From positions 5,539,001 to 5,603,000 of the forward strand of contig NZ_LT859959.1 in assembly GCF_900176205.1 (NCBI RefSeq): a stretch of 64,000 nt of DNA, written 5' to 3'. The position numbers and the translations under genes are program-made. Shown here one piece after another: positions 1 to 64,000 of this stretch. The notes under the pieces are model-generated. The model did no database searches, was not told where the DNA came from, and saw only the letters and a program-made list of their open reading frames with translations. Numbering within the stretch: the stretch's first letter is position 1; every line of letters starts with the position of its first letter. The DNA comes from Bradyrhizobium sp. ORS 285. Lineage in GTDB: Bacteria; Pseudomonadota; Alphaproteobacteria; Rhizobiales; Xanthobacteraceae.

Positions 1-1
1 G

Positions 2-400
2 CTGACCATCAATTTCGGCAATGGCGGCAGCCTGTCGCCCGAGGATCTGCTGCTGATCGACCATATCCGCAGGGAGCGTTCGATCCTCGGCGCGGCGCGC
101 GCGAGCGGCATCTCCTATCGCAAATGCTGGCTGATGGTCGATGCGCTCAATCGCACCTTCGAGACGCCGGTGTTCGAGACGCATCCTGGCCGACGTGGCG
201 GCGGCGCCGAGATCACGCCGTTCGGCGAGCGGCTGATCGCGCTGTATCAATCGATGCAACGACGCACGCGCACCGCCACGACGGCTGCGCTTACCGAGTT
301 GCAGAAGGCTACCGATCCCCACTATCAGAAGCGGGCCAGCGGCGCGGCCGAGGCAGCTCCGAAGGCCGAACCGCGCCGGGCCCGATCGCGACGCTCTTGA
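2..400 (+). CDS. ModE-family winged-helix regulator (5' partial)
   Basis: The reading frame enters from the left edge and ends with TGA at 400, leaving 132 visible residues. The visible part is the N-terminal winged-helix DNA-binding domain of ModE-type molybdate regulators: SPEDLLLIDHI, then the recognition segment GAARASGISYRKCW, then the wing with GRRGGGAEITPFGERLI. In E. coli ModE the same order is followed by two molybdate-binding Mop domains. Here the protein instead ends in a short basic tail, so this is the HTH-only form. Such proteins usually control molybdate uptake or molybdoenzyme genes; a xanthine dehydrogenase lies 29 kb away. Its last 92 bases overlap the 3' end of the convergent TOBE gene. 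The true start lies outside the window. Confidence 0.8.
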   Translation: MTINFGNGGSLSPEDLLLIDHIRRERSILGAARASGISYRKCWLMVDALNRTFETPVFETHPGRRGGGAEITPFGERLIALYQSMQRRTRTATTAALTELQKATDPHYQKRASGAAEAAPKAEPRRARSRRS

Positions 401-788
401 TCATCGCCCAGGCGGAGAGATCCGGCTCCAGCGCCAGCCGCTCGACGGACTCGAGCGTGACCAGCGCATGAAGCTTCGTTGAACCGAGATTGAAGGTGAC
501 GCGCACATAGGGCGGGTCGAGCGGCAGGATCTCTTCGATCCGGCCAGGCAGCCGATTGGTGATCGACACATCCATCGGGCGCGACAGCGCGATCGAGACG
601 TCGCGGGCTTCGATGGTCACGGAGACGCCGGCATCGACAGCGGCGTCGACCATCGGCACGCGCAGCTCGCCATCGGCGAAGAACAAGGTCGACATGCCGT
701 ATTGCGGATCATGTCGCAGCACCCGCGCCGGAACGGTCGTGCTGAGCACGATGGAGGAGGCTGACGAGGATGGGGACTGTGCGCTCAT
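309..788 (-). CDS. Detached ModC-type TOBE (molybdate-binding) domain protein
   Basis: This 159-residue protein matches only the C-terminal regulatory part of molybdate ABC ATPases (ModC). About residues 20-55 look like the post-ATPase linker, with the hallmark ARDVSIALSRP at about 61-71. A Mop/TOBE fold follows and ends in SVERLALEPDLSAWAMIKSV. No Walker A, signature or Walker B motif exists here or upstream, because serA ends 20 bases before its start. It may be a ModC remnant, a stand-alone molybdate sensor or a molybdate storage protein. It follows serA on the same strand and converges on the ModE-like gene, with a 92-base overlap. Either tail may therefore be an extension past the folded domain. 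The family is clear; the role is inferred. Confidence 0.7.
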   Translation of the reverse strand: MSAQSPSSSASSIVLSTTVPARVLRHDPQYGMSTLFFADGELRVPMVDAAVDAGVSVTIEARDVSIALSRPMDVSITNRLPGRIEEILPLDPPYVRVTFNLGSTKLHALVTLESVERLALEPDLSAWAMIKSVAIGPGAVRPSELPRPRRWPASDSGDR

Positions 789-807
789 CGACGTCAGCCT
801 TTCGCGC

Positions 808-2055
808 TCACGGCCGGTCGTGATCGTACAGCACGCGGACGCGGATGGTGCCTTCCACCGCCCGGAGCTCCGACAGCAGCTCCTCGCCCTCGCCGCCGAC
901 GACGTCGGTCTCGAGCACCACGTAGCCGACTTCGGGATCGGTCTGCAGATATTGCGCGAGGATGTTGATGTTGTGCCGTGCCACCGCCTCGTTGACTTGG
1001 CGCAGCACGCCGGGGACGTTGCGATGGACGTGGATGAAGCGCGTGCCGGTCGGACGCGCGGGCAATTGCACCTGGGGGAAGTTCACGGCGCCGAAGGTCG
1101 AGCCGACGTCGGAATAGTCGATCAGCTTGCGCGCGACCTCGCCGCCGATGCGGTCCTGCGCCTCCTCGGTGGAGCCGCCGACATGCGGGGTCAGGATCAC
1201 GTTGGGCAGGCCCTGCAGCGGCGACACGAAGGGATCGGCGTTCGAGGCCGGCTCGACCGGGAACACGTCGACTGCCGCGCCCGAGAGTTTGCCCTCGCGC
1301 AGCGCGCTCGCCAACGCATCGATGTCGACGACCGTGCCGCGCGAATTGTTGATCAGATAGGCGCCGTCCTTCATGTGCCGGATCTGGCGCTCGCCGATCA
1401 TGTTGGCGGTGGCGGGCGTCTCCGGCACGTGCAGCGAGACGACGTCGCTATTGGCCAGCAGCTCGTCCAGGCTCTCGACCGGCTCGGTATTGCCATGGCG
1501 CAGCTTGTCTGTGAGATCGAAGAAGATCACGCGCATGCCCATGGCTTCGGCAAGGTTCGACAGCTGCGAACCGATATTGCCGTAGCCGATGATGCCGAGC
1601 GTCTTGCCGCGCACCTCGCGGCTGCCATTGGCCGACTTGTCCCAGCCGCCGGCATGCGCCGACACCGAGCGCGGGAAGATCCGCCGCATCAGCATCACGA
1701 CCTCGGCGATCGTCAGCTCGGCGACGCTGCGGGTGTTCGAATAGGGCGCGTTGAAGACGGGGATGCCGAGCCGCTTGGCGGCGTCGAGATCGACCTGGTT
1801 GGTGCCGACCGAGAAGCAGCCGACGGCCATGAGCCGGTCGGCCGCCTGCAAGACATCGGCGGTCAGATGGGTCCGCGAGCGAATGCCGAGCATGTGCACG
1901 CCCGATAGCATGCGCTTCAATTCCGCCGAGCCGAGCGCCTTCGGCAGCCGTTCGACCTCGGTATAGCCGCTGGCCTCGAACATGCGAACGGCCGAGTCGT
2001 TCACGCCCTCCAGGAGCAGAACGCGGATCTTTTGCTTGGGCAGCGAGAGCGGCAT
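808..2055 (-). CDS. serA: D-3-phosphoglycerate dehydrogenase, ACT-domain type
   Basis: Catalyses NAD-dependent oxidation of 3-phosphoglycerate to 3-phosphohydroxypyruvate, the first step of serine synthesis, in the cytosol. The 415-residue length fits the short E. coli-type SerA. The order is an N-terminal substrate domain, an NAD-binding Rossmann region with GYGNIGSQ at about 157-164, NSRGTVVD carrying the catalytic Arg, the acidic residue in the VFPVEP region, and the catalytic His in TPHVGGST. A C-terminal ACT domain of about 75 residues (from RFIHVHRNVPGVLRQVNE) probably gives serine feedback inhibition. It starts with ATG at 2055 and faces the monooxygenase gene across a 287-base divergent gap. 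Confidence is high because every motif is intact. Confidence 0.93.
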   Translation of the reverse strand: MPLSLPKQKIRVLLLEGVNDSAVRMFEASGYTEVERLPKALGSAELKRMLSGVHMLGIRSRTHLTADVLQAADRLMAVGCFSVGTNQVDLDAAKRLGIPVFNAPYSNTRSVAELTIAEVVMLMRRIFPRSVSAHAGGWDKSANGSREVRGKTLGIIGYGNIGSQLSNLAEAMGMRVIFFDLTDKLRHGNTEPVESLDELLANSDVVSLHVPETPATANMIGERQIRHMKDGAYLINNSRGTVVDIDALASALREGKLSGAAVDVFPVEPASNADPFVSPLQGLPNVILTPHVGGSTEEAQDRIGGEVARKLIDYSDVGSTFGAVNFPQVQLPARPTGTRFIHVHRNVPGVLRQVNEAVARHNINILAQYLQTDPEVGYVVLETDVVGGEGEELLSELRAVEGTIRVRVLYDHDRP

Positions 2056-2342
2056 GGGCCTGGCCTGATCAATCGTGGATGTGGCGTAGTGTAGCGGTTG
2101 TTACAGTCGCGATACGTTGAAACTTGGTGAATGCGCCGCGACACGAGCGCTTTCTGTCGCTTTCTCAGGGTCTTGTCTACTCCGCAACGGCGTTTTGATC
2201 GGCGATGCAAAATCAGCGCCTGGCATAACGAATTCAGTCGCCTCTTGCGGCGCAACAACCGCAGATCGTTGTTTTGTGTGCTGACAAACCAAACGAGCAA
2301 GGCTAGCCTTCCCAGCAATCATAAAATCATCGGGAGGTCAGC

Positions 2343-4997
2343 ATGTCAGACGGTCTGGTCGAGGCACGCGCACAGGAATCGACTCACGGCGAAGCTCAGA
2401 CGGTGGACGTTGCCGTCGTCGGCGCCGGGTTCGCAGGGTTGTACCTGCTGCATCGGTTGCGCAAGGCGGGTTTCTCCACGGTCGCGCTCGACACTGCCAA
2501 TGATGTGGGCGGCACCTGGTACTGGAACCGCTATCCCGGCGCGCGCTGTGACATCCAGACCGTCGACTACGGCTACACGTTCGATCCGGAGCTCGAAACT
2601 GCCTGGCAATGGTCGGAGAGATACGCCACCCAGCCGGAGATCCTGCGCTATCTCGGCTTCGTCGCCGATCGCTACGACCTGCGCCGCGACATCCGCTTCG
2701 GCACCCGCGTGCTCGGCGCCTCCTGGGATGAAGGCCAAGAGCGCTGGCTGCTGACGACCGACAACGGCCCTGCCGTGTCCTGCCGCCACTACATCATGGC
2801 CACCGGCTGCCTGTCGCAGCCGAAGCCGCCGGAAATCGACGGCGTGCATGACTTCAAGGGCGAGATCTACTTCACCGGCCGCTGGCCGCATGACGGAGTC
2901 GATCTCCGCGGCAAGCGCGTCGCCGTGATCGGCACCGGCTCGTCCGCGATCCAGTCGATCCCGATCATCGCCGAGCAGGCGGCGCAACTGACCGTGTTCC
3001 AGCGCACGCCGAACTTCGCGCTCCCCGCGCATAACGGCCCGCTGCCGGCGGATCGTGCCGCGCAGCTCGCGCAGGATCGCGCCGGCCTGCGCGAGCAGGC
3101 GCGCTGGTCGATGACCGGCGTGCCGATCCCGCCGGCCACCGAATTCAGCTGGGCACTGAGCGATGCCGAGCGCCGCGAACGTTTCGAGAAGATGTGGGCG
3201 TCGGGCGATCTCGTCGGCATGCTGACCCAGCTCTGGGCCGATCAGGGCGTCGACGCCGATGGCAATGCGCTGCTCGCCGATCTCATCCGCGAGAAGATCC
3301 GGGAGATCGTCAAGGACCCCGAGACGGCCGAGGCGCTCACGCCTCACGATCATCCGTTCGGCGCCAAGCGTCCGTGCCTCGACACCAACTACTACGCGAC
3401 CTTCAACCGCCCGAACGTGACGCTGGTGAACCTGCGCAAGGAGCCGATCGCGTCGATCACCACTGGCGCCATCAAGACCGACAAGCGCAGCTTCGACGTC
3501 GACGTCATCGTGTTCGCGACCGGCTTCGACGCCATGACCGGCGCGATCCGCGCGATTCATCCGATCAAGGGCCGCGGCGGCAAGTCGCTCGACGCCAGCT
3601 GGGCGAATGGCCCGGAGACCTATCTCGGTCTCACCGTCGCCGGCTTCCCCAATCTTTTCCTGATCACCGGTCCCGGCAGCCCATCCGTGCTGTCCAACAT
3701 GGCGGTGTCGATCGAGCAGCATGTCGACTTCGTCGTCGAGCGCCTGGCCGCGATGCGCGACGCCGGCTTCACGACGATCGAGCCGACCGAGAAGGCGCAG
3801 GACGGCTGGATGCGCCACATGGCGGACTGTTCGACCGTCACGCTGCACCGGCTCGCCAACACCTGGTACACGGGCGCCAACGTGCCGGGCAAGCCGCAGA
3901 CGCTGATGCCCTACACCGGCGGCGTGGGGCCGTATCGCGGCATCTGCAACGAGGTCGTGAAGCGCGGCATGCTCGGCTTCAAGCTCACGGGGCCGGACGG
4001 CGCGACACAGTGCAACGACGGCGAGATCGTGAAACTGCAGCCGGATGTCCGGCTGGTGCTGAACATGCTCACCGAGATGAACCTGCCGCCGATCGAATCG
4101 ATGGGCGCGCAGGGCGCGCGCGACTTCATCGCCGAATTCAACAAGGCCCGGCCGCCGGGCCGCCCCGTCGGCGAGGTCAAGGACGGCACGCTGCCAGGCG
4201 CCGACGGCCCCCTCGCCTACCGCCTTTACCGGCCAGCCACGCCCGGGCCGCATCCGATCGTCGTGTACTTCCATGGCGGCGGCTGGGTGCTCGGGGACGA
4301 GCAGTCGGACGATCCGTTCTGTCGCGACCTATGCCGCCGCTCCAACATGATCTTCGTCAGCGTGAACTACCGCCACGCGCCGGAGCACCGCTTCCCCGCC
4401 GCGGCCGAAGATGGCTATGCCGCGGCGAAATGGGTCTCCGAGCACGCGGCAGAGCTCGGCGGCCGCGAGGGGCCGGTGCTGGTCGCGGGCTGGAGCGCCG
4501 GCGGCAACATCGCCGCGGTCACCTGCCAGTTGGCGCGCGACCGCGGTGGGCCCGCGATCGGCGGTCAGCTCCTGGTGTGTCCGGTGACGGATTGCAGCTT
4601 CGATCGTTCGTCCTACACCGAGAACGGGGCCGGCTACTTCCTCACACGCGGGCTGATGTACTGGTTCTGGGACATCTACTGCTCGCCGGCGGATCGTACC
4701 GACCCGCGCGTCTCGCCGCTGCGCGGCCAGCTGAAGGGATTGCCGCCGGCCTACATCGTCACCTGCGAGTTCGATCCGCTGCGTGACGAGGGCATCGCCT
4801 ATGCCGAGGCCCTGTCGGCCGCCGGTGTGCCGGTCGGCCAGCTCAAGGCGCGCGGCCATTTCCACTCGTCGTTCACGATGGTGGACGTGGTCATCACCGG
4901 CGTCGGCGGCCGCATCCAGATGGCCGAGGCGCTGCAGGCATTCACACAGTCCGCGGATGACAGCAGCGCGCCGGAGATCAACGCCGCCGCGAGCTAG
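2343..4997 (+). CDS. Baeyer-Villiger monooxygenase fused to an alpha/beta-hydrolase (esterase)
   Basis: An 884-residue bifunctional enzyme. Residues 1 to about 560 form a type I Baeyer-Villiger monooxygenase: FAD motif GAGFAG at 27-32, [15 protein letters not shown] at 56-70, NADPH motif GTGSSA at 197-202, and [10 protein letters not shown] near 345. Residues about 600-870 form a hormone-sensitive-lipase-type hydrolase: oxyanion motif HGGGW at 644-648, nucleophile S718 in GWSAGG, D811 or D815, and H839. Known chemistry: the oxygenase turns a ketone into an ester or lactone, and an esterase then opens it, so the fusion could channel the product. The fingerprint normally written FxGxxxHxxxWP reads [12 protein letters not shown], with Phe177 in place of His. 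A GGGAGG Shine-Dalgarno precedes the ATG. The substrate is unknown. The gene stands alone and its stop overlaps the convergent FUSC stop by 4 bases. Confidence 0.9.
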
Positions 4998-6892
4998 CGC
5001 GCGTCGACGGCCGTCTTGCGAAAGGCTGCCGGGCGTTCGGCGAGCTTTGCCGCCGCCTGCGCCAGGACCGTCGTGCCGCTGGCCATCTCGGCCGGCAGCC
5101 GGCGGGCCATTGCGAGCAAGGCACGCGCGGCGCGCACCGGGTCCGTGCCGATCCGGTGCAGCCGCTCCAGCGTCGCCGCGCAGCGCCGCTTGACACCGGG
5201 CGACGGCGCGCATGCGACAAACTCGCCGAGCTGCTCGACGGCCTGTCCGACGTACAGCAACGCCAGCGCATCCTCGGCGAGGCGCGGCGTCGGATACGCG
5301 GCGCGTTCACCCCAATAGACGGCGAGCAGAACGCGATGATGCAGCAGCGCGCGCCATTGCTTGCGGCGGTCCGACTGCAGGGCAGTGGCCGCGAGATGTT
5401 CGAGATCGTCGATCATCGCATATCTGACGGCCTCGTAGCGGCGGCGACTATCGACCGGATAGATCAGGCTGAAGGCGATCAACCCGACCACCGGGCCTGC
5501 GACCACCGCGAGACTGGCCATCAGCGAATGTTCGAAGGTCATGGTCTGCGGCCAGCTCGGCTGCAGCATCAGCAGCAGCACCATGTTGACGTCGAACGCC
5601 AGGCGCTGGGTCAGGCGATGCGACGACAGCGGCGCACCGAGCAGGATGAAGGGCACCATCGCCAGAACCGCACCGAGCGATCCCCCGACATAGGGCCAGA
5701 CCAGCCAGCGGCAGATCAAGGCGAGGCCCACACCGAGCACCTGTCCGGCGAGCACGTGAGGCAGGATGGCCGCCGGCTTCTCGAAGGTCGAGAACACCGA
5801 CAGCATGATCGCCGTTCCCAGCATCATGAAGCCGCCCATGTCCCAGCCGGTCACGAGCCAGACCAGGCCGGTCGCCAGCATCGCGACGAGGGCGCGCAGC
5901 ATCGCGCGGCGCGCCAGCATCCAATCGCGATGCAGGAGCGGCTCTGCAGCAGGGTCTCTGTCGAGATCATCCAGGCTGCTCGTGGCTGCGGCCAGATCGT
6001 TCAGGACTGATGTCAGTGACCCCTGCGGATGTGTAGCGGCCGCAGCCTCGTACAAGCGCTGCAGCGCCAGCGCGGACGATCCGCAGTCGGAGAGCTTCGT
6101 GTCTGCCACCTGGTCGACGAGCGTTGCGTCACTTGCGCGACTGTCGTCCGAACGCAGCCACAGCACGGCCGAGACCTGCGCGGCCAAGACGGCGCGGACC
6201 TTGCGAACCAGCCGCCGCCGATAACGTGAGCCCGCACCATGCAGGTCGAGCTGACCCTCGAGCGCGGAGATATCCGAGAGGATCGAACGCTGCTCATTCT
6301 CCGAGACCGGCGCTCCCGTGAGCCGCGCCACGATGTCGGCGATCAGTCGCGCGTTGAGATGCCGTACTTTCTCCAGCACCGACACATCGTCGCCGGGCGC
6401 GGCGAACAGCAAGCCGACAATTAGCGCGGCCAGAATGCCGACACCGACGGTCAGCACGCGGTCGGTCCCCAGCGCCAGCACATGCTCGGGATGGGCTGCG
6501 TCGAGCAGCGCCACCATCGCCGCCGAATAGCCGGAGAGGATCGCGGCATAGGACGCGTAGCCCCGAACGAGATTGCCGGCGAAGGCGCACAGGCCGATCC
6601 AAAGCGAGATGCCGATCACGAGCGTCATCGGGTCGCCGCGCGCGACGCGCATCAACGCGAGGCCGAACAGCACACCGATGATTGTGCCGGCAAGCCGGGC
6701 CGCGCTCTTTTCCAGAAGATGTCCGCGCAGCGGCTGCGAGGCCGCCCACACTGTCATTCCCGCCCATTGCGGGTGCTCCAATCCGGCCAACCAGGCCAAC
6801 AGCAGCGCGAGGCAGGCGGCGATCGCCGTGCGAAAGCCGAATACCAGCTTGGCTCCGTCGAAGCCGAGCCGCGACGTGGTTGGCGCATTCAT
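4994..6892 (-). CDS. FUSC-family membrane protein (aromatic acid or drug efflux type)
   Basis: A 632-residue inner-membrane protein with the FUSC/AaeB layout. A first bundle of about six membrane helices (residues 18-165) is followed by a cytoplasmic helical region (about 170-330), a second bundle (about 335-480) and a soluble C-terminal domain. The hallmark [15 protein letters not shown] follows the first helix. E. coli AaeB of this family exports hydroxybenzoic acids with a periplasmic partner AaeA; no such HlyD-type partner is present here. The start ATG overlaps the stop of the MarR gene by 4 bases (ATGA), so the two are translated as one operon and the pump is probably controlled by that repressor. 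The substrate is not deducible. Confidence 0.85.
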
Positions 6893-7344
6893 TCCTGATC
6901 GTCTCCTTCGCCGAGCCGCTGCTCGATCCGGGCAAACATGTCGAGCGTCGCCTGCAGGCGCGTGTCGTCGATATCCTGGAGCATCTCGCTCTCGGCCTCC
7001 TGGAGGACGCGATAGACTGATCTCAGCATCCGCCTGCCGTTGGTGGTGAGAAACACCAGCCGCGAGCGGCGATCGCTCGGCGATATCCGCCGTTCGATCA
7101 GGCCGCGCTCGCCAAGCAGGTCGAGCAGACGCACCAGGCTCGAGCCGTCGATGCCGCAGCGCGCCGCCAGCTCATTCTGGCTGATGCCGTCGCCCAAGCG
7201 GTCGAGATGCACCAGCGGCGGCCAGGCCGCATCCGACAGGCCGAGCGCCCCCATCCGCTCGTCGAGCGCCCGCCGCCAACGGCGGGCGAGCCCGACCAGC
7301 GCGAAGCCAAAACGGAGACGGGCGGTGGACGGAGGAGACGCCAT
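6889..7344 (-). CDS. MarR-family transcriptional regulator
   Basis: A winged-helix repressor of 151 residues. The core reads DRLGDGISQNELAARCGIDGSSLVRLLDLLGERGLIERRISPSDRRSRLVFLT when taken in segments, and ends in the wing RRISPSDRRSRLVFLT and a C-terminal dimerisation helix. I place the start at the ATG at 7344 because GGAGG sits just upstream of it. An in-frame TTG at 7365 would add seven residues but would run into the palindrome at 7364-7389. The gene overlaps the downstream FUSC gene by 4 bases, so it most likely represses its own operon and releases DNA when a phenolic or similar ligand binds. The ligand is unknown. Confidence 0.88.
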   Translation of the reverse strand: MASPPSTARLRFGFALVGLARRWRRALDERMGALGLSDAAWPPLVHLDRLGDGISQNELAARCGIDGSSLVRLLDLLGERGLIERRISPSDRRSRLVFLTTNGRRMLRSVYRVLQEAESEMLQDIDDTRLQATLDMFARIEQRLGEGDDQE

Positions 7345-7363
7345 GCCTCCATTCACTTGAGGC

Positions 7364-7389
7364 AAAATTATTTGAATTCAATCTATTTT
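7364..7389. promoter_or_regulatory. Probable MarR operator palindrome
   Basis: A 26-bp inverted repeat with perfect core TTGAATTCAA. The half-sites AAAATTATTTGAA and TTCAATCTATTTT match at 10 of 13 positions when folded. It lies about 20 bp before the marR start codon, where an autorepressor would bind. It is strikingly AT-rich compared with its surroundings. MarR proteins typically bind such 16-26 bp palindromes; the assignment to this regulator is inferred from position. Confidence 0.65.
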
Positions 7390-7549
7390 GTGAGGCGGCG
7401 GGCGCCGAGCTGCTCCGCGTTCGGCGCATGGGCACGTGGCCACGCGATGGGGACGCCGGCCAACGCCGATCCTGATGATGAACGTCGAGCGCACCGGCCC
7501 GGTCGGCCGCTGCAGGTGTTCACGCGGGAGGACGGCGGGTTGGGGGAGA

Positions 7550-8050
7550 TCAACGCCGGGGCGAGTTGGCGAGCGGCTCACGTCCCTGCAGATCGGGCTC
7601 CGATCGGCTCATGGCCCTGCGTGCCGCAGTGACGCGGAGCTTGCGCCTGATCCACCACGCGCTCACCGCGACCGTGAACCAAGCCGCCGTCGCCGCGACA
7701 AAGGCGATCGCGACACCGGATCGGACCAGCGCGGAGAACAATGCAGCAAAAGCGAGCAGGCCGATGCTGCCGAGCGCCGCGCCCGCGGTGTCGAGCGCCG
7801 CTGCTTCGCGTCCGCGCCGCTCGCCGGTCAGTCCCTCCTGGCGCTTGCGCCTGATCTCATGGGTCTCGATCAAGGTCACGCTGGCGCAGAAGATCGCCGG
7901 CAGCGCGAGAAAGAGGCCGCCGATCGCAGCACCGAAGCCCTTAGCGATCAGTCCCGTTACGACCGTCGCCGCGCCGCCGAGCGCGAAGCGGACCACATAT
8001 TCATGCCACTTGCCGTCCTTCAGCGATGATGGAGACAAGCGGATCAGCAT
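7550..8050 (-). CDS. DUF3147-type membrane protein (second of pair)
   Basis: A 166-residue protein starting at the ATG at 8050 (MLIRLSPSSLKDGKWHEYV). It opens with the charged segment SSLKDGKWHEYVVRFALGG and has about four membrane helices: GGAATVVTGLIAKGFGAAIGG, LFLALPAIFCASVTLI, a charged loop rich in Arg and Glu (IETHEIRRKRQEG), then two more helices and a basic tail. It is similar in type to the preceding gene. The start codon shares one base with that gene's stop (TGATG), indicating translational coupling. Function unknown; proteins of this family are small integral membrane proteins without a described activity. It is the last gene of the PAP2 operon. Confidence 0.75.
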   Translation of the reverse strand: MLIRLSPSSLKDGKWHEYVVRFALGGAATVVTGLIAKGFGAAIGGLFLALPAIFCASVTLIETHEIRRKRQEGLTGERRGREAAALDTAGAALGSIGLLAFAALFSALVRSGVAIAFVAATAAWFTVAVSAWWIRRKLRVTAARRAMSRSEPDLQGREPLANSPRR

Positions 8051-8397
8051 CACGCGCCTCCGGAGAAGATCGCTTGCAGCCCGAACGCGGCGACCAGCCA
8101 CACCACGGTCGCAAGCAGGCTCGCCGTGAGCGCGCGCAGATGAAGTCGCATCAAAAGCTGACACACGGTCACGCTGTAGAGACAGAGCGCGACGGCGCCG
8201 AACATCATCGAACGGCTCTGGACGGCGGCATAGGCCGCGCCATGCGTCACCACGGCAACGCCGAGTGTCGCCAGAGCTACCGACGGCGCGGCGCCGAACA
8301 AGCCGGCAAAACTCTTCGGACGCAGCACATCGCCGATCATGGCGAAGGCCGAGACGATGACGCCGCCGACCACAAAGCGAATGAGATATTCGGTCAT
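8050..8397 (-). CDS. DUF3147-type membrane protein (first of pair)
   Basis: A 115-residue, four-helix membrane protein beginning MTEYLIRFVVGGVIVSAFAM. It has the DUF3147 pattern of a short polar start, a Gly-rich first helix, and a second helix after LRPKSFAGLFGAAPSVAL. Its start overlaps the stop of the PAP2 phosphatase by 4 bases and its stop overlaps the next start by one base. The three genes therefore form a single coupled operon. The two DUF3147 proteins may act as a heterodimeric pair, as do other twin short membrane proteins; this is inference from adjacency. No catalytic motif is visible. Confidence 0.75.
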   Translation of the reverse strand: MTEYLIRFVVGGVIVSAFAMIGDVLRPKSFAGLFGAAPSVALATLGVAVVTHGAAYAAVQSRSMMFGAVALCLYSVTVCQLLMRLHLRALTASLLATVVWLVAAFGLQAIFSGGA

Positions 8398-9023
8398 GTG
8401 GGACTGGCTCCGTCCTGCCCATAACCGGTCCACAGGCGCAGCCCGCGTTCGACCAGAGCCCCCATCAGGAATCCCGCGGCGACATCGCTGGCCCAATGCG
8501 CCAGGATGAGGATGCGCGTGGCGCAAAGGCCGAGTGCGATGCTCCTCAGTCCAATCCGCACCGGAGCCGGCAGCGTGCTCGCGCCCGAGTACAGCGCTCC
8601 CATATGCAGCGCGTGCCCTGACGGGAAGGCATCCTCCGCGCGCCCTGACAGCTGCACGCCGTCGAGATGACCTCGCAACGTCTCACGGTCCGGCCGCGTC
8701 TGGTTGAACACCGATTTCATCACATGCGGCAGCGCCGACACGGCAACGGTGACGAGAAGTGCGTGGTTCGCAGCGCGTTGAACCGAGCGGGCTTGGCCGC
8801 GGCTGATGATCCATCCGACCGCGCTCAGCGCCAGCCAGACCTTTTCATCCGCGCCCCATGACAGACCGCGCCCGAGCGTTTGAACGGACGGCACGGTCGC
8901 GCGTGCCGCAAAATCCGCGATCGTCCGGTCGATCTTGGTCGGCTTCACGCGGATCGTGGCACGGAGACCCGGCGGTTTCGATCGCGTCGGCGGGGTGAGG
9001 CTTCTTCCGATCGTGCTGTGCAT
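8394..9023 (-). CDS. PAP2-family membrane phosphatase
   Basis: A 209-residue integral membrane phosphatase. All three signature motifs are intact: K103-x6-R110-P111 (KSVFNQTRP), P134-S-G-H137, and R170-x5-H176-x3-D180. H137 and H176 would be the phospho-acceptor and nucleophile partner. Family members remove phosphate from lipid phosphates such as phosphatidic acid or undecaprenyl diphosphate at the periplasmic face. About four or five membrane helices are visible. The ATG at 9023 has no strong Shine-Dalgarno, so a slightly later start is possible. It heads the operon with two DUF3147 proteins, suggesting a role in membrane lipid metabolism; the exact substrate is not clear. Confidence 0.85.
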   Translation of the reverse strand: MHSTIGRSLTPPTRSKPPGLRATIRVKPTKIDRTIADFAARATVPSVQTLGRGLSWGADEKVWLALSAVGWIISRGQARSVQRAANHALLVTVAVSALPHVMKSVFNQTRPDRETLRGHLDGVQLSGRAEDAFPSGHALHMGALYSGASTLPAPVRIGLRSIALGLCATRILILAHWASDVAAGFLMGALVERGLRLWTGYGQDGASPT

Positions 9024-9127
9024 TGCCGTGACGCTGAGAGAACAAACACAAGTTCCTTTTCAACGCCGAAGGCCTATACCAGTTTCATAAATACGTCACG
9101 GAACCGTCATGTAGGAGCATGGGCCAC

Positions 9128-9766
9128 TTAGCCTGCGGCGACCGCCGCATCATAGGCGTGAACAGAAGCCCACGCCGTTTCCCGCACGTCGCTCGCCGTC
9201 ATGCCCGGCTTGTAGAGGCTCGAGCCGAGGCCGAACGCGGTAACACCGGCCGCGACGTAGCTGGCGAGATTCTTCTCGGAGACGCCCCCCACCGCACCGA
9301 CCACGACGCCCTTCGGCAACACGGCGAGCTGTGCCGCAATCCCTGAAGGGCCGAGCACCGAGGCCGGAAAATATTTCAACGCGGACGCGCCGGAGCGCAA
9401 GGCAAGGAACGCCTCGGAGGGCGTGAACACGCCGGGCATCGTCACCATGTCGTAAGCCTGCGCCGTCGCCAGCACTTCGACATCGACATTCGGGCTGACC
9501 ATCAACCGCCCGCCGGCCTCCGCGACGCGCACGCAATCCGGCGCATTCACCACCGTCCCCGCGCCGATCAGGCAATTCGCGCCGAACCGCTTCGCCAGCC
9601 GTTCGATCGAGACGAACGGATCGGGCGAGTTGAGCGGCACCTCGATCATCTCGAACCCGGCTTCGATCAGCACGTCGACGATCCCCTCGGCCTCATCGGG
9701 CTTGATGCCGCGCAGAATCGCCACGAGAGATCGTTTGACCGGCGGCCAGGCAACGGACTGTGTCAT
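9128..9766 (-). CDS. dgoA: 2-dehydro-3-deoxy-6-phosphogalactonate aldolase
   Basis: A class I aldolase of the KDPG/KDPGal family that splits 2-keto-3-deoxy-6-phosphogalactonate into pyruvate and glyceraldehyde 3-phosphate. It has 212 residues from the ATG at 9766. The catalytic Glu is E42 in the segment MIEVPLNSPDP, which is characteristic of DgoA rather than Eda, and the Schiff-base Lys is K131 in ALKYFPAS. The phosphate-binding GAVGGV segment near the end is present. An upstream in-frame Met would add 24 residues inside dgoK, so the 9766 start, which overlaps the dgoK stop by 4 bases, is preferred. Together with dgoK it forms the lower half of the De Ley-Doudoroff galactonate route. The dehydratase DgoD is not in the window. 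Confidence 0.9.
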   Translation of the reverse strand: MTQSVAWPPVKRSLVAILRGIKPDEAEGIVDVLIEAGFEMIEVPLNSPDPFVSIERLAKRFGANCLIGAGTVVNAPDCVRVAEAGGRLMVSPNVDVEVLATAQAYDMVTMPGVFTPSEAFLALRSGASALKYFPASVLGPSGIAAQLAVLPKGVVVGAVGGVSEKNLASYVAAGVTAFGLGSSLYKPGMTASDVRETAWASVHAYDAAVAAG

Positions 9767-10701
9767 GAGAAACGTGCTCCCCAGATCTGCCGGGCTGCCT
9801 TCACGAGGCCGCGGCGGGACGCCTGCTCGGCGTCGCATTCGTTCACGGTGAATCCGCTCGCGATCAACGCATCGCGATAGAGATGGCCGAGACGGCCGGC
9901 TCCGATCAGCCGAAGCGGACGATCTGCGCCGAACTGCGCGCGAGCGTCAGCAATCTCGCTGCCGATCAACAAGCCGGACAAACGCGCGGCGCCATCGGAG
10001 CGTTGCTCGAAGCCAAGCAGTTGCGCCGCACGGAGCCGAAACAGCGTGCTGCTCAGAGCGGTCGGGGCTGCCTGCGCTGTCGCGAGGCCGGCGCGGAATG
10101 CCGCGCCGTCGGCAGCATCTGCTCCATCAGGCGCGACGGCGTGCATCAAAATACTGTGCTGCGAGAGCACGGCGAACAGCTCGCCCGTCATGTAGGTCGC
10201 GAAGTCGACCACGGCGCCGGCCTCGATCCGGATCCATTTGCTGTGGGTGCCGGGAATGCAGACGATGCCGGAAAAATCCGACGCGGTGACGCCAAGGAGC
10301 TGGGTCTCCTCGCCGCGCATCACATCGGGACGATCGGCGCGGGCCTGAGCGAGGCCGGGAAGGATGCGAACATCGCCATCGGTGTCCACACGGATCGCAC
10401 CGTCGTGCAGCGCATCGAGTCGTGTCGGCGTGTGCAGATACGGCGCCTCGACCCAGCCCTGCCGTGCCCCAGCCATGCCGCAGATCAGCACGGGCAGGTC
10501 GGCTGCTGCTGCGCCGAGCTTCTCGATATGGTCGTGCAGCACCGGGGCGAAGCCCGCGCTCGCGCAGTGCAGCATGCCTTCGCTGCCGCGCGTCTCGGCG
10601 AGTTGCGCTCCATCAGCGGCCATCAGCCAAGCGCGGAAGCTGGAGGTTCCCCAGTCGACGGCAACGAAGGCCGGCGGGGCTGACGAATAGGCGGCGGTCA
10701 C
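9763..10701 (-). CDS. dgoK: 2-dehydro-3-deoxygalactonokinase
   Basis: Phosphorylates 2-keto-3-deoxygalactonate with ATP to give the substrate of DgoA. It has 312 residues and the DgoK start VDWGTSSFRAWLM, an ASKHA-type phosphate-binding loop. It also has GMAGARQGWVEAPY in the sugar-binding region and IVCIPGTHSKWI, typical of the family. The length matches other DgoK proteins. It is divergently transcribed from the DeoR-type regulator gene across a 123-base region containing repeated boxes, and overlaps dgoA by four bases. Regulation by that DeoR protein with a sugar acid or its phosphate as inducer is likely but inferred. Confidence 0.9.
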   Translation of the reverse strand: MTAAYSSAPPAFVAVDWGTSSFRAWLMAADGAQLAETRGSEGMLHCASAGFAPVLHDHIEKLGAAAADLPVLICGMAGARQGWVEAPYLHTPTRLDALHDGAIRVDTDGDVRILPGLAQARADRPDVMRGEETQLLGVTASDFSGIVCIPGTHSKWIRIEAGAVVDFATYMTGELFAVLSQHSILMHAVAPDGADAADGAAFRAGLATAQAAPTALSSTLFRLRAAQLLGFEQRSDGAARLSGLLIGSEIADARAQFGADRPLRLIGAGRLGHLYRDALIASGFTVNECDAEQASRRGLVKAARQIWGARFS

Positions 10702-10766
10702 ATCCTGCTCCCGGTCACTTCACACCCACGCAATGGCACGCTCGGCCGCCGACGAAAACAACAATT

Positions 10767-10813
10767 TGCACGATGCACGATTATGCATGTTTTATTTCTT
10801 GTTGTTGCATGAT
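10767..10813. promoter_or_regulatory. Repeated TGCACGA/TGCATGA boxes, probable DeoR operator
   Basis: Two head-to-tail copies of TGCACGA occupy 10767-10780. TATGCATG follows at 10783-10790, and TTGCATGAT at 10805-10813. They lie between the divergent dgoK and deoR starts. DeoR/GlpR proteins commonly bind several short direct or inverted repeats in such regions. Assignment to the adjacent regulator is by position only. Confidence 0.5.
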
Positions 10814-10824
10814 AAAGAAGAGGC

Positions 10825-11598
10825 ATGTCAGACCTTCCCCTCGCGCGCCGCGATCAGATTGCCGGCCGCCTCTCTGCCGGACAGGCCGTCATCGCAGCCG
10901 CTCTCGCGACCGAGTTCGGTGTCTCGGAGGATGCGATCCGGCGTGATCTGCGCGCGCTCGCTGCCGAAGGACGCTGCCGCCGGGTGTATGGCGGCGCCTT
11001 GCCGATTGCCGGCGGCATGACACCGATGGCGGCGCGGATCGGCAGGGATCGCGATCGCAAGCTGGCGCTCGCACGGACGGCCGCACGCAACATCGCGCGC
11101 GGCGAATTTCTGTTCCTCGACAGCGGCAGCACCAATCTCGCGCTCGCCGAGGTCCTGCCCGAGGATTTCGATCTCATCGTCGCGACCAACGCCATCGACA
11201 TCGCCGCAGCCGTGCTGCACCGGCAGGACCTGCAATTGATCGTGATCGGCGGCTCCGTTCACCCGGCCGTGGGCGGCTGCGTCGACGCCGATGCCCTCTT
11301 GCAGGTGCAGCGCTTGAACATCGACCGCTGCTTCATCGGCGCCTGCGCCCTATCAGCACAAGCCGGTCTCAGCGCCATTGATCCGGCCGATGCAGCCTTC
11401 AAGCGCACCCTGCTCTCGCGGAGCCGCGTGAGCGTCGCGATGGTCACCAACGAGAAGCTCGAGACCCGAGCGCATCACCGCGTTGCCGCCGTCAAGACGA
11501 TCGGCCAGCTCGTGGTCGAGCATGATGCGCCGGCGGCCCGGCTCGCTTTGCTCAAACGGGCGGGCGTCCCCATCGTCACGGCCGCACCGCCCGGTTGA
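10825..11598 (+). CDS. DeoR/GlpR-family transcriptional regulator
   Basis: A 257-residue sugar-metabolism repressor. The N-terminal winged helix is RRDQIAGRLSAGQAVIAAAL followed by the recognition helix VSEDAIRRDLRALAAEG. The sequence RRVYGGAL follows, a hallmark of the family. The C-terminal DeoRC domain is a ribose-isomerase-like sensor with FLDSGSTNLALAEVLP for phosphate binding, the ATNAIDIA segment, and GGSVHPAVGGCVDADAL. Family members sense phosphorylated sugars. It lies divergent to dgoKA and 31 bases upstream of an MFS transporter, so it probably controls both units. The inducer is presumably a galactonate-pathway intermediate. Confidence 0.88.
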   Translation: MSDLPLARRDQIAGRLSAGQAVIAAALATEFGVSEDAIRRDLRALAAEGRCRRVYGGALPIAGGMTPMAARIGRDRDRKLALARTAARNIARGEFLFLDSGSTNLALAEVLPEDFDLIVATNAIDIAAAVLHRQDLQLIVIGGSVHPAVGGCVDADALLQVQRLNIDRCFIGACALSAQAGLSAIDPADAAFKRTLLSRSRVSVAMVTNEKLETRAHHRVAAVKTIGQLVVEHDAPAARLALLKRAGVPIVTAAPPG

Positions 11599-11629
11599 CG
11601 GCGCCTTCCACACATCCAGGAACCTGCAA

Positions 11630-12766
11630 ATGAGTTCAGACAATCGCGCGGCGCAGCTCGCGACACGCCTCGCCTTTTTCGTCGCCGGCTTCGGCATCGC
11701 CTGCTGGGCGCCGCTGGTGCCGTTCGCCAAGCAGCGGCTGGCAGTGGACGATGCCACGCTGGGGCTACTGCTGCTGTCGCTTGGCGTCGGCTCGGTCGCA
11801 TCGATGCTGGCCGCGGGGGTGCTGAGCGCGCGCTATGGCAGCAAGCCGGTTGTGATGGTCAGCGGGTTTGCCCTCGCTCTCCTGCTGCCGCCTTTGACGG
11901 TCGCCACGACGCCGCTCACGCTTGCGCTGGCGTTGTTCGCCTTCGGCGCCGCGCTCGGCTCGCTCGACGTGTCCGTGAACATCCAGGCGATCGAGGTCGA
12001 GCGGCTGAGCGACCGGCCGCTGATGTCCGGCTTTCACGCGCAATTCAGCATCGGCGGCTTCGCCGGCTCCGGCGTAATGACGGCGTTGCTGGCCTTCGAG
12101 ATCGCGCCATTGCCGGGCACGCTCGCCTGCGCCGCGCTCGCGTTGGCTGCGATGATGCTCGCGGCCCCACGGCTGCTCGCGGGCAAGCCGGCGCAGTCCG
12201 GGCCCCTGCTCGTCTTGCCTCACGGCGCCGTGCTGCTGCTGGCAGCGCTGGCCGCGATCATGTTCCTGGTCGAAGGCGCCATGCTCGACTGGAGCGCGCT
12301 CCTATTGAGCGGCTCAGGGCGTTTGCCGGCTGCGCAGGCCGGGCTCGGCTACATCATGTTCTCGATCGCCATGACCGCGGGCCGCCTCGCCGGGGACGCC
12401 GTCGTCGCGCGCATCGGCGATCGCGCCACCTTGCTGTGGGGAAGCGGGCTCGCGATCACGGGCTTCGTCGTGCTGCTCGCCGTTCCCTCGGTCATCGCCG
12501 CTCTGGTGGGCTTTGCCTTGATCGGCTTGGGCGCGTCGAACCTCGTGCCGGTCCTATTCCGCAGATCTGGCGCACAAACCGTCATGCCCGTGGGACTTGC
12601 TGTCGCAGCCGTGACCACCGCCGGCTATTCCGGCGTGCTGCTCGGCCCCGCCGGCATCGGCTTCGTTGCGGCCGCCACCAGCCTGACCGCCGCCTTCTGG
12701 GGACTCGCTGCACTCCTCGTCATCGTGCTCGCGAGCGCGCCTTTGGTCGCACGGGCACCGCAATAG
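11630..12766 (+). CDS. MFS transporter (YbjJ-like)
   Basis: A 378-residue major facilitator protein with about 12 membrane helices in two halves. The start MSSDNRAAQLATRLAFFVAG at the ATG at 11630 is chosen because upstream in-frame codons lie within the regulator gene. The first cytoplasmic loop contains AGVLSARYGSKPV, the MFS motif A region, and helix 4/5 contains FGAALGSLDVSVNIQAIEVE, resembling the YbjJ/fucose-permease branch. A second GRLAGDAVVARIGDR loop marks the second half. It probably belongs to the operon of the DeoR-type regulator and may import a sugar or sugar acid handled by DgoKA. The substrate cannot be read from the sequence. Confidence 0.82.
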   Translation: MSSDNRAAQLATRLAFFVAGFGIACWAPLVPFAKQRLAVDDATLGLLLLSLGVGSVASMLAAGVLSARYGSKPVVMVSGFALALLLPPLTVATTPLTLALALFAFGAALGSLDVSVNIQAIEVERLSDRPLMSGFHAQFSIGGFAGSGVMTALLAFEIAPLPGTLACAALALAAMMLAAPRLLAGKPAQSGPLLVLPHGAVLLLAALAAIMFLVEGAMLDWSALLLSGSGRLPAAQAGLGYIMFSIAMTAGRLAGDAVVARIGDRATLLWGSGLAITGFVVLLAVPSVIAALVGFALIGLGASNLVPVLFRRSGAQTVMPVGLAVAAVTTAGYSGVLLGPAGIGFVAAATSLTAAFWGLAALLVIVLASAPLVARAPQ

Positions 12767-12825
12767 GAACGAGCACCCCCGCCCCGCTTTGGTCCGCATC
12801 AATGCCTTGGCTGAGGAGCAGAACC

Positions 12826-13065
12826 ATGCGGGCACTCAACATCATCACTCTTCTTCTCGTGATCGTCGGCGGATTGAACTGGGGCCTCGTCGGCCTGTTC
12901 GACTTCGATCTCGTCACCGCGATCTTCGGCAACGGCGCAGCCGAGACCGCGACATCGTCGCCGATCGCGCGGATCGTCTACATCCTCGTCGCGTTGTCGG
13001 CGATCTATCAGATCGGCATGCTGGTGCGGCTGTCGTCGGCGCGAAGCGATGTCGTCTATCGCTGA
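12826..13065 (+). CDS. DUF378 small membrane protein
   Basis: A 79-residue protein with two membrane helices and the DUF378 hallmark near the start, INTLLLVIVGGLNWGLVGLF-like (here MRALNIITLLLVIVGGLNWG). A second helix SPIARIVYILVALSAIYQIG follows. GAGGAG precedes the ATG at 12826. Function unknown; relatives such as B. subtilis YuzA are equally small. A GGAAC with CTTT 16 bases later (12766-12790) resembles a weak EcfG-type stress promoter, but the -10 is imperfect. It is followed by the convergent CDF transporter gene. Confidence 0.82.
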   Translation: MRALNIITLLLVIVGGLNWGLVGLFDFDLVTAIFGNGAAETATSSPIARIVYILVALSAIYQIGMLVRLSSARSDVVYR

Positions 13066-13102
13066 TGAGAATGGATGCCGTGCCGGCTATGGGCCCTGAG
13101 GT

Positions 13103-14065
13103 TCAAGCCGGTGCGGGCCCGCCCTGCAGCTGGGGCGCGCTCATCTCCCGATAACGATTGGCGGTCTGCGGCTTGACGAACAGCGTTGCGATGACGGGAT
13201 GGCGGGCGCGCAGTTCGGTCTCGATCGCGACGACGGCGCGCTCGATATCATCGGCGCGCAGCTCATCGGCGAACTCGATGCTGAGCGCGACCACGACCTG
13301 CTGCGGTGACAGTTGCACCGTGAGCAGGCCGTTGGCCGCGCGCACGCCTGCCGATGCCCGCGCGATCTCCAGCACCGAGCGGGCCAGCTCGGGATCGGCC
13401 GGCTCGCCGATCAACAGGCTCTTGCTCTCTCGTGCGAGCACCATGGAGGTCGCGGCCAGCACCAGCCCGATCAGGATCGATCCGACGCCATCCCACGCCG
13501 GCTCGTCGAACGTGACGGCCGCAGCGGTCGCCGCTGCCGCGATGATGATGCCGATCAGCGCGGCGCTGTCCTCGAACACCACCATGAAGGCGGGCGGATC
13601 CTTGCTGCGCCGGAAGGCCTCGATATAGGAGAGCTCGGGAGCGGCGGCGCGAAAGCGCTTCAGGGCCACCCACCACGAGCCGGCTTCGAAGATGAAGGAC
13701 AGACCGAGCACGACATAGCTGACTGCCGGATTCTCGATCGGCTCCGGCTGCATCAGATGCGCCACGCCCTCGTACAGCGAAACCCCGGCGCCGAGCGCAA
13801 ACAGCAGCAGCGCAACGATGAAGCTCCAGAAATACAGCTCACGGCCGTAGCCCAGCGGATGGCGGGGATCCGGCGAACGGCTGGCGCGGTGAAAGCCGTA
13901 GAGCAGCACAAGCTCGTTAGAGGTGTCGACGACCGAATGGATCGCTTCACTCATCATCGCCGAGCTGCCGGTCCAAACCGCGGCCGCGATCTTGGTGCAG
14001 GCGACGAGCAGATTCCCGGCGAGCGCGGCGTACACCGCAACCTTCGAATCCGTGTTCGCCGCCAT
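13103..14065 (-). CDS. Cation diffusion facilitator (CDF) metal transporter
   Basis: A 320-residue inner-membrane exporter for divalent metals such as zinc or iron. It has about six membrane helices, the metal-site motif SEAIHSVVDTSNELVLLYG (HxxxD) in helix 2, and DSAAL with EPAWDG in helix 5 and its loop. A cytoplasmic C-terminal domain of about 90 residues follows. The HPLGYGRELYFWSF loop is typical of the SLC30A9-like branch. I place the start at 14065 (MAANTDSK), where the family homology begins; an upstream in-frame codon at 14146 would add 27 unlike residues. No operon partner is evident. The metal specificity is not predictable here. Confidence 0.85.
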   Translation of the reverse strand: MAANTDSKVAVYAALAGNLLVACTKIAAAVWTGSSAMMSEAIHSVVDTSNELVLLYGFHRASRSPDPRHPLGYGRELYFWSFIVALLLFALGAGVSLYEGVAHLMQPEPIENPAVSYVVLGLSFIFEAGSWWVALKRFRAAAPELSYIEAFRRSKDPPAFMVVFEDSAALIGIIIAAAATAAAVTFDEPAWDGVGSILIGLVLAATSMVLARESKSLLIGEPADPELARSVLEIARASAGVRAANGLLTVQLSPQQVVVALSIEFADELRADDIERAVVAIETELRARHPVIATLFVKPQTANRYREMSAPQLQGGPAPA

Positions 14066-14180
14066 TGCCCCCGCCTGCTTGCCCGTTGTCGATGCCGCGT
14101 GAACGCCGGCTTGGCGATATCGGTTCCCTTGCGCGTTCCGACCCAACGGCGCAGCATCCGAGATCGGGTGCAGCGGAGGG

Positions 14181-14705
14181 ATGATGGTGAGCGGAGAGAG
14201 TCCAACGGACGAGACTCATCCTGCGGGTCGAGACGAACGCGATGCGCATTTCTTGCGTCACAGCTTCGCCGTCGCCCGGCGATCCCTGGCGCATGGCAAT
14301 CATCCGTTCGCAGCCATTCTGGTCGACGCCAACGGCCGCGTGCTGATCGAAGCCGAGAACGGCTACATGCCCTCGCGCGATGCCACGGCTCATGCGGAGC
14401 GGCTGGTCGCGACGCGGGCCTGCACCACGCTCGCGCCGGAGATCCGAGCTGCCGCCACGCTGTATTCCTCGGCCGAGCCCTGCGCGATGTGCGCCGGCGC
14501 GATCTACTGGGCCGGCATCGGCCGCATCGTTTATGGCCTGAGCGAGCGGCGGCTGCGCGAGTTTACCGGCAACCATCCGGAAAATCCGACGCTGGACCTG
14601 CCTTGCCGGGCCGTCTTCGCCAGCGGGCAGCGCGCGACGGAGGTCGTCGGACCGCTGCTGGAGGACGAGGCCGCCGCGCTGCATGTCGGGGTGTGGGACA
14701 AATAA
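14181..14705 (+). CDS. Zinc nucleobase deaminase, guanine-deaminase-like
   Basis: A 174-residue cytidine-deaminase-fold enzyme. It has the zinc ligand and proton-shuttle motif TAHAERL (HAE) and the second zinc motif PCAMCAG. The sequence GAIYWAGIGRIVYG after the second motif resembles B. subtilis GuaD, a guanine deaminase that makes xanthine. TadA and cytosine deaminase are the main alternatives. Its closeness to a purine transport and xanthine oxidation region supports a purine-base substrate, but this is inference. It ends at a strong bidirectional terminator shared with the convergent outer-membrane protein gene. Confidence 0.78.
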   Translation: MMVSGESPTDETHPAGRDERDAHFLRHSFAVARRSLAHGNHPFAAILVDANGRVLIEAENGYMPSRDATAHAERLVATRACTTLAPEIRAAATLYSSAEPCAMCAGAIYWAGIGRIVYGLSERRLREFTGNHPENPTLDLPCRAVFASGQRATEVVGPLLEDEAAALHVGVWDK

Positions 14706-14720
14706 CCCCTCAACAAAGAA

Positions 14721-14754
14721 AGGGCGCCGCAGCCAGAGCCGCGGCGCCCTTTTT
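14721..14754. terminator. Bidirectional Rho-independent terminator
   Basis: A perfect 10-bp stem, AGGGCGCCGC at 14721-14730 with GCGGCGCCCT at 14741-14750, and a 10-base loop. It runs into TTTTT on the plus strand. An A-rich stretch (AACAAAGAA) before the stem gives U residues for minus-strand transcripts. It sits between the convergent deaminase and outer-membrane protein genes and probably serves both. Confidence 0.85.
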
Positions 14755-14768
14755 GGTTGGCGAACTGA

Positions 14769-15890
14769 TCAGAACTTGACGGTCACGCCCGAGTACAGCG
14801 ACGACTCGGTGCACGCGCCGGTGCTGATGCGGGTGCCGTTGGCGCCGGCGACGGAGCAGCCGGCTGCATTGTTGTGGTCGTTGCCGAACTTGTTCTGCCA
14901 GTACCGATAGGCCACCCAGACGTCGATCATGTGGCTCTGCTTCTCACCCCACAGCGCCTTGGACGCATCGAAAGTCAGGCGGATCGGCTCCGAGTTGAAC
15001 TCGACCTTGGTCGGATAGACGCCGTTCGCGACGCTGGCGGGCAGCGGCTCGGCGTCCGAACCCTTCTTGCCGTACCAGCCGGCGCGGCCCGAGATCGAGA
15101 AGAACTGCAAGTTCTCGGGCAGGAAGCCGAGGTCCATGTAGTAGTTCGTCTCGACAGCCCAGGTCGGCTTGAACGAGGTATTGCCGTCGGCGATGCAGGG
15201 ATTCGACCAGCCCGCGCCGCATTGCGAGAACGAGTTGTGGTTGGCGAACTCCCAGTACATCAAGGGAGCGACGTTGAAATAGCCCTTGTAGGGCAGGTTG
15301 AACGCGAACTGCAGACCGGCGACCACGTCACGCTTGGCCGCGCCGAAATAACGGTTCTCGGTGTTGGCATCCATGCCCACCTCGAACGAGATGTTCTGCA
15401 GCGGGCCCATCGTGAAGGCCTTGGTGTTGAAGATCTGGTTCCAGCCGAAGGTCGAACGGAACAGGCCGTAGATCTCGGTCGCGCCGGCGCAGCTCGCCGG
15501 TGTGAACGCAAAGCCCGCCGCGGGCGATACGATGCCGCCGGTCTGCGTGCACGGACCCGCCGGGTCGTTATGGTCAGACTTGAACAGCGAGATCGTGAAG
15601 AAGTTGGTGCCGTAGCCCCACACGTCGAAGTGGGTGAACGAATAGACCTGCTTTGCCGTGTTGGCGTTGAAGCCGGCATTGGCGTTGCCGGTCCAGGCGC
15701 CCGGCTGGCGGGCATTGAAGATGTAGGAGAAGCTGACGCGGTTATCGACCACGAGGAAGAACGGCAGCTCCGCCGGCGCCTTCTTCGCGATCGCCTTGGC
15801 CGGCAGATCGGCCGCACTAGCCACGCCAGTCGACGCGAGAACAGCCGCGCCGAGCGTCAAGGCAGCAGCAATGGTTTGACGAAACGACAT
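14769..15890 (-). CDS. Outer-membrane beta-barrel protein, Tsx (nucleoside channel)-like
   Basis: A 373-residue secreted protein. A signal peptide of about 26 residues (MSFRQTIAAALTLGAAVLAS, then an Ala-Ser-Ala-type site before ADLPAK) leads into alternating aromatic strands and a final GVTVKF ending in Phe, the usual signal for outer-membrane barrels. The stretch YSFTHFDVWGYGTNFF resembles the first conserved block of Tsx-type nucleoside channels. Four Cys in loops could form disulfides. The BMP-type nucleoside ABC transporter encoded divergently makes nucleoside or purine passage across the outer membrane plausible. The barrel call is firm; the Tsx assignment is tentative. GGGGG about 9 bases before the ATG is the likely ribosome site. 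Confidence 0.7.
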   Translation of the reverse strand: MSFRQTIAAALTLGAAVLASTGVASAADLPAKAIAKKAPAELPFFLVVDNRVSFSYIFNARQPGAWTGNANAGFNANTAKQVYSFTHFDVWGYGTNFFTISLFKSDHNDPAGPCTQTGGIVSPAAGFAFTPASCAGATEIYGLFRSTFGWNQIFNTKAFTMGPLQNISFEVGMDANTENRYFGAAKRDVVAGLQFAFNLPYKGYFNVAPLMYWEFANHNSFSQCGAGWSNPCIADGNTSFKPTWAVETNYYMDLGFLPENLQFFSISGRAGWYGKKGSDAEPLPASVANGVYPTKVEFNSEPIRLTFDASKALWGEKQSHMIDVWVAYRYWQNKFGNDHNNAAGCSVAGANGTRISTGACTESSLYSGVTVKF

Positions 15891-16449
15891 CTAGTACACC
15901 CCCAGTTAACGAGCGCCGATTCCCGACTTGCATGCACAATTGCGCCGTTGCCTGCATGCGAGAAGCCTCAACTTTCTCCAGCTCTTGCCCGCGGTTTGAC
16001 CAAAGTTCCGCTTCATTGAACTGCGGCACCGCGGCGCGGGCATCCTTGATATGGGACGATTCGTCGCGCCGCCTCCGCTGCGTAATCCCATCTTCGCGCT
16101 TCACATTGCTGAGTTTTTCCGAAACGGCGCAGCGCCGGATCTGGAGTGCTTTCTGCATCCCGCACGCCGCGAGATCTGGTCTCCAGCGCCCTTGGCATGA
16201 CGCTGCTCATCCAACGGGCAGATTGCTGCGGCCCATTGGAATTCCCATGACTGTCGCAAAAGTGCCACATGTTAGTTTGGACGAGCGGCGCAACAAGTTG
16301 CGGCCAGCCAACATCGCAACCGCGCTCGCAAACGAGAGCCAGCTTCGAATGCTGGGCAAGAGTTGGGCACAAGATGGCGCTTTTCGCCTCTTACGCGCCG
16401 CCGCAAATTAGCTCACAATTGAGGCAGTTCCATTTCTGCCCAGACGCAC
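15891..16449. other. Divergent intergenic region, no gene seen
   Basis: These 559 bases separate the outer-membrane protein gene from the nucleoside ABC operon. I see no convincing coding frame or strong hairpin-plus-U terminator. It is long enough for promoters and a leader RNA for both units. A regulatory RNA such as a purine or xanthine riboswitch would make sense here, but I cannot recognise one by eye. Confidence 0.5.
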
Positions 16450-18018
16450 ATGCTTGACCCCGCGCCGGCTACTCCTCAGACCTCGCAACCGCTGCTGCAG
16501 ACGGTCGGACTGACCAAGCGCTACGGCGACTTCCTCGCCAATGACCGTATCGACATCGAGATCTTCCCGAGCGAGATCCACGCGCTGCTAGGCGAGAACG
16601 GCGCGGGCAAGTCGACCCTGGTCAAGACCATCTACGGACTGGTGCAGCCGAGTGCGGGGCAACTGCTCTGGCAAGGCGCGCCGGTCAGGCTCTCCGGGCC
16701 GGCCGAGGCGCGCTCGCTCGGCATTGGTATGGTGTTCCAGCACTTCTCGCTGTTCGACAACCTCACGGTCGCCGAGAACGTGGCGTTGGGGCTCGACGGC
16801 AAGGAGCCGTTCAAGGCGATCTCGGCGCGGCTCGCCGACGTCGCCCGCGACTACGGCCTGCCGCTCGATCCCAAGCGCGAGGTCTGGCAATTGTCGGTCG
16901 GTGAGCGGCAGCGCATCGAGATCGTGCGCGCGCTGATGCAGAACCCGAAATTCCTGATCCTGGATGAGCCCACCGCCGTGCTGACGCCGCAGGAGGCGGA
17001 TCAGTTGTTCGTAGTGCTGGAGCGGCTGAAGGCCGAAGGCCGGGCCATCCTCTACATCAGCCACAAGCTCGACGAGGTGAAGCGGCTCTGCGACACCGCC
17101 ACCATCCTGCGCGGCGGCAGGAAGGTCGCGACCACAAATCCGAAGCTGGAGACCGCGGCGTCGCTCGCCCGCATGATGGTCGGCACCGAGATCAAGGAGG
17201 TGAAGCCTCCGGCCGAACGCAGGACCACCGTGCCGCGCCTCGTCGTCAATGATCTGAACCTCGCGCCGAGCGAACTGCACGGCGTCAGTCTGCGTAACAT
17301 CTCCTTCGAGCTGAAGGGCGGCGAGATCCTCGGCATCGCCGGCGTCGCCGGCAACGGGCAGGACGAGCTGTTCGCCGCGCTCTCCGGCGAGCGCCTGGTC
17401 AAGGAGCCCGGCACGATCATCATCGACGGCCTCGCCTGCGGTCATCTCTCGATCACCCAGCGGCGCAAGATAGGCGCGGCCTTCGTGCCGGAGGAGCGGC
17501 TCGGACACGGCACCGCGCCTCGGATGAGATTGTCGGAGAACGCCTTGCTGACCGGCCACGCCGCGAGCGACATGGTCCGCCACGGATTCATCAACGCCGC
17601 AGCGACCCTGCGCACCGTCGATCGCACCACCGAGACCTTCGACGTCCGCAAGGCCAAGCGCGATCCGGAAGCCGCCAGCCTGTCCGGCGGCAATCTGCAG
17701 AAGTTCGTCGTCGGCCGCGAGATCCTGCGCGGGCCGGCGGTACTCGTCGTCAACCAGCCGACCTGGGGCGTCGATGCCGGTGCGGCTGCGATCATCCGCC
17801 GGGCGCTCATCGATCTCGCCAGTGCCGGCGCCGCCGTGCTCGTCACCAGCCAGGATCTCGACGAGCTCATCGAAATCGCCGATCGCATCGCGGTGATGTT
17901 CCATGGCCATCTCTCCGAGGCGCTGCCGCGCGCGGAGGCCACCCGCGAAAAGCTCGGGCTGCTGATGGGCGGCGCCGCCCTCGACCAGAAGGAGGCCGCG
18001 CATGCAGTTGGTGCTTGA
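16450..18018 (+). CDS. Nucleoside (BMP-type) ABC transporter, ATP-binding protein
   Basis: A 522-residue protein with two ABC domains in tandem, as in the ribose/nucleoside family. Domain 1 has Walker A GENGAGKST, signature LSVGERQRIEIV and Walker B FLILDEPTAVLTP. Domain 2 (from about residue 265) has a degenerate Walker A region GVAGNGQDEL, signature LSGGNLQKFVVG and VNQPTWGVDAGA in place of a standard Walker B. Such asymmetry is normal for this class. It powers the import of nucleosides or purines with the two permeases and the BMP binding protein downstream. It overlaps the first permease gene by 17 bases, indicating coupling. Confidence 0.9.
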   Translation: MLDPAPATPQTSQPLLQTVGLTKRYGDFLANDRIDIEIFPSEIHALLGENGAGKSTLVKTIYGLVQPSAGQLLWQGAPVRLSGPAEARSLGIGMVFQHFSLFDNLTVAENVALGLDGKEPFKAISARLADVARDYGLPLDPKREVWQLSVGERQRIEIVRALMQNPKFLILDEPTAVLTPQEADQLFVVLERLKAEGRAILYISHKLDEVKRLCDTATILRGGRKVATTNPKLETAASLARMMVGTEIKEVKPPAERRTTVPRLVVNDLNLAPSELHGVSLRNISFELKGGEILGIAGVAGNGQDELFAALSGERLVKEPGTIIIDGLACGHLSITQRRKIGAAFVPEERLGHGTAPRMRLSENALLTGHAASDMVRHGFINAAATLRTVDRTTETFDVRKAKRDPEAASLSGGNLQKFVVGREILRGPAVLVVNQPTWGVDAGAAAIIRRALIDLASAGAAVLVTSQDLDELIEIADRIAVMFHGHLSEALPRAEATREKLGLLMGGAALDQKEAAHAVGA

Positions 18019-19093
18019 AAAGCGCGCCGAACGCTCGCGCACCATCGCCCTGGTATCGCCGCTGATCGCGATCGGGTTGACGCTCGTTACCATGAGCGTG
18101 CTGTTCGCAATGCTCGGCAAGAACCCGATCACCGCGCTCGGCGTCTACTTCATCGCGCCGCTGACCGACGGCTATTCGCTGCAGGAGATCGCGGTGAAGG
18201 CGACGCCGCTGGTGATGATCGCTATCGGATTGTCGCTGTGCTACCTCGCCAATGCCTGGAACATCGGCGCCGAGGGCCAGTTCCTGGTCGGCGCAGTCGC
18301 CGGCAGCTGGATTGCGGTGACGACGCAGGGCACTGACGCCGGTCATTGGGTGCTCCCGGCCATGCTGGTCGCGGGCGCCGTCGCCGGCGCGCTCTATGCG
18401 CTGATCCCGGCATTGTGCCGGGTGAAGTTCGGCGCCAGCGAGATCCTCACCAGCCTGATGCTGGTCTATGTCGCCGACCTCCTGCTCGACTATCTCGTTC
18501 GCGGCCCCTGGCGCGATCCGGCCGGCTTCAATTTCCCGACCACCGCGGAGTTCGATCCGGTCGCGACCGTGCCGGTGCTGATCGAGGGCGGCCGGCTGCA
18601 TCTCGGCAGCATCATCGCGCTCGCCGTCGTCGCCTGTGCCTTCGTGCTGCTCGACCGCACCATAAAGGGTTTCGAGATCCGCGTCGTCGGCGTCGCGCCG
18701 CGCGCAGCGCGCTTCGGCGGCTTCAACGCCAATCAGCTCATTCTCCTGACCTTCGCGGTCTCCGGCGCGTTGGCCGGCCTCGCGGGGATCATCGAGGTCG
18801 CCGGGCCGATCGGGCATCTGCAGCCGGGCATCTCCCCCGGCTATGGCTTCACGGCGATCATCGTGGCCTTCCTCGGCCGGCTGAACCCGGTTGGAATACT
18901 CATTGCAGGGCTGTTCCTCGCCTTGACGTTCATCGGTGGAGAGCAGGCGCAGATCACGATGAAGATTCCGCTCGACGTCACCAAGGTGTTCCAGGGCATC
19001 CTGCTGTTCTACGTGCTCGCCTGCGACTCACTCATCCTCTACCGGTTCAAGCTCGTCTCCGCCGCGCGGCAGGTGCAAAGTGCTGCTCGTTGA
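18002..19093 (+). CDS. Nucleoside (BMP-type) ABC transporter, permease 1
   Basis: A 363-residue inner-membrane permease of the BPD_transp_2 (ribose/branched-chain) family with roughly ten helices. It contains the conserved cytoplasmic coupling region NAWNIGAEGQFLVGAVAGSW near residue 80, RVVGVAPRAARFGGFN near 225, and SGALAGLAGIIEVAG. The sequence order is that of YufP/NupB-type permeases, which pair with a second shorter permease. It overlaps both neighbours, by 17 and 14 bases. It forms the channel with the next gene product. Substrate inferred as purine nucleosides or bases from family and context. Confidence 0.88.
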   Translation: MQLVLEKRAERSRTIALVSPLIAIGLTLVTMSVLFAMLGKNPITALGVYFIAPLTDGYSLQEIAVKATPLVMIAIGLSLCYLANAWNIGAEGQFLVGAVAGSWIAVTTQGTDAGHWVLPAMLVAGAVAGALYALIPALCRVKFGASEILTSLMLVYVADLLLDYLVRGPWRDPAGFNFPTTAEFDPVATVPVLIEGGRLHLGSIIALAVVACAFVLLDRTIKGFEIRVVGVAPRAARFGGFNANQLILLTFAVSGALAGLAGIIEVAGPIGHLQPGISPGYGFTAIIVAFLGRLNPVGILIAGLFLALTFIGGEQAQITMKIPLDVTKVFQGILLFYVLACDSLILYRFKLVSAARQVQSAAR

Positions 19094-19997
19094 AGCCATC
19101 ATCCTCTCGGTGCTCGCCGCATCGACGCCGCTGCTGCTGGCCGCAACCGGCGAGTTGGTGACCGAGCGCGCCGGCGTCCTCAACCTTGGCGTCGAGGGCA
19201 TGATGATCGTCGGCGCCGCCTGCGGCTTCGCGGGCGCGTGGATGTCCGGATCGATCATCATCGGCGCGCTCTGCGGCATCATCGCCGGCATGCTGATGTC
19301 GCTGATCTTCGCGGTCATGACGCTCGGCCTTGCCGTCAACCAGGTGGCGACCGGCCTCGCGCTGACCATCCTCGGCATCGGCCTGTCCGGACTGATCGGC
19401 GCGCGCTTCGTCGGCGAACGCATCACCACCGCGCCCAAGCTCGCCATTCCCGGTCTGACCGATATTCCCTTGGTCGGCCGCATCCTGTTCGGCGAGGACG
19501 CCTTCGTCTATCTGTCGCTCATCTTGATCGTCGCCGTCTGGTGGTTCCTCTACCGCACGCGCGCCGGCCTCGTGCTGCGCGCCTGCGGCGACAACCACGT
19601 CTCCGCGCATGCGCTCGGCTATCCGGTGCTGCGTATCCGCCTGCTCGCCGTGCTGTTCGGCGGCGGCTGCGCCGGACTGGCCGGCGCCTATCTGCCGCTC
19701 GCCTACACGCCGTTCTTCATTCCCGGCATGACCGCCGGCCGCGGTTGGATCGCGCTGGCGCTGGTCGTGTTCGCGTCCTGGCGGCCGGGCCGGCTCGTCA
19801 TCGGCGCCTATCTGTTCGGCGCGGTGACGATCCTGCAGCTGCATGCGCAAGGCGCGGGCGTCGGCATTCCCTCGCAATTCATGTCGGCGCTGCCTTACCT
19901 CGCGACCGTGATCGTGCTGGTGCTGCTGTCGCGCGCCCGCACCGGCGGCTCGACCGCGCCGGCGGCGCTGGGCACGGTGTTCGTGCCGGATCGCTAG
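19080..19997 (+). CDS. Nucleoside (BMP-type) ABC transporter, permease 2
   Basis: A 305-residue partner permease (YufQ/NupC type), about nine helices. It starts LLVEAIILSVLAASTPLLLA and carries TERAGVLNLGVEGMMIVGA, the family's signature loop. It also has LRACGDNHVSAHALGYPV and GGGCAGLAGAYLPL. It overlaps the first permease gene by 14 bases. A hairpin at 20005-20041 separates it from the gene for the substrate-binding protein. Confidence 0.88.
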   Translation: MLLVEAIILSVLAASTPLLLAATGELVTERAGVLNLGVEGMMIVGAACGFAGAWMSGSIIIGALCGIIAGMLMSLIFAVMTLGLAVNQVATGLALTILGIGLSGLIGARFVGERITTAPKLAIPGLTDIPLVGRILFGEDAFVYLSLILIVAVWWFLYRTRAGLVLRACGDNHVSAHALGYPVLRIRLLAVLFGGGCAGLAGAYLPLAYTPFFIPGMTAGRGWIALALVVFASWRPGRLVIGAYLFGAVTILQLHAQGAGVGIPSQFMSALPYLATVIVLVLLSRARTGGSTAPAALGTVFVPDR

Positions 19998-20004
19998 AGA
20001 CTTC

Positions 20005-20041
20005 ATCCCGAGCGCCTGCGATGGGGCGCGGCGCTTGGGAT
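20005..20041 (+). terminator. Intercistronic hairpin in nucleoside ABC operon
   Basis: ATCCCGAGCGCC at 20005-20016 pairs with GGCGCTTGGGAT at 20030-20041, a 12-bp stem with one G-T pair and a 13-base loop. TTTTT follows six bases later. It lies after the permease stop and before the binding-protein start. It could be a partial terminator or an mRNA-stabilising structure. Confidence 0.5.
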
Positions 20042-20072
20042 CACCGGTTTTTCCCCTGACTGTTTGGAGACG

Positions 20073-21158
20073 ATGACCATGATAAAAAGGCTTCTGGGCG
20101 CGGCCGCCGCGCTGGTGCTGGCGGGGAGCATCGCCGGCGTGGCGCATGCCGCCGACAAGCTGAAGGTCGGCTTCATCTATCTCGGCCCAATCGGCGATCT
20201 CGGCTGGACCTATCAGCACGAGCTCGGCCGCCAGGCGCTGGTCAAGGAGCTCGGCGACAAGATCGAGACCACCTATCTCGAGAACGTGCCGGAGGGTCCG
20301 GACTCCGAGCGCGCCATCGAGCAACTCGTCCGCGCCGGCAACAAGCTGATCTTCACGACGTCTTTCGGCTACATGGACCCGACGCTGAAGGTGGCCAAGA
20401 AGTATCCGAACGTGCATTTCGAGCACGCCACCGGCTACAAGCGCGACAAGAACATGTCGACCTATTCGGGCCGCTGGTACCAGGGCCGCTACATCCAGGG
20501 CCAGATCGCGGCCAAGATGTCGAAGGCCGGCGTGCTCGGCTATATCGGCTCGTTCCCGATCCCCGAGGTCGTCTCCGGCATCAACGCCACCATGTTGGGC
20601 GCGCAGTCGGTCAATCCGAACATCAAGGTCAAGATCATCTGGGTCAACACCTGGTTCGACCCGGGCAAGGAGGCCGACGCCGCCAAGGCGCTGCTCGATC
20701 AGGGCGCTGATATCATCATGCAGCACACGGACAGCCCGGCGGCGATGCAGGTCGCGGCCGAGCGCGGCAAGCTCGCCTTCGGCCAGGATTCCGAGATGAT
20801 CAAGTTCGGCCCGAAGGCACAGCTGACCTCGATCCTCGACACCTGGGGCCCCTACTACATCGCCCGCGTCAAGGCCGAGCTCGACGGCACCTGGAAGTCC
20901 GAGGACACCTGGGGCGGCCTCGACTCCAAGATGTTCGAGATGGCGCCCTACACCAACATGCCCGACGACGTGAAAAAGATGGCCGAGGAGACCCAGGCCG
21001 CGATCACCTCGGGCAAGCTGCATCCGTTCAAATGCCCGGTCGTCGGGCAGGACGGCAAGGAGGTCGAGTGCAAGGGCGGCGACCACCTCGCCGACGGCCA
21101 GATCCTCGGCATGAACTTCTACGTCAAGGACGTCGACGACAAGCTGCCGGGCAAGTAA
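20073..21158 (+). CDS. BMP-family ABC transporter substrate-binding lipoprotein-like protein
   Basis: A 361-residue periplasmic binding protein of the basic membrane protein (BMP/PnrA) family, which binds purine nucleosides in characterised members. The signal peptide runs IKRLLGAAAALVLAGSIAGV and ends at AHA before ADKLKVGFIYLGPIGDLGW. Family hallmarks are DLGWTYQHELGR, the EQLVRAGNKLIFTTSFGYMD region and QHTDSPAAMQVAAERG. There is no lipobox Cys, so it is free in the periplasm. I choose the ATG at 20073 because GGAG lies 5 bases upstream; a TTG at 20064 is in frame but unsupported. It is the last gene of the operon. Confidence 0.88.
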   Translation: MTMIKRLLGAAAALVLAGSIAGVAHAADKLKVGFIYLGPIGDLGWTYQHELGRQALVKELGDKIETTYLENVPEGPDSERAIEQLVRAGNKLIFTTSFGYMDPTLKVAKKYPNVHFEHATGYKRDKNMSTYSGRWYQGRYIQGQIAAKMSKAGVLGYIGSFPIPEVVSGINATMLGAQSVNPNIKVKIIWVNTWFDPGKEADAAKALLDQGADIIMQHTDSPAAMQVAAERGKLAFGQDSEMIKFGPKAQLTSILDTWGPYYIARVKAELDGTWKSEDTWGGLDSKMFEMAPYTNMPDDVKKMAEETQAAITSGKLHPFKCPVVGQDGKEVECKGGDHLADGQILGMNFYVKDVDDKLPGK

Positions 21159-21175
21159 GCGAGGCGACAACCAAA

Positions 21176-21203
21176 TGCCCTGCCGCCGATCGGCGGCGGG
21201 GCA
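21176..21203 (+). terminator. Probable terminator after BMP binding-protein gene
   Basis: A hairpin with arms TGCCCTGCCGCC (21176-21187) and GGCGGCGGGGCA (21192-21203) and a GATC loop, one T-G pair, followed by GACTTTC. The stem is very stable but the T-run is short. It lies 18 bases after the stop, at the boundary with the peptide ABC operon. Confidence 0.55.
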
Positions 21204-21353
21204 GACTTTCTCCGAGGTCGGGCACCGCGCCGGCGGTTGCTCAATCCTACGATGCATTGACAGCAGGAACACCCGATAGCAAGGTCATGGCAGACGCCGC
21301 GGTGCAGCCGATGGGCGCATGAGCGTCGCCAGTTCCCACCCGGAGTTCCAACC

Positions 21354-22952
21354 GTGAACAGATATCACCTGCTCGTTGCCGTCTGCGCATCGGCGCTGCT
21401 GGCAAGTCCGTCCGCTTTTGCGAAGACACTTGTGTTCTGCTCAGAGGGCAGCCCGGAGAACTTCTATCCCGGCGTCAATACGACCGGAACATCGTTCGAT
21501 GGCAATGAGCCGATCTACAACCGTATCGTCGAGTTCGAGCGCGGCGGCACCCAGGTGGTTCCGGGCCTCGCCGAAAGCTGGACCATCTCCCCGGACGGCA
21601 CCACCTACACCTTCAATCTGCGCAAGGGCGTGAAGTGGCACAGCTCGAAATCGTTCAAGCCGACGCGCGACTTCAACGCTGACGACATTCTGTTCTCGAT
21701 CGAACGCCAGTGGAAGGAGGACAATCCCTATTTCAAGGTGACCAGTCCGAACCATTCCTATTTCGGCGACATGGCGATGCCGAAACTGCTGAAATCGGTC
21801 GAGAAGACCGACGACTACACGATCAAGATCACCCTCAATCAGCCGGAAGCTCCGTTCCTCGCCGATCTCGCGATGCCGTTCGCGGCGATCCAGTCGAAGG
21901 AATATGCGGATGCGATGCTGAAGGCCGGCACGCCCGAGAAGATCGATCAGGATCCGATCGGCACCGGTCCGTTCTATCTGGTCCAGTATCAGAAGGACGC
22001 CGTGATCCGCTACAAGGCGTTCCCGCAATATTGGGGCGGCAAGGCCAAGATCGACGACCTCGTCTATGCGATCACGCCGGATTCCTCGGTGCGCTGGGCC
22101 AAGCTGCAGAAGGGCGAATGCGATGTGATGCCCTATCCCAATCCGGCTGACATCGACGCAATCCGCAAGGATCCCAACGTCACGGTGCTGGAGCAGCCCG
22201 GTCTCAATGTCGGCTATCTCTCCTTCAACACTCAGAAGAAGCCGTTCGACGACGTGCGCGTTCGCAAGGCGATCAGCATGGCGATCAACAAGAAGGCGAT
22301 CATCGACGCCGTCTATCTGTCGACCGGCATCGCGGCCAAGAACCCGATCCCGCCGTCGATGTGGTCCTACAACGATGCCGTCAAGGACGATCCCTATGAT
22401 CCCGAGGCAGCCAAGAAGCTGCTCGCCGAAGCCGGATTTCCGAACGGCGTGGAGACCGATCTGTGGGCCATGCCGGTGCAGCGGCCCTACAATCCGAACG
22501 CCAAGCGCGTTGCCGAGCTGATGCAGGCCGACCTCGCCAAGATCGGCGTCAAGGCCGAGATCAAGTCGTACGAATGGGGTGAATACCGCAAGCGGCTGCA
22601 GGCCGGCGAGCACCAGATGGGCATGCTCGGTTGGACCGGCGACAATGGCGATCCCGACAACTTCCTGCACACCCTGCTGGGCTGCGCTTCGGCCCAAACG
22701 GCATCGGGATCGAACATCGCCAAGTTCTGCTACAAGCCGTTCGACGATCTGGTCGTAAAGGCCAAGACGGTCAGCGACCAGGCCGAGCGGACCAAGCTGT
22801 ATGGCGAGGCTCAGGTGATCTTCAAGGAGCAGGCGCCCTGGTTCACCATCGCCCATGCTGTGCAGCTCAAGCCCGTCAGCAAGCGCGTGATCGACTTCAA
22901 GCTGTCGCCGTTCGGCCGCCACAGCTTTTACGGCGTCGACGTCAAGGACTAG
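21354..22952 (+). CDS. dppA: Dipeptide ABC transporter substrate-binding protein
   Basis: A 532-residue periplasmic SBP_bac_5 protein. The signal peptide is MNRYHLLVAVCASALLASPS, cleaved after AFA, before KTLVFCSEGSPENFYPGVNT, which closely resembles mature E. coli DppA. RDFNADDILFSIERQW and PDSSVRWAKLQKGECDVM are family landmarks. Translation starts at GTG 21354, with GGAG 9 bases before. It delivers di- or oligopeptides to DppBC. A pair of Cys late in the protein (around CASAQTASGSNIAKFC) matches the disulfide region of DppA. It leads a five-gene operon dppABCDF that lies inside the purine region. Confidence 0.9.
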   Translation: MNRYHLLVAVCASALLASPSAFAKTLVFCSEGSPENFYPGVNTTGTSFDGNEPIYNRIVEFERGGTQVVPGLAESWTISPDGTTYTFNLRKGVKWHSSKSFKPTRDFNADDILFSIERQWKEDNPYFKVTSPNHSYFGDMAMPKLLKSVEKTDDYTIKITLNQPEAPFLADLAMPFAAIQSKEYADAMLKAGTPEKIDQDPIGTGPFYLVQYQKDAVIRYKAFPQYWGGKAKIDDLVYAITPDSSVRWAKLQKGECDVMPYPNPADIDAIRKDPNVTVLEQPGLNVGYLSFNTQKKPFDDVRVRKAISMAINKKAIIDAVYLSTGIAAKNPIPPSMWSYNDAVKDDPYDPEAAKKLLAEAGFPNGVETDLWAMPVQRPYNPNAKRVAELMQADLAKIGVKAEIKSYEWGEYRKRLQAGEHQMGMLGWTGDNGDPDNFLHTLLGCASAQTASGSNIAKFCYKPFDDLVVKAKTVSDQAERTKLYGEAQVIFKEQAPWFTIAHAVQLKPVSKRVIDFKLSPFGRHSFYGVDVKD

Positions 22953-23062
22953 CCGACGACGGTGCGGAGCGGCTGCCCGCTCTGCACCTGATCCATTCGA
23001 CTGATGCTGCGGCGACTGCCGAACGATTTGACTTCTTGCGATCGAGGACCACAGAGCAAGGC

Positions 23063-24073
23063 ATGCTTCGATTTGCTTTGACCCGCCTGAGTCTCGTGGT
23101 TCCGACCTTCATCGGCCTCACTCTGCTCGTGTTCGTGCTGATCCGCCTGATCCCGGGCGATCCGATCGAGACCATGGCCGGCGAACGCGGCATTGATCCG
23201 GCGCGTCTGGCGCAGCTGCGCAAGGATTACGGCTTCGATCAGCCGGTGCTGGTGCAATACGGCTTCTATCTGGCGCGGCTGGTGCACGGCGATCTCGGGC
23301 GCTCGATCGTCACCCATGAGCCGGTCATCTCGGAATTCCAGAGCCTGTTCCCCGCCACGGTCGAACTGTCGGTCTGCGCCATCCTGTTTGCGCTCTGCAT
23401 CGGGCTGCCGGCCGGCATCATTGCCGCCGTCCGGCGCAACTCGATCTTCGACCACGGCGTGATGGGGATCTCGCTGACCGGCTACTCGATGCCGATCTTC
23501 TGGTGGGGCCTGCTGCTGATCCTGCTGTTCTCGGTTCAGCTCGGATGGACGCCGGTGTCGGGCCGGATCGCGGTGCAATATTTCATCGAGCCGGTCACCG
23601 GCTTCCTGCTGATCGATACGCTGCTGGACGGCGATGTCGGCGCGTTCAGGTCGGCGCTGTCGCATCTCGTATTGCCGACGATCGTGCTCGGCACGGTGCC
23701 GCTCGCGGTGATCGCGCGCATGACGCGGTCGGCCATGCTGGAGGTGCTGGGCGAGGACTATATCCGCACCGCTCGCGCCAAGGGCCTGCCGCGCTTCCGC
23801 GTGATCGCGATCCACGCACTTCGCAATGCCCTGATCCCGGTTGTGACCGTCATCGGGCTGCAGGTCGGCGTGCTGTTCACTGGCGCCATCCTGACCGAGA
23901 CGATCTTTTCCTGGCCGGGTGTCGGCAAATGGCTGATCGAGGGCATCAACCGTCGCGACTATCCGGTGCTTCAAGGCGGCACGCTGCTGATCGGGGCGAT
24001 CGTCATGACGGTCAATCTGCTGGTTGATATTGCCTACGGGCTGATCAATCCGCGCATCCGGTACTCGCGATGA
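23063..24073 (+). CDS. dppB: Dipeptide ABC transporter permease DppB
   Basis: A 336-residue inner-membrane permease with about six helices. The N-terminus MLRFALTRLSLVVPTFIGLT and LIRLIPGDPIE are typical of DppB/OppB. The EAA coupling loop reads EDYIRTARAKGLPRFRVIAI, and FSWPGVGKWLIEGINRRDYP follows near the end. I use the ATG at 23063; the frame is open further upstream but that stretch overlaps dppA. The 110-base gap after dppA shows no obvious terminator. Its stop overlaps dppC by 4 bases. Confidence 0.9.
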   Translation: MLRFALTRLSLVVPTFIGLTLLVFVLIRLIPGDPIETMAGERGIDPARLAQLRKDYGFDQPVLVQYGFYLARLVHGDLGRSIVTHEPVISEFQSLFPATVELSVCAILFALCIGLPAGIIAAVRRNSIFDHGVMGISLTGYSMPIFWWGLLLILLFSVQLGWTPVSGRIAVQYFIEPVTGFLLIDTLLDGDVGAFRSALSHLVLPTIVLGTVPLAVIARMTRSAMLEVLGEDYIRTARAKGLPRFRVIAIHALRNALIPVVTVIGLQVGVLFTGAILTETIFSWPGVGKWLIEGINRRDYPVLQGGTLLIGAIVMTVNLLVDIAYGLINPRIRYSR

Positions 24074-24981
24074 GTAGCGAGAGCATCGAGACCCGTGTCG
24101 CCGCAGCTCGGGCCGGCGCCCCGCCGTCGCCGCTGATGGAATTCTGGCTGGATTTCAGGAAGAACGCCGGCGCGGTCATGGGCCTCCTCGTGATCGCGAT
24201 CCTGGTCCTGCTGGCGCTGTTTGCCGATGTCGTGGCGCCGCATTCGCCGGTGCTGACCAACAACGCGGCGTTCCTGAAGCCGCCGTTCTGGCAACAGGGC
24301 GGGTCGCTCACCTACCCGCTCGGCACCGATGCGATCGGCCGCGATATTCTGTCCCGCCTCATCCACGGCTCCCGGCTGTCGCTGCTGATCGGGATCGCGG
24401 TGGTGGCGCTGTCGGTGATCTCCGGAACGATCCTCGGCCTGGTCGCGGGCTTTCTTCGCGGCACGACCGAGATCACCATCATGCGCCTGATGGACATCAC
24501 CCTGACCTTGCCGAGCCTGCTGCTGGCGATCGTGATCGTTGCGATCCTTGGGCCCGGCCTCATGAATGCCATGCTGGCGGTCGCGATCGTGCTGCTGCCG
24601 CATTATGTACGGATCGCGCGCGCCGCCGTCATCAGTGAGGTCTCCAAGGACTACGTCACCGCGGCCAAGGTCGCGGGCGCCGGCCGGCTGCGGTTGATGT
24701 TCAAGGAGGTGCTGCCGAATTGCGCGGCGCCGCTGATCGTGCAGGCGACGCTCGGCATTTCCACCGCGATCCTGGACGCGGCCGCGCTCGGCTTTCTCGG
24801 TCTCGGCGCCCAGCCGCCATCGCCGGAATGGGGGACCATGTTGGCGGACGCTCGCGAATTCGTGCTGCGGGCCTGGTGGGTCGTCACCCTGCCGGGCCTC
24901 GCAATCCTGCTGACCGTGCTCGCCTTCAACCTGCTCGGCGACGGGCTGCGCGACGCGCTCGACCCGAAGCTCAAACGATGA
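24070..24981 (+). CDS. dppC: Dipeptide ABC transporter permease DppC
   Basis: A 303-residue permease with the OppC/DppC arrangement: a cytoplasmic N-terminal tail, one helix, a periplasmic loop with PLGTDAIGRDILSRLIHGSR, then five helices. The EAA loop is KDYVTAAKVAGAGRLRLMF. PSPEWGTMLADARE and FNLLGDGLRDALDPKLKR close the protein as expected for this family. It pairs with DppB to form the channel. ATGA overlap with dppB indicates coupled translation. Confidence 0.9.
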   Translation: MSSESIETRVAAARAGAPPSPLMEFWLDFRKNAGAVMGLLVIAILVLLALFADVVAPHSPVLTNNAAFLKPPFWQQGGSLTYPLGTDAIGRDILSRLIHGSRLSLLIGIAVVALSVISGTILGLVAGFLRGTTEITIMRLMDITLTLPSLLLAIVIVAILGPGLMNAMLAVAIVLLPHYVRIARAAVISEVSKDYVTAAKVAGAGRLRLMFKEVLPNCAAPLIVQATLGISTAILDAAALGFLGLGAQPPSPEWGTMLADAREFVLRAWWVVTLPGLAILLTVLAFNLLGDGLRDALDPKLKR

Positions 24982-25008
24982 TGCAGACAAAGCCGTAAGG
25001 GCGATCCG

Positions 25009-26037
25009 ATGCCGCTTCTCGAGATCGAAAATCTGTCGGTCGCCTTCCCGTCGCGCAACGGCATGGTGCGGGCCGTCGACGGCGTCAGCCTCACGCTCGA
25101 CGCAGGCGAGGTGCTCGGTATCGTTGGCGAGTCCGGGTCCGGCAAGAGCGTCGGTATGCTCGCTCTCATGGGGCTCGTTCCTCATCCCGGACGCGTCCAG
25201 GCCGACAAGCTGCTGTTCGAGGGGCGCGACCTGCAGCGCCTGTCCGACCGCGAGCGGCGCGCGCTGACCGGCAAGGACGTCGCGATGATCTTCCAGGAGC
25301 CGACGACCTCGCTCAATCCCTCCTTCACCATCGGCTATCAACTGGCCGAGAGCTTGCGGATCCATGAGGGAATGGACCGCAAGGCGGCACGGCGGCGCGT
25401 GATCGAGCTCTTGGAGCAGGTCGGCATTCCCGCCGCGGAAAGCCGGTTGTCGGCCTATCCGCACCAATTGTCGGGCGGCATGAACCAGCGCGTCATGATC
25501 GCGATGGCGATTGCCTGCAATCCCAAACTCCTGATCGCCGACGAGCCGACGACGGCACTCGACGTCACCATCCAGGCGCAGATACTCGATCTCCTGCTGT
25601 CGCTGCAGCGCGACCGCGGCATGGCGCTGATCCTCATCACCCACAACATGGGCGTGGTCGCGGACACGACCGAGCGGGTCGCCGTGATGTATGCGGGCCA
25701 GATCATGGAGCAGCGTCCGACCGAGAGCCTGCTCGCAGCCCCCCAGCATCCCTACACGGCCGCCTTGCTGGCTGCGCGCCCAGAGGTGAGCGACGGCGGG
25801 CGTCTCGCCACCATTCCCGGCGTGGTGCCCGGCGTCTACGATCGGCCGCGCGGCTGTCTGTTCAGCCCGCGTTGCGCCTATGCGACGCCGGTGAGCGACG
25901 ACATCCGTCCCGAGCTGCGCCCCTGGCGCGATGGTCTGATCCGTTGCCATTATCCGCTCGGTGATCCCACGCGGGAGCAGCGCCTCGCAGCCGATCGCGG
26001 TCGTGCCGGTGCTCGCGCGCACGAGGCTTCGTCATGA
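25009..26037 (+). CDS. dppD: Dipeptide ABC transporter ATP-binding protein DppD
   Basis: A 342-residue ATPase with Walker [11 protein letters not shown]-loop [12 protein letters not shown], signature [16 protein letters not shown], Walker [14 protein letters not shown] and the H-loop ITHNMG. The C-terminal oligopeptide-transporter extension contains a Cys cluster region ([13 protein letters not shown]) that in family members binds an iron-sulfur cluster. The signature has MNQ rather than the more common MRQ. It energises import with DppF, with which it overlaps by 4 bases. Confidence 0.9.
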
Positions 26038-27011
26038 CTGCGCTCGTCACCGCCCGCGATCTCAAGCAGAGCTACCAGGTCAAGCAGGGCCTGTTCCGCG
26101 CGCCGGCGCATCTGCAGGCGGTCGGCGGCGTCTCGTTCGCAGTCGATGCCGGCAAGACGCTGGCGATCGTCGGCGAATCCGGTTGCGGAAAGTCGACCCT
26201 CGCCAGACTCGTCACGCTGATCGAGAAGCCGACAGCCGGCACGCTCACGCTTGACGGACTCGACGCCGTCAATCCGCCCGCCGGCGCGGCGCAGACTTTG
26301 CGTCGCACCGTGCAGATCGTCTTCCAGAATCCCTATGGCTCGCTCAACCCGCGCAAGCGCGTCGGCGCCATTCTCGAAGAGCCACTGATCATCAATACCA
26401 GTCTGAGCCGCGGCGAACGGCGGGCCCAGGCGCTCGACATGATGGCCAAGGTCGGGCTGCGTCCGGAGCAGTATGGACGCTATCCGCACATGTTCTCCGG
26501 AGGACAGCGGCAGCGCATCGCGATCGCCCGCGCCCTGATGCTGCGGCCGAAGCTCCTGGTCGCCGACGAGCCGGTCTCTGCGCTCGACATGTCGGTGCAG
26601 GCACAGGTGCTCAACCTGTTCGCAGACCTGCAGCGTGAGCTCGGCCTCGCCTACCTCTTCATCTCGCACGATCTCGGCGTGGTCAGGCACATCGCCGACG
26701 ACGTGCTGATCATGTATCTCGGCCTGGTGATGGAGCACGGGCCGAAGGAACGAATCTTCGCAAGGCCGCTGCACCCCTACGCCCAGGCGCTGGTCGATGC
26801 GACGCCGGGTCTCGGGCGCAAACGTCAGCGCATCGTGCCCAAGGGCGAACTGCCCTCGCCGCTCAACCCGCCAGCGGGCTGCGTGTTTTCCACCCGCTGC
26901 CCGCATGTGACCGATCTCTGCCGCACGCAGCGGCCGGCCCTGCGCCCGATCGACGGCCGCCTCGTCGCCTGCCATTACGCCGAGCGCTTTCTGGAGACGC
27001 AAGGGACCTGA
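26034..27011 (+). CDS. dppF: Dipeptide ABC transporter ATP-binding protein DppF
   Basis: A 325-residue partner ATPase. It has the DppF-type N-terminus with [20 protein letters not shown], Walker [11 protein letters not shown]-loop [14 protein letters not shown], signature [15 protein letters not shown] and Walker [13 protein letters not shown]. The C-terminal Cys pattern is [15 protein letters not shown]. It is the final gene of the dpp operon; a convergent amidohydrolase gene ends 10 bases further on, with no visible terminator between them. Confidence 0.9.
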
Positions 27012-27020
27012 CGGCTGCAT

Positions 27021-28367
27021 TCACCCCGCCTGCATGCGACGCGCCGCCGCGCTGTGCCGGCCGATCAGACCAGCGATATCGAGACCCGGAATGGCACCGT
27101 CGACCACGGTCCAGCGGCCGCCGACCATCACGCGATCGGCGCGGTGCGCGCCGCACAGCACCAGCGCGGCGATCGGATCGCCGGCTCCTGAGAAACGCAG
27201 CTCATCCAGCTTGAACATTGCGATATCCGCAGCCTTCCCCACCGCGATCTCACCCAGCTCAGGTCGTCCCACGCACGCGGCCGAGCCCTTCGTCGCCCAG
27301 CGCAAGGCATCCTTGTGGCTGATGCGCGTGACGCCGTAGCGCGCCCGCTGCAGCAGGAAGGCGGCGCGCACCTCCTGCATCAGGTTGGAGCCGTCGTTGG
27401 ATGCGGAGCCGTCGACGCCCAGACCGATACCGACGCCCGCCTCCTCCATCTCGCACACCGGGCAGCAGCCGGACGCGAGCAGCTGGTTCGAGCAGGCGCA
27501 GTGGCTGATGGTGGTCTTCGCCTTGCCAAGTCGCTTCATCTCCTCGGCGTTGAAGAAGATGCCATGCGCCAGCCAGGTGCGCGGGCCGAGCCAGCCGTTC
27601 TGCTCGAGGTAGTCGAGCGGACGGCAGCCGAACATCGCTTCGCAGAAGCGGTTCTCGTCCTCGGTCTCCGCCAGATGTGTATGCAGGCGCACGTCGAGCT
27701 TGTCAGCGAGCGCCGCCGTCTTCTGCATCAGCGATCCCGTCACCGAGAACGGCGAGCACGGCGCCAGCGCGATCTGCACCATCGCATCCGGCCCGCGCTC
27801 GTGATAGGTCGCGACCACCCGCTCGCTGTCGGCGAGGATCGTGTCCTCGTCCTGCACCACGCTATCCGGCGGCAGGCCGCCATCGCGCTCCGACAGGTTC
27901 ATCGAGCCGCGCGTCAGCAGCACACGAATGCCGAGCCGTCTGGCGGCAGCGACCTCGATGCCAACGGCATCTTCGAGACCCGCGGGAAACACATAGTGAT
28001 GATCGGTCGTCGTGGTACAGCCCGACAGCATCAGCTCGGCCATTGCGAGCGTGACGGCCGCATCGAGCGACTCCGGCGTCAGCTTCGCCCAGATCGGATA
28101 CAGCGCCTTCAACCAGGGGAACAGCTCGCGGTCCATCGCGGCCGGCAGCGCCCGCGTCAGCGTCTGGTAGAAGTGATGATGCGTGTTGATCAGCCCGGGG
28201 ATCACGACATGGGCGCTCGCGTCGAACGCGACGGCGCCGTCGGTTGCAGGCTCTTTCCCGGCGGCGACCAGCTCGACGATGCGGCCGTCCTTGACGACGA
28301 CACCGCGCGCGGCGTCCTCGGCCAGAATGGCGAGCGGGTCCTTGATCCAGATCGGCGTCGTGCTCAT
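27021..28367 (-). CDS. 8-oxoguanine deaminase-type amidohydrolase
   Basis: A 448-residue ATZ/TRZ-family metal-dependent deaminase. The metal ligands sit in VIPGLINTHHHFYQTLTRAL (HxH), HTHLAETEDENRF, WLAHGIFF and LGVDGSASNDGSNL. The extended ending LACGDPIAALVLCGA-type region (here GAGDPIAALVLCGAHRADRV) with VVDGAIPG is typical of the 8-oxoguanine deaminase group, which converts 8-oxoguanine to urate. Guanine, isocytosine or other amino-heterocycles are possible substrates. Divergent from the xanthine dehydrogenase genes across 140 bases, it fits a purine degradation role whose product would feed PuuD. The exact substrate is inferred. Confidence 0.82.
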   Translation of the reverse strand: MSTTPIWIKDPLAILAEDAARGVVVKDGRIVELVAAGKEPATDGAVAFDASAHVVIPGLINTHHHFYQTLTRALPAAMDRELFPWLKALYPIWAKLTPESLDAAVTLAMAELMLSGCTTTTDHHYVFPAGLEDAVGIEVAAARRLGIRVLLTRGSMNLSERDGGLPPDSVVQDEDTILADSERVVATYHERGPDAMVQIALAPCSPFSVTGSLMQKTAALADKLDVRLHTHLAETEDENRFCEAMFGCRPLDYLEQNGWLGPRTWLAHGIFFNAEEMKRLGKAKTTISHCACSNQLLASGCCPVCEMEEAGVGIGLGVDGSASNDGSNLMQEVRAAFLLQRARYGVTRISHKDALRWATKGSAACVGRPELGEIAVGKAADIAMFKLDELRFSGAGDPIAALVLCGAHRADRVMVGGRWTVVDGAIPGLDIAGLIGRHSAAARRMQAG

Positions 28368-28507
28368 GGCTGCCTCGTCTCGCTGATGACGTCTTCGTAT
28401 CGTCTGTAGGCCTGCAAGCGCAGGGCCAGCGTCATGCTATTGTCAGTTGGCGTCGGTCTTGCAAGGATTTGACCCGCAATCCGCCGCGCCAATGAGCTTG
28501 CGTCACC

Positions 28508-29332
28508 ATGGACCTGAACACCATCACCGAGGTCGTGCGCCCGCGAACACGGGCCGAGCTGCCCGCCTGGAAGGCAGGCGATGCCTGGCTGGCCGGCGGC
28601 ACCTGGCTGTTCTCGGAACCCCAGGCGCAGCTGTCGCGGCTGATCGATCTCGGCGATCTCGCCTGGCCGGCGCTGACCATCAGCGATGACGGCTTGAGCA
28701 TCGCTGCGACCTGCAGCGTTGCCGAGCTCGATGCGCTGCCCTGCCCGGCCGACTGGATCGCGGCGCCCCTGATCGACCGATGCTGCCGGGCGTTCCTCGC
28801 CTCGTTCAAGATCTGGAAGACGGCGACCGTCGGCGGCAATCTCTGCATGTCGCTGCCGGCCGGACCGATGATCTCGCTGCTTGCCGCGCTCGAAGGCGTC
28901 TGCACGATCTGGAGGAATGACGGGACCGAGCAGCGCATCACGGTGGTGGACTTCGTCACGGGCAACAACAGCAACGTGCTCGCGCCCGGCGATCTGCTGC
29001 GCCAGATCGAGGTGCCACTCGCCGCATTGAAGCGGCGCAGCGCGTTCCGCCAGATCGCGCTCAGCCCGGTCGGCCGCTCCGGCGCGCTGCTGATCGGCAC
29101 GCAAGGGCGCGACGGCGACCTGCTGCTCACCGTGACCGGTTCGACCGTCAGGCCGCTGCAGCTCCGCTTCGGCACCATGCCGGACGAAGCCGCGCTGCGC
29201 GCCGGCATTCTCAGCGACATTCCTGATGCGCTCTATCATGACGACGTCCATGGCAAGCCGGCCTGGCGCAAGGCGATGACGCTGCGCCTCGCCGAGGAGA
29301 TCCGCGCCGAACTCGCAGGCATCAGGTCATGA
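28508..29332 (+). CDS. Xanthine dehydrogenase family, FAD-binding subunit
   Basis: A 274-residue CoxM-like FAD protein that passes electrons from the iron-sulfur clusters to NAD or another acceptor. FAD-binding landmarks are WLAGGTWLFSEPQ at about 30-42 and ATVGGNLCMSLPAGPMISLL near 117 (the TVGGN loop). The C-terminal CO_deh_flav domain includes RSAFRQIALSPVGRSGAL. It overlaps the next gene by 4 bases (ATGA), and the two products should form one molybdenum enzyme. The start at 28508 follows a weak ribosome site. Family is certain; the preferred substrate (xanthine or hypoxanthine) rests on context. Confidence 0.88.
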   Translation: MDLNTITEVVRPRTRAELPAWKAGDAWLAGGTWLFSEPQAQLSRLIDLGDLAWPALTISDDGLSIAATCSVAELDALPCPADWIAAPLIDRCCRAFLASFKIWKTATVGGNLCMSLPAGPMISLLAALEGVCTIWRNDGTEQRITVVDFVTGNNSNVLAPGDLLRQIEVPLAALKRRSAFRQIALSPVGRSGALLIGTQGRDGDLLLTVTGSTVRPLQLRFGTMPDEAALRAGILSDIPDALYHDDVHGKPAWRKAMTLRLAEEIRAELAGIRS

Positions 29333-32043
29333 GCGTGATCGTCGACGGCAAAGTGGTCGAGACTGCGCCGCGCCCGGGACAGTGCCTGCGCACGTTCCTG
29401 CGCGACACCGGCCATTTCGGCGTCAAGAAAGGCTGCGACGCCGGCGATTGCGGCGCATGTACCGTGCTGCTCGACGGTGAGCCGGTGCATTCTTGCCTGA
29501 TCCCCGCGTTTCGCGCCGACGGCAAGGCGGTCACGACGGTTGAAGGTCTCGCCACCGACCACGGCCTGCATCCGATGCAGCAGGCGTTCCTCGATGCGCA
29601 GGCGTTTCAATGCGGGTTCTGCACCGCGGGCATGATCGTCACCTGCGCCTCGCTGAACCAGGCCCAGAAGAAGGATCTCGACGCGGCGCTGAAGGGCAAT
29701 CTGTGCCGCTGCACCGGCTATCGCGCGATCGAGGATGCGCTGCTCGGCCGCTCTCATGTCGAAGACGTTGGGGCCGGCGAGGCCTTCGGCCGCAGCCTGC
29801 CGGCGCCGGCAGGTCCCGACGTCGTGCGCGGCCAGGCGCGCTACACCTTCGACACGGCGATTGAAGGCCTGCTGCACATCAAGCTCGTGCGCTCGCCGCA
29901 TGCGCATGCGCGGATCATCGGCATCGACAAGGCCGCGGCGCTGGCGGTGCCCGGGGTGCATGCGGTGCTGACGCATGAGGATGCGCCGGCGACGCTGTTC
30001 TCGACCGCGCGGCACGAGCAGAACTGGATGGATCCGGCCGACACGCGCGTGCTCGACGACACCGTCCGCTTCATCGGCCAGAAGGTCGCGGCCGTCGTCG
30101 CGGAGTCCGAGGCGGCCGCCGAGGAAGGCTGCAGGCGCCTCGTGGTCGACTACGAGATCCTGCCCGCCGCGATCCATCCGGAAGCGGCGATCGCGCCGGG
30201 CGCGCCTATCATTCACGCCGGCCGAGGCAGCGAGCATCGCATCGCCGACGTCGGCCGCAACATCGCCGCCGAGACCCATGGCGAATTCGGCGACGTCGCG
30301 GCCGCGCTCGCCTCGTCTGCCGCGACCTATGAAGGCACGTTCACGACCCAGCGCGTGCAGCACGCCGCACTGGAAACCCATGGCGGTCTCGCTTGGCTCG
30401 ACGATGACGGCACGCTCACGGTCCGCTCCAGCACGCAGGTGCCGTTCCTGACGCGACGCGCGCTGTGCGAGATCTTCGCTCTCGCGCCCGACAAGGTCCG
30501 CGTGCTCTGCGCGCGCGTCGGCGGCGGCTTCGGCGGCAAGCAGGAGATGTTCGTCGAGGACATCCTGGCGCTCGCGGCGTTGAAGACCGGCCGCCTCGTC
30601 AAGCTCGAATTCACCAGGGAGGAGCAGTTCATCGCGACCTCGACGCGGCATCCGATGCGCGTCACCGTCAGAGCCGGCGCCGACAAGGACGGCAGGCTCA
30701 CCGCGCTGCAGCTCGACGTGCTCTCCAACACCGGCGCCTACGGCAACCACGCCGGGCCGGTGCTGTTCCATGCCTGCGGCGAGTCGATCTCGGTCTACAA
30801 TTGTCCGAACAAGAAGGTCGACGGTCGCGCCGTCTACACCAACACGGTGCCCGCCGGCGCCTATCGCGGCTACGGCCTGCCGCAGACCACCTTCGCGGTG
30901 GAGGCCGCCATCGACGAATTGGCGCTGCAGCTCGGCATCGATCCCTTCGAGATGCGCCGTCGCAACATCGTCAGGCCGGGCGATCCCATGCTGACGCCGC
31001 CCGGCTCCGACCACAGCGACGTGCTGTACGGCTCCTACGGTCTCGACCAGTGTCTCGATCTCGTCGAGCGCGCCATGGCCGCGGACACGCCGGCAGCGGA
31101 GTTGTCGGACGATTGGCTCACGGGCGATGGCATCGCACTGACCATGATCGACACCGTCCCGCCGGATGGCCACTTCGCTGACGCCGCCATCAGCCTGCGC
31201 GACGATGGCGGCTTCACGCTGACCGTCGGCACCGCCGAGTTCGGCAACGGCACCAGCACCGTGCACCGCCAGATCGCCGCGACCGTGCTGGGCACCACGG
31301 TCGATCGCATCACGCTCAAGCAGTCCGACACCGCGCATGGCGGTCACGACACCGGCGCCTATGGCTCCACCGGCACCTTCGTCGCGGGCCGCGCGACGCA
31401 GGCTGCAGCCGAAGCACTGGTCGAGAGGATCAAGAGCTTTGCAGCGGATCGCTGGACGGTCGCGCCGACCGAATGCCGGATCGCCGACAACGCGGTCAGT
31501 TGCGGCACGCAGCGGCTCTCCTTCGCCAGCATCGCCAGCCTCGGCGGAGGACAACTGACGGCGTCGGGGAATTCGCAGGGCACGCCGCGCTCGGTCGCGT
31601 TCAACGTCCAGGGATTCCGCGTCGCCGTGAACAAGCACACGGGCGTGGTCAGGATCCTCAAGAGCGTGCAGGCGGCGGATGCCGGCCGCGTCGCCAATCC
31701 GATGCAGTGCCGCGGTCAGATCGAGGGCGGCGTCGCGCAGTCGCTTGGAGCTGCGCTGTATGAGGAGATCGTCATCGATGACACCGGGCGCGTGGTGAAT
31801 CCGCGGTTCCGCGACTATCATCTGCCGTCCTATGCCGACGTGCCGCGCACCGAGGTGCTGTTCGCCGCGACGCATGACAGCATCGGCCCGCTCGGCGCGA
31901 AGTCGATGAGCGAGAGCCCGTACAATCCGGTCGCCGCCGCGCTCGGCAACGCGATCCGTGCCGCGACCGGCATCCGCTTCACCGCCGTGCCGTTCAAGCC
32001 GGACCGGCTGTTTCCGCAGCTGCAGGAGACGTTCGGCGGTTGA
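29329..32043 (+). CDS. Xanthine dehydrogenase family, fused [2Fe-2S] and molybdopterin subunit
   Basis: A 904-residue fusion. Residues 1 to about 145 are the two-cluster [2Fe-2S] part: C36, C41, C44 and C56, then QCGFCTAG and NLCRCTGY. The rest is the molybdenum-cofactor subunit: DVVRGQARYTFD opens it, GGGFGGKQEMFVED and AYRGYGLPQTTFAVE bind the cofactor, and GAKSMSESPYNPVAAALGNA carries the catalytic Glu. These enzymes hydroxylate purines with water and are cytosolic unless exported; no Tat signal is visible. The usual bacterial XdhA fuses FeS with FAD, so the FeS-Moco fusion with separate FAD subunit is a less common layout. The next plus-strand gene, puuD, oxidises its expected product urate. 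Confidence 0.88.
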   Translation: MSVIVDGKVVETAPRPGQCLRTFLRDTGHFGVKKGCDAGDCGACTVLLDGEPVHSCLIPAFRADGKAVTTVEGLATDHGLHPMQQAFLDAQAFQCGFCTAGMIVTCASLNQAQKKDLDAALKGNLCRCTGYRAIEDALLGRSHVEDVGAGEAFGRSLPAPAGPDVVRGQARYTFDTAIEGLLHIKLVRSPHAHARIIGIDKAAALAVPGVHAVLTHEDAPATLFSTARHEQNWMDPADTRVLDDTVRFIGQKVAAVVAESEAAAEEGCRRLVVDYEILPAAIHPEAAIAPGAPIIHAGRGSEHRIADVGRNIAAETHGEFGDVAAALASSAATYEGTFTTQRVQHAALETHGGLAWLDDDGTLTVRSSTQVPFLTRRALCEIFALAPDKVRVLCARVGGGFGGKQEMFVEDILALAALKTGRLVKLEFTREEQFIATSTRHPMRVTVRAGADKDGRLTALQLDVLSNTGAYGNHAGPVLFHACGESISVYNCPNKKVDGRAVYTNTVPAGAYRGYGLPQTTFAVEAAIDELALQLGIDPFEMRRRNIVRPGDPMLTPPGSDHSDVLYGSYGLDQCLDLVERAMAADTPAAELSDDWLTGDGIALTMIDTVPPDGHFADAAISLRDDGGFTLTVGTAEFGNGTSTVHRQIAATVLGTTVDRITLKQSDTAHGGHDTGAYGSTGTFVAGRATQAAAEALVERIKSFAADRWTVAPTECRIADNAVSCGTQRLSFASIASLGGGQLTASGNSQGTPRSVAFNVQGFRVAVNKHTGVVRILKSVQAADAGRVANPMQCRGQIEGGVAQSLGAALYEEIVIDDTGRVVNPRFRDYHLPSYADVPRTEVLFAATHDSIGPLGAKSMSESPYNPVAAALGNAIRAATGIRFTAVPFKPDRLFPQLQETFGG

Positions 32044-32069
32044 GCCGGGAGGGCAAGAACGTGGCTGCG

Positions 32070-32378
32070 CTATTGCTTGGGCCTGCGGTCGTAGGACCAA
32101 CCGAACACGCCGCTGCGCTGGGTCTCGGGCTCCGGCTCCGCGGCCGGCTCCGGCGCGGGTTGAGCGGCCGCCTGCGGCGGCGACACTGGCGCGACCGGCT
32201 TCGGAATGCTCTCGCACTTCATCGAATAGACCAGCTTGCCGTCCTCGGTGCGCCCGATCGGTGCGCAGGCCTCGGCGCGCTTGGCGGCCGCCTTCGGTGC
32301 AGGCGCCGACTGCGCCCAGGCGCCTTGCGTCAGGGCGGACTGCACCGCTACCAGAATGATCAGGCCAAGTCTCTTCAT
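32070..32378 (-). CDS. Small secreted Pro/Ala-rich protein, unknown function
   Basis: A 102-residue protein from the ATG at 32378 (MKRLGLIILVAVQSALTQGA). The signal peptide probably ends after AWA. A Lys/Ala stretch leads to CAPIGRTEDGKLVYSMKCESI with two Cys that could form a disulfide, then a Pro-Ala-Glu-rich tail ending in VFGWSYDRRPKQ. The frame extends upstream to 32453, but that extension lacks a ribosome site and would bury the signal peptide. It converges on the xanthine dehydrogenase gene with a 26-base gap. I do not recognise the family; the secreted nature is clear. Confidence 0.65.
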   Translation of the reverse strand: MKRLGLIILVAVQSALTQGAWAQSAPAPKAAAKRAEACAPIGRTEDGKLVYSMKCESIPKPVAPVSPPQAAAQPAPEPAAEPEPETQRSGVFGWSYDRRPKQ

Positions 32379-32514
32379 CACAACTGCCTTGATTTGCTGT
32401 CGGTGCCATTGAACGCAATCGCATCGAAGAAGTCCATTGCATCGGACGAACAACGCCTACAGTCGGCCAGGGCTCACAATTCTCGAGATAAGATCGAGCT
32501 GTGGCCGCGTGGAC

Positions 32515-32656
32515 GGTGCGCTCCCTCTCCCCGTTCTTACGGGGAGAGGGTTGGGGTGAGGGGCAACCACACCCACCGACCTCGCGGAAAGCCCCCCTCA
32601 CCCGGATTGCATCTGACGATGCAATCCGACCTCTCCCCGCGCGCGGGGAGAGGTAA
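32515..32656. repeat. Composite palindromic repeat, copy 1
   Basis: Three stem-loops in a row. CCCTCTCCCCG (32523-32533) pairs with CGGGGAGAGGG (32540-32550). GGATTGCATC (32604-32613) pairs with GATGCAATCC (32619-32628). CCTCTCCCCG (32630-32639) pairs with CGGGGAGAGG (32644-32653). The outer parts CCCCTCACC and GGTGAGGGG link the units. A second copy in opposite orientation lies at 44094-44237. It sits between a small secreted protein gene and puuD. Confidence 0.9.
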
Positions 32657-32715
32657 GGCCCCCGCAAGCGGCTCGACTTTGGCTCGCATGAACAACACCA
32701 GGAGTTAACCGCGCG

Positions 32716-33900
32716 ATGTGGGCTTCGATCGTATCGGAATGGCTGAGCCTGATCTTCCGCTGGCTGCACGTGATCGCAGCCGTCGCCTGGATCGGCAGCT
32801 CGTTCTATTTCATCGCGCTCGACCTCAGCCTGAAGCCGCGCGAGGGCCTGCCGAACGGGGTGATGGGCGAGGCTTGGCAGGTGCATGGCGGCGGCTTCTA
32901 TCACATCGTCAAATATTTGGTGGCGCCGGCGCAGATGCCGAGCGAGCTCACCTGGTTCAAATGGGAGGCCTACACCACCTGGCTGTCCGGCTTCGTGCTG
33001 ATGATCGTGGTGTATTATCTCAACGCCGACCTGTTCCTGGTCGACAAGTCGATCCTCGATCTCACGCCATTCCAGGCCGGCCTGTTCAGCTTCGGCTCGC
33101 TGGCGCTGGCCTGGCTGCTCTACGAAGGCGCCTGCCGCAGCGGGCTGGCGAGGCACGAGCTGCCCTTCGCGATCGGCGGCTACATCTTCCTCGTCGCGCT
33201 CACCTATGCCTTCACCCACGTGCTGAGCGGCCGTGGCGCCTTCAACCAGATCGGCGCGATCATCGGCACCATCATGGTCGCCAACGTGTTCGCGGTGATC
33301 ATCCCCAACCAGAAGAAGATCGTCGCTGCGCTGCTCGCCGGCCAAGCGCCGGATTCCAAGCTCGGCAAGGCCGGCAAGGAGCGCTCGGTCCACAACAACT
33401 ATCTGACGCTTCCGGTCGTGGTGCTGATGATCAGCAATCATTATCCGCTGCTGTTCGGCACCCGATATAATTGGGTGATCGTCGCCATCGTGCTGGCGCT
33501 CGGCCCCGTGATCCGGCACTTCTTCAACGAGCGTCACAAGGGTCATGCGTCGCCGTGGTGGGTGTGGGGCGTCGCGGCCGCGGGCATGATTGCTATCCTG
33601 CTGTTGTCCGCCGCCGGCCCGCGTGATGCCAAGACGACGGCCGCAGCGACGCCGAGCTTCACTGAAGTCACTGATATCGTGACCTCCCGCTGCAGCATGT
33701 GCCATGCCGCCGAGCCGGTGTGGGACGGCATCGTCACCCCGCCGAAGGGCGTGTTGCTCGACACCGCCGACAACATCCAGCGCAATGCGCGACTGATCGC
33801 ACGCAACGCAGCGTGGTCGAACGCGATGCCGCCGGGCAACATCACAGAGATCACGGGCGAGGAGCGCGCCGTGCTCGCGGCCTGGGCCGGCACGCAGTAG
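32716..33900 (+). CDS. puuD: Membrane urate hydroxylase (PuuD) with C-terminal cytochrome c
   Basis: A 394-residue inner-membrane enzyme that oxidises urate to 5-hydroxyisourate and feeds electrons to the respiratory chain instead of making hydrogen peroxide. The N-terminal DUF989 part has about eight helices, with WLHVIAAVAWIGSSFYFIAL, the VHGGGFYHIVKYLVAP segment and the HNNYLTLPVVVLMISNHYP segment. A short hinge leads to a soluble c-type cytochrome domain with CSMCH heme motif at about residues 330-334 and the downstream Met region NAMPPGN. Both halves match PuuD. It lies on the same strand as the xanthine dehydrogenase genes, 670 bases downstream. Later enzymes of the allantoin route are not in this window. 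Confidence 0.9.
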   Translation: MWASIVSEWLSLIFRWLHVIAAVAWIGSSFYFIALDLSLKPREGLPNGVMGEAWQVHGGGFYHIVKYLVAPAQMPSELTWFKWEAYTTWLSGFVLMIVVYYLNADLFLVDKSILDLTPFQAGLFSFGSLALAWLLYEGACRSGLARHELPFAIGGYIFLVALTYAFTHVLSGRGAFNQIGAIIGTIMVANVFAVIIPNQKKIVAALLAGQAPDSKLGKAGKERSVHNNYLTLPVVVLMISNHYPLLFGTRYNWVIVAIVLALGPVIRHFFNERHKGHASPWWVWGVAAAGMIAILLLSAAGPRDAKTTAAATPSFTEVTDIVTSRCSMCHAAEPVWDGIVTPPKGVLLDTADNIQRNARLIARNAAWSNAMPPGNITEITGEERAVLAAWAGTQ

Positions 33901-33920
33901 CGGCGGCACGCGCTTGATCC

Positions 33921-34059
33921 GTAGGGTGGGCAAAGGCGCGCCATCGCAGTCGGCATGATGCGCCGCTCCATCGCGCGCCGTGCCCACCATTCGCTCCGTT
34001 GATGCGGATACGCGGTGGGCACGCTGCCGTCCTGCGGACGGCTGCTTTGCCCACCCTAC
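33921..34059. repeat. Inverted repeat with GTAGGGTGGGCAAAG ends
   Basis: GTAGGGTGGGCAAAG at 33921-33935 is matched by its perfect inverse CTTTGCCCACCCTAC at 34045-34059. Inside, GTGCCCACC (33980-33988) faces GGTGGGCAC (34014-34022). The 139-bp unit is a nested palindrome. Sequences with this GTAGGGTGGGCAAAG end are, to my knowledge, widespread between genes in Bradyrhizobium relatives. Confidence 0.85.
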
Positions 34060-34098
34060 AGCAGCTCCAAACTCCGCCGTACTCCCGGCCTCGAGCCG

Positions 34099-34181
34099 GG
34101 ACCCATACCCCCAGGGTGCGGTTCGAGGCACGCTGGTCATTGGCATTTTTGCTCATCACCAGCGCTGCGGCGTATGGGTCC
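34099..34181. repeat. Inverted repeat with GGACCCATAC ends
   Basis: GGACCCATAC at 34099-34108 and its perfect inverse GTATGGGTCC at 34172-34181 enclose 63 bases. It directly follows the previous repeat and adds to the mosaic. Confidence 0.7.
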
Positions 34182-34360
34182 CCGATCGGCGCCGCAACGC
34201 GCTGTCGCGCGTCGCGGCTTGTCCGGGACGACGATGAGGGAACAGCTGCTTCACATTTCAAAGAGCGGGACGTAGTCGATTAGTATAGACATCAGGCGAA
34301 TAACGGACATGCGATCGTAGTCCCGCGGCGCATGACGCCCGAGTGATGCATCGACCGTGT

Positions 34361-34700
34361 CCCTCTCGCCAGTGAGAGGGCGCAGGGAAGGCCGGACCTC
34401 GGCTGAGGCCCGTGGCCCCCGTGCGAGAAAAATGCACGGGGCAGGAACCACAGGTACAGCCGGACAGACCCGGCCCTCCCTGCGCGATGGGTTTCACGCT
34501 TATGGCGCGCTCTCCCCGGTGTCCGGCTTTGAGCCACCGTCGCCTGCGGGCTCATCATCGCCCAAAGACTTGACGCCAGCTTCGGGGCGCCAGGACCACA
34601 CGCTTTTGCGTCCGCGCCGGACAGCGCTCGTCGCGCGCTGCCGATCACGGCCACCGCTCCCCACCTCCACGTATCGTGACGACGCGTACGTCCCTCTGCA
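34361..34700. repeat. Probable dispersed repeat unit
   Basis: It begins with the hairpin CCCTCTC/GAGAGGG (34361-34380) and a second hairpin CCCCGTGC/GCACGGGG (34417-34441). About 260 bases of GC-rich non-coding sequence follow. From memory, similar sequence recurs in Bradyrhizobium genomes and is often mis-called as small hypothetical genes. The right boundary is approximate. Confidence 0.5.
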
Positions 34701-35181
34701 CGAGGCGGGATGGCAATACACAACCACATTTTCCGATAAAACGAAAGTGGATTATTTTTCGCTGGGGAACTGGACAGGCCAAATCAGGCTGAGGGCACTC
34801 ACGAAATTCGTCTTGAGGCGCATGCGTCGCAGAGGTGTTCGGGGCCATCATCCGCCGTCGTCCAGACTGTTAGTTAGCTGTCGCGACATCCGAGGCAGGT
34901 CTGGCAGAGGATCACGTTTGCGCAGCACACGCGATGCGACAGGTCTATCCAAACTTCGCTCCCGTTGGCGCGACCGGTGCGTGAAGCGCATGCGGAGACA
35001 ACCAGATTTCTCGCAACTCGTAGTTGATATCCGCTACGGGCAACGACGGTTGAGCATCGGCACATCTGATTGTCCGCATCCGCTTGCGGCAAAATTTACC
35101 GTCCATTTGGACGCAGCTTGGCGGCCGGCATGTTCACGCTAGAGTGAGTTCAACAACCAGCTCTCAGCGAAACGCCCCACC

Positions 35182-35478
35182 ATGTCGATCTCCGTCAAAG
35201 GCCTTCTGGCCATTGTCGCGCTCATCGCGCTTGCCTGCTTGGCAAGCTCGGTCCTGAAACTCTATCTCGGGCTGCTGTGCATTTCGCTGCTGGTCAGCTT
35301 TGCCGTGGTCGGCGTGATCGCCCGGCTGGTGGACGGCATCGTCCGCCGGCGCCATCGCGGCCCGGAGCGGCGGCACGGCCGGCGCCGCCGCACTTCCGCG
35401 CTCGTCCAGGATCCGCAGCCTTTGCCGATCACGACCGTCGACCGCATCGATACGCCGTCAGCCGCGGGGCAGCTGTGA
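35182..35478 (+). CDS. Small membrane protein, unknown function
   Basis: A 98-residue protein beginning MSISVKGLLAIVALIALACL. Two adjacent hydrophobic segments, about residues 6-24 and 27-50, are followed by a strongly basic stretch RRRHRGPERRHGRRRRTSAL and a short polar tail. This topology suggests an inner-membrane protein with a positively charged cytoplasmic tail. The stop shares one base with the start of the following gene (TGATG), which supports both as real and co-expressed. I recognise no family. Confidence 0.6.
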   Translation: MSISVKGLLAIVALIALACLASSVLKLYLGLLCISLLVSFAVVGVIARLVDGIVRRRHRGPERRHGRRRRTSALVQDPQPLPITTVDRIDTPSAAGQL

Positions 35479-36176
35479 TGAGCAGGATGCGCGCCGTCGG
35501 ATGGGCCACGCTGCTTTGTCTCATCACCTGCACCAGGACGCACGCCGAGCGGCCGGCCTTCTCCGTCGTCGATCATCCGTCGCAGGACGGCCGCTGCGTC
35601 GAGGACATGGGACGCGGCGACCTCGATCGGTCGGAGACCGCCTGCCTTGCCCAGATCCCGAGCTTCGCGCAACGCAGCGGCGCAGCGCTGAAGCTGACAT
35701 TCCGCAACGGACGCAGCCGCATCTATCGCAACCAGGATGCCAAATGCGCCGAGGGCGACACCAAGGCGTGCGTCAAGTTTCAGCTGACGGGCTACTTCCC
35801 CGATCATGATCTGATGCTGATCGAATGCGGCCGGCTCGACGGCGTCGACTGGCTCCTGGTGCGCGCCGACAATGGCGACGAGGTCGGCATCGTGGCTCCG
35901 CCGCATTACTCGCCGGAGAAGCGCTGGCTGGTGGCCGTCGCAGCGCGCCAGGGCTCCTCGGGGCCGCCCGAGGGCATCGATATCATCCCGACCAAGCGAG
36001 ATCGGACGTTGAAGGATTGGCACTATCGGACGCCGGAGGACAGCAAATGGCGCTACGAGTTCGAACGCTGGGACGGCGAGGACCAGATCGTCCTGTCAGC
36101 CAAGCCGACCGAGGACACGGCGACGCCGCGCCTGGTTACGATCCATCGGAAGAAGAGCGAGTGGGTGTTCAAATAG
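35478..36176 (+). CDS. Secreted protein of unknown function
   Basis: A 232-residue protein with signal peptide MSRMRAVGWATLLCLITCTR cleaved near THA. The mature part has a Cys pair early (GRCVED and TACLAQ) and two more around AKCAEGDTKACVKF, suggesting disulfides in the periplasm. It continues with the YFPDHDLMLIECGRLDG segment and a Trp-rich C-terminus (WHYRTPEDSKWRYEFERW). The middle resembles the general pattern of small beta-rich periplasmic proteins, but I cannot name a family. It is translationally coupled to the small membrane protein upstream, so the two probably act together in the envelope. Confidence 0.7.
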   Translation: MSRMRAVGWATLLCLITCTRTHAERPAFSVVDHPSQDGRCVEDMGRGDLDRSETACLAQIPSFAQRSGAALKLTFRNGRSRIYRNQDAKCAEGDTKACVKFQLTGYFPDHDLMLIECGRLDGVDWLLVRADNGDEVGIVAPPHYSPEKRWLVAVAARQGSSGPPEGIDIIPTKRDRTLKDWHYRTPEDSKWRYEFERWDGEDQIVLSAKPTEDTATPRLVTIHRKKSEWVFK

Positions 36177-36209
36177 CCGCGCTGATCGCCTCGATCCGCC
36201 GAATGTATC

Positions 36210-36848
36210 TCACCCCTTCGCCCGCTTCTGCTTCGCTTCAAGCGCAGTCAGATAGGTGGCCATCATCTCAGGCAGAGCAGCAACGACCACGTCGCGGCTG
36301 CGAGGATCCTGCTCGCGCGTGAACAGCAGGGTGCCGAGCACGACGGCATCGAATGTCGTAGCGGCATGCGAGCCCAACTCCGCTCCGAGCCTCGCGCGCA
36401 TCACGCGGTCGATCAAGGTCCTGAACTCGGCATGCATGGCCTGGTCGTGCAGATCCAGCGTCGCCAGCGCATCGGGGTGGCGCACGAAGTAGCGGATCGC
36501 CCAGCCAATCAGCTGCTCGATCATCTCGGCCGGCGACAGCGCCGTCCACTCCGCGTCGCTTCTTTGCAGCACGCGGTCGAACGCCGGCTGCAACTCGGCG
36601 TCATGACGCTCGGCCAATGCATCGAGCATCTGATCCTTGTCGCGGAAGAAATGATAGACCGAGCCGATCGATGCGCCCGCGCGCTCGGCCGCCGCATGCA
36701 TGCTGACGGCTGCGAGGCCGGACTCGGCGATGAGTGCGGCAGCGGCGTCGAGCAACTGCTCGCGGCGCTCGCGCCCACGCGCCTGGCGCGGCGCCCGGGC
36801 CGTGCCGCGCATGTCAGCTTCCGACTTGGTCACGTCTTTCCGTCGCAC
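36210..36848 (-). CDS. TetR-family transcriptional regulator
   Basis: A 212-residue repressor. The N-terminal helix-turn-helix is REQLLDAAAALIAESGLAAV followed by the MHAAAERAGASIGSVYHFF segment and RDKDQMLDAL, the standard TetR pattern. The rest is an all-helical ligand and dimer domain. The start may be the ATG at 36848 or the Met at 36812, which directly precedes the HTH-proximal segment. It is divergent from the two-adaptor RND efflux operon. A 30-bp palindrome in the shared region is its likely operator, so it probably represses the pump until an inducer binds. Confidence 0.88.
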   Translation of the reverse strand: MRRKDVTKSEADMRGTARAPRQARGRERREQLLDAAAALIAESGLAAVSMHAAAERAGASIGSVYHFFRDKDQMLDALAERHDAELQPAFDRVLQRSDAEWTALSPAEMIEQLIGWAIRYFVRHPDALATLDLHDQAMHAEFRTLIDRVMRARLGAELGSHAATTFDAVVLGTLLFTREQDPRSRDVVVAALPEMMATYLTALEAKQKRAKG

Positions 36849-36958
36849 GTCCTGCGTCGCTCTCGTTTGGTCATCCGGCTTGCAGCGAAGCGGATGTCGG
36901 CGTGCCGCCGTGCCCTGCGCCAGCCCGGCAGACGGATTCTAAGCCTGCCAACGGGAAT

Positions 36959-36987
36959 TTGACTAGACAATTTTTTCTAGAAATGAT
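36959..36987 (+). promoter_or_regulatory. Possible promoter of RND efflux operon
   Basis: TTGACT at 36959-36964 and AATGAT at 36982-36987 are separated by 17 bases, a reasonable sigma-70-type pair reading towards the pump genes. It overlaps the palindrome at 36964-36993, so a bound repressor would block it. The -10 match is modest. Confidence 0.45.
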
Positions 36988-36993
36988 TGTCTA
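36964..36993. promoter_or_regulatory. Probable TetR operator palindrome
   Basis: A 30-bp palindrome: perfect outer arms TAGACAAT (36964-36971) and ATTGTCTA (36986-36993), and perfect centre TTTCTAGAAA (36974-36983). In total 26 of 30 positions are symmetric. It lies in the divergent region between tetR and the efflux operon. It is AT-rich in a GC-rich setting. Confidence 0.75.
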
Positions 36994-37188
36994 ATTCACG
37001 CGCTGTCAAGGGAACAATGGTCTGCTCGTTCCCGAAGCCCCGACCCTGCCAACCGGTGACCCCGGCGCGGGTTCATTGTCGCGACGTGCAAACGTCCTGA
37101 AATGCCCCGGATTCGCGATGACCGCTGGTGCGAGCCCGGGTCGGAGCGACGACGATCAACCCTTAGGCCCGAGCCGAACGTGCAACCC

Positions 37189-38310
37189 ATGATTCCATCC
37201 ACGCGATCTCCCCCTGCTGCGCGCGCCTCACGCTCCCGCCTGCTCGCAGCGCTCGGCTGCGCCGCGGTCGGTTTCCTGCTCGCGGGCTGCGACCAGAAGA
37301 CGGCAGCAACCGCGCCGCCGTCGCGGCTGGTGCGGACCGAAGTGGTGAAGCTGTCGGAGCGGCGGCAGTCGATCACGCTGACCGGCGACGTCCAGGCGCG
37401 CGTGCTGGCCGAGCTGTCGTTCCGCGTCAGCGGCCGCGTCACCGAACGGCTCGTCGAGGTCGGGGCGCACGTCAAGGCCGGCCAGGTGCTCGCGAGAATC
37501 GATCCCGCCGAGCAGCAGGCTGATCTCGACTCCGCGCAGGCCGCCGTGGTGGCGGCGGAGTCGCAAGTGAAGGTGGCGACCTCCAATTTCAACCGGCAGC
37601 AGACCCTGATCACCAGCGGGTTCACGACCCGCGCGTCGTTCGATCAGGCACAGGAGACGCTGCGCACGGCGGAAGGCTCGCTGGAAGCCGCGAAGGCGCA
37701 GCTTGGCACCGCCAAGGATGCGCTGACCTACACCGAGCTGCGCGCCGATGCCGACGGCACCATCACCGCGCGCAACATCGAGGTCGGCCAGGTCGCGCAG
37801 GCGGCTCAATCCGTGTTCACGCTGGCGCATGACGGCAACCGCGATGCCGTCATCGACGTCTACGAGGCGGCGCTGTCGCTGAAATTCGATGACAGCAAGG
37901 TCGCGCTCGCCCTGCTCTCCGATCCCTCCGTGACGGCCAAGGGCACCGTGCGCGAGGTGTCGCCGACCATCGATCCGAAGTCGGGCACCGTCCGCGTCAA
38001 GATCACGATCGAAAATCCGCCGCCCGAGATGGTGCTCGGCAGCGCCGTCAGCGCCACCGGCTTCATCAAGCCGGAGCAGCGCATCGTGCTGCCGTGGAGC
38101 GCGCTCAATGCGTCCGGCAAGACGCCGGCGGTGTGGCTGGTGGACGCGAACAAGACGGTGTCGCTGAAGCCGATCACGATCGAGGACTTCGAGACCGGCA
38201 CGATCGTCGTCTCCGGCGGGCTGAAGCCGGGCGACCGTATCGTCACCGAGGGCGGCAAGCTCCTGAGTGTCGGGCAACAGGTCAGCTTCAACGAGGAGGC
38301 GCGGTCGTGA
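37189..38310 (+). CDS. RND efflux periplasmic adaptor lipoprotein 1
   Basis: A 373-residue HlyD/AcrA-type membrane fusion protein. A signal with lipobox (VGFLLAGC) makes Cys about 32 the lipid anchor. The mature protein has the barrel-sandwich LSFRVSGRVTERLVEVGAHV (lipoyl half-motif), a coiled-coil hairpin with AQAAVVAAESQVKVATSNFN, and beta-barrel and membrane-proximal domains. I use the ATG at 37189; the frame is open upstream but without signal-peptide character. It is the first gene of the pump operon, and its stop shares one base with the next start. Adaptors bridge the inner-membrane pump and an outer-membrane channel, which is not encoded here. Confidence 0.88.
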   Translation: MIPSTRSPPAARASRSRLLAALGCAAVGFLLAGCDQKTAATAPPSRLVRTEVVKLSERRQSITLTGDVQARVLAELSFRVSGRVTERLVEVGAHVKAGQVLARIDPAEQQADLDSAQAAVVAAESQVKVATSNFNRQQTLITSGFTTRASFDQAQETLRTAEGSLEAAKAQLGTAKDALTYTELRADADGTITARNIEVGQVAQAAQSVFTLAHDGNRDAVIDVYEAALSLKFDDSKVALALLSDPSVTAKGTVREVSPTIDPKSGTVRVKITIENPPPEMVLGSAVSATGFIKPEQRIVLPWSALNASGKTPAVWLVDANKTVSLKPITIEDFETGTIVVSGGLKPGDRIVTEGGKLLSVGQQVSFNEEARS

Positions 38311-39383
38311 TGATGCCGATGCGTTCCGTGTTTCCCCTGCTCGCGCTCGGCGTCCTTGCCGGCTGCAACGAGAAGACCGAAGCGCCCGAGCCGATCCGGC
38401 CGGTGCTGTCGATGAAGGTCGAGCCCCAGACGGCCAATGTCTCGACCGTCACCGGCACGATCGAGCCGCGCTACAAGGCCGATCTCAGCTTCCGCGTGCT
38501 GGGACGGCTGATCGCCCGGCCGGTCTATGTCGGCGACATGGTCAAGCAGGATCAGGTGGTGGCCGCGATCGATCCCGCCGCGCTCGAACTCGCCGTGCGC
38601 GCCTCCGCCGCCGAGGTCTCGCGCAGCCAGGCGCAACTGACCAATGCGACCGGGACGGAAGGCCGGCAGCGCACGCTGCTGGAAACGGACGCGACGACGA
38701 AGGCCACGCTGGAGAGTGCCGAGCAGTCGCGCGCGGCTGCCCAGGCCTCCGTCGTCAAGGCGCAGTCCAACCTCGCCAAGGCGCGCGAGCAGCTCGGTTA
38801 CGCGCAGCTCAAGGCGGATTTCGCCGGCATCGTCACCGCAGTGAGCGCCGAAGTCGGCCAAGTTGTATCGCCCGGCCAGAGCGTCGTCACAGTGGCGCGG
38901 CCGGATGTTCGCGAAGCCGTCATCGATGTCGGTGACGATATCGCGGGCGCGCTGCAAGTCGGGACGCCGTTCACGATGCGGCTGCAGGCCGATCAAACCG
39001 TTAGCAGCACCGGCAAGGTACGCGAGATCGCGCCGCGCGCCGACGCCACCACGCGCACCCGACGCATCCGTATCACGCTCGATAACCCGCCCGAGACCAT
39101 GCGGCTTGGCACCACGGTCACGGCGACGGTAGACGCCGAGCAGAAGATGGTCATCCGCCTGCCGCGCTCGGCCGTGCTGGAGCAGAACGACAAGCGCTTC
39201 GTCTGGCTCGTGGACGCCGCCAGCAAGACGGTGAAGCGGCAGGAAATCACGGTCGCCACCAACGAGGACGGCAGCCTGCGCGTCACTGGCGGCCTCGAAG
39301 CCGGACAGCGTGTCGTCACCGCCGGCGTGAACAGTCTCAAGGATGGCCAGGCCATCCGCATCGATCAGGAAACGCAGCCGTGA
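38310..39383 (+). CDS. RND efflux periplasmic adaptor lipoprotein 2
   Basis: A 357-residue second adaptor with lipobox LGVLAGC (Cys about 18). It has the same layout as its neighbour: LSFRVLGRLIARPVYVGDMV lipoyl half-motif, a coiled coil with RSQAQLTNATGTEGRQRTLL, then KADFAGIVTAVSAEVGQVVS and the beta-barrel. It clearly arose by ancient duplication but has diverged strongly. GAGGAGG lies 12 bases before the ATG at 38310. Two different adaptors with one pump recall TriAB of the P. aeruginosa TriABC system. The stop overlaps the pump start (GTGA). Confidence 0.88.
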   Translation: MMPMRSVFPLLALGVLAGCNEKTEAPEPIRPVLSMKVEPQTANVSTVTGTIEPRYKADLSFRVLGRLIARPVYVGDMVKQDQVVAAIDPAALELAVRASAAEVSRSQAQLTNATGTEGRQRTLLETDATTKATLESAEQSRAAAQASVVKAQSNLAKAREQLGYAQLKADFAGIVTAVSAEVGQVVSPGQSVVTVARPDVREAVIDVGDDIAGALQVGTPFTMRLQADQTVSSTGKVREIAPRADATTRTRRIRITLDNPPETMRLGTTVTATVDAEQKMVIRLPRSAVLEQNDKRFVWLVDAASKTVKRQEITVATNEDGSLRVTGGLEAGQRVVTAGVNSLKDGQAIRIDQETQP

Positions 39384-42300
39384 AGTCCTTCAATCTCTCC
39401 GACTGGGCGCTCGAGCACCGCTCGCTGGTCTGGTACTTCATGATCGCCTTCATGGCGGCGGGCCTGTTCTCCTACATCCATCTCGGACGCGAGGAGGATC
39501 CGTCCTTCACCATCAAGACGATGCTGATCCAGGCGAAGTGGCCGGGCGCCTCCGCCGAGGAGATGACGCGCCAGGTGACTGACCGCATCGAGAAGAAGCT
39601 CGAGGAGCTGCCGGCGCTCGACTACACCAAGAGCCTGACCGTGCCCGGTCAGACCACCGTGTTCGTCAATCTGCGCGACACCACCAAGGCGCGCGACGTC
39701 GTGCCGACCTGGCTGCAGGTGCGCAACCTCATCAACGACATCAAGGGCGACTTCCCCTCGGGTGTCGTCGGCCCAGGGTTCAACGACCGCTTCGGCGACG
39801 TGTTCGGCAACATCTACGCCTTCACCAGCGACGGGTTGAGCCAACGCCAACTGCGCGACCGTGTCGAGGAGGTCCGCGCCAAGGTGCTGACGGTGCCGAA
39901 TGTCGGCCGCGTCGATATCGTCGGCGCGCAGAACGAGGTGATCTATCTCGAATTCTCGCCGCGCAAGGTGGCCGCGCTCGGCATCGACCAGCGCACCATC
40001 CTGAACGCACTGCAGGCGCAGAACGCGGTGTCGCCGTCGGGCGTGCTGCAGGCGAGACCCGAGCGGGTCGCGGTGCGCGTCTCCGGGCAGTTCACCTCGG
40101 AGGAGAGCCTCAAGTCGATCAACCTGCGCATCAACGACCGCTTCTTCCCGCTCACCGACGTCGCCACCATCACCCGCGGCTATGAGGATCCGCCGACCTC
40201 GCTGTTCAGGTTCAACGGCCAGCCGGCGATCGGACTCGCGATTGGCATGAAGGCCGGCGCCAACCTGCTCGATTTCGGCGAGGCGCTGAAGGAGGAGATG
40301 ACCAAGGTCATCGCCGACCTTCCCGTGGGCGTCGGCGTGCATCTCGTCTCGGACCAGCCGAAGATCGTCGAGGAGGCCGTCGGCGGCTTCACCAAGGCGC
40401 TGTACGAGGCCGTGATCATCGTGCTCGCGATCTCGTTCGTCAGCCTCGGCGTCCGCGCGGGCCTCGTCGTCGCGATCTCGATTCCGCTGGTGCTCGCGAT
40501 CACCTTCCTGTTCATGGCCTATACCGGCATCTCCTTGCAGCGCATTTCGCTCGGCGCGCTGATCATCGCGCTCGGCCTGCTGGTCGACGACGCCATGATC
40601 GCCGTCGAAATGATGGTGGCGCGGCTGGAGGTCGGCGACTCCTTGCGCAAGGCGGCGACCTACGTCTACACCTCGACCGCGTTCCCGATGCTGACAGGCA
40701 CCTTGGTGACGGTCGCCGGCTTCATTCCGATCGGCCTCAACAACAGCGCCGCCGGCGAGTTCACCTTCACCCTGTTCGTCGTGATCGCGGTGTCGCTGGT
40801 GGTGTCGTGGATCGTGGCGGTGCTGTTCACGCCGCTGCTCGGCGTCACCATCCTGCCCGCATCGCTGCCAGCGCATCACGCTGAAGGCGGACGTCTGACG
40901 CGGATGTTCCGCGCCATGCTCAACGCCTGCATGCGGCATCGCTGGACGACGATCATCGTAACCGTGCTCGTGTTCGGCCTGTCGGTGTTCGGCATGGGCT
41001 TCGTGCAGCAGCAGTTCTTCCCCTCCTCCGACCGCAACGAACTGGTCATCGACTTCAACCTGCCGCAGAACTCGTCAATCGCCGAGACCAATGCGCAGAT
41101 GGCGAAGTTCGAGCAGGAAGCGCTGAAGGGCGATCCGGACATCGACCATTGGTCGACCTATGTCGGCTCCGGCGCGCAGCGCTTCGTGCTGTCGTTCGAC
41201 GTGCAGCCGGCCGACGTGTCGTTCGGCCAGATCATCATCGTCACCAAGAGCCTGGAAGCGCGTGACCGCGCCCGCGGCAAGCTGCAGGCCTATCTGACCA
41301 AGACCTTCCCCGGCACCGATGCCTATGTGCATCTGCTCGACATCGGTCCGCCGGTCGGCCGCCCGGTTCAGTACCGCGTCAGCGGGCCTGAGGTGGCCAA
41401 GGTGCGCGAGATTGCCCAGGAGTATGCCGGCGTGATGCGCGGCAACAGCCATCTCGGCGCCGTCATCTTCGATTGGATGGAGCCGTCGCGAGTCGTGAAG
41501 GTCGACGTGCTGCAGGACAAGGCGCGGCAGCTCGGCGTCACCTCCTCCGACATCGCCAACGCGCTGAACGGCGTGCTCGACGGCACCTCGATCACCCAGG
41601 TGCGCGACGACATCTATCTGATCGACGTGCGCGGCCGCGCCCAAGCCAAGGAGCGGCAGTCGCTGGAGACCCTGCGCGACCTGCAACTGTCCGGCTCGAA
41701 CGGCCAGTCGATCCCGCTCGCCGCGCTGGCGACCCTCCGCTACCAGATCGAGCAGCCGGAGATCTGGCGCCGCTCGCGGCTGCCGACGCTGACCTTGAAG
41801 GCCAGCGTGATCGACCAGGTGCAGCCGAACACGGTGGTCGATCAGCTCAAGCCGGCGCTGGCGGCCTTCAACGCCAAGCTTCCGGCCGGCTACAAGGTCG
41901 TCACCGGCGGCGCGGTCGAGGAAAGCGCCAAGAGCCAGGCGCCGATCGTCGCGGTCGTGCCGATCATGCTGTTCACGATGGCCACGATCCTGATGCTGCA
42001 GCTGCAGAGCTTCCACCGGCTGTTCCTGGTGTTCGCGGTGGCGCCGCTGGCGCTGATCGGCGTCGTCGCGGCGCTGCTGCCGAGCGGCGCGCCGCTCGGA
42101 TTCGTCGCCATCCTCGGCGTGCTCGCGCTGATCGGCATCCTGATCCGCAACTCCGTGATCCTGATCGTGCAGATCGAGCATCTGCGCGACGAGGGGCGGC
42201 CCCCCTGGGAGGCCGTGATGGAGGCGACCGAGCACCGCATGCGGCCGATCATGCTGACGGCGGCAGCGGCCTCGCTGGCCCTGATCCCGATCGCGCGCGA

Positions 42301-42457
42301 GGTGTTCTGGGGCCCGATGGCCTATGCGATGATGGGCGGCATCATCGTCGGCACCGTGCTGACCCTGCTGTTCCTGCCGGCGCTGTACGTCGCCTGGTTC
42401 CGCATCAAGGCGCCGGAGAAGAATGCTTCGGCCGAGCCGGCTCCACACGGCGCGTAA
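39380..42457 (+). CDS. RND-family efflux pump, inner-membrane subunit
   Basis: A 1025-residue proton-driven exporter with the 12-helix AcrB-type layout in two repeats. Each half has a helix followed by a large periplasmic domain. The proton-relay pair DD lies in LLVDDAMIAVEMMVARLEVG near residue 410. GVRAGLVVAISIPLVLAITF and the second-half IGILIRNSVILIVQIEHLRDEG also match. It starts at GTG 39380 within the adaptor stop. The pump is similar in plan to TriC/MexK-type proteins; substrates are probably hydrophobic drugs, detergents or biocides but cannot be read. TetR control is likely. Confidence 0.9.
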   Translation: MKSFNLSDWALEHRSLVWYFMIAFMAAGLFSYIHLGREEDPSFTIKTMLIQAKWPGASAEEMTRQVTDRIEKKLEELPALDYTKSLTVPGQTTVFVNLRDTTKARDVVPTWLQVRNLINDIKGDFPSGVVGPGFNDRFGDVFGNIYAFTSDGLSQRQLRDRVEEVRAKVLTVPNVGRVDIVGAQNEVIYLEFSPRKVAALGIDQRTILNALQAQNAVSPSGVLQARPERVAVRVSGQFTSEESLKSINLRINDRFFPLTDVATITRGYEDPPTSLFRFNGQPAIGLAIGMKAGANLLDFGEALKEEMTKVIADLPVGVGVHLVSDQPKIVEEAVGGFTKALYEAVIIVLAISFVSLGVRAGLVVAISIPLVLAITFLFMAYTGISLQRISLGALIIALGLLVDDAMIAVEMMVARLEVGDSLRKAATYVYTSTAFPMLTGTLVTVAGFIPIGLNNSAAGEFTFTLFVVIAVSLVVSWIVAVLFTPLLGVTILPASLPAHHAEGGRLTRMFRAMLNACMRHRWTTIIVTVLVFGLSVFGMGFVQQQFFPSSDRNELVIDFNLPQNSSIAETNAQMAKFEQEALKGDPDIDHWSTYVGSGAQRFVLSFDVQPADVSFGQIIIVTKSLEARDRARGKLQAYLTKTFPGTDAYVHLLDIGPPVGRPVQYRVSGPEVAKVREIAQEYAGVMRGNSHLGAVIFDWMEPSRVVKVDVLQDKARQLGVTSSDIANALNGVLDGTSITQVRDDIYLIDVRGRAQAKERQSLETLRDLQLSGSNGQSIPLAALATLRYQIEQPEIWRRSRLPTLTLKASVIDQVQPNTVVDQLKPALAAFNAKLPAGYKVVTGGAVEESAKSQAPIVAVVPIMLFTMATILMLQLQSFHRLFLVFAVAPLALIGVVAALLPSGAPLGFVAILGVLALIGILIRNSVILIVQIEHLRDEGRPPWEAVMEATEHRMRPIMLTAAAASLALIPIAREVFWGPMAYAMMGGIIVGTVLTLLFLPALYVAWFRIKAPEKNASAEPAPHGA

Positions 42458-42492
42458 GGGCGCAGTGGCGACGATGCACGCTGCTGTGCGGG

Positions 42493-42608
42493 CCTCATGG
42501 TTCGAGACGCGCCGCAAGCGGCGCTCCTCACCATGAGGGTTAGAGCAGCGCCGCCAATCAGACCCTCGTCCTGAGGAGCTCGCCGGCAGGCGAGCGTCTC
42601 GAAGGACG
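42493..42608. repeat. Double palindromic intergenic repeat
   Basis: CCTCATGGT (42493-42501) pairs with ACCATGAGG (42530-42538) around an inner GCGCCGC-AAG-CGGCGC stem. A second unit follows with CGTCCT (42567-42572) pairing to AGGACG (42603-42608) and the inner arms CTCGCC/GGCGAG. It lies in the gap before the DUF2130 gene. This looks like the REP-type palindromes common in Bradyrhizobium. Confidence 0.75.
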
Positions 42609-42730
42609 GCCACGAGTTGAACTGTGGTGGTCCGACGAATCGCGGATATTTGCGTGGGATAAGCCGTCCGCGTGGGTTAAACGCCCCGCGGCGGCCGGTT
42701 AGATTCGGCTCCCATGGAGAGATGCGAATC

Positions 42731-44005
42731 ATGACCGATCCTCAGATCGTCTGCCCCTCCTGCCGCACGGAGATCAAGCTCACCGAGCAGCTCGCAGCGC
42801 CTCTGATCGCGGAGACGCGCCGGCAGTTCGAGAAGCAGCTTCAAGCCAAGGAGGCCGATTTCGGCCGCCGCGAAGCGCAGCTCAAGGCCGCGCAGGAACA
42901 GATCGCGCAGGCCAAGGCCGCGATCGACCAGCAGGTCGCGGCCAAGCTGAAGGCCGAGCGCGCGGCGATCGCGCAGGCTGAGGCCGAGCGGGCGCGCCAG
43001 GCCGTGGCCGATGAGATGAGCAACCGCGACCGTCAGCTCGCCGAACTGCATCAGGCGATCGTCAGCAAGGATGCCAAGCTCGCGGATGCGCAGAAGGCGC
43101 AGGCCGAGATGCTGCGCAAGCAGCGCGAGCTCGACGAGGCCCGCCGCGAGCTCGATCTCACCATCGAGACCAAGGTGCAGGAGAACCTCACAGCCGTCCG
43201 CGACAAGGCGCGGCTCGAGGCGGAGGAGTCGCTGAAGGCCAAGGTCGCCGAAAAGGAGACGCAGATCGCCGGCATGCAGCGGCAGATCGAGGAGCTCAGG
43301 CGCAAGGCCGAGCAAGGCTCGCAGCAGCTCCAGGGCGAAGCGTTGGAGATCGAGCTGGAATCGCAGCTGCGGGCGCGCTTCCCCCGCGACCTCGTCGAGC
43401 CCGTGCCGAAGGGCGAGTTCGGCGGCGACGTGATCCATCGCGTGGTCGGCCCCGGCGGCCAGGCCTGCGGCGCGATCCTGTGGGAATCCAAGCGCACCAA
43501 GAACTGGAGCGATGGCTGGCTGGTCAAGCTGCGCGACGATTTGCGCGCGGCGAAGGCGGACATCGCGCTGATCGTCTCGACCGCGCTGCCGAAGGGCGTC
43601 GACGGCTTCGACCTCATCGACGGCGTCTGGGTCGCCGAGCCGCGCTTCGCGCTGCCGCTGTCGCAGGCGCTGCGCCAGTCGCTGATCGACGTCGCCTGCA
43701 GCAAGCTCGCGCAGGAGGGCCAGCAGACCAAGATGGAAATGGTCTACGCCTATCTCACGGGTCCGCGTTTCCGCCACCGCATCGACGCCATCGTCGAGCG
43801 CTTCACCGAGATGCAGTCTGACCTCGATCGCGAGCGCAAGACCATGATGCGGCTGTGGGCCAAGCGCGAGGAGCAGCTGCGCGGCGTGCTGGATTCGACG
43901 GCGGGACTGTATGGAGATCTGCAGGGCATCGCGGGACGTGCGATGCAGGAGATCGAGAGCCTGGATGTGTTGCTGATCGAGGGCAAGAGCGAGGCGGCGG
44001 AGTAG
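42731..44005 (+). CDS. DUF2130 coiled-coil protein
   Basis: A 424-residue protein. It begins MTDPQIVCPSCRTEIKLTEQ, with a CxxC that may bind zinc. A long Ala/Gln/Lys/Glu-rich coiled coil (about residues 25-220) is followed by the DUF2130 domain. That domain contains LEIELESQLRARFPRDLVEP and GGQACGAILWESKRTKNWSD, which has the acidic-xxK spacing seen in nuclease-like folds (ILWESKRT). The tail has more helices. The start at 42731 has GGAGA about 10 bases upstream; an ATG at 42722 is also in frame. Function is not established; the WESKRTKNW segment suggests a PD-(D/E)xK-like core, which is inference. Confidence 0.8.
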   Translation: MTDPQIVCPSCRTEIKLTEQLAAPLIAETRRQFEKQLQAKEADFGRREAQLKAAQEQIAQAKAAIDQQVAAKLKAERAAIAQAEAERARQAVADEMSNRDRQLAELHQAIVSKDAKLADAQKAQAEMLRKQRELDEARRELDLTIETKVQENLTAVRDKARLEAEESLKAKVAEKETQIAGMQRQIEELRRKAEQGSQQLQGEALEIELESQLRARFPRDLVEPVPKGEFGGDVIHRVVGPGGQACGAILWESKRTKNWSDGWLVKLRDDLRAAKADIALIVSTALPKGVDGFDLIDGVWVAEPRFALPLSQALRQSLIDVACSKLAQEGQQTKMEMVYAYLTGPRFRHRIDAIVERFTEMQSDLDRERKTMMRLWAKREEQLRGVLDSTAGLYGDLQGIAGRAMQEIESLDVLLIEGKSEAAE

Positions 44006-44093
44006 TTTCCGGTTTGAGCGCGCCGGATAATCAGCATCCAATTGCTCTGTCGTACGAAGTTTTTGGCCCCGATCTCGCAGCTGGCGCAGTGCA

Positions 44094-44237
44094 ACCTCGC
44101 CCCGCGTGCGGCGAGAGGTCGGATTGCATCGCCAGATGCAATCCGGGTGAGGGGGTACAGGCTCACCACACACATCACCCGCGCGGCTGCCCCTCACCCC
44201 AACCCTCTCCCCGTAAGAACGGGGAGAGGGAGCGCAC
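44094..44237. repeat. Composite palindromic repeat, copy 2 (inverted)
   Basis: An inverse copy of the repeat at 32515-32656. CCTCGCCCCGCG/CGGCGAGAGG, GGATTGCATC/GATGCAATCC with a short loop, and CCCTCTCCCCG (44212-44222 region)/CGGGGAGAGGG follow in mirror order. The last hairpin, including TTCTTAC in the loop, is identical between copies. It lies between the convergent DUF2130 and dehydrogenase genes. Confidence 0.9.
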
Positions 44238-44277
44238 CGATCGTGCGGCGATAGCTTAATCTAGATCAATAATGCGC

Positions 44278-45699
44278 TCAGGCTGCCGGGATGATCTTGC
44301 CGGGGTTGAAGATGTTCTGCGGATCGAGCGCCTGCTTGACGGCGCGCATCGCGTCGAGGGCTTCCTGGCCGAGCTCTGACTTCAGGTACTTCTGCTTGCC
44401 CTGACCGATGCCGTGCTCGCCGGTGCAGGTACCGCCCATGGCCTGGGCGCGCTCGACCAGGCGGTGCATGAAGTCTTCGCCGCGGGCCATCTCGTCGGCG
44501 TCGTCGACGTCGCACATCAGCGAGCAGTGGAAGTTGCCGTCGCCGACATGGCCGACGATCGGCGAGGTCAGCTTGAGACGCGCGAGGTCCTCCTCGGTCT
44601 CGCCGACGCAATCGGCGAGCCGCGAGATCGGCACGCAGACGTCGGTCGCGACCACGCCGACGCCAGGCCGGATCGCCTTGACGGACCAGTAGGCATCGTG
44701 CCGCGCCTGCCACAGCTTGGTGCGATCCTCCGGCTTGGTGGTCCAGGCGAAATCGCCGCCGCCGCACTCCCGCGCAATCTCGGCGAAATTCCGCGACTGT
44801 TCGGCGACCTCGGCCTCGCTGCCGTGGAACTCCAGCAGCAAGAGCGGCGTCTCCGGCAAAGTCAGTTTCGAATAGGCGTTGCACGCCCGCACCTGTGCCG
44901 CGTTGAGCAGCTCGATGCGCGCCATGGGAATTCCGGTCTGGATCGCGAGGATCGTCGCCTGGCAGGCGCCGCGCACGGTCTCGAACGAGCACGACGCGGC
45001 CGCGATCGTCTCGGGAATGCCGCGCAGCCGGATCGTCATCTCGCAGATGATGCCGAGCGTGCCCTCGGCGCCGATGAACAAATGCGTCAGGTCGTAGCCG
45101 GCGGCGGACTTCTTGGCGCGGGTGCCGGTCTTGATGATCTCGCCGTCACCGCGCACCACCTTCAGCGCCAGCACGTTCTCGCGGATCGTGCCGTAGCGCA
45201 CCGCATTGGTGCCCGACGCGCGCGTCGAGGCCATGCCGCCGAGCGAGGCGTCCGCGCCCGGATCGATCGGGAAGAACAGGCCCTGGTCGCGGAGATATTC
45301 GTTGAGGGTCTTGCGGGTGATGCCGGGCTGGATGACGCAGTCGAGATCCTCGGCATGCACCTCCAGCACCTTGTTCATGTCGCGCATGTCGATGCAGATG
45401 CCGCCGGCGGGCGCATTGACCTGGCCTTCCAGCGAGGTGCCGGTGCCGAACGGAATGATCGGCACGCCGAGCGGCGCACAGATGCGGACGACGTCCTGGA
45501 TGTCGGCGGTCTCCTGCGCCAGCACCACGCCATCCGGCGGCTGCGTCGGCAGCCAGGTCGTGGTATGGCCATGCTGCTCGCGCACGGCCTGCGAGGTGAT
45601 CAGCTTGTTGCCGAAGCGGGCGGCGAGCGCGTCGAGCGCGCTTTTCAGCGCCTCCGGCGCGGGCCGCTTCAGGTCGTGATGAGGGATCGTCGTCGCCAC
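44278..45699 (-). CDS. FAD-linked D-2-hydroxyacid dehydrogenase (D-lactate/glycolate type)
   Basis: A 473-residue flavoprotein of the GlcD/Dld family. The FAD-binding PCMH part has PIIPFGTGTSLEGQVNAPAG and FFPIDPGADASLGGMASTRA, and the C-terminal cap has VGHVGDGNFHCSLMCDVDD with its active-site His and GEHGIGQGKQKYL near the end. It oxidises D-lactate or a related 2-hydroxyacid and passes electrons to quinone or cytochrome. I choose the GTG start at 45699 (VATTIPHHD) because GGAGG lies six bases upstream; an ATG at 45744 is in frame but lacks a site. The gene is divergent from the thioesterase gene. Confidence 0.85.
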   Translation of the reverse strand: MATTIPHHDLKRPAPEALKSALDALAARFGNKLITSQAVREQHGHTTTWLPTQPPDGVVLAQETADIQDVVRICAPLGVPIIPFGTGTSLEGQVNAPAGGICIDMRDMNKVLEVHAEDLDCVIQPGITRKTLNEYLRDQGLFFPIDPGADASLGGMASTRASGTNAVRYGTIRENVLALKVVRGDGEIIKTGTRAKKSAAGYDLTHLFIGAEGTLGIICEMTIRLRGIPETIAAASCSFETVRGACQATILAIQTGIPMARIELLNAAQVRACNAYSKLTLPETPLLLLEFHGSEAEVAEQSRNFAEIARECGGGDFAWTTKPEDRTKLWQARHDAYWSVKAIRPGVGVVATDVCVPISRLADCVGETEEDLARLKLTSPIVGHVGDGNFHCSLMCDVDDADEMARGEDFMHRLVERAQAMGGTCTGEHGIGQGKQKYLKSELGQEALDAMRAVKQALDPQNIFNPGKIIPAA

Positions 45700-45771
45700 T
45701 TTGTCCTCCGGAAGTTGGGCGGACCGTGGCAAAGGACGCAACAAGGGTCAAGGGAGCAAACGGAAGAGCCG

Positions 45772-46287
45772 ATGAGCGATAATGCAGTGCCCACACAGGC
45801 CGGAAGCAGGCCGTTCCTGTCGTCCGTCATGCAGATCGAGCCGCAATGGATCGACTACAATGGCCACCTCAACATGGCCTATTACAACGTGATGTTCGAC
45901 CGCGCGATCGACCAGATCTGGGCCGAGCTAGGCATCGGCCCGGCCTACATGAAGGAGCGCCAGGGCTCGACCTTCACCGCCGAATGCCATGTGCGGTACT
46001 TGCGCGAGATCCATCTCGGCGATCCCGTCCAGGTCGCGGTGTGGCTGATCGCCGCCGACGAGAAGCGGCTGCACACGTTCGAGGAGCTGCGCCACGCCGA
46101 GGAAGGCTGGATCTCGGCGACCTCGGAGAACATGTCGGTGCATATCGACATGACCAGGCGCAAGGTCGCGTCGTTCCCGGCGGACATCCAGGATAACATC
46201 AGCCTGACGTTGCAAGCACATGCTGCGCTGCCGCGCCCCGATGGCCTGGGCCGGGCCATCGGCATGCCGGCGAAACGATCAGTCTGA
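45772..46287 (+). CDS. Hot-dog-fold thioesterase
   Basis: A 171-residue acyl-CoA thioesterase of the 4-hydroxybenzoyl-CoA thioesterase type. The active-site block is WIDYNGHLNMAYYNVMFDRA (Asp, Gly-His and Asn at residues 27-33), followed by the ECHVRYLREIHLGDPVQV strand region and SVHIDMTRRKVASFP. It probably hydrolyses short or specialised acyl-CoA esters in the cytosol; betainyl-CoA-type thioesterases share this look. The ATG at 45772 has AAGAG upstream. Its last nine bases overlap the end of the convergent amidase gene. Substrate unknown. Confidence 0.85.
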   Translation: MSDNAVPTQAGSRPFLSSVMQIEPQWIDYNGHLNMAYYNVMFDRAIDQIWAELGIGPAYMKERQGSTFTAECHVRYLREIHLGDPVQVAVWLIAADEKRLHTFEELRHAEEGWISATSENMSVHIDMTRRKVASFPADIQDNISLTLQAHAALPRPDGLGRAIGMPAKRSV

Positions 46288-47799
46288 TCGCACCCAGTCC
46301 GGCAGCCGCTCGAACCAGGGCTGCGCTTCTTCGAGCTGGCGGGCGAGTTGCAGCAGGCGGGCTTCGTCGCCGAGGCGGCCTGTGAACTGCACGCCGAGCG
46401 GCAGGCCGTCGGCGGTCCAGTGCAGCGGCACGCTCATCGCCGGCGTGCCCGTCAGATTGGCGAGTTGCGTGAACGGGACATATTGCAGGCTGTCGCGGGC
46501 GATCTTGTCGATCATGCCGTCGAGCGCGCCCCAGCGCGTCAGCAGTCCGAGCAGGCCGACGCGGTCGAGCATGTCGAGCAGGGTCTGCTCGGCGGTCGAG
46601 GGATCGCCCTGCCCGTGCCGGATCGGCGGATGCGCGAGCGTCGGCGTCAGCAGCATGTCATAGCGCGTATGGAAACGCGCGAGCGCGCGGGCAAAGCCGT
46701 TCCATTTCAGAAGTTGCGTGGTCAGTGCGCCCGCCGAAATCGCGCCGCCGAGCGTCGACAGCACCCGCGTCAACAGCTCGAACTCCTCACGCTTCGCGCC
46801 CTTGGCGCGGGCATCGGCCACCAGTGCCGCGACCTGGCCGAAATAGATGTGCAGGAACGAGGTCGCGAGCGCGGCGCCGTCGATGTCGGGCGTCGCTTCC
46901 TCGACCTCGTGACCGAGCCCTTGCAGCAGCTTCGCGGTCGTCTCGACCGCAAGCTTCGCCTCGGCGTGAACCTCGGTGCCGATCGGCGACGACGTCGTGT
47001 AGCCGATGCGCAGCCGGCCGGGATCGCGCGCCATCACGTTGGCGAAGACGACGCCGGGCTCGGCCACCAGAAACGGATCGCCGGGCTCGGCGCCCACGAT
47101 GACGTCGAGCACCAGCGCGGTGTCACGGACGCTGCGCGAGATCACGCCTTCGCAGGACGCGCCAAACCAATATTCGCCGAAGCCCGGCCCCGACGAGACC
47201 AGGCCGCGCGAGGGCTTCAGTCCAAACAGGCCGCAGCAAGCGGCGGGAATGCGGATCGAGCCGCCGCCGTCATTGCCGGCCGCCATCGGCACCACGCCCG
47301 AGGCGACCGCCGCGGCGGCGCCGCCACTGGAGCCGCCAGGCGTATGCGCCGCATTCCACGGATTGCTGACCCGGCCGAAGGCTTGGGAGTCGCTGACGCC
47401 CTTGAGCGCGAGCTCCGGCAGATTGGTCTTGCCGAAGATCACCAGGCCCGCTTCGAGATAGCGCCTGACGACGGAGGCATACTCGACGGCGGCCACGGCG
47501 GACAGCGCCTTGCTGCCATAGGCGGTCGGCAGGCCCGCATAGTCCTGCGCGCAATCCTTGATCAGGAAGGGCACGCCGGTGAACGGGCCGGAGGCCAGCT
47601 TCGCCAGCTGTGCGCGCGCCTCGCGCTCCATCAGCCTGCAGACGGCGTTGGTCCGGGGCTGGGCCCGCTCGTTCTGCGTCAGCGCGAGCTGCAGCAGCTC
47701 GGCCGCGCTGGTCTCGCCCGCCTTCACCGCTGCGGCCAGCGCCGTCGCATCGCGCTGCAGGTAGTCCCGAACGTCCACGCTGCCCTCCCCATGCGCCAT
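46279..47799 (-). CDS. Amidase signature-family hydrolase
   Basis: A 506-residue amidase. The Ser-cisSer-Lys triad is visible: K81 in PFLIKDCAQDY, S157/S158 in TPGGSSGGAAAAVASG, and nucleophile S181 in GNDGGGSIRIPAACCGLFGL. The length and the C-terminal LTPTLAHPPIRHG region are typical of stand-alone amidases hydrolysing carboxamides in the cytosol; GatA would need GatB and GatC partners, not present here. The start MAHGEGSVDVRDYLQRDA is the first Met. It is convergent with the thioesterase gene, overlapping by nine bases, and divergent from the roadblock module. The natural substrate is unknown. Confidence 0.88.
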   Translation of the reverse strand: MAHGEGSVDVRDYLQRDATALAAAVKAGETSAAELLQLALTQNERAQPRTNAVCRLMEREARAQLAKLASGPFTGVPFLIKDCAQDYAGLPTAYGSKALSAVAAVEYASVVRRYLEAGLVIFGKTNLPELALKGVSDSQAFGRVSNPWNAAHTPGGSSGGAAAAVASGVVPMAAGNDGGGSIRIPAACCGLFGLKPSRGLVSSGPGFGEYWFGASCEGVISRSVRDTALVLDVIVGAEPGDPFLVAEPGVVFANVMARDPGRLRIGYTTSSPIGTEVHAEAKLAVETTAKLLQGLGHEVEEATPDIDGAALATSFLHIYFGQVAALVADARAKGAKREEFELLTRVLSTLGGAISAGALTTQLLKWNGFARALARFHTRYDMLLTPTLAHPPIRHGQGDPSTAEQTLLDMLDRVGLLGLLTRWGALDGMIDKIARDSLQYVPFTQLANLTGTPAMSVPLHWTADGLPLGVQFTGRLGDEARLLQLARQLEEAQPWFERLPDWVRSD

Positions 47800-48037
47800 T
47801 GGCTGCCGTCATCGTAGCTGATTCTGGCTGCAACAGAGGCGCAGTTGCGCCGAAAGCGGCGACATCGCGGCATCCCGAAGGCAATCCTGGCGGTATGATG
47901 CTTGGCCTCGGTCGATTTGACGGCCGGATTGCGCATCTCGCCCTGATTTTAGTTAATTTGATTCAGATCATTCGTCGCGTTCCTTGCGTCGGCCTAACCT
48001 TACGCATCGTTAGTTGCGTAGAGTTGACGAGAGAGCG

Positions 48038-48838
48038 ATGGGACGCCTCGCAAGCCTGCTGAGCAGAGCGCACGGACCGCATGACGATGTCGCGGCCGTC
48101 CCCGTGACCACCGCCGACTACTTCATCCTGCTGTCGCGCGCGATGGAGAACCTGCCCGATTCCAGTCCCGAGCGGCGGGCCGAAGTCTATCAGTCCGCAC
48201 GCCAGGCGCTGGTGACCCAGCTGCGGGCGATGGATCCGCCCGTCTCCCGATCCCGCATCAAGGCCGAGCAGCGCGCGCTGGACGACGCGGTGGAGACGCT
48301 CGAAACCCGGGCGCAGACCGCACCGGATCCGACGGACGACCCTGAAACTAATCAGCAGCCAGCCGATCCAGAGATTTCAAATCTTTCAATTGCACCGAGT
48401 GAAGACGACACCATGACCCAGCACCAGTTTCAATCCAGGTTTGCCCCCCGCCCCGCCGTCGAGGAGAAGCCGATGTCACGGCTCGATGAAATCAACCGCG
48501 TGCTGCGCAAGCTGCAGAGCGACTCCTTTGGCGTCGAGGCCTGCGCCTTGATCTCCGAGGACGGGCTGATGATCGCGAGCGTGCTCGCCGCCGACATGGA
48601 GGAGACGCGCGTCGCCGGCATGACGGCGACGTTGCTGTCGCTCGGCGGCCGCGCCGCGATGGAGCTCGGCCGCAGCCATCTGCAGGAGGTCATCATCCGC
48701 GGTGAGTCCGGCTATGCGGTGCTAGTCAGCGCCGGCCGCGGCGCGCTGCTGCTCGCGCTGACCAACGAGAATAGCAAGCTGGGCCTGACCTTCTTCGACA
48801 TGCGCGAGGCCGTCCGGTCGCTGCAGAAGGTGCTGTAG
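48038..48838 (+). CDS. Roadblock/LC7-domain protein with N-terminal helical domain
   Basis: A 266-residue cytosolic protein. About residues 25-90 (TADYFILLSRAMENLPDSSP, then EVYQSARQALVTQLRAMDPP) form a helical segment that I recall in many rhizobial proteins. A Pro/Asp-rich linker leads to a C-terminal roadblock/LC7 domain (about 148-266). The pattern includes SRLDEINRVLRKL, ACALISEDGLMIASVL, MTATLLSLGGRAAMELGRSH and VLVSAGRGALLLALTN. Roadblock proteins such as MglB act on small GTPases or as dimeric scaffolds; no GTPase gene is near. I use the ATG at 48038 with GAGAG upstream. It leads a four-gene module with a diiron protein. Confidence 0.82.
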   Translation: MGRLASLLSRAHGPHDDVAAVPVTTADYFILLSRAMENLPDSSPERRAEVYQSARQALVTQLRAMDPPVSRSRIKAEQRALDDAVETLETRAQTAPDPTDDPETNQQPADPEISNLSIAPSEDDTMTQHQFQSRFAPRPAVEEKPMSRLDEINRVLRKLQSDSFGVEACALISEDGLMIASVLAADMEETRVAGMTATLLSLGGRAAMELGRSHLQEVIIRGESGYAVLVSAGRGALLLALTNENSKLGLTFFDMREAVRSLQKVL

Positions 48839-48885
48839 CAGTCATACAAATAGGCCGGCGCGCCGCGCCGGCAGGAGTAGCGTCC

Positions 48886-49662
48886 ATGGCCAATACCGTC
48901 CTCTATGATGACGGCGTTCACAAGAACATTCTGCTGGAGGATTTCAGCGCCGGCGATCTCGCCGTGCAGGCGAACCAGCATCTGATCATCCATGACCGCG
49001 TCGGCATGCTGCTCGATCCCGGCGGCCACAAGGTCTACTCCAAGGTGCTGGGCGAGACCTTCAGCGAGCTCTCGGGCGGCCGCCTGAAATATCTGTTCCT
49101 GTCGCATCAGGACCCCGACATCGTCGCGGCCATCAATGGCTGGCTGATGACCACCGATGCCGACGCCTACATCTCCTCGCTGTGGACGCGCTTCGTGCCG
49201 CATTTCGGCTTCGACCACATCGTCGCCGACCGGCTGAAGCCGATCCCCGACGAAGGCATGGTGTTCGATCTCGCCGCCTGCAAGCTCTATGCGCTGCCCG
49301 CGCACTTCCTGCACAGCGAGGGCAATTTCCAGCTTTACGATCCGATCTCGAAGATCCTCTACAGCGGCGATCTCGGCGCCTCGATCGGCGTCGACTACAT
49401 CGTGACGCGCGACTTCAAGGCGCATATCCGCTTCATGGAGGGCTTCCACCGCCGCTACATGGTGTCGAACCGCGTCATGAAGGCGTGGGCGGACATGGTT
49501 CGGCCGCTTGATATCGAGATCATCGCCCCGCAACACGGCGCGTTGTTTCCGGACCAGGCGATGTCACGCCAGTTCATCGAGTGGTGCGCAGGCCTCGAAT
49601 GCGGCATCGATCTGATCACGCCCTTGTTCAAGGTGCCGGTGTTCAAGGTGCCGGCAGGCTGA
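48886..49662 (+). CDS. Metallo-beta-lactamase-fold diiron protein (ODP-like)
   Basis: A 258-residue protein of the flavodiiron/ODP branch. The metal ligands align as H74-x-D76-x-D78 (SHQDPDI), H140 or H143 in PAHFLHSEGN, D162 in YSGDLGAS and H217 in APQHGALF. In flavodiiron proteins the first motif is HxExDH; here the last His is Ile79, and there is no flavodoxin domain. The oxygen-binding ODP of spirochetes has the same general fold and couples oxygen to chemotaxis signalling. A role in sensing oxygen, NO or redox state is inferred. The gene lies 47 bases after the roadblock gene and two bases before the OmpA-like gene. Confidence 0.8.
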   Translation: MANTVLYDDGVHKNILLEDFSAGDLAVQANQHLIIHDRVGMLLDPGGHKVYSKVLGETFSELSGGRLKYLFLSHQDPDIVAAINGWLMTTDADAYISSLWTRFVPHFGFDHIVADRLKPIPDEGMVFDLAACKLYALPAHFLHSEGNFQLYDPISKILYSGDLGASIGVDYIVTRDFKAHIRFMEGFHRRYMVSNRVMKAWADMVRPLDIEIIAPQHGALFPDQAMSRQFIEWCAGLECGIDLITPLFKVPVFKVPAG

Positions 49663-49663
49663 C

Positions 49664-50401
49664 ATGCTGGCGCCCTCCCCCAACATCGTGTCTTCTCCGC
49701 CTGCGCCGCGGGCCGATGCGTCTATCGTCGCCGGTGAAGATGCGCCAACCTGGCTCGCGGCCGCCTTTGCCATCGCGGGGACGCTGGTCGCGGTCATGTC
49801 GGCCGCGCTCTGGCAACAGGCAGCGGCTGCCCCGGACACCGTGGCCGCAGCCGCCGTGCCGCAGACGATGATCACCCAGCCAGCGCCGAAGCCGTCGGAC
49901 ACGCCGGTGCCTCTTCCCGCACTGATCACGGCTCCTCCGATGCCCTTGCCCTCGGCGATCCCGATCGAGCCGCCTGCTCCGCCCGTCTCAACGGCCCGCA
50001 CCGAGCCCCAGAGCGCCGCGAAGGCGCCCGCCGAATGCTTCGCACCGCTGGCGATCGCGTTCGAGCGCGGCAGCACGCGCCCCCATCCGGGCGACATGAA
50101 GCGCGCACAGGCGGTGCTGCAAAAGGCGCTCGCGCGCCATGGCGATGCGACCATCCTGATCGAGGGACACGCCGATGCCAGCGGCAGCGAGGACCTCAAC
50201 GTGCTCTTGAGCTACTCGCGCGCCAAGGCCGTCGCGGAGCTCTTGAAGAAGGACGGCATTTCACCGCGGATGTCGGTGAGCGCAGCCGGCGCGGGCCTTG
50301 CGCGCGGCGACTCCCAGGCGGCCGCGAACGATCGCAAGGCTGTTCTGCGCATTGCCGGCGTCGACGATTGCGATCACCTCACGGAAGCGAAGCGACCATG
50401 A
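49664..50401 (+). CDS. Membrane-anchored OmpA-like peptidoglycan-binding protein
   Basis: A 245-residue protein. A short cytoplasmic start is followed by one helix (about residues 29-50, WLAAAFAIAGTLVAVMSAAL), a long Pro/Ala/Thr linker (55-115) and an OmpA domain. The OmpA domain has PLAIAFERGSTRPHPGDMKR and the peptidoglycan-binding core IEGHADASGSEDLNVLLSYS. It would cross the periplasm and bind the cell wall, like MotB or Pal. A Cys before PLAIAF may pair with one near the end (DDCDH). It starts two bases after the diiron gene and overlaps the next gene by 4 bases, so it is part of the module. Confidence 0.82.
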   Translation: MLAPSPNIVSSPPAPRADASIVAGEDAPTWLAAAFAIAGTLVAVMSAALWQQAAAAPDTVAAAAVPQTMITQPAPKPSDTPVPLPALITAPPMPLPSAIPIEPPAPPVSTARTEPQSAAKAPAECFAPLAIAFERGSTRPHPGDMKRAQAVLQKALARHGDATILIEGHADASGSEDLNVLLSYSRAKAVAELLKKDGISPRMSVSAAGAGLARGDSQAAANDRKAVLRIAGVDDCDHLTEAKRP

Positions 50402-51042
50402 CCTTCTATGCCATCGTGAGCGGCGTTGGTGCCGCCATCCTGCTGCTGACCGCAGGCTATCTGTTCGGGGCGCGCCAGGGCGCGGTCGCCCGCGACCATC
50501 TGCGGCGGCAGGTGCAAGTGCAGGCCGCCAGCCTCAATCAGTTGCAGGACCAGAGCAGCCACGACGCCAGCGAGCGGGAAACGAGTCTGCGCAGCGCGAT
50601 CCAGGAGGTGCTGGCGCCGCTGGTCGAGCGCGAGCGCATCTCGCTCGATCTCGCGCAACTCGCCACGCGCCCCGGCCGGCGGCGCGAACTGGTGCCGCTG
50701 CTCGACAGGATCGCCGAGGTCGGCCGCTTCGAGACCGTGCTGTTGACGAACGAGGAAGGGCTGCCGCTGGCGGCCAACACAGCCGGCCATCACACCGAGC
50801 AATTGGCGGCGGCGGCGACGCGGCTGGCGCTGGTCGCCGAGAAGATCGCCGACGAGAACCACATCGCGCCGCTCTCGGTCATGCTGCGCGACGAAAGCGA
50901 GACGACGACATTGTGCCGCATCTTCCGGGTGCAGGATCAGACGCTGACCTTGACGGCGCTGTCCAACGATGCGCGGCTCGCCTCCGTCGCGCTCGATCCT
51001 GCGCTTGCCAAGGTCCAGGTCGCGCTGACCGCGCCGGCTTAA
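50398..51042 (+). CDS. Membrane-anchored roadblock-like protein
   Basis: A 214-residue protein. One N-terminal helix (MTFYAIVSGVGAAILLLTAG) is followed by a coiled-coil-like stretch (RDHLRRQVQVQAASLNQLQD) and a C-terminal domain of about 110 residues. That domain follows the roadblock pattern: LLDRIAEVGRFETVLLTNEE, GLPLAANTAGHHTEQLAAAA, TRLALVAEKIADENHIAPLS and QTLTLTALSNDARLASVALD. The roadblock assignment is from pattern only and less certain than for the first gene. It overlaps the OmpA gene (ATGA). A plausible model has it recruiting the soluble roadblock protein to the membrane. Confidence 0.68.
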   Translation: MTFYAIVSGVGAAILLLTAGYLFGARQGAVARDHLRRQVQVQAASLNQLQDQSSHDASERETSLRSAIQEVLAPLVERERISLDLAQLATRPGRRRELVPLLDRIAEVGRFETVLLTNEEGLPLAANTAGHHTEQLAAAATRLALVAEKIADENHIAPLSVMLRDESETTTLCRIFRVQDQTLTLTALSNDARLASVALDPALAKVQVALTAPA

Positions 51043-51060
51043 GCTGCTCTCAAAAGCGCA

Positions 51061-51096
51061 AAGGGCGCAGCACCTCTTGCGAGGCACTGCGCCCTT
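51061..51096. terminator. Hairpin between convergent roadblock module and DUF1328 gene
   Basis: AAGGGCGCAG (51061-51070) and CTGCGCCCTT (51087-51096) form a perfect 10-bp stem with a 16-base loop. The plus strand has only a short CTT after it; the minus strand reads TTTGCGCTTTT. It probably ends both transcripts, more strongly on the minus strand. Confidence 0.65.
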
Positions 51097-51127
51097 CGCC
51101 GACCTCATTGTCAGGGGATGAGGCCGA

Positions 51128-51301
51128 CTACACGCGGGATCGGCCGCGGGCGAGGCCCACGACAGCCGACACCAGGAACAGCACGATGGCGATGAAGAAG
51201 ATGATCTTGGCGATCTCGATGGACGCACCGGCGATGCCGCCGAAGCCGAGGATGCCGGCGATCAATGCGATAACCAGGAAGGTGACGACCCAGCCTAACA
51301 T
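51128..51301 (-). CDS. DUF1328 small membrane protein (YtjA family)
   Basis: A 57-residue protein with two membrane helices: [20 protein letters not shown], the family's [16 protein letters not shown] core, then [17 protein letters not shown]. The length and motif match YtjA/DUF1328. The ATG at 51301 has GAGG nine bases upstream; the frame continues upstream but without family similarity. Relatives are often stress-induced in alphaproteobacteria, which fits a nearby GGAAC at 51392-51396 on the minus strand, although no convincing -10 element accompanies it. Function unknown. Confidence 0.85.
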
Positions 51302-51595
51302 GACACGACCTCTGTCTCTCGATTGCGGTTCAAAGCGACGCGGAGCTTGCGCCGTTGCCAGGACAATCGGGGCCGGGAACAAAGGTTCCGGGCGCTTCCG
51401 CAGGTAAAAATTCGCGAGTCGCCGGAACAAAGTTGGCGTAAACAGGCGCTCAGTCGCAGGCGCTGCCGCGATTTAGGGCTGTAAAACGTGCCGAGCGGCC
51501 CCATATCAGCGATAATCCCTGCTATGAGGGCTCCTTCCTGCAGACCCCTTGATGTCGTCGTATGATGCCGTCAAAGGGACGAGACTGATTCGCTG

Positions 51596-54154
51596 ATGAC
51601 CGAGCCCAACCGCGTGAGCCGTTTTCCTGCGCCTGACCACCAGCCCGCTCCGGGCGGCATCGCTGCGCGCGCCCGTGCCGCCGCGAGCGGCGGCGCGCGT
51701 TATCTCGCGGGCCTCAATCCGGAGCAGCGCGAAGCTGTCGAGACGCTGGATGGTCCGGTGCTGGTGCTGGCCGGCGCGGGCACCGGCAAGACCCGCGTGC
51801 TGACGACGCGCATCGCGCACATCCTGAGCATGGGGCGGGCGCGTCCGAGCGAGATTCTGTCGGTGACCTTCACCAACAAGGCCGCGCGCGAGATGAAGAC
51901 GCGGTTGGCCGAGATGCTCGGCCAGGCCGTCGAAGGCATGCCGTGGCTCGGCACCTTCCACTCGATCTCCGGGCGCATTTTGCGCAGCCATGCCGAGCTG
52001 GTGCAGCTCAAATCCAACTTCACCGTGCTCGATGTCGACGACCAGATCCGGCTGCTCAAACAGCTGCTGCAGGCCGAGAACATCGACGACAAGCGCTGGC
52101 CGGCGCGCATGCTGGCGGGGCTGATCGACGGCTGGAAGAACCGCGGCCTGGCGCCGTCGCAGGTGCCCTCCGGCGAAGCCGCCGTGTTCGGCAACGGCAA
52201 GGGCGGCAAGCTCTATGCGAGCTATCAGGAGCGGCTGAAGATCCTCAACGCCGCCGATTTCGGCGACCTGCTGCTCGAGAGCATCCGGCTGTTTCGCGAG
52301 AACCCGGACGTGCTGCGGCAGTATCAGAGCCGCTTCAAGTTCATTCTGGTCGACGAGTATCAGGACACCAACGTCGCGCAATATCTGTGGCTGCGGCTGC
52401 TGTCGCAGGCGCCCTCTGGCTCGTCATTGCCGGGCTCGACCCGGCAATCCATCACGTCTTCGGAAGAAGATGGATCACCGGGTCTCGACGCTGCGCGTCG
52501 GCCCGGTGATGACGACCGGAGCGTTACTGTCTCGGGCGCTCCCCCCAAGAACATCTGCTGCGTCGGCGACGACGACCAGTCGATCTATGGCTGGCGTGGC
52601 GCCGAGGTCGACAACATCCTGCGCTTCGAGCACGATTTTCCCGGCGCCAAGGTCATTCGCCTGGAGCGCAACTACCGTTCGACCGGGCACATCCTCGCCG
52701 CCGCCTCGCATCTGATCACCCATAACGAAGGCCGGCTCGGCAAGACGCTGCACACCGAGGACGTCGAGGGCGAAAAGGTCACCGTCACCGGCGCCTGGGA
52801 CTCGGAAGAGGAAGCGCGCGGGATCGGCGAGGAGATCGAGGAGCTGCAGCGCAAGGGCGAGCATCTCAACGACGTCGCCATCCTGGTGCGCGCGTCCTAC
52901 CAGATGCGCGAGTTCGAAGACCGCTTCGTCACGCTCGGCCTGCCCTATCGCGTCATCGGCGGTCCGCGCTTCTACGAACGCGCCGAGATTCGCGATGCGC
53001 TGGCTTATCTGCGCGTCATCAACTCGCCGGCCGACGATCTCGCCTTCGAGCGCATCGTCAACGTGCCGAAGCGCGGGCTCGGCGACGCCACCGTGCAGTT
53101 GCTGCACGATCACGCCCGCAAGCGCCGCATCCCGCTGTTCGAGGCGGCGCGCGCGGTGGTCGAGACCGACGAGCTCAAGCCGAAGGCGCGCGGTTCGCTG
53201 CGCGGACTCATCCTGCAATTCGAACGCTGGCGCGCCCAGCGCGAGGTCACGCCGCACACCGAGCTCGCCGAGATCGTGCTCGACGAGAGCGGCTACACCG
53301 AGATGTGGCAGAAGGACCGCTCGGCCGATGCGGCCGGCCGACTCGACAATCTGAAAGAGCTCGTCCGCTCGATGGAGGAGTTCGAGAACCTGCACGGCTT
53401 CCTCGAGCACATCTCGCTGGTGATGGACCGCGAGGGCGCGGCCGACGAAGAGGCGGTGTCGCTGATGACGCTGCACTCCGCCAAGGGCCTGGAATTCGAC
53501 AACGTGTTCCTGCCGGGCTGGGAGGAAGGCCTGTTCCCGAGCCAGCGGACACTCGACGAGCAGGGCCGCGCCGGCCTAGAAGAAGAGCGCCGCCTCGCCC
53601 ATGTCGGCCTGACGCGCGCGCGGCGGCGCGCCAAGATCTACTTTGCGACCAACCGTCGCATCCACGGCACCTGGACCACGACCATCCCGTCGCGGTTCCT
53701 GGACGAGTTGCCGTCCGCGAGCGTCGAGATCACCGAATCCAAGGGCGGCTCCGGCTGGGGCGGCGCCGGCGGCTACGGCCCGTCGCGGTTCGACAATGTC
53801 GAGTCGTTCGGATCGAGCTATTCGACGCCCGGCTGGCAGCGCGCCCAGGCGCGCCGTCCCGGCGCCGCGCGCGGTGGCTCGGAAGGCGGCTTCAAGGAGG
53901 AGCCATCTCCGTTCTCAGGGCACGATCCGTTCGGCGGTACCTTCGGCCGCAACAAGCGCGGGCCGATGACGATCGAGGGCGAGCTCGTGGCGAAATCCAC
54001 CGGCACCACGTCGGAGTTCGCGCCTGATGATCGCGTGTTTCACCAGAAGTTCGGCTATGGCCACGTCATCAAGGTCGACGGCAACAAGCTGACCATCGCC
54101 TTCGACAAGGCCGGCGAGAAGCACGTCGTCGACAGTTTCGTGCAGCGGGCGTGA
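51596..54154 (+). CDS. uvrD: UvrD/PcrA-type superfamily I DNA helicase with in-frame insertion
   Basis: An 852-residue 3'-5' helicase used in repair. Motifs: Q-motif region LNPEQREAVE, motif I GAGTGKTR, motif Ia SVTFTNKAAREMK, motif II ILVDEYQDTN, motif III GDDDQSIYGWRGA, motif IV VIRLERNYRS, motif V LMTLHSAKGLEFDNVFLPGW and motif VI EERRLAHVGLTRAR. A Gly/Ser-rich spacer near residues 720-780 leads to a Tudor-like tail (DRVFHQKFGYGHVIKVDGNK). Between motifs II and III about 40 extra residues (from SGSSLPGSTRQSIT to VTVSGAPP) interrupt an otherwise standard segment; they are encoded by a palindromic repeat at 52420-52516. All motifs remain intact, so it is likely active. The distinction between UvrD and PcrA is not certain. 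Confidence 0.92.
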   Translation: MTEPNRVSRFPAPDHQPAPGGIAARARAAASGGARYLAGLNPEQREAVETLDGPVLVLAGAGTGKTRVLTTRIAHILSMGRARPSEILSVTFTNKAAREMKTRLAEMLGQAVEGMPWLGTFHSISGRILRSHAELVQLKSNFTVLDVDDQIRLLKQLLQAENIDDKRWPARMLAGLIDGWKNRGLAPSQVPSGEAAVFGNGKGGKLYASYQERLKILNAADFGDLLLESIRLFRENPDVLRQYQSRFKFILVDEYQDTNVAQYLWLRLLSQAPSGSSLPGSTRQSITSSEEDGSPGLDAARRPGDDDRSVTVSGAPPKNICCVGDDDQSIYGWRGAEVDNILRFEHDFPGAKVIRLERNYRSTGHILAAASHLITHNEGRLGKTLHTEDVEGEKVTVTGAWDSEEEARGIGEEIEELQRKGEHLNDVAILVRASYQMREFEDRFVTLGLPYRVIGGPRFYERAEIRDALAYLRVINSPADDLAFERIVNVPKRGLGDATVQLLHDHARKRRIPLFEAARAVVETDELKPKARGSLRGLILQFERWRAQREVTPHTELAEIVLDESGYTEMWQKDRSADAAGRLDNLKELVRSMEEFENLHGFLEHISLVMDREGAADEEAVSLMTLHSAKGLEFDNVFLPGWEEGLFPSQRTLDEQGRAGLEEERRLAHVGLTRARRRAKIYFATNRRIHGTWTTTIPSRFLDELPSASVEITESKGGSGWGGAGGYGPSRFDNVESFGSSYSTPGWQRAQARRPGAARGGSEGGFKEEPSPFSGHDPFGGTFGRNKRGPMTIEGELVAKSTGTTSEFAPDDRVFHQKFGYGHVIKVDGNKLTIAFDKAGEKHVVDSFVQRA
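52420..52516. repeat. Palindromic repeat inserted in frame within uvrD
   Basis: The outer arms TCGTCATTGCCGGGC (52421 onward) and GCCCGGTGATGACGA (to 52515) are inverse apart from a CA/TG difference. Inside are TTGCCGGG/CCCGGCAA around CTCGA, then ATCCATC/GATGGAT around a GTCTTC/GAAGA stem, then ACCGGG/CCCGGT around CGACG/CGTCG. This type of element normally lies between genes. Here it is translated as part of the helicase. Confidence 0.85.
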
Positions 54155-54273
54155 CCTCACGGCCGCGCGCCGCCGTGGCGCTCGCCCGGCAAAAACGTCA
54201 CCCGTCATCGAACTTCACAGGTCGCCTTGGTTAGGCCTTGACCGTGGCGGCTCGCGTCGTATGAGATGCGAGC

Positions 54274-54690
54274 ATGGTCCGGGGATACAATCTGCTCATT
54301 ATTGCGATCGCGCTCAGCGTGCCGTCGTTTGCGACGGCGCAGACGATGAGCTTTGGCGACTCCGCGGGGCTGATCGCATCGAGCTGCGGCGCCGACATCA
54401 CCGCCAATTGCCGCGGCGTCAATCTGGACTCCAATCGTCTGAAGGAATGTCTGTCGCGCAACCAGGACGTCGTGTCCCCGCAATGCAAGGCGACCTATTT
54501 CAAGGCGTTCGAGGCGATCCAGAAGCGGATCTCGGCGCGCGTGACCGTGGCGAACGCCTGCCAGCGCGAGATCGTCAAGCTGTGCGGCGGCTCGACCAAG
54601 GAGACCAGCAAATCGATCCCCTGCCTGCTGACCACCAATGGCGTCAGCGCGCGGTGCCAGCAGTCGCTCGGCGAGGCGGGGTATCGCTGA
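54274..54690 (+). CDS. Secreted cysteine-rich protein
   Basis: A 138-residue protein with signal peptide (MVRGYNLLIIAIALSVPSFA, cleavage after TAQ or ATA). The mature part has seven Cys in a repeated pattern: SSCGADITANCRGVNLDSNR, ECLSRN, SPQC, NACQREIVKLCGG, PCLLTTNG and ARC. This resembles the Cys-rich (GLG1-type) repeat in which CxxxIxxxC alternates with LxxCL. It is likely a disulfide-bonded periplasmic protein. Its stop shares one base with the start of an OmpA-domain gene, so the two probably work together in the envelope. Function unknown. Confidence 0.75.
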   Translation: MVRGYNLLIIAIALSVPSFATAQTMSFGDSAGLIASSCGADITANCRGVNLDSNRLKECLSRNQDVVSPQCKATYFKAFEAIQKRISARVTVANACQREIVKLCGGSTKETSKSIPCLLTTNGVSARCQQSLGEAGYR

Positions 54691-55355
54691 TGCGGACGTC
54701 GACATCAGTGCTGGGACTGATCGCCGCGTCGCTGCTGCTCTCGAGCGCGCCTACGCGCGCGCAAGAGGTGACGCGCGAGGACATCGTGCGCCAGCTCAGC
54801 CGGTTCGAGACTGCGCCTACGCTCGATCTGCCCGCGCTCAAGCAGCAGACCCAGGAACGCTCGAGGATCCGCAGCCGCAACGAGCCGCCGCCGCAGAAGC
54901 GGACGCCGATCGCGCCGGAGCTGATGAACCTGCCGGCGTTCAACGTCGACATCCAGTTCGACGTGGACACCCCGATCGTGCGACCTGAATCGTATCAGGC
55001 CGTCGGCCGGATCGCCGACGCGATGGTGTATGCGGACCTCCTGCCCTACACCTTCTTGATCGTCGGTCACATCGAAGCGAACGGCAAGCGCGAGTCCAAC
55101 GTCATCCTGAGCCAGCGCCGCGCCGACGCCATCCGCGACATTCTTGCGAATACCTTCAAGATCTCGGTCAAGCGGCTGCAGTCGGTCGGCCTCGGCGAGG
55201 AGCAGCTGCTCGACCCCTCGAAGCCGACCGCGCCGGTGAATCAGCAGATCCAGATCATCACGGTCGCCAAGACCGTCGAAGAGGCGGCCCCGCCGCCGCC
55301 GGCCCCGGTTCCCGCCGCGCCCGGCAAGCAGGCCCCACGCAAGCACCGCAATTGA
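54690..55355 (+). CDS. Secreted OmpA-domain protein
   Basis: A 221-residue protein with signal peptide (MRTSTSVLGLIAASLLLSSA, cut near TRA). A helical stretch REDIVRQLSRFETAPTLDLP comes before a basic linker and an OmpA domain (about 85-195) with FNVDIQFDVDTPIVRPESYQ, FLIVGHIEANGKRESNVILS and RRADAIRDILANTFKISV. The tail is Pro/Ala-rich and basic. The usual peptidoglycan-binding core reads GHIEANGKRESN rather than GHTDxxG, so the Asp that contacts diaminopimelate is replaced. Unlike the 49.7-kb protein it has no membrane anchor. It is coupled to the Cys-rich gene (TGATG). Confidence 0.8.
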   Translation: MRTSTSVLGLIAASLLLSSAPTRAQEVTREDIVRQLSRFETAPTLDLPALKQQTQERSRIRSRNEPPPQKRTPIAPELMNLPAFNVDIQFDVDTPIVRPESYQAVGRIADAMVYADLLPYTFLIVGHIEANGKRESNVILSQRRADAIRDILANTFKISVKRLQSVGLGEEQLLDPSKPTAPVNQQIQIITVAKTVEEAAPPPPAPVPAAPGKQAPRKHRN

Positions 55356-55438
55356 CGCAAGCGAGGTCTGCGCTGGCGCCTTGAACCCGCGGCATCACCG
55401 GCGCGACTGCCCTTCGAGGACGCTCTCGGCAGCCAGTG

Positions 55439-55471
55439 CCAATGGAACCCGTTCTCAGACGGGCGCATTGG
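55439..55471 (+). terminator. Possible terminator after OmpA-domain gene
   Basis: A nested hairpin: CCAATG (55439-55444) with CATTGG (55466-55471) outside, and CCCGT (55448-55452) with ACGGG (55459-55463) inside. GCTTTACC follows. It lies 84 bases after the stop, with only a short T-run. Confidence 0.4.
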
Positions 55472-55607
55472 GCTTTACCGCGCAGCGGGCGCTCGGAGTG
55501 CCCTGGGCATTATTGCCGGTTTGTCGATGCAGCCGCTTGATGGTATAGCCCCGTCTTTGCGGCCGTCGATTGAGCGGGGGTCGATCTCAGTGACGAGCGA
55601 GCCAGTC

Positions 55608-56159
55608 ATGAACGCCATGTTTCGACGCCAGATGATCGACTACGTCGAATATCATCGCGATCCGCGCAACGGCTTGATGCATGTGCTCGGAATCATCCTG
55701 CTGTTCCTCGGCGCCGTGCTGCCCTTGAGCTTGTGGCATTTCGACGCTTTTGGCATCCGGATCAGCCTGGGCGCCGTGCTGGCCCTGCCGGTGCTGGTGT
55801 ATTGGCTGCTGCTCGATGCCGCACTCGGCGCCGGCATCCTGGCCTTCGCCGTGCTGTTCCTTGGTGCGGCCATGATGATTGCCGATCACGTCCACGGAGT
55901 GGCCCTGTGGGCCTTGTTTGCCGCGCTCGTGATCGTCGGGCTGGTGTCGCAGGCCGTGGGCCACAAGTTTTTCGAGCGGAACAATCCGTCTCTGCTGGAT
56001 CATCCAGCGCATCTGTTTCTTGGACCGATGTTCGTGATGGCGAAATTGTACATGGCGTTGGGTTTCCGGCCGTCGGTGGCCGACCTCATCGCGCCGAACT
56101 GGTCGCCTGATCGGTTGGCATCGGACCGTCTTCAAGGCGATCAACACTCGCGTCCCTGA
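55608..56159 (+). CDS. DUF962 / Mpo1-like membrane protein
   Basis: A 183-residue protein with the Mpo1/YGL010w pattern. The start has MIDYVEYHRDPRNGLMHVLG with conserved His residues and a following helix. ADHVHGVALW and FFERNNPSLLDHPAHLFLGP supply the further His motifs. About four membrane helices are present. Yeast Mpo1 is an iron-dependent dioxygenase that shortens 2-hydroxy fatty acids by one carbon, so a fatty-acid role is plausible. Starts at ATG 55608; a GTG at 55590 with GGGGG upstream is an alternative. Its stop shares one base with the epimerase gene start. Confidence 0.78.
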   Translation: MNAMFRRQMIDYVEYHRDPRNGLMHVLGIILLFLGAVLPLSLWHFDAFGIRISLGAVLALPVLVYWLLLDAALGAGILAFAVLFLGAAMMIADHVHGVALWALFAALVIVGLVSQAVGHKFFERNNPSLLDHPAHLFLGPMFVMAKLYMALGFRPSVADLIAPNWSPDRLASDRLQGDQHSRP

Positions 56160-57184
56160 TGAAAGTCCTCGTTACCGGCGGCAGCGGTTTCATCGGCCAC
56201 CACCTCGTCTCCGCACTGGCGACGCGGGGCGCCGAGGTGCGTGTGCTCGACATCCGCTGTCCCAGCCACATGATCGCCGATGTGGAGTACATTGAAGGCT
56301 CGGTGCTCGATGCCGGCCTGGTGAAGCAGGCGGTCGCGGGCGTCGATCAGGTCTATCACCTCGCCGGACTGCCGGGCATGTGGATGCCGGACCGCGAGGA
56401 CTTCTACCGCGTCAACTGCCTCGGCACGGAGACGGTGCTGGCCGCCGCGCGCGCCGGCCGGGTCCGCCGCTTCCTGCACTGCTCGACCGAATCCATCCTG
56501 TTCGACTATCCAGGCTCGACGGGCGCGGCCGCTGCGCCGACGGCGCCGCCGGCTGAGGCCATGCCGGGTGCCTATACCCGCTCCAAGGCACTGGCCGAGG
56601 CGCGCGCGATGTCCGCGGCGGCAGACGGCTTCCCCGTCGTGGTGGGCACGCCGACGATGCCGATCGGGCCGCATGACAGCAACCTGACACCGCCGTCGCA
56701 AATGCTGCTGCACTTCCTGGACAGCCGCGTGCAGCTCTATCTCGATTTCATCGTCAATCTCGTCGACGTTCGCGACGTTGCCGCGGGCCTGATCCTGGCG
56801 ATGGAACGCGGCAAGGTCGGCGGCCGCTACGTGTTCGGCGGCGAGAGCCTGCCGCTCAGCCGGATCCTGGAGCTGATGGCGGCGATCAGCGGCCGCAAGC
56901 ATGTGACCGTCTCGGTGCCGGGGCGGCTGGCGGAGTTCTCGGCCGGCATGCTGGAGTTCATCTCCGATCACCTCACCAAGCGCTGCCCCTCCGGCACCGC
57001 CGAGGGCGTGCGGATCGCCCGTTCGGCCTCCGACCTGTCGATCGACAGGGCCAGGCGCGAGCTCGGCTATGCGCCCCGCCCGATCGAGCCCACCTTGCGC
57101 GAGACCATCGCCTTCCTGCTCGATTCCGAGCAGGCCAAGCGGCTCGACGAGAAACAACACCCTTTTCGCACCGCGGCCGAATAG
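56159..57184 (+). CDS. NAD-dependent epimerase/dehydratase (extended SDR)
   Basis: A 341-residue extended short-chain dehydrogenase. The nucleotide motif GGSGFIG lies at 7-13, VYHLAG at 65-70, the catalytic Ser/Thr at STES (109-112), and Y139-x3-K143 in GAYTRSKALAEA. The C-terminal half includes the PTMPIGPHDSNLTPPSQMLL region seen in sugar epimerases and 3-beta-hydroxysteroid-type dehydrogenases. Substrate is not determined; a nucleotide sugar, sterol-like or hopanoid-related compound is possible. It is translationally coupled to the DUF962 gene and followed 42 bases later by an ICMT-family gene. Confidence 0.85.
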   Translation: MKVLVTGGSGFIGHHLVSALATRGAEVRVLDIRCPSHMIADVEYIEGSVLDAGLVKQAVAGVDQVYHLAGLPGMWMPDREDFYRVNCLGTETVLAAARAGRVRRFLHCSTESILFDYPGSTGAAAAPTAPPAEAMPGAYTRSKALAEARAMSAAADGFPVVVGTPTMPIGPHDSNLTPPSQMLLHFLDSRVQLYLDFIVNLVDVRDVAAGLILAMERGKVGGRYVFGGESLPLSRILELMAAISGRKHVTVSVPGRLAEFSAGMLEFISDHLTKRCPSGTAEGVRIARSASDLSIDRARRELGYAPRPIEPTLRETIAFLLDSEQAKRLDEKQHPFRTAAE

Positions 57185-57226
57185 CTAAGAGCGGCCGGTC
57201 CCACGTCTCATAACGGTTTCCAAGAC

Positions 57227-57850
57227 ATGTCCGGCGATGCCAGCCCCATTTCGTCAGTTGCGTTCAGCGGCTGGACCACCACCTGGCCCACCTCCCTGCT
57301 CGCCATCATCTGGCTGATCTGGCTCGCCAGCTGGGTCGGCGCCTCGTTCTGGTCCGGGCAGACCCGCAAGCATGTGACGGTGATCAAGACGAGCCGCTAC
57401 CATGCGCTGATCGTGCTCGGCGGTATCCTGTTCACGCCGTGGACCTCGCGCCTCCTCGGCGAAAGGCCGTTCTGGCATCCCGGCGAGACCGGCGTGTACC
57501 TGCTCACGATCGTGACCCTGGCCGGCATCGCGTTCACCTGGTGGGCGCGGATCCATCTCGGCCGGTTCTGGTCGAACGCCATCACCCACAAGGAAGGCCA
57601 CAAGGTGATCGACACCGGTCCCTATGGCATGGTGCGCCATCCGATCTATACCGGCCTGATCCTCGGCATGATCGCAACCGGCATCGCGGTGGGAACAGTG
57701 ACCGCCGTGCTCGGCGCCATCCTGATCTCGCTCGGCATGGCCTGGAAGGCGAAGATGGAAGAAGGGTTCCTGGCGCAGGAGCTGGGCCCTGACTACGTCG
57801 CCTACAGCCAGCGCGTGCCGATGATCATCCCGTTCCTGCCGGCCGGCTAA
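57227..57850 (+). CDS. Isoprenylcysteine carboxyl methyltransferase (ICMT)-family membrane protein
   Basis: A 207-residue inner-membrane methyltransferase-like protein with about five helices. The SAM-binding motif of the ICMT/PEMT family is clear: HKVIDTGPYGMVRHPIYTGL near 130-150, with the following E in MEEGFLAQELGPDYVAYSQRVP. Bacterial members methylate small lipophilic or carboxylic substrates, mostly unknown. Its position after the DUF962 and epimerase genes suggests a lipid-related set, which is inference. It ends before a 9-bp palindrome shared with the convergent hydrolase gene. Confidence 0.85.
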   Translation: MSGDASPISSVAFSGWTTTWPTSLLAIIWLIWLASWVGASFWSGQTRKHVTVIKTSRYHALIVLGGILFTPWTSRLLGERPFWHPGETGVYLLTIVTLAGIAFTWWARIHLGRFWSNAITHKEGHKVIDTGPYGMVRHPIYTGLILGMIATGIAVGTVTAVLGAILISLGMAWKAKMEEGFLAQELGPDYVAYSQRVPMIIPFLPAG

Positions 57851-57899
57851 TCCAGCGGTGGGCCTAAAACCCACGACACAACGCCGCGATGTCCTTCTC

Positions 57900-57922
57900 A
57901 CCCTCCCCCTCCAGGGGAGGGT
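57900..57922. repeat. Short palindrome between convergent genes
   Basis: ACCCTCCCC (57900-57908) and GGGGAGGGT (57914-57922) with loop CTCCA. It resembles the stem of the larger repeats at 32.5 and 44.1 kb. It lacks a T-run, so it is a repeat or weak terminator. Confidence 0.6.
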
Positions 57923-57937
57923 CAAAGCGCGGCTGTT

Positions 57938-58969
57938 CTAGCGCCGGACGGCGGCTTCCGGCGGCGGCGCGGGCTGGTTGGCCGCCTGCGGCAGCAGATG
58001 GCGGGGCAGGATGATGCGCTGGCCGGGCACCAGCGGCTGGGCGGCAAGTCCGCGATTGGATTGCTGAAGCGCCCATAGCGGAACGCGGTTCGCCGCCGCG
58101 ATCTGGTCGAGCGTCTCGCCCGGCCGCACCGGCATGGCCACGCCGCTGTCCCACAGCTCGACCGAGACCTTCGGCGGCACCAGGTAGCGCAGCTGGACCG
58201 GATCGACGTCGGCGGTGGCCGAGGTCTGCGACAGCTGGCTGATCATCGCGACCAGCTGGGCGTGCACATCCTCCATCTTGTCGATGTTGATATGCGTGAC
58301 CTCGTCATGATCCTTCATGTCGAAGCTGGCGTAATGGCCGTGAAAGCCGGGCTCCGGCTTGACGTCGCCACCCCCGAGGATGTTGTCGGACAGGAACAGG
58401 TTGATGAAGCGCTGCACGTTCGGCGGCACGCTCTTGGTGGCATGCGCGGGGTCGACGGTGACCACGAGCGCGACCGGGATATTCTGCTCCTGCAGCGTGA
58501 TCGCGATGCGGACGCTGCACAGCCCGCCCATGGAATGGCCGATCAGCACGATCGGCGCCTGGTCCTGGCGGTAGTTCTTGGCGACCTGCAGCGCGATCAG
58601 GTCGCAGAGGGTGAATTCGTAGACGCTGGCCCAGAAGCCGGCCTTCTCGATCTTCTCGGCGAGGCGGTCCATGCCGGTCGAGAACAGCGGGCCGAGCGCG
58701 CCGCGGAACAGATAGACCCGCGGCGGCGGCAGCGTTGGAACGGGCTCCGGCGGACGCTCCGGCGCCGCAGGCCGGATGGCGGCCTGGGTCGGGGCCGTTG
58801 CGGTCTTGGCGGCCTTGCTGGGTGTGGTCGCAGTGGCGGCTCCCGCCTTGGCCGTCGCCGGGGCTGATGTCGCGATGAGCCCGATGACCAGCAGCCCGGA
58901 CAGCCCCTGCCCGGCCACAGCCTGGGCGGCGTCGCGCCAGCCCCTCGCAATTCGCGACAAACGGGTCAT
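57938..58969 (-). CDS. Secreted alpha/beta-hydrolase with LysM-like C-terminal domain
   Basis: A 343-residue exported protein. A signal anchor (about residues 20-40) and Ala/Pro/Thr-rich linker precede an alpha/beta-hydrolase domain with VYLFRGALGPLFSTGMDRLA, the nucleophile elbow GHSMGG (Ser146) and VTVDPAHATKSVPPNVQRF. The last part (about 270-325) reads VRPGETLDQIAAANRVPLWA and LVPGQRIILPRHL, the LysM pattern for binding peptidoglycan. A paralogue without LysM lies 117 bases upstream on the same strand. It may be a lipase/esterase held at the cell wall; substrate unknown. Confidence 0.75.
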   Translation of the reverse strand: MTRLSRIARGWRDAAQAVAGQGLSGLLVIGLIATSAPATAKAGAATATTPSKAAKTATAPTQAAIRPAAPERPPEPVPTLPPPRVYLFRGALGPLFSTGMDRLAEKIEKAGFWASVYEFTLCDLIALQVAKNYRQDQAPIVLIGHSMGGLCSVRIAITLQEQNIPVALVVTVDPAHATKSVPPNVQRFINLFLSDNILGGGDVKPEPGFHGHYASFDMKDHDEVTHINIDKMEDVHAQLVAMISQLSQTSATADVDPVQLRYLVPPKVSVELWDSGVAMPVRPGETLDQIAAANRVPLWALQQSNRGLAAQPLVPGQRIILPRHLLPQAANQPAPPPEAAVRR

Positions 58970-59058
58970 TCGCGCTCCCGGGAAAGCTCAAGCTTGAGAT
59001 CAGGCAGGACCATGTCCTCCCTGCCATACCGCTTGTCGTCGCCGAATGGGAGTATTTT

Positions 59059-59077
59059 GGGGCGCCTCAGGCGCCCC
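59059..59077. other. Hairpin between the two paralogous hydrolase genes
   Basis: GGGGCGCCT and AGGCGCCCC form a 9-bp stem with a one-base loop, preceded by TTTT on the plus strand. No U-run follows it in the minus-strand mRNA, so it is more likely an RNA-stability element than a terminator of the upstream hydrolase. Confidence 0.4.
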
Positions 59078-59086
59078 TCCGGGTGA

Positions 59087-59824
59087 CTACCGGTATCCTG
59101 TAGCGCTGGCGGCGCGCTGCGGGGCCGCCATGCGGGTGGGTGGCGCGGCCGGCTGACGCCCCTTGCCGCCGAACACGACGCCATCGATCGCCCCGATCAC
59201 CTTCTGCTGCATGATCTGGTTCTTCTCGATCGTGATGTGGCCGACGCCCGGAACCGCAGACCCGACATCGACATTCTCGAGCTTGCCGTGGAAGCCATCG
59301 TCGCGGCGGACCGGCTCGCCGTTACCGTTGGCGATGTAGAAGTTGATGTAGCGCTCGGCATTGCCGCCGACGAGCTTGGTCTTGAACACCGAGTCCAGGC
59401 CGATCGCGAGTTTCACCGGCACGCCGAGCTGGCCGAGCTTGTTGATCATGTCCGGCAGCGCGGTCGCGCCCGAGGAGTGGCCGACCAGGATGATGGTCTT
59501 GATGCGGCCGGCCTTGTACGCCGTCGCCGCCTCGTCGGCGAGCGACGACCACGACACGAAGTTGGCGACCGTGTTCGGGATGCCCTGCGAATCCAGCTTG
59601 GCGGCGATATCGTCGAGCCCGAGCGAGAAGATGTTGAGCACGCCGCGCAGCAGATAGACATGGGTGGTGCTGGCCGCAGCCGCGGCCGCCGGGCTCGGTG
59701 CGGCGCGGACCGATCCGGCTCCGAGCGGCAGAACCAGCGCGAGCGCCAAGGCGACCATGCCGAGCCAGCGCGCCGGCAGGCTGCGCGTCGAAATGGTGCG
59801 GGTGGTGCTGAAACGTGGCGTCAT
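59087..59824 (-). CDS. Secreted alpha/beta-hydrolase, paralogue without LysM
   Basis: A 245-residue exported protein. The signal peptide ([20 protein letters not shown], cleavage near VRA) is followed by the same fold as its neighbour. [20 protein letters not shown] matches VYLFRGALGPLFSTGMDRLA, and the nucleophile elbow is [30 protein letters not shown] corresponds to the VDPAH segment, and [11 protein letters not shown] contains the likely catalytic His. The second Gly of the elbow is Ala. I choose the ATG at 59824 with AAGGA upstream; earlier in-frame codons extend through non-homologous sequence. It is the first gene of the pair. Confidence 0.75.
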
Positions 59825-60100
59825 CGGTCCTTCTCCACGGCGGAAATGTCGAGACGGCGCGAACCGTACAAGAGATGCTCGCGGACGCAACATGGCGCGA
59901 CACCGTCGACGGCGTTCATCGCTCCGACGTGGCCGCACAGCAACACTGGATGGAATTGGCCACGGAAAAGCCCCGATAGTGACACGATCCATTCACGGGC
60001 CCGCGATTGCGGGACCGCGACCTCGTTCCTATCTGTGCGCTTCCCTCGCATCTGCGCCGGTCTCCTTCGCGCAGCTCTCCGAATCGCAACGAATCCCGTG

Positions 60101-61021
60101 ATGGCTCCCGTCATTTCCGTTTCCGGCCTGTCGAAGACCTATCCGTCGGGCTTCACCTCGCTCAACAACATCAATCTCGCGATCGAGCGCGGCGAGATCT
60201 TCGCCCTGCTCGGCCCCAACGGTGCCGGCAAGACGACGCTGATCAGCATCATCTGCGGCATCGTGAACGCGTCCACTGGCAAGGTCGCGGTCGGCGGTCA
60301 CGACATCAACGACGATTACCGCGCCGCGCGGTCGATGATCGGGCTGGTGCCGCAGGAGCTGCACACCGACTCGTTCGAGAGCGTGTGGGCGACCGTCAGC
60401 TTCAGCCGTGGCCTGTTCGGCAAGCCGAAGAATCCGGCGCTCATCGAGAAGATCCTGAAAGATCTCTCGCTGTGGGACAAGAAGGACGCCAAGATCATCA
60501 CACTGTCCGGCGGCATGAAGCGCCGCGTGATGATCGCGAAGGCGCTCTCGCACGAGCCGCAGGTGCTGTTCCTGGACGAGCCGACCGCGGGCGTCGACGT
60601 CGAGCTGCGCAAGGGCATGTGGGACGTCGTGCGCGAGCTGAAGGCCGCCGGCGTCACCATCATCCTGACCACGCACTACATCGAGGAAGCCGAGGAGATG
60701 GCCGACCGCGTCGGCGTCATCAACAAGGGCGAGATCGTGCTGGTCGAGGACAAGGCCACGCTGATGCGGAAGCTCGGCGGCAAGCGCTTGAGCCTGCATC
60801 TGCAGCACAAAATCGACGCGATCCCCGAGGCGCTGGCACCCTACCAGCTCGCGCTGTCGGATGACGGATGGAAGCTGTCCTACGATTACGACACCAAGGG
60901 CGAGCGCACCGGCATCACCAGCCTGCTCGGCGATCTCCGCACCGCCGGCATCCGCTTCGTCGATCTCGAGACCAAGCAATCATCCCTCGAAGACATCTTC
61001 GTCAGCCTGGTGAGCCAATGA
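60101..61021 (+). CDS. ABC exporter ATP-binding protein (YadG-like)
   Basis: A 306-residue ATPase of the ABC-2 exporter class. It has Walker [11 protein letters not shown]-loop [10 protein letters not shown], signature [15 protein letters not shown], Walker [17 protein letters not shown] and H-loop [15 protein letters not shown]. About 80 C-terminal residues follow the core, as in YadG. The ATG at 60101 is preceded by no strong Shine-Dalgarno. The stop overlaps the start of the permease gene by four bases. The pair probably exports a lipid, polysaccharide or drug; the substrate is unknown. Confidence 0.88.
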
Positions 61022-61779
61022 ATCTGCGAGCCGTCGGGGCAATCTACAAATTCGAAATGGCGCGCACCTGGCGCACGATCCTGCAGAGCATCGTGTCGCC
61101 GGTCGTCTCGACGTCGCTTTATTTCGTCGTGTTCGGCGCCGCGATCGGCTCGCGCATCAGCGAGGTCCAGGGCGTCAGCTATGGCACGTTCATCGTGCCG
61201 GGACTTGTGATGCTATCCGTCCTGACCCAGAGCATCGCCAACGCCTCGTTCGGCATCTACTTCCCGAAATTCATCGGCACTATCTATGAGATCCTGTCGG
61301 CGCCGATCTCGCATGTCGAGATCGTGCTCGGCTATGTCGGCGCGGCCGCGACCAAATCGATCATCCTTGGGCTGATCATCCTGGCCACCGCCGGGCTGTT
61401 CGTGCCGCTGCACATCCAGCATCCGGTGTGGATGCTGTCGTTCCTGGTGCTGACGGCCGTGACGTTCAGCCTGTTCGGCTTCATCATCGGCATCTGGGCG
61501 GACGGCTTCGAGAAGCTGCAGATGATCCCGATGCTGGTGGTGACGCCGCTGACGTTCCTGGGCGGCAGCTTCTACTCGGTCAACATGCTGCCGCCGACCT
61601 GGCACTCGATCGCGCTGCTCAACCCGGTCGTCTACCTGATCTCCGGCTTCCGCTGGAGCTTCTATGAGATCGCCGACGTTCGGGTCGAGATCAGCGTCGC
61701 AATGACGCTGGCGTTTCTGGCGATCTGCATGACGGCGATCTGGTGGATCTTCAAAACCGGCTACCGGCTCAAGCGCTGA
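61018..61779 (+). CDS. ABC-2 type exporter permease (YadH-like)
   Basis: A 253-residue inner-membrane protein with six helices of the ABC-2 fold. The N-terminus [20 protein letters not shown], the [20 protein letters not shown] loop, then [20 protein letters not shown] and [20 protein letters not shown] match YadH/NodJ-type permeases. It forms a homodimeric channel with the ATPase encoded just upstream. The following gene is on the opposite strand and 28 bases away. Confidence 0.88.
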
Positions 61780-61807
61780 GCCGGCGCCGCGTCAGGCTGG
61801 CTTCAAC

Positions 61808-62158
61808 TCACCGGTAGCAGTGAAAGCGGCCGTAGCCGTCGCGATAGCCGCGGCAGTGATAATGCCGGTGGTAATAGGAGCGGTGCGGGATGCCCAGAGC
61901 GCCTTCGACGGCGCCAACGGCTCCGCCGACGCCGGCACCGACTGCGCCTCCGACGACGCCGCCCACCGGGCCGCCGATGCGGTTACCTTCATGAGCGCCC
62001 TCATGGGCGCCGCGGATGATGCCCTGGGCATGAGCGAATTGCGGCAGCGCTAACCAGGACAGTGCGAGAAAGAGCAGCGCAAACGCAGCGAGCAGATAGG
62101 TCAGCCGTTGCGGCGCGCGGTCGTCGAGCACCGCCGTCTTGGCCTTCATCGTAAGCAT
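61808..62158 (-). CDS. Gly-rich secreted small protein
   Basis: A 116-residue protein. A hydrophobic segment YLLAAFALLFLALSWLALPQ acts as signal or anchor before AHAQGII. The mature part has the Gly-rich run RIGGPVGGVVGGAVGAGVGG, reminiscent of glycine-zipper proteins, and ends in a His/Tyr/Arg-rich tail (PHRSYYHRHYHCRGYRDGYG). The ATG at 62158 has AGGA upstream, and a possible EcfG promoter lies 28 bases before it; an ATG at 62179 is an alternative. Many small stress-induced rhizobial envelope proteins have this look. Function unknown. Confidence 0.65.
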   Translation of the reverse strand: MLTMKAKTAVLDDRAPQRLTYLLAAFALLFLALSWLALPQFAHAQGIIRGAHEGAHEGNRIGGPVGGVVGGAVGAGVGGAVGAVEGALGIPHRSYYHRHYHCRGYRDGYGRFHCYR

Positions 62159-62489
62159 TTTGAATCCTGGGAACCGCATGGAGGAATGTCTGAAACGCAG
62201 ATGCGGCCAAAAGGTTGCGGGCTGACGGCGGGTTGGACCGTTTAGAGAGATCCTAAACGCCGCCGGGCGGTCGAATGATCAGTCGCGAAAATGTCAGTCC
62301 CGATGAACGAGCCCAAGCCTTTGCCGGGGACGCGTCCGCCATTAAGGTTGAGGCGGCCGTCGGCTGGAACAAAGGTTGGACTTCCGACATAGTGCAGGCC
62401 GATCGTGAGCCGCGGCATTTTGAAGTCTTGTTCTGAGGCTCTTTTGGAAGTCACGTTCTGACGTCGCAGGCCCGGAGGCCAAAGGTTAC
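62159..62489. other. Divergent intergenic region, 331 bases
   Basis: Between the Gly-rich protein gene and the L,D-transpeptidase gene. Apart from the possible EcfG promoter I see no gene I can support; a 70-codon frame on the minus strand (62242-62454) has no family or ribosome site. Promoter signals for the transpeptidase gene are not obvious. Confidence 0.5.
62194..62218 (-). promoter_or_regulatory. Possible EcfG (general stress) promoter
   Basis: On the minus strand GCAAC (62218-62214) is separated by 16 bases from CGTT (62197-62194). The alphaproteobacterial EcfG consensus is GGAAC with 16 or 17 bases to CGTT, so only one base differs. It points at the Gly-rich protein gene. Confidence 0.45.
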
Positions 62490-63275
62490 ATGCGTATCAC
62501 TCTTTTTGCGGTTGCCGGCTTCGCCTTGCTGTCCGCCACGCCGGCGCTCGCCAAGGTCGACATCACTGTCGACAAGAACAACCAGATCATGACCGTGGCG
62601 GTCGATGGTGTCGAACGCTACCGCTGGCCGGTCTCGACCGGCATCCCCTCGCGCGAGACGCCGAACGGCACCTTCCGTGCCTTCCGCATGGAGGCCGACC
62701 ACTTCTCGAAGGAATTCGACGACGCGCCGATGCCGCATTCGATCTTCTTCACCAAGGTCGGGCATGCGATCCACGGCACCGATTCGGAAGGCCGGCTCGG
62801 CACGCCCGCCTCTCACGGCTGCGTCCGGCTGTCGAAGGCGAATGCCACGACGCTCTACGACCTGGTGCAGAAGGACGGCGTGCTCAACACCACGGTGACC
62901 CTGACCGGATCGGCGGAAGTGGCGCTGGCGCGCAATCCGCGCCGCGGCACCGCCGTGGCCCGACGCGACACCCAGCCGCAGCAATATGACGACAATGGCG
63001 AGCCGGTGGTACTGACGCCGCAGCCGCAATTGCTGCCGGGACGCCAGGTCGTGCCGCAGCAGCGCCCGGATGACGGCTACATCTACCCGGCCGACGGCAG
63101 CGACAATGGCGTGCGCTATCCGGCGCCGCGCGGCACCAGCCGCCGGGTGTACGATGCGCAGGCCTATCCGCAGCAGTACGACTACGACAGCGGCAATCCG
63201 AGCTACGCGCAGCCGCGCTATTACCAGCCGCGCCAATATTACCAGCCGCGCGGCTACTACACCTATCAGGATTGA
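62490..63275 (+). CDS. L,D-transpeptidase (YkuD family)
   Basis: A 261-residue exported enzyme that cross-links peptidoglycan or attaches proteins to it. The signal peptide MRITLFAVAGFALLSATPAL ends near ALA. The YkuD domain (about 22-145) contains the catalytic set H95 in IHGTDSEG, H109 and Cys111 in SHGCVRLS, and Arg113. The C-terminal 110 residues are low complexity, rich in Gln, Pro, Tyr and Arg with repeated YYQPRxY-like units, probably an extended linker or cell-wall tail. A perfect 13-bp hairpin follows the stop. Confidence 0.88.
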   Translation: MRITLFAVAGFALLSATPALAKVDITVDKNNQIMTVAVDGVERYRWPVSTGIPSRETPNGTFRAFRMEADHFSKEFDDAPMPHSIFFTKVGHAIHGTDSEGRLGTPASHGCVRLSKANATTLYDLVQKDGVLNTTVTLTGSAEVALARNPRRGTAVARRDTQPQQYDDNGEPVVLTPQPQLLPGRQVVPQQRPDDGYIYPADGSDNGVRYPAPRGTSRRVYDAQAYPQQYDYDSGNPSYAQPRYYQPRQYYQPRGYYTYQD

Positions 63276-63291
63276 TCCGATCCCTTAGCCT

Positions 63292-63331
63292 GAATGCAGC
63301 CGGACGCGCTCTGCCGCCTCCGGCTGCATTC
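63292..63331. terminator. Strong hairpin terminator between convergent genes
   Basis: GAATGCAGCCGGA (63292-63304) pairs perfectly with TCCGGCTGCATTC (63319-63331) around a 14-base loop. GTTTC follows on the plus strand. It separates the transpeptidase gene from the convergent sugar permease gene. Stem strength is high but the T-run is short. Confidence 0.65.
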
Positions 63332-63360
63332 GTTTCAGGGCAGGCTGATGCGGGGCATGC

Positions 63361-64000
63361 TCATTCGGCGCTGGCGCGCTCGAGCGTGGCGGGCGCGGTG
63401 TCCGCACTCGCCTGCCCTCGCGCCACCGGCGCACGCTTGCGGCGCTGCACGAGATATTGATCGGCGAGCACGCCGATCAGGATCACCGTGCCCATCACCG
63501 CGAAATTCAGCGAGCTCGGAATGCCCAGCAGATTGACCAGGTTCTGCAGCACCTGCAGCAGGATCGTGCCGAGGACGACGCCGATGATCGAGCCCTCGCC
63601 GCCGCGCAGCGAGCAGCCGCCGAGCACCGCAGCTGCAATCGCGTAGAGCTCATAGAACGAGCCGTGCACCGCCGGCGAGATCGAGCGGGTGTACATCGCG
63701 AGCAGCACGGCCGCGAGCGCGGTCAATCCGCCGCAGATCACATAGGCTGCGATGGTGACGCGATCGGAACGAATGCCGGAATAGCGCGCCGCCTCGTCGT
63801 TCTTTCCCACTGCATAGAAATAGCGGCCATAGACCGAGCGGTGCAGGACCACCCACGCAACCCCCGCCACGATCACAAGCGCGACGATGCTGTGCGGCAG
63901 CGGGAAGCCGAGCACATTGGTGCGCCCCGCGGTCAACCATTCCAGCATCGGGAAGCTCGCGCCGTAGCCGAAGCCGGCGGTCGCGTCCTCGGTATAGTAG
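63361..64000 (-). CDS. Sugar ABC transporter permease (3' part, runs off window)
   Basis: The last 212 or so residues of a BPD_transp_2 family permease, as in RbsC/YtfT/YjfF-type sugar importers. Visible landmarks are RYFYAVGKNDEAARYSGIRS in the cytoplasmic loop, GGLTALAAVLLAMYTRSISP, AIAAAVLGGCSLRGGEGSII with the conserved GG-G-G loop, and final helices VLGTILLQVLQNLVNLLGIP and FAVMGTVILIGVLADQYLVQ. A basic tail rich in Ala ends the protein. The start lies beyond position 64000 and the frame is open to the edge. The sugar is unknown. Confidence 0.85.
   Translation of the reverse strand, partial: YYTEDATAGFGYGASFPMLEWLTAGRTNVLGFPLPHSIVALVIVAGVAWVVLHRSVYGRYFYAVGKNDEAARYSGIRSDRVTIAAYVICGGLTALAAVLLAMYTRSISPAVHGSFYELYAIAAAVLGGCSLRGGEGSIIGVVLGTILLQVLQNLVNLLGIPSSLNFAVMGTVILIGVLADQYLVQRRKRAPVARGQASADTAPATLERASAE

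Follow-up and report, generated by a model that had tools for sequence, protein, structure and literature searches.

A conserved roadblock–ODP gene module as a candidate gas-sensing system at the cell envelope of photosynthetic Bradyrhizobium

A four-gene operon in Bradyrhizobium sp. ORS 285, lying within the 64-kb stretch of DNA that we analysed (the window), brings together two roadblock proteins, a diiron protein of the ODP family and a membrane-anchored protein with an OmpA-like domain. All four genes lie on the forward strand: gene 1 (48038..48838) encodes a soluble roadblock protein of 266 amino acids, gene 2 (48886..49662) the ODP-family protein (258 amino acids), gene 3 (49664..50401) the OmpA-like protein (245 amino acids) and gene 4 (50398..51042) a second, membrane-anchored roadblock protein (214 amino acids). 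Gaps of 47 and 1 bases separate the first three genes and the last two overlap by 4 bases. This composition and spacing, first proposed in an initial annotation of the region, are borne out by the coordinates, the domain matches and the fold of gene 4, and the four-gene observation is confirmed as real. The encoded proteins include no kinase, regulator or NTPase; in the 64-kb window no RNA elements were found at Rfam gathering scores and no tRNA by ARAGORN. The module appears to represent an undescribed kind of sensing system that is kept in distantly related bacteria, and we consider it probable that it forms a gas- or redox-sensing roadblock platform, most likely responding to O2, that is held at the envelope and here lacks a Ras-like GTPase; its sensing and output functions are those we infer. 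The earlier suggestion that no system of this composition has been described agrees with the literature matches listed, among which no published description of the module was found, nor any work on BRADO5611-5615, tags guessed around BRADO5615, to which gene 4 is related in ORS 278.

The identity of gene 2 as a diiron protein, as originally claimed, is secure: it matches the Pfam ODP family PF19583 with an E value of 5.1e-69 (232.5 bits against a cut-off of 27.2) and its PDB relatives include 6qrq (E 3.5e-66) and 6qnm (E 1.7e-62), members of the same diiron family that we take to be the Thermotoga maritima and Treponema denticola ODPs. Seven ligand residues (H74, D76, D78, H143, D162, Q216 and H217) are invariant in 108 + 17 aligned rows and are also present in 6qrq, so that, as judged by ligand conservation, the concern that the diiron ligands might not assemble did not materialise. 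Homology of this kind makes gene 2 a probable sensor of O2, NO or redox state. Residues H32, H48-K49, N84 and D110 of the ODP are characteristic of its subfamily. The T. denticola ODP is reported to sense O2 in chemotaxis, where it has a soluble chemoreceptor and CheA as coupling partners (PMC7666581), whereas here the ODP has roadblock neighbours and Pfam searches find no chemoreceptor or Che partner domain among the four genes.

Gene 2 also matches Pfam Lactamase_B (E 3.2e-19), and the metallo-beta-lactamase fold is common to flavodiiron reductases. The ODP might then act as an enzyme, either scavenging O2 or NO or working as a hydrolase, with the roadblock and OmpA-like proteins merely placing it at the envelope. 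We regard this as improbable: Pfam detects no flavodoxin or other electron-donor domain in the 258 residues of gene 2, and ODP domains at other loci are fused to signalling modules, the four frames scanned, out of seven long ones, ending in GGDEF (three) or in a HisKA-HATPase-REC-Hpt kinase (one). Of the 80 related loci described below, moreover, 36 have a kinase within 5 kb and 35 a regulator near the ODP.

Gene 1 comprises an N-terminal extension (approximately residues 1-125) and a Robl_LC7 domain (residues 158-241) that scores well above the Pfam threshold (E 8.8e-14, 51.5 bits against a cut-off of 23); its best PDB relative is the Thorarchaeota roadblock protein 7f8m (E 1.6e-24). For gene 4 the sequence alone only hinted at a roadblock domain, with a Robl_LC7 match below threshold (E 8.1e-4, 19.5 bits against the cut-off of 23; 21.5 bits in a genome-wide search) and a profile–profile match between the two roadblock proteins that was not significant (E 0.091). 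Modelled with AlphaFold2 (mean pLDDT 80.7; 86-91 for residues 101-190 and 63-81 from residue 191 onwards), the gene 4 product comprises an N-terminal hydrophobic segment (approximately residues 5-23), a long helix and a fold at residues 98-211 in which helix, two strands, helix, three strands and helix follow one another in the order of a roadblock domain. When this model was searched with Foldseek, MglB led the PDB matches (E 1.9e-6), and the best 50 of the 82 matches with E <= 0.001 were roadblock proteins or large Ragulator/Rag, GATOR or dynein complexes. Structure thus supports the original assignment of gene 4 as a second roadblock protein and rules out a membrane protein without the roadblock fold. 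Across the whole genome there are only two Robl_LC7 matches, both of them inside the operon.

The OmpA-like protein encoded by gene 3 (Pfam OmpA, E 8.7e-10) has a single N-terminal hydrophobic segment (residues 31-49) followed by a C-terminal OmpA domain, which is taken to be periplasmic. The peptidoglycan-binding motif of OmpA domains includes a conserved aspartate and a conserved arginine, and both are present here: D171 is kept in 30 of 33 sequences and R186 in all 33, as are G24, E25, C125, N179, S183 and C236. The motif therefore supports the earlier prediction that gene 3 binds peptidoglycan.

How far the arrangement extends can be seen from the best 80 of 348 ODP relatives, which come from several phyla and whose neighbourhoods were counted with profiles built from those same loci. 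The 1 kb 5' of the ODP gene contains a roadblock gene in 68 of the 80 and none in 12; anywhere in the stretch examined one is found in 75 and absent from five. The gene order is therefore not due to chance, and a fortuitous cluster is ruled out; the worry that order might not be conserved in relatives proved unfounded for the roadblock–ODP pair. Since no roadblock–ODP fusion was found in the frames searched, contact between the two proteins is deduced from adjacency. The ODP family itself does not need a roadblock partner, because 17 of its 30 best-scoring loci in Pseudomonadota have none adjoining.

The unity of all four genes fared less well, with the roadblock–ODP core conserved and OmpA plus membrane roadblock being just one of several partner sets. 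We distinguish four: OmpA with a membrane-type roadblock (37 of 80 loci; 42 loci lack OmpA); ParA with a soluble roadblock; a PAS-histidine kinase with a REC-DUF4388 regulator, mostly in Myxococcota (kinase with regulator, 31 of 80); and an AAA ATPase–roadblock fusion in some other Proteobacteria. No partner set was found in the stretch examined at 15 loci. OmpA and ParA never occur together (0 of 80; Fisher p 1e-6, with limits of 4-5 kb and kinship ignored). ParA is fused to a roadblock-like partner in three loci, and an unfused ParA partner (L058) folds as a roadblock. OmpA and ParA interchange as partners, and both are therefore predicted to do the same job, namely placement. A heme protoglobin adjoins the roadblock or ODP gene at L025, L036, L074 and L079 and in loci of a Pseudomonadota family, f38.

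DUF4388, which we take to correspond to PATAN, is present in 29 of the 35 regulators neighbouring the ODP. Together with the ParA and MglB-like parts, this would fit a surface motility or polarity system in which oxygen, through the module, would set where type IV pili or other machinery are placed, cyanobacterial PATAN regulators being known to bind pilus motor proteins (PMC12288463). Such a role, which overlaps with the sensing platform we favour, seems unlikely: none of the four genes is a motility gene, and DUF4388 had no match in the genome in a search in which 3 of 14 controls matched.

Comparison with known roadblock systems centres on the missing GTPase. The operon shares the roadblock fold with MglA/MglB, MglB providing the best Foldseek matches to gene 4, but lacks the small GTPase and adds the ODP and OmpA-like proteins. 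Rup group 1 likewise has an inner-membrane OmpA-domain protein beside signalling genes, and differs in having a GTPase, a coiled-coil protein and a DGC/PDE or kinase; the Rup section of the source does not mention an ODP (PMC4316618). As neither an MglA-type nor a Rup GTPase is found among the four genes, a simple MglAB or Rup locus is ruled out. The actinobacterial conservons (CvnABCD) also place a roadblock in a compact operon and, like the Myxococcota form of the module, include a histidine kinase (PMC4316618); conservons carry the GTPase CvnD, the kinase CvnA and CvnC, whereas the operon here has neither GTPase nor kinase. A precedent for joining a gas sensor to a roadblock is HGbRL of Methylacidiphilum, in which a gas-binding domain is likewise tied to a roadblock domain (PMC4476040). 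In HGbRL the sensor is a heme globin within a single fused chain, and that paper limits the protein to the genus, in contrast to the separate diiron protein found here across phyla.

Roadblock proteins, MglB among them, regulate GTPases, and the pair might therefore regulate, in the ordinary way, a Ras-like GTPase whose gene lies elsewhere, the ODP serving as input. Among 30 close roadblock loci in Pseudomonadota, 10 adjoin a small GTPase and four of these also have an ODP; in family f38, ODP, roadblocks and a small GTPase cluster together. For this genome we nevertheless think such an arrangement very doubtful. No small GTPase was found in the open frames of related loci L001-L081 with two related small GTPase queries and a P-loop pattern; genome-wide, the only PF00025 matches lie in two long frames, L141 and L142, which are characterised by their lengths (465 and 920 amino acids) alone; and the f38 small GTPase, as a query run without a positive control, had no match in the genome. 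The initial remark that no MglA-type GTPase is near thus holds for this lineage and fails in f38.

Upstream of the operon, an 18-bp block (47956..47973, forward strand) is the sole fully conserved run of at least 5 bases in the aligned DNA of 11 distinct Bradyrhizobium genomes, some rows of which stop short of the ends of the stretch. It holds a putative FixK/FNR-like box, TTGATTCAGATCAT, at 47958-47971, separated by 66 bases from the ATG at 48038. The box, which was noticed post hoc, has one mismatch to each of the consensus sequences TTGAT-N4-ATCAA and TTG(A/C)-N6-(T/G)CAA (PMC5582078), and it may serve the divergent amidase gene (46279..47799, reverse strand; PF01425, E 1.2e-95) instead of the operon. 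With up to one mismatch it was found in 0 of 65 non-Bradyrhizobium loci, where the chance expectation is below 3%, ruling it out as a general feature of the module. Diiron sites of this kind may bind NO or report iron. An otherwise identical module that responds to iron, NO or general redox state in place of O2 is a doubtful reading that overlaps with ours; FixK-type boxes also precede denitrification genes (PMC5582078), while the role described for the characterised ODP is O2 sensing (PMC7666581).

The initial model is thus partly upheld: composition, diiron family, OmpA motif and second roadblock stand, and a gas- or redox-sensing role is supported indirectly, because of ODP homology, the GGDEF and kinase fusions, the protoglobins in related clusters and the FixK-like box. 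In the platform we favour, low oxygen would switch on the operon through a FixK/FNR-type regulator, and binding of O2 (or NO) at the diiron site would change the state of the ODP, which would contact the product of the adjacent gene, the soluble roadblock, and hand this state on. The soluble roadblock would pair with the membrane roadblock, whose helix would pair with that of the OmpA-like protein, fixing the platform to the wall; the soluble roadblock would bind, through its variable N-terminal part, a client that docking or release would then govern. In some other Proteobacteria the AAA ATPase would fill the client slot; the usual neighbours in Myxococcota are the histidine kinase and REC-DUF4388 regulator. 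If true, oxygen sensing would be tied to the spatial organisation of the bacterial envelope, roadblock proteins would operate without their usual GTPase and the ODP O2-sensor family would gain a second signalling context besides chemotaxis. A broader proposal, tentative though a serious possibility, is that roadblock proteins act as adaptors and not GTPase regulators, linking gas sensors (diiron ODP, protoglobin) to exchangeable anchors or outputs (OmpA, ParA, AAA ATPase or histidine kinase/DUF4388) in a widespread undescribed class, of which photosynthetic Bradyrhizobium would have a low-oxygen, wall-anchored O2 gauge free of a Ras-like GTPase.

Of 265 Bradyrhizobium species, 11 carry the operon, as an inserted block, which rules out a genus-wide feature; the module also reaches other phyla. 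Ten of the 11 carriers are photosynthetic, and in these bacteria the module may bear on low-oxygen life. The amidase gene is inserted at the same site, with amidase and operon both missing from the empty site in three of the five non-carriers examined, and is probably a passenger.

The four genes lie in the order and at the spacing given in the initial annotation: 47 bases separate genes 1 and 2, a single base separates genes 2 and 3, and genes 3 and 4 overlap by 4 bases. Gene 1 (48038–48838) encodes a soluble roadblock protein (Pfam Robl_LC7, 8.8e-14), gene 2 (48886–49662) a diiron protein (Pfam ODP, 5.1e-69), gene 3 (49664–50401) an OmpA protein (Pfam OmpA, 8.7e-10) and gene 4 (50398–51042) a membrane roadblock whose Robl_LC7 match (8.1e-4) is under the Pfam cut-off. 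These two roadblock genes are the only Robl_LC7 matches in the 7.8-Mb genome. Comparison of relatives shows that the soluble roadblock and ODP form a conserved core to which exchangeable anchors and outputs are added, and the most likely function, judged from sequence, is gas or redox sensing relayed to an envelope roadblock platform.

The ODP protein matches solved oxygen-binding diiron proteins (6qrq, 3.5e-66; 6qnm, 1.7e-62). Residues H74, D76, D78, H140, H143, D162, Q216 and H217, among which the metal ligands expected for the family lie, are found in 6qrq, in 17/17 unlinked ODP rows and in 108/108 rows from related loci (duplicates kept, some genomes appearing twice, and a few loci without a roadblock included). 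H32, H48, K49, N84 and D110 show little or no variation across the 108 rows and differ in most of the 17, making them candidates for a partner surface. Domain scans covered four long ODP frames out of seven: the C-terminal part is GGDEF in three and a HisKA-HATPase-REC-Hpt kinase in the fourth, so the domain can serve as an input module. These ODP fusions, in the Pseudomonadota loci L124, L126, L127 and L128 (GGDEF, PAS-GAF-GGDEF and hybrid histidine kinase), are one-chain diiron sensors. Protoglobin, a heme protein, adjoins a roadblock or ODP in four loci (L025, L036, L074 and L079; Pfam 4.1e-30 in L036).

The initial annotation's guess that gene 4 is a roadblock proved right, because both its AlphaFold2 fold and its Foldseek matches are those of a roadblock. 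In the model (48 aligned rows, picked from at least 120 relatives plus the loci), residues 98–211 form a helix, two strands, a helix, three strands and a helix, the roadblock order, with pLDDT 86–91 across residues 101–190. MglB is matched at 1.9e-6, and the 50 PDB matches listed consist entirely of roadblock proteins and of large Ragulator/Rag, GATOR or dynein complexes. The N-terminal helix spans the hydrophobic segment and extends past it; G20, L22, G24, G28 and R32, within or just past this segment, are invariant in the 48 rows. Conservation this tight suggests a specific intramembrane partner, for which the helix of the OmpA protein would be the natural candidate. In 33 OmpA proteins encoded directly 5′ of a membrane roadblock (window included), N179, S183, R186, C125, C236, G24 and E25 are present in all and D171 in 30.

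A Thorarchaeota roadblock (7f8m) is a much closer relative of the soluble roadblock family (window 48509–48760) than MglB is, with profile E values of 2.9e-35 and 5.3e-4. In Bradyrhizobium the strongest candidate for binding a client is the N-terminal extension of gene 1, which stands where six other loci have an AAA ATPase. Outside gene 1 the genome has a single weaker match to this extension (41% across residues 21–93, one in-frame stop). Two Methylocystaceae loci carry extra roadblocks with a similar extension (L008:7729–8589; L016:4535–5503), besides a short roadblock directly 5′ of ODP.

A single ODP scan of genome contigs gave 348 relatives; as only the best 80 were retained, the sample, with many metagenome bins, leans to close relatives. 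Of these 80 loci, from which the roadblock and partner profiles were themselves constructed, 68 have a roadblock no more than 1 kb 5′ of ODP and 75 have one somewhere along the locus sequence, the profiles finding none in L048, L072, L075, L076 and L079. OmpA occurs in 38, a membrane-type roadblock in 42, a histidine kinase within 5 kb in 36 (some perhaps unrelated), a response regulator in 35, ParA in 18 and an AAA-roadblock fusion in six, with none of these in 15. OmpA occurs together with the second roadblock in 37 loci and kinase with regulator in 31. Grouped by record titles, alphaproteobacterial loci have OmpA in 11/11 and a kinase in 0/11, and the 38 Myxococcota/Deltaproteobacteria loci hold most kinases (28) and regulators (28). 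A receiver domain is present in 33 of the 35 regulators, DUF4388 in 29 and a LuxR-type DNA-binding domain in one; DUF4388 has no match in the window's genome and matches in 3/14 control genomes.

OmpA and ParA never occur together within the distance limits (0/80; Fisher p 1e-6, kinship ignored), a ParA-type gene in L008 lying beyond the limit. The small gene 3′ of ParA is roadblock-like: its L058 model (13 rows, mean pLDDT 81.8) hits MglB at 1.4e-6, its profile matches that of the membrane roadblock (E 9.3e-5, probability 59%) and it is fused to ParA in L022, L025 and L065. OmpA and ParA thus seem to be two alternative ways of positioning the second roadblock. Comparing the profile of the soluble roadblock with that of the membrane roadblock gives no significant match (E 0.091).

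PF19583 gave hits in 202 of 398 Pseudomonadota genomes, 154 above cut-off. Among the 30 best-scoring loci, viewed with ~1.5 kb each side, a roadblock adjoins ODP in 12 and is absent from 17; in L108 a contig end cuts the locus, leaving a weak second roadblock only. The 12 loci and L108 all belong to one family, f38. Linkage to a roadblock thus characterises a subset of ODP-family members. Searching in reverse, with the roadblock profile (E ≤ 1e-12), gave hits in 29/398 genomes, and of 30 roadblock loci (window included) 18 adjoin ODP, 10 a small GTPase, four both and six neither. In f38 loci protoglobin lies beside roadblocks, and the f38 cluster, perhaps near an ancestral form of the module, also has a small GTPase matching PF00025 (3.7e-13 and 1.3e-12). 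L139:3984–12946 and L140:6913–13027 each combine several roadblocks, ODP and a small Ras/Arf-like GTPase with an unassigned-family protein of ~233–238 aa, L139 also holding protoglobins. Searching L001–L081, the ODP-related loci, with the f38 GTPases and with a P-loop pattern found no small GTPase; in the window's genome PF00025 matches solely frames of 465 and 920 aa, and the f38 GTPase query, run without a positive control, has no match.

No printed roadblock–ODP module was found among the matches listed from a literature library that covers few subscription papers. PMC7666581, PMC7785958, PMC4476040, PMC10933270, PMC11580455, PMC5582078, PMC9104804 and PMC12288463 were used for comparison. 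Section 18 of PMC4316618 describes Rup, MglA and conservon neighbourhoods without ODP, and the word lactamase is absent from its main text.

ODP is present in 11 of 265 Bradyrhizobium species. The photosynthetic reaction centre is present in 27, which include every ODP carrier except G102 (10/11) and 17 species without ODP. In the ODP tree the carriers form a single clade (7 rows, 100/98) adjoining Methylocystaceae and a betaproteobacterium inside a mixed-class group (98/89; intervening forks weaker), and explaining the labels on the whole tree takes 21 changes, where 10 would be the minimum, its bootstrap not fully settled. UvrD was sought in eight non-carriers, five of which were read: in three, the genes for thioesterase, DUF1328 and UvrD follow one another without a break, and in the window and L006, the amidase and the four genes sit between thioesterase and DUF1328. 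The operon has been inserted as a block and probably came in by horizontal transfer. The other two non-carriers (L152 and L154) have ~2.6 kb of different DNA at this site (window 46287–51128), which may be an insertion hotspot.

Upstream of gene 1, an 18-bp block holding TTGATTCAGATCAT is the sole fully conserved run of at least 5 bases in 11 distinct Bradyrhizobium genomes, some rows ending short of the ATG. The box has one mismatch to the FixK-type consensus, as given in PMC5582078, and 10/5000 base shuffles of the 303-bp upstream stretch reach as good a match; it could also serve the divergent amidase gene (46279–47799, minus strand). Across window 1–64000, TTGA-N6-TCAA with at most one mismatch occurs at 20 sites against 8.7 expected, and 0/100 shuffles have as many.
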